Source: a virus. Taken from it: a stretch of 23,932 nt of DNA. Each line of letters opens with the position of its first letter. The stretch's first letter is position 1. Below, piece after piece: positions 1-23,932 of the stretch. The stretch is taken from positions 1-23,932 of the IMG/VR virus record IMGVR_UViG_3300009183_000365; one strand, written 5' to 3'. The position numbers and the translations under genes are program-made. The notes under the pieces are model-generated. The model was not told where the DNA came from, did no database searches, and worked only from the letters and a program-made list of their open reading frames with translations.

Positions 1-369
1 AAATACAAACACGAAATCCTTTTGGAACAAGCAAAGGAAATGCACCAAGAGGAAATAGACCAATCGTATCGTGATGGTTTTGAATTTGCTTTGATTAATG
101 AATGTGCTGAACAATCAACGTCAGAGGCAAGTAAATATGCCGAAGGTTACAAAGAGGGTTATAAAAGGGCGTGTGATTATATGACTGATACGATAAAAAA
201 CAAAATTGAAATAAAGGAAAATGGAAGCAATACTTTTTCAACGTCAGCCACAACAACTACAACTCGATTATGCCCTGTTTTTGTTCCAAATGAATTCGTT
301 GGTCAACATAGATGTAAGAACTGTGGAAATGAACGCCATCAACACACAACACCAACAAACACACCATGA
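1..369 (+). CDS. Small phage protein with C-terminal zinc-knuckle-like end, 5'-truncated by window edge
   Basis: The reading frame is open to base 1 (KYKHEILLEQAKEM...), so the gene begins outside the window; the TTG at 22 is not a convincing start. 122 residues are visible. The N-terminal part is acidic and helical (LLEQAKEM, then YAEGYKEGYKRACDYM) and closely resembles the next gene, so the two are tandem paralogues. The last ~35 residues add Cys-Pro, then C-x2-C-G and a trailing His pair, which looks like a small zinc-binding finger missing from the paralogue. The stop overlaps the next start as ATGA (366-369), indicating one operon leading into the replication genes. Function is unknown; 'EQAKEM' proteins are common, unassigned small phage proteins. 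Confidence 0.75.
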   Translation, partial: KYKHEILLEQAKEMHQEEIDQSYRDGFEFALINECAEQSTSEASKYAEGYKEGYKRACDYMTDTIKNKIEIKENGSNTFSTSATTTTTRLCPVFVPNEFVGQHRCKNCGNERHQHTTPTNTP

Positions 370-602
370 GCAACGATAAACAACAAACGGCAGTAGAGTG
401 GTTAATTGAGCAACTACGAAACAATGAAAACATTAGATGGAGAGGAACAAACATTATCGAATTGGGGGAACAAGCCAAAGAAATGGAAGTTGCGGGAAAG
501 GAAATGAGTTATGCCGATGGTTATGCGGAAGGTTATAAACGGGCATTGGATTACATGACTATGCCAATTAAAAATGCAATCCAAACAAAAGAGCCCAAAT
601 GA
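366..602 (+). CDS. Small 'AVEWLIEQL...EQAKEM' phage protein, paralogue of the preceding gene
   Basis: This 78-aa, helical, charged protein begins with TAVEWLIEQL, followed by ELGEQAKEMEVAGKEM and YAEGYKRALDYM. The latter two segments match the preceding gene almost residue for residue, including the tail PIKNAIQTKE versus TIKNKIEIKE. Proteins with this AVEWL(I/V)EQL / EQAKEM layout are frequent in Bacteroidota phages and have no established function. It starts at an ATG overlapping the previous stop and ends two bases before a 49-aa membrane ORF. It lacks the cysteine-rich tail of its neighbour. The CDS is secure; the role is unknown. Confidence 0.85.
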   Translation: MSNDKQQTAVEWLIEQLRNNENIRWRGTNIIELGEQAKEMEVAGKEMSYADGYAEGYKRALDYMTMPIKNAIQTKEPK

Positions 603-603
603 A

Positions 604-753
604 ATGTTACAAGACAATGTCTACAGATTAGTCTTGCTTCTTATGTACATTGGCTTTATATTTGCCGTTTACTATAGTTCAATCTTCCAGTCATTAATAG
701 TAATAGCAACTCTCATAGCCGTAACACATATAGCATACAAACTCATAAAATGA
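604..753 (+). CDS. 49-aa two-helix membrane protein
   Basis: A short ORF fills the space between the 'EQAKEM' gene and the primase. It starts at ATG 604, one base after the previous stop, and its TGA (751-753) overlaps the primase ATG (750-752) as ATGA. The protein MLQDNVYRLVLLLMYIGFIF... has two hydrophobic segments, about residues 8-24 and 27-45, and ends IAYKLIK, so it is probably a membrane hairpin. The exact packing between two real genes with coupled start and stop supports translation. Function is unknown; no holin or toxin signature is visible beyond size and hydrophobicity. Confidence 0.65.
   Translation: MLQDNVYRLVLLLMYIGFIFAVYYSSIFQSLIVIATLIAVTHIAYKLIK
633..664 (+). promoter_or_regulatory. 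Possible internal Bacteroidota-type promoter ahead of the primase gene
   Basis: CTTG (633-636) is followed after 20 nt by TATATTTG (657-664). This is the same pair and spacing as the intergenic promoter at 12113-12144 on the other strand. It lies inside the 49-aa ORF, about 85 bp before the primase start, and could give extra transcription of the replication genes. Because the site is coding and AT-rich, chance is a real alternative. Confidence 0.35.
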
Positions 754-2492
754 ACGCAGATAAATTAATTAAAATAGGAATAGACCTTAGAAATAAATGG
801 AGCGGAGAAGTTAAGACTACCTGTCCTAAGTGTGCCCACCAAAGGAAGAAGAAGAATGATCCATCCTTAGGCGTTAATATAGACGATGGGGTATGGAAGT
901 GTCACCACTGTGGTTGGAGTGGCTCTGTGAATCAGTATGTGCGTCCAGAAAGCCGTCCGTTAGTTAAGACTGAGGGCATCTTCTCCTATTTCACAAAAAG
1001 GGGGATTACATCTGAGACCGTACTTCATTTTAAAATTAGCGAGGGGGCTGAGTGGATGCCTCAAGACCAGAAGGAGCATAAAGTAATTTGTTTCAATTAC
1101 TTTCTTGAGGATGATCTAATTAATATTAAGTTCAAGACCTCGGACAAAATGTTCAAGATGGTTAAGGATGCGATGAAGATTCCTTATAACATCGACTCCG
1201 TCAAGAATCAAAACTATGTAATCATCTCAGAAGGGGAGGAAGAATGTATGGTGTGGCACCAGTGTGGGTACCATTCCGTAGTATCTGTACCCAATGGGGC
1301 TAGTAAGAATAATAATAATCTTGAGTGGTTGGATCGTGTGTACGATATGTTTGAGGGTAAGATTATTTACTTGGCTACTGATAACGATGAGCCAGGACGG
1401 AAATTGTCTGAGGACTTAGCTCGAAGATTTGATGCCTCAGATATTCGCATCATTCGATTCCCAGAAGGACAGAAGGATGCCAATGATTGCTTAAAAGCCT
1501 ATGGCCCTGACTTTGTCAAGAGACTTTATGCGGATGCAGAACATTTACCAGTAGCTGAGATTTCCTCGGCATCTGATTATATGTCCTTGATTGAGTCCTA
1601 CCATGATAGTGGTTACCCTATTGGAGCCCTAGTAGATATGTCTGAGACCGATGGGCACCTATCTTGGAATAGAGGCGAGTTGGTTGTAGTGACAGGTATT
1701 CCCGGTAGTGGTAAGAGTACTTGGCTAGACTTTATGTTCATCCGCCTAGCCCACCTTAAGGGTTGGAAGTTTGGCTTATTTAGTCCCGAGAACATCGCCC
1801 CACTTAAGATTACACGTATGAGTGAGCAATTGATGGGGAAGGGGATGAAACAAATGAATAAAACAGAACTTCAAACCGCTATCTCCATCATTGATAAGAA
1901 CTTCTGGTTCTACAATGTAGAGGTAATGGAAGATTACTCCCTAAGTGCCCTACTAAAAATTGCTGCGACTATGGTCAAAAGAAATGGGATAGACTGCTTA
2001 TGCCTAGACCCATTCAACTATATCGAGCCCGAATCTGGAGACGAGAGCAGTCACGAAAAGATTGGTAACTTATTACGTAAATTGAAGCAGTTTGCCATTA
2101 AGTATAATGTTTGTGTGACTCTAGTAGCACACCCAAGAAAGATGGATAAGACATCAGCTGGGTATAATGTACCCCGTTTGTATGATATCTCTGGCTCACA
2201 CCACTTCTTTAACGTTCCCGATGTAGGTATTGCTGTACATAGAACATTCCAAAATGGTCAGAAGGATCCAGTAGAAGTACACGTGCAGAAAATTAAGTAC
2301 CACTTCCGAGGTAAGTTAGGTCGTGTCGATTATGAGTTCGACAGAGAATCAGGTCAGTATAGCGAGGATGGAAAGTTCAAGAGTTTATTAAACATAAAAT
2401 ATGAAAACGAAACGAATACATCTGATTTGTTCAGCACATCACAAGCGTGGGGAGAAGGTAAGGGAATTCAACCTGAGTCCTTTTCTCTATAA
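750..2492 (+). CDS. Bifunctional DNA primase-helicase (T7 gp4-like)
   Basis: At 580 aa it has the size and order of a T7 gp4-type replication protein, which would unwind the fork and prime lagging-strand synthesis. An N-terminal zinc ribbon has Cys25/28 and Cys51/54 (CPKC, CHHCGW). The TOPRIM primase core shows the acidic motif EGEEE (161-165) and DND (211-213). The RecA-like hexameric helicase carries Walker A GIPGSGKST (316-324), Walker B LCLD (417-420), a sensor-like VTLVAHPRK (457-464) and an arginine-containing KYHFRGKLGR near residue 520. The last ~30 residues look disordered. The gene overlaps the upstream 49-aa ORF by 4 nt and its 3' end overlaps the next gene by 92 nt. It sits two genes before the DNA polymerase, as expected for a replication module. 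Confidence 0.95.
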   Translation: MNADKLIKIGIDLRNKWSGEVKTTCPKCAHQRKKKNDPSLGVNIDDGVWKCHHCGWSGSVNQYVRPESRPLVKTEGIFSYFTKRGITSETVLHFKISEGAEWMPQDQKEHKVICFNYFLEDDLINIKFKTSDKMFKMVKDAMKIPYNIDSVKNQNYVIISEGEEECMVWHQCGYHSVVSVPNGASKNNNNLEWLDRVYDMFEGKIIYLATDNDEPGRKLSEDLARRFDASDIRIIRFPEGQKDANDCLKAYGPDFVKRLYADAEHLPVAEISSASDYMSLIESYHDSGYPIGALVDMSETDGHLSWNRGELVVVTGIPGSGKSTWLDFMFIRLAHLKGWKFGLFSPENIAPLKITRMSEQLMGKGMKQMNKTELQTAISIIDKNFWFYNVEVMEDYSLSALLKIAATMVKRNGIDCLCLDPFNYIEPESGDESSHEKIGNLLRKLKQFAIKYNVCVTLVAHPRKMDKTSAGYNVPRLYDISGSHHFFNVPDVGIAVHRTFQNGQKDPVEVHVQKIKYHFRGKLGRVDYEFDRESGQYSEDGKFKSLLNIKYENETNTSDLFSTSQAWGEGKGIQPESFSL

Positions 2493-2643
2493 TAAAACCC
2501 AAAAGAAAACAGTACGCTATCGTGACTATGAAGTTAATTTAATCAGCAAAGGTTGGATTGATGTCGATGGAGTATTTTATTTAGAATTAAATACTAGCGA
2601 AGGTATTTTATATATAACCGATTACACTTATAGTTTATTATGA
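2401..2643 (+). CDS. 80-aa unknown protein between primase-helicase and DNA polymerase
   Basis: The ORF starts at ATG 2401 inside the primase-helicase gene (92-nt overlap) and ends with TGA overlapping the polymerase ATG (ATGA, 2640-2643). No later ATG, GTG or TTG in frame gives a sensible protein, so the long overlap seems real. The second half (YRDYEVNLISKGWIDVDGVFYLEL) is hydrophobic and aromatic with a beta-rich look and a short acidic stretch; the N-terminus is basic and has a Cys and several His. I recognise no family. Its position between two fork enzymes suggests an accessory replication factor, but that is inferred from context only. Confidence 0.65.
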   Translation: MKTKRIHLICSAHHKRGEKVREFNLSPFLYNKTQKKTVRYRDYEVNLISKGWIDVDGVFYLELNTSEGILYITDYTYSLL

Positions 2644-4562
2644 TAAAGATATACGATATAGAAACATTTAGTAACTGTTTTACTTACACAGATTACGACC
2701 CTAAGACAAAAGAAATTAACACTTTTGTTATATCAGCATTTAGAGATGAGCAGGTAGAATTTCGCCAGTACCTAGACAGCATTAAGAAGGCTGGTATGGT
2801 AGGCTTTAACAATATTTTCTTTGACTGGCCCGTAATAAATCATATATGGAATATGTCACGAGTGACAGGAGAACAGATATATGCCTTTGCTCAGTCTGTC
2901 ATTGAGGATTCTGAGCGTAAAAGTGTGCCTCAAACGATCCACCAGCTTGACCTGTTCTTACTAAACCACTACGATAACAAGGCACGCTCAACTTCTTTGA
3001 AAGCACTAGAGGTGGCACTAGGGTGGAATGATGTACAAGATATGCCATACCACCACACAGAAAAATTAGACAAAAATAAATTGGAATTTGTTTTAGACTA
3101 TAATAAAAATGATGTACTTTTTACAGCCAAATTTTATGAGATGTGTGCTGAAAAAATTGCATTAAGAAAACAGATTAATAAGAAATACAAATTGCACGTA
3201 CTGAATAAAAGTGATGTCGTAATTGGTGAGACTATTTTCCTTAAATATTTATCCCAAGAGATGGATATGAGCATAGGAGATTTAAAGCAGATACGTGGCA
3301 AGAAAACGGATGTGGTCATTAATGATATCATTTTTGATTACGTTCAGTTTGATACCCAAGAGTTAAACGATTTACTTAGTTTGATGAGGGATACCAAGTC
3401 AAGTTCACAGTTCCTAAAGAATTTTATTGAATCAATTGATACAAAGAAAAATACCAATGAGTTATATGACAAATTTAAAAAGAATAATATTGATGTTAAG
3501 AAGACTGCCCAGCAGAAGAAGTCTTTCTCCTTTTCGGTATACTACGGTGGAGTTTGCTTGGATTACGGGGTTGGTGGCATTCACGGTTGCGTTATTCCTG
3601 GGGTCTATAGTGCTACTAATACACATGAAATTTTAGATATTGATGTAAAGTCCTACTACCCTAACCTATTCATTCAGAATCGTTTACACCCAAAGCAAAT
3701 GGATCAAGATACCTTTGTCCAAGTGTACTCTGATATCTTTCAGCAGAGGGTTCAAGCACAGAAGGAGGGCGATAAGTTAACTGCCGATGCATTGAAGTTA
3801 TCATTGAATGGCCTCTTTGGTAAGACGGGCTCAGATGTTTCTTGTTTCTACGATCCTCATGTCTTTTATGCGGTCACAGTAAATGGTCAGCTCCTTATCT
3901 CTATGCTTCTGGAGAAGTTGTACTCCAATGGATGTCAAATCCTTCAGGTAAACACGGATGGTGTTACTATATTTCACGATAAGAATATCCGAGGCAAGGT
4001 TGAACAGATTTGTAAGGAGTGGGAAGCAGTTACCAAGTTAACACTTGAGTACGCCAACTACAGCAAGATGATTATCCGAGATGTAAACAATTACATTGCT
4101 GTGGGTACGGATGGCAAGATAAAGGAAAAAGGTGCCTTTGAAACTAAGAAGGATTGGCACAAGGATAACTCGTATATGGTTGTCCCCTTGGCTGTGCGTG
4201 AGTACCTAGTAAACAATGTTCCTGTTGAGAAAACTTTGAGTGAGCACAAGAATATCTTAGATTTCTGTGGTCGATACAAGGCTAGTCCTAACTGGCACGT
4301 AGAGTACGCATACCTTGATGGTCTCAGAGAGAAGAGATTAAACTTCGGTAAGATCTATCGCTACATCCCTGTTCATAAGGGTGGCACCTCCTTGAAATTA
4401 AATAAGGATGGACGAGAACACCACCTGTGTGAGGGCTCTATGACTGTACCATTCAATCAAATCATAGATTTCGATTGGAATAATATTAACTTCCCTTTCT
4501 TTGTAAACGAATGTCAGAAATTGATCCAGACTATACAGCCATTACAAATGACCCTGCTATAA
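2640..4562 (+). CDS. Family B DNA polymerase with 3'-5' exonuclease domain
   Basis: This 640-aa protein begins directly with Exo I, YDIETF (Asp6, Glu8). Exo II is at GFNNIFFDWPVI (55-66, Asp62) and Exo III at YNKNDVLFT (154-162, Asp158). The polymerase half shows motif A DVKSYYPN (Asp335 to Asn342), motif B K-LSL-N-GLF-G (386-394) and motif C VNTDGV (437-442). In motif C the usual DTD is NTD, so only Asp440 is kept there. There is no N-terminal extension and no long insertion, making it a compact viral polymerase. It follows the 80-aa gene with a 4-nt overlap and is co-transcribed with the primase-helicase, so it is the likely replicative polymerase. Protein-primed initiation cannot be decided from this sequence. 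Confidence 0.93.
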   Translation: MIKIYDIETFSNCFTYTDYDPKTKEINTFVISAFRDEQVEFRQYLDSIKKAGMVGFNNIFFDWPVINHIWNMSRVTGEQIYAFAQSVIEDSERKSVPQTIHQLDLFLLNHYDNKARSTSLKALEVALGWNDVQDMPYHHTEKLDKNKLEFVLDYNKNDVLFTAKFYEMCAEKIALRKQINKKYKLHVLNKSDVVIGETIFLKYLSQEMDMSIGDLKQIRGKKTDVVINDIIFDYVQFDTQELNDLLSLMRDTKSSSQFLKNFIESIDTKKNTNELYDKFKKNNIDVKKTAQQKKSFSFSVYYGGVCLDYGVGGIHGCVIPGVYSATNTHEILDIDVKSYYPNLFIQNRLHPKQMDQDTFVQVYSDIFQQRVQAQKEGDKLTADALKLSLNGLFGKTGSDVSCFYDPHVFYAVTVNGQLLISMLLEKLYSNGCQILQVNTDGVTIFHDKNIRGKVEQICKEWEAVTKLTLEYANYSKMIIRDVNNYIAVGTDGKIKEKGAFETKKDWHKDNSYMVVPLAVREYLVNNVPVEKTLSEHKNILDFCGRYKASPNWHVEYAYLDGLREKRLNFGKIYRYIPVHKGGTSLKLNKDGREHHLCEGSMTVPFNQIIDFDWNNINFPFFVNECQKLIQTIQPLQMTLL

Positions 4563-4864
4563 ATTTTGATATGCCAGATTTGCGAATTGATATTCGTGTA
4601 ATACTTCTGGCGTTAAGGTTTGAGTTACTTCATCAGAAGATTTACTTTGCTCCAAAGTTTCATCTGCAGTACTGCCATGTCATTGTACCATCCCTACGCT
4701 ACAAGTTTAGTACGTGGTACGATAATGGTTTTATGGTACTTAAGGTTGGGCAAAACACTACACGCCTACCATGTTTCTTGGAGGAGGACATGGTATCTGA
4801 GAGGACGATAGATTTGATGTGTGCTGTACTTGAGCACAGACAGATTAACGCTGGAATTCTATAA
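4511..4864 (+). CDS. 117-aa unknown protein at the end of the replication operon
   Basis: The ORF overlaps the polymerase 3' end by 52 nt if it starts at ATG 4511. An alternative ATG at 4571, just after the polymerase stop, gives 97 aa (MPDLRIDIRVILLAL...). I cannot choose between them firmly. The protein has a hydrophobic-amphipathic stretch (IDIRVILLALRFELL), then an aromatic, beta-like region with VIVPSLRYKF and DNGFMVLKVG, and an acidic end (LEEDMVSERTIDLM). No family is recognised. It is the last gene of the plus-strand operon, and its TAA (4862-4864) overlaps the stop of the terminase gene on the opposite strand. Confidence 0.7.
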   Translation: MSEIDPDYTAITNDPAINFDMPDLRIDIRVILLALRFELLHQKIYFAPKFHLQYCHVIVPSLRYKFSTWYDNGFMVLKVGQNTTRLPCFLEEDMVSERTIDLMCAVLEHRQINAGIL

Positions 4865-6673
4865 CTTGATTTGTTTCCATACCCTTTGGTATCTTCCATT
4901 CACAAGTTCAAGCATAGGGATCTCCTTGACTGTGGGAGTGTACTTTTCTACATTCTTTTTGTGACGCTCTACAATATTTCTGTGGAGCAACTCACAGGCT
5001 ACAACACCATCAATTAAATCCGTGTTCTCTACCAAATAATTCTTGGCTTCCTCTATAAATTCTAGGAACCATACCTCATCGCTATGCTTATTTAAGTACT
5101 CAATTAAGTACGTATTACCTCTCTCAGAGGTGTGGTCATTCTTATAGTATCCGTAGGAGCCATCACTCTTGGAAAAGTTCTTACCTAGGTATATTGGTTT
5201 CTTGGCTAGTAGGCCTAGTTTACCCAACTGCTTGTACTTATCCAGTACAACACCACCTCGGTTAATCTCGATCATTGCCACAGCATTGTTGTAGTACTCC
5301 TGTAGCATAATCATATTGTCTACGATCTGATCAGGATCTGAGTCCCGTTCTGCGTAGTGGGCCACGTACCGATTTAAATCCAAATCCTTGATTACAATTG
5401 CTTGTTTAGAACCATCGCCCATATTCTTACTGATGAATGGAATCGGGTCAATCCCTGCGATGTAAGTGTGCCCTGGCTCGGGGCTGTGTAAGAACTTCAT
5501 CTTACTTTTATTATCGGGCCTTCTTTGAATAATACCTTCTACATCACGATATAAAATGGACGAGTCAATGGCTGGCTTGGATGTCAGGATAATTCTTTCC
5601 TGTGTGTTCAACTTGTCAATGATATGCTTAGGCAAGTTACCCTCTGCACTGAATGAGAATACTTCCTGTATCTCTAAGGGGTACTGCTTGATAAATGAGT
5701 TCAAGAATGATTTGTCCTCAATCTTATCCAACTTCTCACGGGTTTTCATAATCCAATCAGTCGCTGCCTTCTCATCACTCCATCCATTGGGACAGAAGTT
5801 TAGAATCTTTCCAGTTTCCTTACCATTCTCATCCAACTCTGGAGCCTCCATGATTCCCTTATTGCCGGGAAGAAAGAGGGTTAGAATATTTAAGTTCTCT
5901 GCATTGTTCCACAGGTTCATAGCCAACTTCTGACCTACTGATGTCGATTCACCAGCACTACCCCCAATGATGATGGGAGCAATCTTTACGAAGCCCGATT
6001 TAACACTTGCCTGTGCAGATTTGTATACCTGATCCGCCTTAGGGTGTAGCATACTTTCATCGATGAATACGTGAGCTGCACGATATGCTTCAAAGGCTGT
6101 GGGTGTGTCAACTGTTTCCTTGGTCACAATCTGACTATCTAAGCCTGAAATAGAGCCCGTGGTTTGATTCTTTTGCCCTAGGTGAAGGTAACCCTGCTGA
6201 CGAGTAGAGATAACACCAGGGCGAATGTAATCGTCTAAGTGGTCAAATACGATACGAGTTTTATTCTTAAATAGTTCCTCTAATCTCTGTTTATCTGCAC
6301 TGGTTATCAGTGTTGTAGAACCCGGCTTGGTTAATGCAATCCATACAGGAATGATTCCTCCAAATACGAGAGATAGACCTACCTCACGTCTCTTGGTAAT
6401 AAACAAATCATTATTAGTTCTCTTGGCTTCCTCGTATCCCTCGTAGATCAACTCATCTATATCTCGCCAAATCGGTCTTTTTTTGTAACCTCTGGCATCT
6501 TTTACGGTTGCTTGGGTTAGTGCAAAGTAGTGTGCTCCTGTCAATCCGAAACGACCTGTGTTCCAGTATTCCAATTCCTTACCCCACCATAGATCCTTTT
6601 CCTTGGCTGTGGCAGTAGGACTGAGCCCATGTTTGGCCCACCACTCATCGTACTCAAACTTACTCTTTTTCAT
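4859..6673 (-). CDS. terL: Terminase large subunit (ATPase-nuclease packaging motor)
   Basis: This 604-aa protein has the two-domain layout of a large terminase, which cuts concatemers and pumps DNA into the prohead. In the N-terminal ATPase the P-loop is ITKRREVGLSL: Lys94 opens the motif and the usual GKS is GLS (99-101), resembling the deviant lambda gpA P-loop. Walker B is HVFIDE (201-206, Asp205/Glu206), followed by the coupling-type segment IIIGGSAGES (235-243). The RNase H-like nuclease has the acidic triad Asp409 (AGID), Glu469 (MIEINRGG) and Asp555 (LIDGV). Start ATG 6673 overlaps the stop of the upstream small-terminase candidate (ATGA). It is the last gene of its operon and ends tail-to-tail with the replication operon. 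Confidence 0.94.
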   Translation of the reverse strand: MKKSKFEYDEWWAKHGLSPTATAKEKDLWWGKELEYWNTGRFGLTGAHYFALTQATVKDARGYKKRPIWRDIDELIYEGYEEAKRTNNDLFITKRREVGLSLVFGGIIPVWIALTKPGSTTLITSADKQRLEELFKNKTRIVFDHLDDYIRPGVISTRQQGYLHLGQKNQTTGSISGLDSQIVTKETVDTPTAFEAYRAAHVFIDESMLHPKADQVYKSAQASVKSGFVKIAPIIIGGSAGESTSVGQKLAMNLWNNAENLNILTLFLPGNKGIMEAPELDENGKETGKILNFCPNGWSDEKAATDWIMKTREKLDKIEDKSFLNSFIKQYPLEIQEVFSFSAEGNLPKHIIDKLNTQERIILTSKPAIDSSILYRDVEGIIQRRPDNKSKMKFLHSPEPGHTYIAGIDPIPFISKNMGDGSKQAIVIKDLDLNRYVAHYAERDSDPDQIVDNMIMLQEYYNNAVAMIEINRGGVVLDKYKQLGKLGLLAKKPIYLGKNFSKSDGSYGYYKNDHTSERGNTYLIEYLNKHSDEVWFLEFIEEAKNYLVENTDLIDGVVACELLHRNIVERHKKNVEKYTPTVKEIPMLELVNGRYQRVWKQIKL

Positions 6674-6993
6674 TTCTTACCTGAGACCCGATCCATAAAG
6701 GATACGTTGTCTTCTACGACCTCTTCCTGTGGATATGCCTCCATCTTGGCTAACTTAAGACTCTTGTTAATCTTATCGCCTGCTTGCAGTAATTGAAATA
6801 AACCTTTTTGATAAGGGTCGTCAAGGTCTAAGGTCTTATCCCTAACCCCGTCCATTAACTGCTTAGACGCTGAGACTAGCGTAGAATAGAAATCTTTTGC
6901 AGGATCGGAATCTTGCAAGCGAAGTCTTTCTATGGCATCGGCCTCAGATAACCTATTTTCTTTTAGGAATTTCGTAATCTTTTCTAAGCTCAT
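6670..6993 (-). CDS. Small terminase subunit candidate (107 aa)
   Basis: I choose ATG 6993 (MSLEKITKFLKENRLSEADA...). A longer reading from 7074 would add a basic, low-quality stretch that only shadows the neighbouring gene. The protein is helical and charged: a first helical region (about 1-28), a middle SDPAKDFYSTLVSASKQLMDG segment and a helix LQAGDKINKSLKLAKM, with an acidic tail. Its place directly before terL, translationally coupled by ATGA, and its size fit a terS that recognises DNA and stimulates TerL. No clear helix-turn-helix can be called by eye, so the assignment rests mainly on synteny. Confidence 0.55.
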   Translation of the reverse strand: MSLEKITKFLKENRLSEADAIERLRLQDSDPAKDFYSTLVSASKQLMDGVRDKTLDLDDPYQKGLFQLLQAGDKINKSLKLAKMEAYPQEEVVEDNVSFMDRVSGKK

Positions 6994-7141
6994 TGATTTT
7001 CTTTTTCTGTTCTTCAATCTCCTTCTGAGCCTTATTGGCTTCAATAGGATTATTAATAGCGGTGTAGTACTCACACCAAGAAATTAGCTTCTGGAGTTCT
7101 TTGATTTCTCCCTCGATTACTTGTTTACTGCTTTTAGCCAT
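6953..7141 (-). CDS. 62-aa coiled-coil protein of unknown function
   Basis: MAKSSKQVIEGEIKELQKLI... is a short Lys/Glu-rich protein, almost certainly alpha-helical and probably a two-helix coiled coil (about residues 8-27 and 33-55). It overlaps the upstream gene by 25 nt and the terS candidate by about 40 nt, consistent with translational coupling in a tightly packed operon. Small coiled-coil proteins next to terS/terL occur in many phages, but I recognise no family. It could itself be the DNA-recognition partner of TerL instead of the following gene. Confidence 0.65.
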   Translation of the reverse strand: MAKSSKQVIEGEIKELQKLISWCEYYTAINNPIEANKAQKEIEEQKKKINELRKDYEIPKRK

Positions 7142-7488
7142 GTTATTAAATCAAAATTAGATAAGTCACCCTCTTCGATGAGTTCTCCGAGAGACAAATG
7201 AAAACGAACTACATTACCTAGGGTAAATAATTGTTGTTGTGTGGCTGTATTTGTGTAGATACACTCCTCATTCAGCCCCCCTATCAAAGCCAAGCATATT
7301 TCTTGCCCCGGGCAATAATTAATAGCGTGTAAGTAACCATCACTAGTAATGCAGTGAGTTAGCATAGGCTGTCTTTCTAAACCACCTACGTGGTATTTAT
7401 CCGTGGACATACGTACCTTAGCTTTCTCGTGCCCAACTACTTCAGAAGGCTTGAGATTCTTTCGGCTATATGTCCAATAGATTTTCAC
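7117..7488 (-). CDS. 123-aa unknown protein, GTG start
   Basis: The gene begins with GTG at 7488 (GTGAAAATC), whose GTGA overlaps the TGA of the DUF3310 gene. The protein is mixed alpha/beta. Residues 1-10 are aromatic and basic, followed by KAKVRMSTDKYHVGGL, a Cys-containing core with CPGQEICLALIGGLNEECIYTNTATQQQL, and a helical C-terminus ending DLITWLKAVNK. Three of the four cysteines cluster in the core (NYCPGQEICLA, ECIY), but the spacing does not match a standard zinc finger. No family is recognised; its only context is an operon of nucleotide-metabolism and packaging genes. Confidence 0.75.
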   Translation of the reverse strand: MKIYWTYSRKNLKPSEVVGHEKAKVRMSTDKYHVGGLERQPMLTHCITSDGYLHAINYCPGQEICLALIGGLNEECIYTNTATQQQLFTLGNVVRFHLSLGELIEEGDLSNFDLITWLKAVNK

Positions 7489-7763
7489 AACACGCTAAAC
7501 TTTACTTGATCGTCTTTGTATTCTTCGCTATTGGTCTGAACAAATTCTGAAGCCTCTACGCTCTCAATCAATTTATTTAAATACCACTGAGACTTCTTCA
7601 AGTCTTCTACCTTTCCCTTGTTCTCATACCGCCACATATACTTAATGATATTACCCTTGAGGTAACCTTTAAATTGATCCGTGGTCATAGATGACTCAAT
7701 TGCATCTATGCATTCTACTTGCCCTTGCTTGTAGTGATTGGGGTTAATATTATCTTTAGCCAT
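7485..7763 (-). CDS. DUF3310 family protein
   Basis: The 92-aa protein carries the family signature almost completely: NPNHYKQGQVECIDAIE (8-24), then FKGYLKGNIIKYMWRYENKG (31-50) and the helix DLKKSQWYLNKLI. DUF3310 proteins are widespread small phage proteins, sometimes annotated as nucleotide kinases; a biochemical role is not settled. It overlaps the upstream PD-(D/E)XK-like gene by 8 nt and the downstream GTG-start gene by 4 nt. The C-terminal ~20 residues are acidic and probably flexible. Confidence 0.9.
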   Translation of the reverse strand: MAKDNINPNHYKQGQVECIDAIESSMTTDQFKGYLKGNIIKYMWRYENKGKVEDLKKSQWYLNKLIESVEASEFVQTNSEEYKDDQVKFSVL

Positions 7764-8196
7764 TTGTAAATTCTTCAGGACTTACAAATATACATTTTTG
7801 TTTTGGAACACGAAAGAAATAATCTGTACCCTTTCTGTCGGCTGTATTGATGTAAACCTTTTGTTTGTAATCATTATGGAATATCACACTGGAGTGGCAG
7901 ATAATGGCAGCATGGGTCTCCTTACAGATAACTACATACCAAAAATTATCCCACTTCTTCTTGCGATCCAGGAAGGAAACGGAATCGAACTGAAAAGTAT
8001 CCATAGAAGTCCATGGTCTCTTACTCTTCATTTCTACCTCCCAATTGTACTCAATACCATCTTTTTCGGTGACAAGATCTATACCATATATGTCACAATT
8101 ATTCGAAACATTGTGACACTTACTCTTAAGAAAGGCAGTAAGTAGTTCCCTACCTAGGGCATCATTATCGTTAAAAGATTCTTGGTTGAACTTCAT
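7756..8196 (-). CDS. PD-(D/E)XK nuclease-like protein
   Basis: The chosen start is ATG 8196, which overlaps the stop of the spanin gene as ATGA; a longer frame to 8256 lies wholly inside that gene and is rejected. The 146-aa product has a helical N-terminus (ALGRELLTAFLKSK), then YGIDLVTEKDGIEYNWEVEMKSKRPW. Asp40, Glu55 and Lys57 reproduce the D-(x)n-E-x-K core of the PD-(D/E)XK fold, with a Glu (position 17) in the preceding helix as often seen. Further strands (WYVVICKETHAAIIC) would complete the sheet. A role in DNA processing near packaging, or in host DNA breakdown, is inferred. The active-site match is by eye only. Confidence 0.6.
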   Translation of the reverse strand: MKFNQESFNDNDALGRELLTAFLKSKCHNVSNNCDIYGIDLVTEKDGIEYNWEVEMKSKRPWTSMDTFQFDSVSFLDRKKKWDNFWYVVICKETHAAIICHSSVIFHNDYKQKVYINTADRKGTDYFFRVPKQKCIFVSPEEFTNG

Positions 8197-8597
8197 TTTC
8201 TTAAATATAAAGCGAGCACCATTCCAATAATGAATGCGCCTGCAATATACCACCAATTAATTATTTCATTATTAACTATTTTTCCAGCGACTTTAACTTC
8301 ATAACGAATTGTATCTCTGTATGTTATGGTGTCTGGCTTCACTGTTACTCCAAAGAAAGTGCCTTTCTTATAGATAATTAATCGCTTAGTTTCGATAAAG
8401 GTATCGCACTCAATAATAAATGAGTCCCTATACTCAGGAACTGGAACTTGAATTTCTTTGATGATAGTATCTCTTACAATTACCGTATCAGTTTCGACTA
8501 AATACGGATATTTGCGTATCAATCTGTCATATCTCTGCTTCGGAGACCCACACGAAATTACCGTAATGCACATTGCGATAAATATTATTTGTTTCAT
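8193..8597 (-). CDS. Putative unimolecular spanin (u-spanin), lipoprotein with C-terminal TM
   Basis: The 134-aa protein has a lipoprotein signal peptide: basic start, hydrophobic core IIFIAMCITV and lipobox VISC with Cys16. The periplasmic part is beta-rich with recurring DT(V/I) and RDTI patterns (37-46, 89-97). One C-terminal transmembrane helix (about 114-132) is followed by RK. An outer-membrane lipid anchor plus an inner-membrane helix in a single chain is the defining topology of u-spanins such as phage T1 gp11, which fuse the two membranes at the last step of lysis. It is first in the minus-strand operon leading to terL, with a TAnnTTTG box just upstream. Without homology evidence it could be another tethered lipoprotein. 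Confidence 0.65.
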   Translation of the reverse strand: MKQIIFIAMCITVISCGSPKQRYDRLIRKYPYLVETDTVIVRDTIIKEIQVPVPEYRDSFIIECDTFIETKRLIIYKKGTFFGVTVKPDTITYRDTIRYEVKVAGKIVNNEIINWWYIAGAFIIGMVLALYLRK

Positions 8598-8609
8598 AGC
8601 ACAAAGATA
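8597..8609 (-). promoter_or_regulatory. Promoter -7 box of the spanin-to-terL operon
   Basis: On the minus strand TATCTTTG (8609-8602) matches the Bacteroidota -7 consensus TAnnTTTG exactly, and the identical octamer recurs at 9597-9590. Only four bases separate it from the spanin ATG, so the message would be leaderless or nearly so. No -33 TTG is present at the expected distance; instead a repeated 16-bp element begins at 8615, which may be an activator site. Confidence 0.55.
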
Positions 8610-8614
8610 AGTTA

Positions 8615-8663
8615 TAAACTTATAGGTTTACTATAAAGTATAAATTGTAAACGTATAGGTTAA
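8615..8663. repeat. Two 16-bp direct repeats 33 bp apart, operator-like
   Basis: TAAACTTATAGGTTTA (8615-8630) and TAAACGTATAGGTTAA (8648-8663) agree at 14 of 16 positions. The first is itself a dyad (TAAAC...GTTTA). The spacing of 33 bp is about three helical turns, so bound proteins would lie on the same face. They sit immediately upstream of the spanin -7 box, where a -33 element would be expected. A regulator-binding role is inferred. Confidence 0.5.
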
Positions 8664-8724
8664 AAGCCCCCCGATTAATTCTTTGTTTACTAGCTTTTTT
8701 GCTAATATAAAAATAATAACCATT

Positions 8725-8823
8725 TCAAGTTCTCTCCTTGACGATGTCGGAGTCCAAGAAACATTTCACCCATTTTGCAGGGTCGTTATCCGATTTGAGT
8801 TTCCTCCAGATAACACAAGTCAA
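8725..8823 (-). CDS. Possible 32-aa ORF or remnant, TTG start
   Basis: In the intergenic region one minus-strand frame reads as protein-like sequence: ...CVIWRKLKSDNDPAKWVKCF, then LDSDIVKERT and TGA at 8725. An in-frame TAA lies upstream at 8842-8844; there is no ATG, and the only plausible start is TTG 8823. The mixture of Trp, Asp-Asn-Asp-Pro and charged residues is unlike the AT-rich surroundings. It may be a tiny gene, the tail of a decayed gene, or chance. No neighbour is coupled to it. Confidence 0.25.
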   Translation of the reverse strand: MTCVIWRKLKSDNDPAKWVKCFLDSDIVKERT

Positions 8824-8846
8824 TTGTTTTCGGTGGGCTTTTTAGT

Positions 8847-8870
8847 AAAAGGGGTAGCCTAAACCACCCC
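8847..8870 (-). terminator. Weak hairpin terminator candidate
   Basis: On the minus strand GGGGTGGTTTAGGCTACCCC (8870-8851) folds into a GC-rich stem (GGGGT/ACCCC plus one more GC pair beyond a mismatch) followed by TTTT (8850-8847). The U-tract is short. It lies about 30 nt downstream of a promoter-like pair at 8902-8933 and would also catch transcripts from the DnaA-like gene. Confidence 0.4.
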
Positions 8871-8901
8871 CAATACCTTAAACAAATAAATATGAACAGT
8901 G

Positions 8902-8933
8902 CAAACTTATGCAAAAAATCCTTAAGTGCCAAA
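8902..8933 (-). promoter_or_regulatory. Candidate Bacteroidota-type promoter in the intergenic region
   Basis: On the minus strand TTTG (8933-8930) precedes TAAGTTTG (8909-8902) with a 20-nt spacer, a full match to TTTG-N19/20-TAnnTTTG. No clear gene follows. A transcript starting near 8896 would reach the hairpin at 8870-8847 after about 50 nt, or read on through the possible 32-aa ORF. Confidence 0.4.
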
Positions 8934-8945
8934 TTTGTGATAAAT

Positions 8946-9099
8946 AACCAATATAATGTGCAATTTGTGCTATTTTTGACGCATTTAACCATTATAATGT
9001 GCATTAAAGCACCCAAAAGGGTATGAAAATGTGCCATATAAGACACTTTATATGCGTTCGGGTATAATTTGTAGGATTTATCCATCATTATGTGCATTT
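8946..9099. repeat. Three iteron-like 20-bp direct repeats
   Basis: AACCAATATAATGTGCAATT (8946-8965), AACCATTATAATGTGCATTA (8987-9006) and ATCCATCATTATGTGCATTT (9080-9099) share the core ATnATGTGCAnT. The first two agree at 17 of 20 positions and the last two at 16 of 20. Start-to-start distances are 41 and 93 bp. Related half-sites (TTTGTGC, ATGTGCCAT) lie between them. The array lies next to a gene for a DnaA domain IV-like protein, so these may be its binding sites, an origin, or an autoregulatory region. Confidence 0.55.
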
Positions 9100-9130
9100 A
9101 CATACACTAATGCGGTAAATTTCCGAATTG

Positions 9131-9160
9131 TGTCCAGTTAATTTACTAAAAAACTGGACA
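9131..9160. repeat. 9-bp perfect inverted repeat across a stop codon
   Basis: TGTCCAGTT (9131-9139) and AACTGGACA (9152-9160) are exact inverted copies separated by 12 nt. The stop codon of the DnaA-like gene (9140-9138) lies within the left arm and adjoining base. No U-tract follows on either strand, so it is not a standard intrinsic terminator. It could protect the mRNA 3' end, terminate weakly, or be a protein-binding dyad. Confidence 0.45.
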
Positions 9161-9581
9161 TTGTCCTCTTGATCTTATCGTATTTTAACGCCACCTGCTT
9201 ATCGTACTTGATTAAATCTGTCGCCTTGGTGATTGCATTCTCAACTGTGGATCTGTCTCGCTCTATAACCAGACTAATTTCAGAAACCTTCATACCTAAC
9301 TCGGTCTTACAGGCGAAACAGAATAGGTGACGGGCATACAACTTCTCCTTGATTCTGCATTGTTCATGGATTTGATCTGGAGTCATGCTGAATGCTAGGC
9401 ATACAGAACGCATGGCGTGTTCCCACTTATCCTTCTGATTTCTTACACTTACTTTGGGGGAGAGGATCTCTTCTCTTAACTTCTCTACTTGTTTTTTGTG
9501 AGCTAACCGCTCCTCAGTCAACTTGGCTTTCAACCTCTTAACTTCTTGTTTGAGGTTGTGTATTACTTGATACTCGTTCAT
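9138..9581 (-). CDS. Coiled coil plus DnaA domain IV-like DNA-binding protein
   Basis: I start at ATG 9581 (MNEYQVIHNL...); an upstream TTG at 9620 overlaps the promoter and is rejected. Residues 5-40 form a charged coiled coil (KQEVKRLKAKLTEERLAHKK). Residues ~53-124 match DnaA domain IV: helix AMRSVCLAFSMTPDQI, then ARHLFCFACKTELGMKVSEI, then the signature IERDRSTVENAITKA, equivalent to GRDHSTV in DnaA. There is no AAA+ ATPase domain, so it cannot be a full initiator. It could bind repeats next door as a phage replication or copy-control factor, antagonise or recruit host DnaA, or act as a transcription factor. It forms a single-gene unit with its own promoter. Confidence 0.75.
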   Translation of the reverse strand: MNEYQVIHNLKQEVKRLKAKLTEERLAHKKQVEKLREEILSPKVSVRNQKDKWEHAMRSVCLAFSMTPDQIHEQCRIKEKLYARHLFCFACKTELGMKVSEISLVIERDRSTVENAITKATDLIKYDKQVALKYDKIKRTMSSFLVN

Positions 9582-9589
9582 AGGGAGGG

Positions 9590-9621
9590 CAAAGATAATC
9601 TGAGCCCCAATGAGAAACAAA
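9590..9621 (-). promoter_or_regulatory. Promoter of the DnaA-like gene
   Basis: On the minus strand TTTG (9621-9618) lies 20 nt before TATCTTTG (9597-9590), a full Bacteroidota-type promoter. It begins two bases after the stop codon of the upstream small basic gene and places the ATG (9581) eight bases after the -7 box, which also settles the start choice. Confidence 0.65.
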
Positions 9622-9622
9622 T

Positions 9623-9898
9623 TTATTTTTTGGTAGACTTGCCGTTGTGACCGTTACGGGCTCTATTCTTCTTGGCACTTTCGAGTGTCATCTTACCATT
9701 TTTAGTATGGCTTAAATCCTTCCCAGCGGCAGCACGCTTGCCGTAAATCCCTTTCTTTCGGGCCTCAGCATTCAATTCCTCCCTGTACTTAACACGAGAT
9801 GGCGATGCTTGGTATGCTTTATCGTAAGCATAATCACGACCAGTAGCCTTGTTTGACTTAGGTCTAGTATTCTTTCCAACTATTTTATTTTTTGGCAT
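9623..9898 (-). CDS. Small basic protein, degenerate HNH-like
   Basis: The 91-aa, Lys/Arg-rich protein has the layout YDKAYQASPSRVKYREELNAE, then ARKKGIYGKRAAAGKDLSH and KKNRARNGHNG. Small phage proteins of the form Y-x-K-x-Y-x3-P ... R-x3-N-x3-R ... GKD-x2-H ... NR are HNH-like, with the H of GKDxxH and a later Asn as metal or catalytic residues. Here His64 and Asn78 could fill these roles, but the loop between them is short and the first strand Asp/His pair is partial. A nuclease is possible; a nucleic-acid-binding virion protein is equally likely. It overlaps the upstream 35-aa gene by 14 nt and ends the small-gene operon. Confidence 0.65.
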   Translation of the reverse strand: MPKNKIVGKNTRPKSNKATGRDYAYDKAYQASPSRVKYREELNAEARKKGIYGKRAAAGKDLSHTKNGKMTLESAKKNRARNGHNGKSTKK

Positions 9899-9992
9899 CT
9901 TTGTGTTCTATATATTCTCCAATGAGGAAGGAGATTCCTATTGTAAAGGTGACAAATAATAACCCAAATAGGAATCCTTCTAACATCATCAT
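9885..9992 (-). CDS. 35-aa single-helix membrane protein
   Basis: ATG 9992 overlaps the stop of the upstream 48-aa gene (ATGA); two further ATGs follow in frame. MMMLEGFLFGLLFVTFTIGI... has one transmembrane segment (about residues 5-25) and a charged tail EYIEHKDAKK. The frame then overlaps the next gene by 14 nt. Exact packing and strong hydrophobic patterning support a real tiny gene. A holin, antiholin or membrane-modifying role is conceivable, but only size and topology support that. Confidence 0.6.
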   Translation of the reverse strand: MMMLEGFLFGLLFVTFTIGISFLIGEYIEHKDAKK

Positions 9993-10135
9993 TTCTTTTT
10001 AGCAGTCTTGGCAGATTGTTTAAATGCCTTTGCAGTCGGAGCCCCTTTAGTGCCCGGCTTTCTCATTACTTCTCCGCTGCCTGCAGCGATTCGCTTCTTC
10101 TTAGCGTTGATATTACTATAAAGTCCTTGTTTCAT
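9989..10135 (-). CDS. 48-aa strongly basic protein (GLYSNINAKKKRIAAGSGE type)
   Basis: MKQGLYSNINAKKKRIAAGS opens the protein, followed by GEVMRKPGTKGAPTAKAF and a Lys-rich end. It has more than a dozen Lys/Arg and only one acidic residue. The pattern GLY-x-N-I-x-AK(K/R)KRIAAGSGE-x-MRKPG-x-KGAPT is one I recognise as recurring in environmental phage genomes as an unnamed micro-protein; no function is established. It is coupled by ATGA on both sides. DNA or RNA binding, perhaps inside the virion, is inferred from charge alone. Confidence 0.7.
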   Translation of the reverse strand: MKQGLYSNINAKKKRIAAGSGEVMRKPGTKGAPTAKAFKQSAKTAKKK

Positions 10136-10272
10136 CCTTGACCTTTATATTTTTTGAGATAATTTTTACTAGTCTTCAAAGAAGAACTTTTCTTCTTAGA
10201 AACAACTCCAGGCCTCTTGATGGATGCTTTTGGCTTCCACTTACTTGCATCTTTGATAACCTTGGCAGCCAT
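10132..10272 (-). CDS. 46-aa strongly basic protein (KRPGVVSKKKSSSLKTSKNY type)
   Basis: MAAKVIKDASKWKPKASIKR leads into PGVVSKKKSSSLKTSKNYLK and ends KYKGQG. About one residue in three is Lys or Arg. The RPGV-x-SKKK-x-S-x-LK-x-SKNY-x-KKY-x-GQG pattern recurs in Bacteroidota and environmental phages as an uncharacterised micro-protein. The start ATG shares one base with the previous stop (TAATG) and the TGA overlaps the next start. Its role is unknown; a nucleic-acid-binding or scaffold-like role is only a guess from composition. Confidence 0.7.
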   Translation of the reverse strand: MAAKVIKDASKWKPKASIKRPGVVSKKKSSSLKTSKNYLKKYKGQG

Positions 10273-10445
10273 TACTCTTTAATCTTCTTGATGTAATAAA
10301 TAGCACCTAGGACACCAGATAAAATACCAATTGTAGCAGCGATCAAAGAAAACACAGGTAGCCAAGCAGTAGCAAAGGAAATAATCGTTGAGCTTCCAGA
10401 GATGAAGGTCAATGTATTAGCCGTTGAATCGTTTTGCTGGATCAT
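10272..10445 (-). CDS. 57-aa hydrophobic protein, holin candidate
   Basis: The start is ATG 10445 (MIQQNDSTANTLTFISGSST...); the frame extending to 10529 is a shadow of the Lys-rich gene. After a polar N-terminus come two hydrophobic segments, roughly 15-33 and 36-52 (WLPVFSLIAATIGILSGVLG), and a basic tail YIKKIKE. A short protein with a polar start, two membrane helices and a charged end fits class II holins. No endolysin is visible nearby, so lysis function is inferred from topology and from sharing the region with a spanin candidate. Confidence 0.65.
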   Translation of the reverse strand: MIQQNDSTANTLTFISGSSTIISFATAWLPVFSLIAATIGILSGVLGAIYYIKKIKE

Positions 10446-10446
10446 T

Positions 10447-10650
10447 TTAGTTACCGAAAATAAATGGTTTCTTTGCCATTTTCTTGGCAGCGGTCTTCTT
10501 AGCGAACATAGCATCTTCTTTCTTTGCAACCTTTTTACTTTCGGTTTTTTCGTGCTTTACCATAGCTGCTTTAGAAGCGTACTTCTCCATACCTCCGTGC
10601 TGAGAAATCTTTGATTTAGCAGCGGTTTTTTTTATAGGTTTTTTCATCAT
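10447..10650 (-). CDS. 67-aa Lys/Ala-rich histone-like small protein
   Basis: MMKKPIKKTAAKSKISQHGG begins a low-complexity basic protein rich in Lys, Ala and Met, with YASKAAMVKHEKTESKKVAK and repeated KK-(T/M)-A-AKK / AKK motifs near the end. It ends one base before the holin candidate. Composition resembles the tails of bacterial and phage histone H1-like proteins, but low-complexity Lys/Ala sequence is a poor guide to function. It may be a virion or nucleoid-associated component. Confidence 0.65.
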   Translation of the reverse strand: MMKKPIKKTAAKSKISQHGGMEKYASKAAMVKHEKTESKKVAKKEDAMFAKKTAAKKMAKKPFIFGN

Positions 10651-10659
10651 GATTATTAT

Positions 10660-10953
10660 TTAATTACACTTCCATCTTCTACGAGCCTGTCTCAATCTTG
10701 AATTGGGATCTGAGGCCGCCTTGGGAAAATTTGCCATTTGACCGGCACTACGAGCACAAAATGATTTGCGTCTCTTAGCATCTGCACTACCTGCTTTAAC
10801 CTTACCAGTTACAGCAGTTTTTAACTTTGAACCTGGGTTCGCCTTACGATACGCAGCAACCCCCTTAGCCGTCATACCTGCTCCACTCTTGGTGGGGAGG
10901 TAATTAGCATTCTTACCTTTAGTTGTTTTCGGTATAGTTTTATCCTTCGGCAT
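10660..10953 (-). CDS. DUF6321-like basic protein
   Basis: I use ATG 10953 (MPKDKTIPKTTKGKNANYLP...), which overlaps the upstream gene by 14 nt. The core GMTAKGVAAYRKANPGSKLK, then TAVTGKVKAGSADAKRRKSF, CARSAGQM and the end SRLRQARRRWKCN matches from memory the small family DUF6321, found in phages and also reported in large eukaryotic viruses. The order Gly-Met-Thr-Ala-Lys-Gly, Asn-Pro-Gly-Ser-Lys-Leu, RRKSFCARS and ARRRWKC is characteristic. It is highly basic, with two Cys (in FCARS and WKC) that may pair or bind metal. Molecular function is unknown. Confidence 0.75.
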   Translation of the reverse strand: MPKDKTIPKTTKGKNANYLPTKSGAGMTAKGVAAYRKANPGSKLKTAVTGKVKAGSADAKRRKSFCARSAGQMANFPKAASDPNSRLRQARRRWKCN

Positions 10954-11167
10954 TCTTATTAGCAAATTTCTCAATGGCTGTAGAGCCGATACAAGTAATT
11001 ACAACGAACTCAACTGCTTGAATAAGTTCCCCATCAGGTGAAATACTTTGTGGATGAATATTATTGTAAACCATAGTACCGAAAAGCACAAACGCCCCAA
11101 TAATGCCAATAAATCTCTTATGACTGTACTCATTCTTAACACCTTTGAATATTTCGAAAAACTTCAT
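10940..11167 (-). CDS. 75-aa two-helix membrane protein, holin-like
   Basis: MKFFEIFKGVKNEYSHKRFI is an amphipathic, basic start, followed by a first membrane segment (about 19-35, IGIIGAFVLFGTMVY), a short polar loop (NNIHPQSISPDGE) and a second segment (49-65, IQAVEFVVITCIGSTA), ending EKFANKNAEG. Size and topology resemble small holins and the membrane proteins found near lysis genes in Bacteroidota phages. It is the first gene of the small-protein operon, starting five bases after a -7 box and downstream of a strong terminator. Confidence 0.75.
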   Translation of the reverse strand: MKFFEIFKGVKNEYSHKRFIGIIGAFVLFGTMVYNNIHPQSISPDGELIQAVEFVVITCIGSTAIEKFANKNAEG

Positions 11168-11171
11168 ATAT

Positions 11172-11203
11172 CAAATATACAAAATAAAAACAAAAAAGGC
11201 AAC
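11172..11203 (-). promoter_or_regulatory. Promoter of the small-protein operon
   Basis: On the minus strand GTTG (11203-11200) is 20 nt before TATATTTG (11179-11172). The ATG at 11167 follows after four bases, so the mRNA would be leaderless or nearly so, as at the spanin gene. The -33 part lies within the terminator stem of the previous gene, so terminator and promoter are fused. Confidence 0.55.
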
Positions 11204-11217
11204 CATTTAGGCTGCCT
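11191..11217 (-). terminator. Intrinsic terminator after the 92-aa gene
   Basis: On the minus strand AGGCAGCC (11217-11210), loop TAAAT, GGTTGCCT (11204-11197) gives an 8-bp stem with one G-U pair, followed by a T-rich tract (TTTTTTG..., 11197-11191 and beyond). It lies 25 bases after the stop of the 92-aa gene and is the clearest terminator in the window. Confidence 0.85.
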
Positions 11218-11241
11218 CTTCTGATGTGGGAAATAATAAAA

Positions 11242-11520
11242 TTAATTCAATACTTCCATAGTAGGTGTTGGCTCCTCAGCAGGGATGAACTCGAAAGTAT
11301 CCAAGTTGATTTGGCCTTTACCATAAGATGATTCGATGGTCTTGAAGAACTCGTTTTGATCAGCACCAAGCGTAGCTTTTGCTTCTAAAACTTTTTCTTT
11401 CAATTCTTCCAAATCAGCGATCTGGAAAGTGATACGACCCAAATCACCAATGATGGCGTTTGTTTTTTGTTGGAAACCTTTAACGGCTTCTACTTCTTGT
11501 TCAGTTAAGTTGATTGACAT
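11242..11520 (-). CDS. 92-aa coiled-coil protein, single-gene unit
   Basis: The protein MSINLTEQEVEAVKGFQQKT... is helical over residues 5-70 with heptad-like hydrophobics (IIGDLGRITFQIADLEELKEKV), then SSYGKGQINLDTFEFIP and an acidic-proline end. The form LT-x-E-E-V ... YGKG-x-INL-x-T-x-EFIP is familiar from unannotated small proteins of tailed phages, often near virion genes. It has its own promoter (11540-11570), a weak AGGA before the start, and a strong terminator, so it is separately expressed, perhaps at high level. Function is unknown. Confidence 0.8.
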   Translation of the reverse strand: MSINLTEQEVEAVKGFQQKTNAIIGDLGRITFQIADLEELKEKVLEAKATLGADQNEFFKTIESSYGKGQINLDTFEFIPAEEPTPTMEVLN

Positions 11521-11539
11521 ATTTTCCTAATTAGTACTG

Positions 11540-11570
11540 CGAATATAGTACAAATATTTAAATATCCAAA
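11540..11570 (-). promoter_or_regulatory. Promoter of the 92-aa gene with a palindromic spacer
   Basis: On the minus strand TTTG (11570-11567) and TATATTCG (11547-11540, one mismatch to TAnnTTTG) are 19 nt apart. The spacer contains the perfect 12-bp palindrome ATATTTAAATAT (11554-11565). The start ATG follows 19 nt after the -7 box. Confidence 0.5.
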
Positions 11571-11577
11571 AAATTAA

Positions 11578-12084
11578 TTAACAATCTACAACTTTAGCTG
11601 CAGTGAAGATAGAAACCAATTTCTCTTTCAACCTAGCGTATCCGAAAGCGAAGATATCAATACCTTCAGCAGAAGACAAATCAGGAACAGTGTTAGTTAC
11701 TGTGTATTCCTCGGTAACTTCTTCAGTTACGTATTCTTTTACAGTGTACTCTTCTGATACTTCCTCACCTGCTTCGTTAGTGATAGTGCGAGTCTTAACT
11801 ACATCCTTTTCAACTGGTTGCATCATAGTGCGAGTCTTTACCTCTTCAACTTCTTTAGTCATAGGAACAGATAAGTACTCACCAATTGCTTGGTTACGTG
11901 CTTGGTCTCCGCCCATAGGGCCCATAGAAGCAGAACTAGGAGTAGCGTCAGCTTCGCTCAAGTACAATTGGATACGGAAGTTAGCGTTACCACTCTTAGA
12001 GATTTGGTAGTCAGCAATCCGTACATAAGCCTCACTGGTAATACCTTTGTCGGTTCCAATGCTTTTTGTGATTTTCAGTGCCAT
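11578..12084 (-). CDS. 168-aa unknown protein with a repetitive Glu/Thr/Val insert
   Basis: The N-terminal part (MALKITKSIGTDKGITSEAY, then VRIADYQISKSGNANFRIQL) looks like a beta-structured virion protein, and the C-terminal part (EGIDIFAFGYARLKEKLVSI) is a helix. Between them, residues 78-133 are low in complexity: VKTRT twice (82-86, 96-100) and EEYTV twice (111-115, 125-129). It sits directly downstream of the two fibre genes but has its own promoter. Proteins of this kind near fibre genes may be fibre-associated or assembly factors; that is inferred from position. The terminal Cys168 is the only cysteine. Confidence 0.8.
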   Translation of the reverse strand: MALKITKSIGTDKGITSEAYVRIADYQISKSGNANFRIQLYLSEADATPSSASMGPMGGDQARNQAIGEYLSVPMTKEVEEVKTRTMMQPVEKDVVKTRTITNEAGEEVSEEYTVKEYVTEEVTEEYTVTNTVPDLSSAEGIDIFAFGYARLKEKLVSIFTAAKVVDC

Positions 12085-12112
12085 TTTGTTTTATTTTTTT
12101 GTATATACTATT

Positions 12113-12144
12113 CAAATATAATCAATTTTGTTTTGATTATCAAG
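12113..12144 (-). promoter_or_regulatory. Promoter of the 168-aa gene with an 8-bp dyad in the spacer
   Basis: On the minus strand CTTG (12144-12141) and TATATTTG (12120-12113) are 20 nt apart, starting right after the fibre stop codon. ATAATCAA (12118-12125) and TTGATTAT (12133-12140) form a perfect inverted repeat with a 7-nt loop that spans the spacer and the edge of the -7 box. A hairpin at the fibre mRNA end or an operator are both possible. Confidence 0.55.
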
Positions 12145-15100
12145 TTAACGGTTTTTAAGAAGTTCTATCTCAGCCCTTAAAGCCTCGATCATTGTTTGTT
12201 GTTCTTTCATTGCTTCTACCAATAGAGGGATAACTTTGGTGTAAGCCAAGTTCTTATATCCATCTTCTTGAGTAGTAACCGCTTCTGGAAGTACCGCCTC
12301 AACATCTTGAGCAATAAGACCTACATCATGTGTGCCTACGTGCTCACCTGAGTTCCAATCAAACTCTACACCACGTAGAGATTTAATCTTTTCTACAGGA
12401 GTAGTGATAAGAGTGAGGTTATCTTTAAGTCTAGAATCTGAAGGCGTAACAACTGCATAGTCAAAGATTACTTGGTTTGTACCTCTTGGAACATAGAACA
12501 TTCTTGAGTCTGTACTGTTTTCTGCAATACGTCTAAACTCAATGTCTTGACCTCCTGCATCTCCAGTAAGACGTATCTTAAATGATTTCCAACTAGAATC
12601 TGCTTGCCCCCTCATTAAGAAGTAAGTCAAAGGATCTTGGTTATACCCTACGTTAGAGTGAATTTCAACACCCGTTCCATTACTTCCAGCAACAGTAGCT
12701 ACTTGACCTATTTGATTTACTGGACTTCTCCAATCACCCCAAGTACCATTCCAACCAGTTCTATAAGCCATATTTCTGTATGACCCAGCAGAATTGCCTG
12801 AATTTTCAGGGAAGTACATTTGCCAAAGAGCACCCCCACTAACTCCATAAGATAATGCAGCACCATAATCATAATGATTACTAGGTCTATTTGACCCACT
12901 GTGTGCACTTACTGAAGAAGCAATTAGTTGTCCACTAACAAAATAAGTATTCCAGTTATCTGAAGTAATAGTTCCGTATGTACTTAATTGGGTAGCACTA
13001 GTTGCAGTAGCGGCACTACCTGTTGTATTTTGATTCCAAGTAGGAATATTACCTGAATGATAAAAGGTATAACCATCACTAGTTATTACACTTCCCCACA
13101 ATCGAATTTGTCTTCCTAATCCAGCACTGGTTTGTGCTCCAACAATATTAAGACCAGAAGCAAAAACACCAGAACCTATTTTACCATCATTACTATCTGT
13201 TTCAGCAGCACTAGAAAATTTAATCCAGGCACCATTACTTGAAATAATATTACTACTAAATGTAGCACCTCTTCCTGTAACTGTAGCTAAAGTATCAGTT
13301 TCTGTATAGCCAGTTATATACCCAGAGTTATTTGTAAACTGAGAAATATTCATACTGGTCAAAGAACCAGCAGTAGTTGCAGATCCTGCACTACCTGCTG
13401 TAGTAGCATAACTTACTGACTGAGACCCAATGTTACCTGCATGAACTACTGCATTACCTTGAATGTTAAGAGCAACAAAGTTAGAAGTGCTATTTGTTTG
13501 TAAATAATAAGTAGTGTCATTATTCATATACATAACCCCACCAATAGTCTTTCTAAGATCCCAACTTCCCCAAGTATTTCCCAAAAATCCGTAATTACTT
13601 CCATCACCATAAATTTGAAATGCAAATCCTCCTCCAGATTTTTGTCCTAGAATTCCAACATCAAAATTATTATCTAAAGCCCTAACAATTAAGTTTCTAG
13701 TGTTATACGTACTAAGAATAGGACCACTATACATAGTCATCTCACTTACATTATAAATACCAGTATTGTTTTTATTCAAAGAACCATACTGCCACATAGT
13801 ACTACCACAGTAGATACCATCAGGATGCCAAGAAGCAGAACCTACACCACCTACATTACTATTACTTCTATACCCATAAGATTTATAGTAACCTGCAACT
13901 TCCATATCTCCTGAAGTAGAGTTAAGCGCAGCAATAGGAGCATATGATTCTCTTCCCCAAGTAAACCCTCTGGTTGCATCTCCATCATTCATTTGAGCCT
14001 TTATAGAGTAGTCCGTAACAGGTCCATATTGATACAATGCACCTACACCCATACTAATCTTATATGCAGAAGAACCATTCCAGAATCTTAAACCATTTCC
14101 TACTCCTGCAGTTACATCATAATTACTATTAATATTACTTCCATTAGGAGCAGAGCCTGCTGTGGTTGCATATGTTGCAGTGGCTGCATTACCTGAGATA
14201 CTAGCACTTGATGTAATATAACCACTTGGGTTTGTAGCATTGTAAGGAGTAAAGCCTAATGCTGTAGTAACGTTACCTGAGTTAATACCTGTAATCCATC
14301 CACCATAGTTTCCTAGGTCATTTGTAAACTGAGACAAAGCAGTAGGACGAGAACTTACGTTAGTCCATGCTACTGCATTTGCTGTACCTGCTGTTGTTGC
14401 GTAACTTACTGATTGAGACCCAATGTTTCCTGTATTAATTGCAGATGCAATTGGTTGAGCCCAAGAAGAATAGTTAGAAGAGTCAAGAACAGTTGCTTCA
14501 GTACCAGCACCGTATGCATTTTTGTGACAATACAATGTTCCATTATACCATCTAAATTGCCAGCCGTATGAGTTATTGTGGAATCCAGATGTGTTAGAGT
14601 CCGCATTAATCATTAAAGTAACACCACCATTACTTCCAGAACCAAATTCAATACCTTGCCATCCATTACGAGACCCTAACATTTGCCAAGAACCATATGA
14701 TCCATTGTTTGGATAAATATGAGCTCCGTTAAGACCACTATATAATCCATAGTATCCATTCAAGTGTACCCAAGAACTAAATCTTCCATAATCAGAACCA
14801 CCCTGTTGAAATTCAAAACCATTTGCTAAACGCAGAGTTGTAAATTGTGCAGTAGGAGAATTAGCCGTAAAGTCAAGATATGTTCCATTCCAATACATAC
14901 CCCTTCTTCCACTCCAAGAATTATCAGAAGGGAGTGACCAGAAACCATTATTTTCTCCAGCTAGATATGCTCCATCAATGAGCATACCCATTTGCCCAGC
15001 ATTTGGTAATCCATCGCCAAATACTATCTCTCCTCCGTTTACGGTAAAACCTCCCCATCTTGAGCCAGGAAGACCTACTCCATACCAACCGCCACCTTTT

Positions 15101-18100
15101 ACAAGATATCTATCGTCATGGTTATGGGAAGGAAGAGAAGTTAAGTACCCAGAGTTGTTTGTGAACTGGGATATGTTCATACTAGTTAAAGCGCCAGCAG
15201 TACTTGCGTATGATACGCTCTGAGACCCAATGTTAGATGATGTTATTAAAGTTTGCCATGCATCCCAAGTATCAGTTCCATAAAAACAACTTCTATATAA
15301 TAGTTGTCCACTCTCTCCTAAATATAATTGACTATCTAGGTGGCCAGTACGTCCTGTAATGTGGACTATTGTACCATAAGTAGTTGGATAACCTGATCCT
15401 CCATAATTAGAGTACTGATCCCAAAGTCTAATAGAATTAGCTTGGTATTGATGCGCAACTTGTGACCAAGTCCATTGATTATTTCCTGTTCCAAATCCAG
15501 CTGTTCCAGTATATACTGTAGCAAATGTGGGATTACTACTTGTTCCAACACTTTGGTTAATTGTATATGCTGTAATATTACTTGCTGTTCCAGAAATACT
15601 TCCTGATGATGTAATATACCCTGCACCATTAGTTAATTGATTATTATTTGTAGGTATAGTAGCTGAACTATATGCTAAAGAACCAAGCCCTAAAAAAGTT
15701 TGAACAGCTGATGCACTAAATTTTACTACTTGATTTGTAGTAGGATATATACCAACTATAGAAGAAGGTGTTACTGTATGAACAGTAGCTGCTGTTAAAA
15801 CGAATTCTCTTGCTGCAATATCCCCACTAGCATCTCTATATGCTATTGTATTAGCAGTAGATGCTGTAGTAGGGTTATTAAATCCTGATATAGATCCTGC
15901 ACTACCTGTTACATTAATTCCCCAAGTACCACTAGCACCACTTCCTGTTAACGAAGGAGAATAAGACGTATAGTTACCTGCATGAAGTACTTGATTTCCG
16001 CTTTGTTGTAGTGCTACTAAAGAATTAAAAGCACTACTAGAAAGACTAGCTCTTTTTGTACCACTTGTAGAAAAGAATAACGTATTATCTCCATTAACAT
16101 ATAACACTAAGTTTGCATCACTACCTGAGTGTCCCCAACTATCTAAACCAAAACCACCTCTAAAAGTAGTACCATCGTAAAATCTAAAAGCACTAGTAGT
16201 AGGACTTATATCTAGATAAGAACCAAATCTTACACTATTGGAAGTTGTATTACCACGTCCAGTAACTGAATTTAAAGTATCTGTTTCTGTATATCCTGTA
16301 ATATATCCACTGTTATTAGTAAACTGAGAGATGTTCATTGAGCTTAACGCTCCTGCTGTTGTGGCATAAGAAACGCTCTGAGACCCAATGTTTCCAGAAG
16401 TAATTAATTCTACATAGGATTGCCAAGCATCATTAAGATGAATACGATAGAATATTCTACTGTTAGAGTAAGGCATTACGAACTGACTATACCTACTGCT
16501 AGAACCTATTTCAATTGTTTTAACATTGTACCAATTTGTTCCTACAGGTTGTGTACCTCCGATACCTCCATCGTACTGGTAAAGACCTGGTTCTTTAATT
16601 GTATCAAGGTTTAACACTTGATAACCGCTTTGAATGTTCTTTGCCATAATTGCTCCAGGAGTATAGATATAATTGCTTACATCTAAGCGACCTGTTATAT
16701 ATGCACCAGAACTATCTGTTCTTATTCTTTCCCCGCTGTTGTAAAATAATCTAACAGAATTATTATCTCTATCTGAACGAACGGCCCAACTTCCGTTTCT
16801 GTTTAATAAACCAAATCCATCTGTGTCAAAATATACCAACCCTTCTAAAACACTCTCATGGCTTCTATAAAACGCTAAAGATCCTAAAGTACTTCCATTA
16901 GACGTAATAGCCCATTGTGTTCCAGACCTTGAATAGAAATGATTTCCGTTAGTCTCGTTGTAAAGTCCTGTATTGTTATTGTCATTTCTAAACCACCCTG
17001 TATTATATACTTGAGCAAATCTTACACTGTCTCCACTAGATAATCTTTGGTTCTCTATAGGCTGATATGATCCTGTTGAAGCATATGCCATAGAACCAAG
17101 TCCTAACCCCGATTGTATTGAGGCCCACGATGCCAAAGAAAGTTTACTAGCGGCTTGATTTCTTACTATTAAATAATCTCCTGTTCCTACTACTGTTTGG
17201 AAGTCTTGTGTATATTGTCCTAGTGCTGATGCACTACCAGTAATATTAATCCCCCAGTTTCCACTTGCACCAGAACCTGTAAGTGTTGGAGCATATGAAT
17301 TGTAGTTAGCTGCTGTTAAAACAGTATTACCATTTACTAAAAGATCTCTGTTAAAGTAAAAAGTAGATCTGTCGGTGTAGATATGGGCATAACCACTATT
17401 TGCAGGTCCAAACTGAATGTAGCCATCACTTGTTGTAAGACGCATTCCCCAATCACTAAGTCCACTTAAAGTTCCGCTATTGGTAGAAGTTCCAAAGCGG
17501 ATACTATTCATTACAGAAGTAGAAGCAAAATCTCCGTAATAAGCAGTATTGTTTAAATCATAATAGATAGGAGCCTTCATCTGAGTAGCAGAACTAATCT
17601 GTACATTAGAATAAAATCCTCCGTCTGTAGCGTTTAAATAGTAATTGTATGAATTTAAATAGAATGCATTAGTTGCTAAGAAGTTAGTAGAAGTTATATA
17701 ACTAATCCCACTGATATCTACTCCTTGTCTAAGGTAACGAGAGTCAAGTAGAGATTGCTTCTTTGTTCTGAGACCATCAATTCTTGAAGAGTTAACCTGA
17801 TTAAGTGTTAAAGGTGCAGGAGCATAAACATCATAAGTGTTATTTCCACTCCAAGTATCATCATAAAATAAAGTAGCTGTACTATAGGCAATATCTGGAC
17901 TTCCTGATTGGTAAGCTCCATTAATAGGTTGATCAGAAAAGATATGGTAGATAGAGTGACCTCCACGAAGCATAAATACATACCCCATAGAGTGAGTGTA
18001 TAAAAACATATCTGCACACACATTTGTATAGGATTCATTAAACACTCTTAAGCGATCAGAATATTCTGCTCCTCCCCAGCCTCCAAAGTTACCTTCCCAA

Positions 18101-19080
18101 TCTAAGAGAAGACCTCCGTGGTGTACTCCTGTTCCAATTGGATCCCAAGGAGCTGTTTCACTATATCCACGATTAATAACAATACGTCTCCAAACATCTT
18201 GGTTTCCATATATAAAATGCACAGGGTAGAATGTATCAGCATTTCCCTCTACATATATATCACACTTATAAGGAAGTGATGATACATCTAAAGTATTTTT
18301 AAGTAACTGAGTCTGAGCTCCAGTTAAATTTGTACCCGCAATAGTTAAAGAACCCGTAGTATAAAAATTACCACCAGTGTCAATACCTGCTACAGTTGCC
18401 CCTGCTGCTTCAGAATAAAAGTGAAATGATGCTGTATTTACAAGGTCACCTGCCATACGTTTACCCACATACCAACTAGAACCTGATCCACCAATATAAC
18501 GTACCATTGCCTCATATCCATTTCCAGGATTGATTGTAAGGTATGTGCTCTTAGCACCAGTAAGACTTAAGTTGTAAAGGTTACTTGTACCTGCAAAATC
18601 TCCGTAGTAAGTAGTATCATTAGAATCGTAAAAAATAGGTGCACGTAAAGATGTAGCTGCCTCTACGTTACCATCGTTACCAACTGTAAGTCTTGGAGTA
18701 AACGTTGTTCCGTTGTAAGAACCTAATTGAACACCATTGCCTTGGAAGTGAGAGTATACTGCAGTATAAGCATTAGTAATTCCCATACCATACAAATAAC
18801 TTGCCCCCATACCAAGAAGTCCAAGTATTTCACTACCCCCTCCTAGTTGGAGTTTGTATAGATTAGAAGTAGAAGCAAAGTCTCCGTAATATCCAGTGTT
18901 TGCTGAGTCATAAAAGATAGGGGCTCTAAAATCTCCGCTTGTTTGATAGGTTCCAGTACCTCCTGATTTTGATGTTAAACTATCAAATGTAGGTATACTA
19001 GTTAAAGCATAAGTCCCAATGTTACTTGTTGTGATTACGGCATTTCCGCCTACTGTGGTATTTATTAATAAATTAGCCAT
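12145..19080 (-). CDS. Giant tail-fibre/appendage protein with C-terminal Peptidase_S74 chaperone
   Basis: The 2311-aa protein starts at ATG 19080, overlapping the upstream fibre gene by 8 nt. It is Gly/Ser/Thr/Asn/Tyr-rich and repetitive: three RAPIFYDS-type modules with YYGDFA(S/G)TS near residues 52, 147 and about 510; two LTGSGASG-(N/T)-WGIN-(I/V)-TGSA modules; four NIGSQSVSYA-(T/S)-TAG motifs; and copies of MNISQFTNNSGY-(I/L)-T plus TDTL-x-(S/T)-VTGRG. The end carries the S74 domain, SDSRLKDN (Ser2216/Lys2219 candidate dyad), then VGLIAQDVEAVLPEAV and a terminal coiled coil. S74 domains fold trimeric fibres and then cut themselves off. It is probably a host-receptor-contacting fibre. Confidence 0.9.
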   Translation of the reverse strand: MANLLINTTVGGNAVITTSNIGTYALTSIPTFDSLTSKSGGTGTYQTSGDFRAPIFYDSANTGYYGDFASTSNLYKLQLGGGSEILGLLGMGASYLYGMGITNAYTAVYSHFQGNGVQLGSYNGTTFTPRLTVGNDGNVEAATSLRAPIFYDSNDTTYYGDFAGTSNLYNLSLTGAKSTYLTINPGNGYEAMVRYIGGSGSSWYVGKRMAGDLVNTASFHFYSEAAGATVAGIDTGGNFYTTGSLTIAGTNLTGAQTQLLKNTLDVSSLPYKCDIYVEGNADTFYPVHFIYGNQDVWRRIVINRGYSETAPWDPIGTGVHHGGLLLDWEGNFGGWGGAEYSDRLRVFNESYTNVCADMFLYTHSMGYVFMLRGGHSIYHIFSDQPINGAYQSGSPDIAYSTATLFYDDTWSGNNTYDVYAPAPLTLNQVNSSRIDGLRTKKQSLLDSRYLRQGVDISGISYITSTNFLATNAFYLNSYNYYLNATDGGFYSNVQISSATQMKAPIYYDLNNTAYYGDFASTSVMNSIRFGTSTNSGTLSGLSDWGMRLTTSDGYIQFGPANSGYAHIYTDRSTFYFNRDLLVNGNTVLTAANYNSYAPTLTGSGASGNWGINITGSASALGQYTQDFQTVVGTGDYLIVRNQAASKLSLASWASIQSGLGLGSMAYASTGSYQPIENQRLSSGDSVRFAQVYNTGWFRNDNNNTGLYNETNGNHFYSRSGTQWAITSNGSTLGSLAFYRSHESVLEGLVYFDTDGFGLLNRNGSWAVRSDRDNNSVRLFYNSGERIRTDSSGAYITGRLDVSNYIYTPGAIMAKNIQSGYQVLNLDTIKEPGLYQYDGGIGGTQPVGTNWYNVKTIEIGSSSRYSQFVMPYSNSRIFYRIHLNDAWQSYVELITSGNIGSQSVSYATTAGALSSMNISQFTNNSGYITGYTETDTLNSVTGRGNTTSNSVRFGSYLDISPTTSAFRFYDGTTFRGGFGLDSWGHSGSDANLVLYVNGDNTLFFSTSGTKRASLSSSAFNSLVALQQSGNQVLHAGNYTSYSPSLTGSGASGTWGINVTGSAGSISGFNNPTTASTANTIAYRDASGDIAAREFVLTAATVHTVTPSSIVGIYPTTNQVVKFSASAVQTFLGLGSLAYSSATIPTNNNQLTNGAGYITSSGSISGTASNITAYTINQSVGTSSNPTFATVYTGTAGFGTGNNQWTWSQVAHQYQANSIRLWDQYSNYGGSGYPTTYGTIVHITGRTGHLDSQLYLGESGQLLYRSCFYGTDTWDAWQTLITSSNIGSQSVSYASTAGALTSMNISQFTNNSGYLTSLPSHNHDDRYLVKGGGWYGVGLPGSRWGGFTVNGGEIVFGDGLPNAGQMGMLIDGAYLAGENNGFWSLPSDNSWSGRRGMYWNGTYLDFTANSPTAQFTTLRLANGFEFQQGGSDYGRFSSWVHLNGYYGLYSGLNGAHIYPNNGSYGSWQMLGSRNGWQGIEFGSGSNGGVTLMINADSNTSGFHNNSYGWQFRWYNGTLYCHKNAYGAGTEATVLDSSNYSSWAQPIASAINTGNIGSQSVSYATTAGTANAVAWTNVSSRPTALSQFTNDLGNYGGWITGINSGNVTTALGFTPYNATNPSGYITSSASISGNAATATYATTAGSAPNGSNINSNYDVTAGVGNGLRFWNGSSAYKISMGVGALYQYGPVTDYSIKAQMNDGDATRGFTWGRESYAPIAALNSTSGDMEVAGYYKSYGYRSNSNVGGVGSASWHPDGIYCGSTMWQYGSLNKNNTGIYNVSEMTMYSGPILSTYNTRNLIVRALDNNFDVGILGQKSGGGFAFQIYGDGSNYGFLGNTWGSWDLRKTIGGVMYMNNDTTYYLQTNSTSNFVALNIQGNAVVHAGNIGSQSVSYATTAGSAGSATTAGSLTSMNISQFTNNSGYITGYTETDTLATVTGRGATFSSNIISSNGAWIKFSSAAETDSNDGKIGSGVFASGLNIVGAQTSAGLGRQIRLWGSVITSDGYTFYHSGNIPTWNQNTTGSAATATSATQLSTYGTITSDNWNTYFVSGQLIASSVSAHSGSNRPSNHYDYGAALSYGVSGGALWQMYFPENSGNSAGSYRNMAYRTGWNGTWGDWRSPVNQIGQVATVAGSNGTGVEIHSNVGYNQDPLTYFLMRGQADSSWKSFKIRLTGDAGGQDIEFRRIAENSTDSRMFYVPRGTNQVIFDYAVVTPSDSRLKDNLTLITTPVEKIKSLRGVEFDWNSGEHVGTHDVGLIAQDVEAVLPEAVTTQEDGYKNLAYTKVIPLLVEAMKEQQTMIEALRAEIELLKNR

Positions 19081-22000
19081 TGTTTTCTAGTGTTTCAATT
19101 CTTTGGGTTAATTCTTTTACTGCACCTATAAGAGCAGCAGTTAAGCGTGAGTAGTTGACCCCTACAGGTTCTCCACTCTCATCATATTGTACAAACTCTG
19201 GGTAGACTGTAACAACTTCTTCTGCAATAAGACCTAATTCTGTAGTCTGAGACCCAATCTTATTGTAAGTGACTGGTCTCAAATTTACTACCTTTTCTAA
19301 ATTTCCCTCGCTTGTTTCTACATTTTCTTTTAGTTTAATAGAAGAAGATTCTGTAAGGAATCCACCAATAGTTAAGTTACCAGCTGTATCAAGAGTTAAT
19401 CTAGTAAGTGGAACTCCGTTGTTATAATACTCAAACTTTATTGGGCTATTGTATTCCCAAACATTACCTCCGTCTGAAGTTCTAAAATAAATCTTGTGTG
19501 TTGCGTCTCCATTACCTCTTAAGTATATTCCTTGGTTATCCAAAGTTCCTACTTTAGCATTAACTTGAAGATTACCAGTCATAGTATCACCAGACTTAGA
19601 TACCTTACCTGCAATACTATTAGTTACTGTAGTTGAGAATGAAGCGTCATTACCTAATGCAGTAGCCAACTCATTAAGAGTATCTAAAGCACCAGGTGCT
19701 CCGTTAACTAAGTTATTGATTTGGGTTGTTACATAAGATGTAGTAGCGTAACTAGCAGAAGCATGGTTGCCCCATCCATAGGCAGTATTCCACTGACTAG
19801 AGTTTCCACCAATTGCATCTATTTGACCGCTTCTATTAAACGTAATATAGTTTGTCCAACTATTAGTATCAACTCCACTGCCTTGATAGAAACGCAAATC
19901 ACCAGAACCATCACTATGGAATAACCATTTATTGTCAGCATTTGTACTTCTTAAAGTAAGAGAAGGATATGTACCACGAATAGTAAATGCTTCTGTTCCA
20001 TAAGTTCCTCCTCCATAGTTATAATTAATCTTAGTATAAGTATTTATTACAGCAGTACCATCATATCCATATCCAATATTAATACCCCCATAAGTAGAAA
20101 GTCCATATACAGGCGTATTAGTTTCTCCTTGTCCCCATCCACCAGGATGACCTACACCTACTTTATTGTAAAGGTGCATGTACTCATTTGTGAATCTTCC
20201 TCTAACTCCATAAAGATTTATAGATTCAGCTGCATCAAAGTAAGCAAGTTGTGAGAATCTACTAGTTCCGTTAACGTCTAATTTGTACCCTGGACTAGTA
20301 GTGCCAATACCTACGTATCCTCCATCGGGGTTTAAGTTTAAGAATGCCCAAGTTCCAATTCCTCCTACATTATCGCTTACCTGCAGTTTAAGTTGAGAAC
20401 CGTCAGAATACATAGTAAGTCCTCTTGTTCCTCCACCAGCTCCTCCTGATGTAAATCTAGCTATATTAACAGGAGAACCTCCAACACTTCCATTTACTTC
20501 AAGTTTATATCCTGGACTTACAGTACCAATTCCTACGTTACCGTTATTTAATATAGAAAGTGCAGCTCCATTATATGTTGAAAATCTAATACCTTCAGTA
20601 GCTTCAGTAGCAGTCCACATTCCTCCGACTAGTGTTAAAGGATTTGCATTATTTGCAGTAATATAGTTATAGAAGTTACTATCACCTCCGCTATACCTGA
20701 ATCCTATTTTGTTGCTAGTGCCTGCCATTATATCACCAGCTACTTCTAATAATTTAGAAGGACTTGTTGTTCCAATACCTACGTTACCCGTAGATGGAGC
20801 AATTGCTATTCGAGATACGTTATTTGTTATATCTTTAATTTCAAATCCACCATTTGAAATACCTGTTATGTAAGGATTAATTGTATAATTATTACCTCCG
20901 CCAAAAGTTGTAGATAACGTTAAGGCATTATATCCTCCACTTGTCATTTTTAAAGTAAGCAAATCATTTGCTCCTTCAACATGTAATTTAGATTGAGGAC
21001 TTTGAGTACCAATACCAAGACCAGTACTATTTAATGTCATCCAATAGTCTGCAGCTTGTGATCTAAAATAATGAACAGGAGAGTCTACATAAACTCCACT
21101 GCCGTTATTATATAAGTGAATGTTATTATAAGGATCACGAAGATTTAAAAAACTACCTCCTTTTTGATAACGATTATTATCTGCTGCATCGTCAATAATA
21201 ATTTTTCCTGAAAATGCAACATCTTTGTTTGCATACCACTTAATAGTAGGAGTATTGTAAGCAGACCCTAAATAACCATAAGTCATGGTATTGTTACTAC
21301 CATACCCTCCAATTTGGAATAATGATGTCGTGTCATACTCCTGGAAATTTAATAAAGTTCTTGCCCATCCACCACTAGAGTAATTAGGTTTTCTAAGAAC
21401 TACATTATCTCCATCAAGAATAGTGCTTGCCCATCCACCTTGAATAGTCAATGCACCTGTCATGGTATCACCTGCAGTATTAACCCAAATGTCTGAGACA
21501 GAAGTTAAAAATCCTTGTGAGTTAACCCAAGATTGGGTAGCAACAAGGTTACCCCCAAAATATCCACCCATGTAGATATTACCAGATACATATAAATGAT
21601 TACCCCCACCACTGTCACCTATTTGTACATGACTACCAGTATTTTGATATTGTAACCAGAGGTGATCTGCAGCAATACTTGCACTAGATTTACCATAAAT
21701 ATGTCTTACCTGAATTCTACCATCACCAGTTCCTCCAACATTAAGCCTTGCAGCAGAAGCATTCCAAGCAGTAGCAGAAGTTATAGTTACATCATTACCC
21801 ATTGTTATTGGGCCTCCACCGTAGATATAAGGAGTAACTAAATAAGTATCAACATAATGAATACCAGTTGTTCTAGAATTTCCACTTACATCTAATTTAT
21901 AAGCTGGACTATATGTACCTATACCTAGACTACCTTGAGGAATAGATAAGTTTCTCCAACCAATACCTGTTCTTACAGCCGCTATTAATCCAATATCATT

Positions 22001-23713
22001 AGTATAGTCGTAACCAATTATTGTTTTGTATGCAGGATCTGAAGCTGAAGCAGCAGCAATAGCATAAGTATTTTCATTAGTTGGGCTAGCATCACTAGTA
22101 ACTACTAATTTATTTGCAGGTGATGTAGTACCTATTCCTACATAACCTGCGGTGTTAATCCGCATTGCTTCAGTAGATGCAGGAGAAAAGATAATATTTG
22201 CAGGATAAGATCCTGTATTAATAGAATAGGTAGATAGAGTTAGTGTTGCTTCAGTAGTAGATAGTTGACTGTAATTTGAATTTGCACTAGCATTTTTATT
22301 TCTAATTGTTCCTATTACTTCTAATGCTGAAGATGGACTACTTGTACCAATACCAACATTACCCCCATATCCAGCATTAAAAAATGTATCATCTCCATAG
22401 TAAGATCCTATTTGAGAACGTAAAATACCATCTGTGTAAACTTTTATTCTACCCCCAGCAGTTCCACTATAATCTATAACAGCTACATTATATGAACCGT
22501 TTTGTGTTTTTACTGTAAATGTATCTTCAATTGTAGTAGCTTGATTTACATATAATGTTTCATTGATATATGCTGTTCCATTGACATGAAGTTTATAACT
22601 TGGACTACTAGTTCCAATACCTATATTTCCACTTGATTTTACAGTCAAGAGTGCATTAGAATACTGAGCAGAACTTACATCATTAGTAGTACCTGTTCTA
22701 GCAATTACATACCCCCCATCAAAATCAGTATAAGGAGTACCTGCAAACCAAGTAGATGCTACACCGCTCATGTGAACACCTGCTCCACGATAATTATTGT
22801 GGGAGTTTAACCATAATCTTGCAGCAGTATAGTTAACACTACCATCCGCTTGAACAGTTAAATCAGGTCCTACTGTAATAGAAGTATTTGTTGTTGCTCC
22901 TCTTCCAGTTACAGAAGCTAAAGTATCAGTCTCAGTGTATCCTGTAATATATCCACTATTATTTGTAAATTGGGATATATTCATACTACTCAAAGAACCA
23001 GCAGATCCAGTAGTATTTTGATTCCATGTTGGTATATTACCCGCATGATAAATGGTATAACCATTCCATTGAATAGATTTATCATTACCATTTAAAAAGA
23101 ACACAACAGCATTTCCACTGCTATCAAACATTCTAAGATTTAACTTAGAACCATTAGCGTTTGAACCTGCATTATAATGTGGATAATGATTACCATTAGC
23201 ATCATATGCTAAAAAGTAGTGATGTCCATTAAATTGATTACCTGTACTAGACAAAGTAATATTTGTACTTGTACTAGCACCACGACCTGTAACTGAAGCT
23301 AAGGTATCGGTCTCAGAATAAGAAGTAATATACCCTGGACCATTAGTTAATTGATTAAGATTAGTTAAGTTTCCAGTATGCCATACATCTGCATAAGAAC
23401 TGTAAGCACTAGCAGATCCAAATGTTTGTTGGTAAATACGCATTCCAATACCACTCTTAAGGAACATAACAAGATTGTCACTCCCCCCAGAAGAATCAGG
23501 ATAAGAACGTAAATGTAAATAATCAGCATAGGGAGCACTATTATTATTTGCCCAAGAAGTAAATCCAAATTGAAGATAACTAGCATTAGTCTCTGAAGGA
23601 GAGATAATTCTATTATCGTAACTAGCTAATTGTCCTGTTTGGTTATTTACGTAACCGGCTAGAGTAGCACTACCAGCAGTACCAGCGTAAGCTACACTCT
23701 GAGACCCAATGTT
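13420..23713 (-). repeat. Dispersed codon-identical repeat encoding N-I-G-S-Q
   Basis: The plus-strand 14-mer TGAGACCCAATGTT occurs at 13421-13434, 14414-14427, 15221-15234, 16379-16392 and 23700-23713, across both fibre genes, always encoding NIGSQ in the same codons (last base of the Gln codon is A in one). A near-copy, CTGAGACCCAATCT, lies at 19247-19260 inside the first S74 domain. Surrounding module sequence varies much more. Confidence 0.7.
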
Positions 23714-23932
23714 AGAAGTAGTTATTGCTGTTGCTGCTGCTTGATATCCTCCAGAAGCATGATTCCCCCAAGAATAAGCGGTGTTCCAGTTTGTGCTATT
23801 GCCCCCCGTTGCAGATATAACTCCACTTACGTCTAGTTTAGTAGAAGGGCTAGTTGTACCTATACCTATATTACCATCGGAAGTAATACGCATCTTTTCA
23901 GTTGGTGAACCTCCAGTGCCGAAAGTTAAGTA
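19073..23932 (-). CDS. Second giant tail-fibre protein with Peptidase_S74 end, 5'-truncated by window edge
   Basis: The frame continues to the last base (YLTFGTGGSPTEKMRITSDG...), so the ATG at 23893 is internal and the true start lies outside; 1619 residues are visible. Nine repeats of the form (N/Y)-x-GIGT-x-SP-x2-KL-x-V-x-G are spread along the chain, a hallmark of trimeric fibre shafts and heads of this kind. It shares TDTLASVTGRG, MNISQFTNNSGYITGYTE and NIGSQSVAYA modules with the next gene. The last ~91 residues are an S74 chaperone: SSSIKLKENVE (Ser and Lys in the SxKLK context), LGLIAEEVVTVYPEFV and a terminal coiled coil ELTQRIETLENNG. A role in adsorption is inferred. Confidence 0.88.
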   Translation of the reverse strand, partial: YLTFGTGGSPTEKMRITSDGNIGIGTTSPSTKLDVSGVISATGGNSTNWNTAYSWGNHASGGYQAAATAITTSNIGSQSVAYAGTAGSATLAGYVNNQTGQLASYDNRIISPSETNASYLQFGFTSWANNNSAPYADYLHLRSYPDSSGGSDNLVMFLKSGIGMRIYQQTFGSASAYSSYADVWHTGNLTNLNQLTNGPGYITSYSETDTLASVTGRGASTSTNITLSSTGNQFNGHHYFLAYDANGNHYPHYNAGSNANGSKLNLRMFDSSGNAVVFFLNGNDKSIQWNGYTIYHAGNIPTWNQNTTGSAGSLSSMNISQFTNNSGYITGYTETDTLASVTGRGATTNTSITVGPDLTVQADGSVNYTAARLWLNSHNNYRGAGVHMSGVASTWFAGTPYTDFDGGYVIARTGTTNDVSSAQYSNALLTVKSSGNIGIGTSSPSYKLHVNGTAYINETLYVNQATTIEDTFTVKTQNGSYNVAVIDYSGTAGGRIKVYTDGILRSQIGSYYGDDTFFNAGYGGNVGIGTSSPSSALEVIGTIRNKNASANSNYSQLSTTEATLTLSTYSINTGSYPANIIFSPASTEAMRINTAGYVGIGTTSPANKLVVTSDASPTNENTYAIAAASASDPAYKTIIGYDYTNDIGLIAAVRTGIGWRNLSIPQGSLGIGTYSPAYKLDVSGNSRTTGIHYVDTYLVTPYIYGGGPITMGNDVTITSATAWNASAARLNVGGTGDGRIQVRHIYGKSSASIAADHLWLQYQNTGSHVQIGDSGGGNHLYVSGNIYMGGYFGGNLVATQSWVNSQGFLTSVSDIWVNTAGDTMTGALTIQGGWASTILDGDNVVLRKPNYSSGGWARTLLNFQEYDTTSLFQIGGYGSNNTMTYGYLGSAYNTPTIKWYANKDVAFSGKIIIDDAADNNRYQKGGSFLNLRDPYNNIHLYNNGSGVYVDSPVHYFRSQAADYWMTLNSTGLGIGTQSPQSKLHVEGANDLLTLKMTSGGYNALTLSTTFGGGNNYTINPYITGISNGGFEIKDITNNVSRIAIAPSTGNVGIGTTSPSKLLEVAGDIMAGTSNKIGFRYSGGDSNFYNYITANNANPLTLVGGMWTATEATEGIRFSTYNGAALSILNNGNVGIGTVSPGYKLEVNGSVGGSPVNIARFTSGGAGGGTRGLTMYSDGSQLKLQVSDNVGGIGTWAFLNLNPDGGYVGIGTTSPGYKLDVNGTSRFSQLAYFDAAESINLYGVRGRFTNEYMHLYNKVGVGHPGGWGQGETNTPVYGLSTYGGINIGYGYDGTAVINTYTKINYNYGGGTYGTEAFTIRGTYPSLTLRSTNADNKWLFHSDGSGDLRFYQGSGVDTNSWTNYITFNRSGQIDAIGGNSSQWNTAYGWGNHASASYATTSYVTTQINNLVNGAPGALDTLNELATALGNDASFSTTVTNSIAGKVSKSGDTMTGNLQVNAKVGTLDNQGIYLRGNGDATHKIYFRTSDGGNVWEYNSPIKFEYYNNGVPLTRLTLDTAGNLTIGGFLTESSSIKLKENVETSEGNLEKVVNLRPVTYNKIGSQTTELGLIAEEVVTVYPEFVQYDESGEPVGVNYSRLTAALIGAVKELTQRIETLENNG

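Follow-up and report, generated by a model that had tools for sequence, protein, structure and literature searches.

A repeat array and a gene for a free-standing DnaA domain IV lie side by side in a phage fragment and are probably not a matched pair

The repeats found beside a phage gene for a free-standing DnaA domain IV (dnaA4, a name coined here) are probably not matched to it as an origin is to its initiator, because the array occurs without the gene and the gene occurs without the repeats, that is, the two are separable in both directions. We consider it on balance probable, from comparison of the sequences, that the repeats are a portable, phage-specific, putative protein-binding array and not the private target of the dnaA4 product.

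The DNA analysed, here called the window, is a fragment from a virus record, 23.9 kb in length. Its main features are listed in Table 1; its remaining minus-strand genes are small late-region genes and genes for two very large tail-fibre-like proteins. A search of the large terminase subunit (TerL) against INPHARED gave 0 matches, as did Pfam for the spanin-like gene, and an Rfam scan of the whole window returned one sub-threshold snoRNA-like chance match only. Promoter-like TTG-N-TAnnTTTG sites were found 8 times against 3.3 expected, and this excess suggests that the host is probably a member of the Bacteroidota; TAnnTTTG is the sigma-A -7 consensus of Flavobacterium (PMC9723704). Such a box also stands immediately 5' of the ATG of the spanin-like gene.

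Table 1 Features of the window and of the intergenic cassette around the repeats
Feature	Position	Strand	Remarks
Primase-helicase gene	750-2492	+	
DNA polymerase gene	2640-4562	+	
Terminase large subunit (TerL) gene	4859-6673	-	
94-aa gene adjoining TerL	6670-6954		Conserved together with TerL
Lipoprotein-like (spanin-like) gene	8193..8597	-	Downstream of the cassette; lipobox-like start, C-terminal hydrophobic segment
182-nt insertion/deletion element	8662..8843	-	AAAAGCCCACCGA/TCGGTGGGCTTTT ends (window copy: one mismatch)
Intrinsic-terminator-like hairpin	8847..8871	-	GGGGTGG-TTTAGG-CTACCCC, then T4; conserved in relatives
Promoter-like site P1	8902..8933	-	TTTG-N20-TAAGTTTG; directly downstream of the array
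Array copy 2	8945..8964	-	TTGCACATTATATTGGTTA; NGCACA site starts at 8963
Middle NGCACA site	8966..8972	-	TAGCACA; distances 32 bp (copy 1) and 9 bp (copy 2)
Array copy 1	8986..9005	-	TGCACATTATAATGGTTAA; NGCACA site starts at 9004
Shared module	9048..9068	-	ATTATACCCGAACGCATATAA; the second phage type has a near-identical module
Third repeat of the sequence-only reading	9079..9098	-	Separate conserved module, GCAyATAATGATGGATA
Inverted repeat, 3' end of dnaA4	9131..9160		TGTCCAGTT-N12-AACTGGACA
dnaA4 (147 aa), free-standing DnaA domain IV	9138..9581	-	Pfam, AlphaFold2 model, Foldseek
Predicted dnaA4 promoter	9590..9620	-	TTGTTTCTCATTGGGGCTCAGATTATCTTTG; Bacteroidota sigma-A form TTG-N-TAnnTTTG

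The DnaA-like protein and the neighbouring repeats

The sequence-only reading had credited the product with a DnaA DNA-binding signature, a coiled coil and no ATPase, and these points were supported, the coiled coil as a coiled-coil-like helix. The dnaA4 product matched Pfam PF08299 (Bac_DnaA_C) over residues 57-119 (E=3.2e-9; 37.1 bits against a curated cut-off of 31.5), the same profile was matched by 30 of 30 dnaA4 homologues at E<=0.001, and no Pfam match to an AAA+ ATPase domain III was found in the 147 aa. An AlphaFold2 run on seven near-identical sequences reached a pLDDT of 62, which was unusable and made the fold search meaningless, and the run was repeated with 30 sequences. The resulting model (pLDDT 86.8, pTM 0.63) has a single, coiled-coil-like helix at residues 3-40 followed by a helical domain, and Foldseek placed it with E. 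coli DnaA domain IV bound to a DnaA box (1j1v) and the M. tuberculosis DnaA-DBD bound to box DNA (3pvp), at TMt 0.87-0.88 and an rmsd of 1.4 A. As modelled, the fold is confirmed to be that of DnaA domain IV, which covers approximately residues 52-126 and is preceded by an N-terminal helix of about 38 residues. A PDB sequence search with a seven-member dnaA4 profile gave chance matches only, and comparison of the product with INPHARED found no close relative of the N-terminal-helix family.

The product has the fold, the Bac_DnaA_C profile and the RD-x-ST motif of helix 5 in common with DnaA domain IV of E. coli and M. tuberculosis; it differs from full DnaA in having no AAA+ domain and a long N-terminal helix instead. 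Base contacts in DnaA are made by E. coli positions 399, 423, 432-435 and 438-439 (PMC5043019). The signature of this base-contacting helix 5 in the dnaA4 product is RDRSTV, replacing RDHTTV, and the His434 position of DnaA is Arg in the window group, where the adjacent sites read TTGCACA rather than TTATNCACA; homologues in a second phage type, described below, carry His at that position (Tyr in one). A dsDNA binder without an ATPase cannot open an origin in the manner of DnaA, and we infer that the dnaA4 product would bind dsDNA in trans, as a regulator of transcription or replication or as an occupant of host DnaA boxes.

Judged by profile matches, DnaA-like phage proteins that stand alone have been catalogued before: of the 30 members of the family, 29 matched phrog_16091, annotated as of unknown function, and one matched phrog_27829, a DnaA-like replication initiation protein. 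Among the literature on phage DnaA domain IV proteins, GafA was the only functional precedent found. GafA activates the gene transfer agent of R. capsulatus and was reported to bind the promoter of its structural gene cluster (PMC6363796). This phage-derived regulator has a DnaA-DBD-like helix-turn-helix, and the dnaA4 product has a DnaA-DBD-like domain too; where GafA has a sigma-like C-terminal region, the dnaA4 product has an N-terminal helix instead, and Pfam gave no match to a sigma-like C-terminal domain in its 147 aa. By analogy, the dnaA4 product could regulate transcription as GafA does.

Three 20-bp repeats lie 40-195 bp beyond the dnaA4 stop codon, within the intergenic stretch 8598-9137. 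They are real: their best three-copy score of 35/40 was reached by none of 300 Markov shuffles (mean 28.1, maximum 31), and TGCACA on either strand occurs three times in the 540-bp intergenic stretch against 0.32 expected (p ~0.005). As a set of three, they stood only in part. Copies 1 and 2, spaced 41 bp, belong to a conserved array; the third copy comes from another module, in which the window's GCACATAATGATGG aligns with GCATATAATGATGG in relatives and CACA is not conserved. The conserved spacing is completed by TAGCACA at 8972, which the earlier list lacked. The array thus defined consists of three NGCACA sites, 31-32 and 9 bp apart, a geometry constant across both phage types, with a site register of -35/-34, -3 and +6 held in nearly all of 25 arrays; in relatives it sits in a noncoding element of about 220 bp with several conserved modules. 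It was also correct that the repeats differ from the canonical DnaA box: the neighbouring sites are TTGCACA and not TTATNCACA, with TNCACA in common, and no canonical box lies near the repeats, the sole TTATNCACA of the window being at 23180. A structured RNA was rejected, the fold amounting to only -4.8 kcal/mol over 227 columns, and this lack of a notable fold fits a DNA site.

Distribution of gene and array

When IMG/VR was scanned, the array core was found in 28 stretches; three of these, in coding-like sequence (L044, L054, L062), were set aside as chance. Six of the remaining 25 arrays adjoin dnaA4. Another 12 stand in an NrdJ/spanin-like context without it (L068 among them, cut off before the slot that would hold the gene), two (L045, L048) have a GroES-like gene as their neighbour, and five belong to an unrelated phage type with another terminase, where the array is reversed relative to the genes. 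An adjacent dnaA4 is therefore missing from 19 of 25 arrays, although many records are fragments in which a distant homologue could be missed. The 69-kb relative G001 carries the array and no dnaA4-family homologue, its DnaA_C protein of 111 aa being of a different family. Searches of INPHARED and PLSDB for the array gave no real match, and 257 Gb of bacterial and archaeal genomes gave only six scattered, chance-like matches in unrelated taxa. Noncoding modules are common to both phage lineages in rearranged order.

Conservation of the array beside the gene, proposed in the sequence-only reading as a check, held in the close group (the window and L001-L006), where the six relatives, 89-97% identical, retain dnaA4 and repeats and all seven loci have both; it failed across the survey as a whole. 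Relatives found through TerL vary at the dnaA4 slot, which is flanked by the g9623 homologue on one side and the spanin-like gene on the other. In ten others of these relatives the slot holds the class II reductase gene NrdJ, mostly with a MazG-like gene before it, and in seven of the ten a promoter motif of the same GGGnCTCAGATTA(T)ATTTG type precedes these genes. The array is kept in some NrdJ-type loci (L009, L013) and missing from others. Among the loci collected through TerL, without regard to the array, all six that have dnaA4 (window included) carry it against 5 of 13 loci without dnaA4 (Fisher p=0.018, a value confounded by close relatedness), and this association leaves room for a functional link between dnaA4 and the array.

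A wider search for the family that joins the N-terminal helix to a DnaA domain IV found more than 100 loci, a group of candidate phage replication or transcription regulators. Homologues from the second phage type are 36-40% identical to the dnaA4 product and have the same N-terminal helix. All 28 second-type records tested encode one, and a TTGCACA pair occurs anywhere in the record in only eight; the relatives in the other 20 keep the protein and lack the pair. Identical recognition helices are found without the pair (L101, L104) and with it (L105, L123). At the position of the array, several pair-negative genomes have TTGCAY arrays of divergent sequence and others carry nothing of the kind, and no convincing iterons were seen beside the homologue. 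The family gene lies beside a DnaB-type helicase gene where examined in this type, as in G027, the genome read in detail, in which the array is about 6 kb away; in some second-type phages homologue and array share a record at about 6-7 kb. The homologue could assist the adjacent helicase there.

The phage-encoded origin-binding or copy-control pair that the sequence-only reading had put forward is not supported by these two sets of counts: relatives with the protein and no repeats, which that reading had named as grounds for giving the pair up, do occur in the second phage type. Repeats beside a gene for a DNA-binding protein are not by themselves evidence of a pair, and here comparative data separated the two.

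Readings of the array

The preferred reading is that the repeats would form a portable, phage-specific protein-binding array within a mosaic intergenic cassette. The slot upstream takes cargo that can be exchanged: dnaA4 in some loci, and in others a class II ribonucleotide reductase gene usually joined by a MazG-like gene, with one type of promoter in front of both. The array would be read cooperatively by a phage or host DNA-binding protein, which in the window lineage would most likely modulate P1 just downstream. A site read by a regulator is the best fit for this lineage because the array lies directly upstream of P1, which is followed by the terminator-like hairpin; P1 is also kept in the array-less relatives L010, L014 and L026. 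Arrays without a P1-like promoter (L045, L048), together with the reversed genes of the second type, argue against a purely promoter-linked role. As to what the array does, a regulatory site is a serious if tentative candidate; because the array occurs irrespective of orientation, we also keep an origin, which is doubtful, and a recombination linker or passenger, which is rather unlikely, while a target of the DnaA-IV protein is unlikely.

The same noncoding array, with its spacing kept, in unrelated phages with differing genes suggests a signal usable by several phages, and its reader would tell whether phages repurposed the code of DnaA domain IV or exploit a host factor. More specifically, the 32/9-bp array, which unrelated freshwater phages share, could have one kind of reader in all of them (a host protein or a phage DnaA-IV protein); phages would then have turned a DnaA-box-like code into a regulatory signal whose movement does not depend on the reader. 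As a joint claim, we hold this to be speculative. The array differs from REPIN/RAYT systems, which have high copy number and a Y1 transposase: TTGCACA arrays number one in G001 and none in G002, and no transposase match was found among the window proteins scanned.

The array may instead be a replication origin read by another initiator, which we regard as unlikely; the initiator could be host DnaA or a different protein of the phage, for example a short DnaA_C product of its early region. Its independence of gene orientation and context, its iteron-like fixed spacing near whole helical turns, its single occurrence in G001 and the short DnaA_C proteins encoded elsewhere by several array-bearing relatives all favour an origin, and the origins of lambda O and of iteron plasmids (PMC5043065) likewise have direct repeats at near-whole-helical-turn spacing in a noncoding region. 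However, most near-complete genomes of the second type and about half of the TerL relatives lack the array, canonical DnaA boxes are missing, and GC skew has no extremum at the array in any of three sequences, namely the window, G001 and the unidirectional genome G062. The cumulative skew check thus showed no inflection at the repeats, although it is a weak test because skew follows gene orientation in these phages. Iterons, moreover, accompany their initiator, whereas the protein and repeats of the window separate freely: tandem repeats with fixed spacing are present, and dnaA4 fails as the co-encoded initiator (19/25, 20/28).

We give similarly little credence to the array and its modules being recombination linkers or passenger DNA for accessory-gene swaps, with no bound protein. 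Mosaic modules do surround variable cargo (dnaA4, MazG/NrdJ, the GIY-YIG-like gene of L009 and the 182-nt element, present or absent), yet the fixed 31-32/9-bp spacing and near-invariant NGCACA sites exceed what a linker needs.

It now appears improbable that the repeats next to dnaA4 are bound by its product as a private system for an origin or for copy control. The seven close loci, which are closely related, and the second-type records that hold both homologue and array speak for it, and an altered code is conceivable, since TNCACA is common to the repeats and the DnaA box and Arg takes the place of His434 in the protein; the arrays that adjoin no such gene, G001 with only its different DnaA_C protein, the second-type records with the same recognition helix whether or not the pair is present, and the lack of a skew inflection at the repeats all speak against it.

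Repeats lie near the terminase genes at lambda cosB, and the cassette is placed in the late/packaging region, but a terminase small subunit with its packaging site was rejected as highly improbable: TerL relatives more than 90% identical lack dnaA4, the 94-aa gene adjoining TerL is a better small-subunit candidate, and arrays also occur with unrelated TerL.

Other features of the cassette and its relatives

The 182-nt element is present in five of the seven close loci (absent from L001 and L005) and also occurs elsewhere in a 67-kb relative at 72% identity. Its consensus fold of -36 kcal/mol includes four pairs with compensatory change and Rfam gave no match, and on covariation within the alignment it is a candidate phage noncoding structured RNA. 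A 23-codon ORF inside the element shows mostly synonymous changes among close loci, and for this reason it may encode a small peptide. The neighbouring terminator-like hairpin, within about 60 nt of the P1 start, has changes on both arms across relatives, and an inverted repeat resembling that at the 3' end of dnaA4 also follows NrdJ in L009 and L017.

The recurrent GGGnCTCAGATTA motif stands between -33 and -7 of the dnaA4 promoter and also 5' of the MazG/NrdJ genes in relatives. In the promoters of dnaA4 and the MazG/NrdJ genes, the -33 and -7 boxes enclose a recurrent motif GGG(T/G/A)CTCAGATTA (window 9590-9620, minus strand; L009:1332, L010:767, L014:3812, L016:3778, L017:2639, L026:2954, L037:14462 and 14969), and its recurrence suggests a possible phage-wide operator.

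Small noncoding modules found in both phage types include a hairpin, GGTTAATTACACCGATTTTGGGGTAKTTTAACC, and a palindrome-like sequence, TACCGCTCGGTA; they lie at about 4572-4610 in L009 and in intergenic positions in L104, L108, L110 and L126, and TACCGCTCGGTA also occurs in L048 and L037. A GIY-YIG-like gene occupies L009:3825-4376 on the opposite strand, in the intergenic stretch just before the array. The NrdJ-type reductase at L026:3393-6206 has 937 aa against about 618, with an intein-like insertion (CFTGDTRLLT ... VVAHN C), and in L017 the primase-helicase gene is interrupted by about 0.9 kb (L017:12039-12952) around the codons for window residues 317-319. Additional short proteins of DnaA_C or DnaA_C-like type are encoded in the early region of G002 (L038:8627-9019, 10649-10918 and 12368-12643) and at L036:5478-5813 and L084:3470-3805, also early; these early-region genes have a serine recombinase gene nearby or immediately precede the primase.
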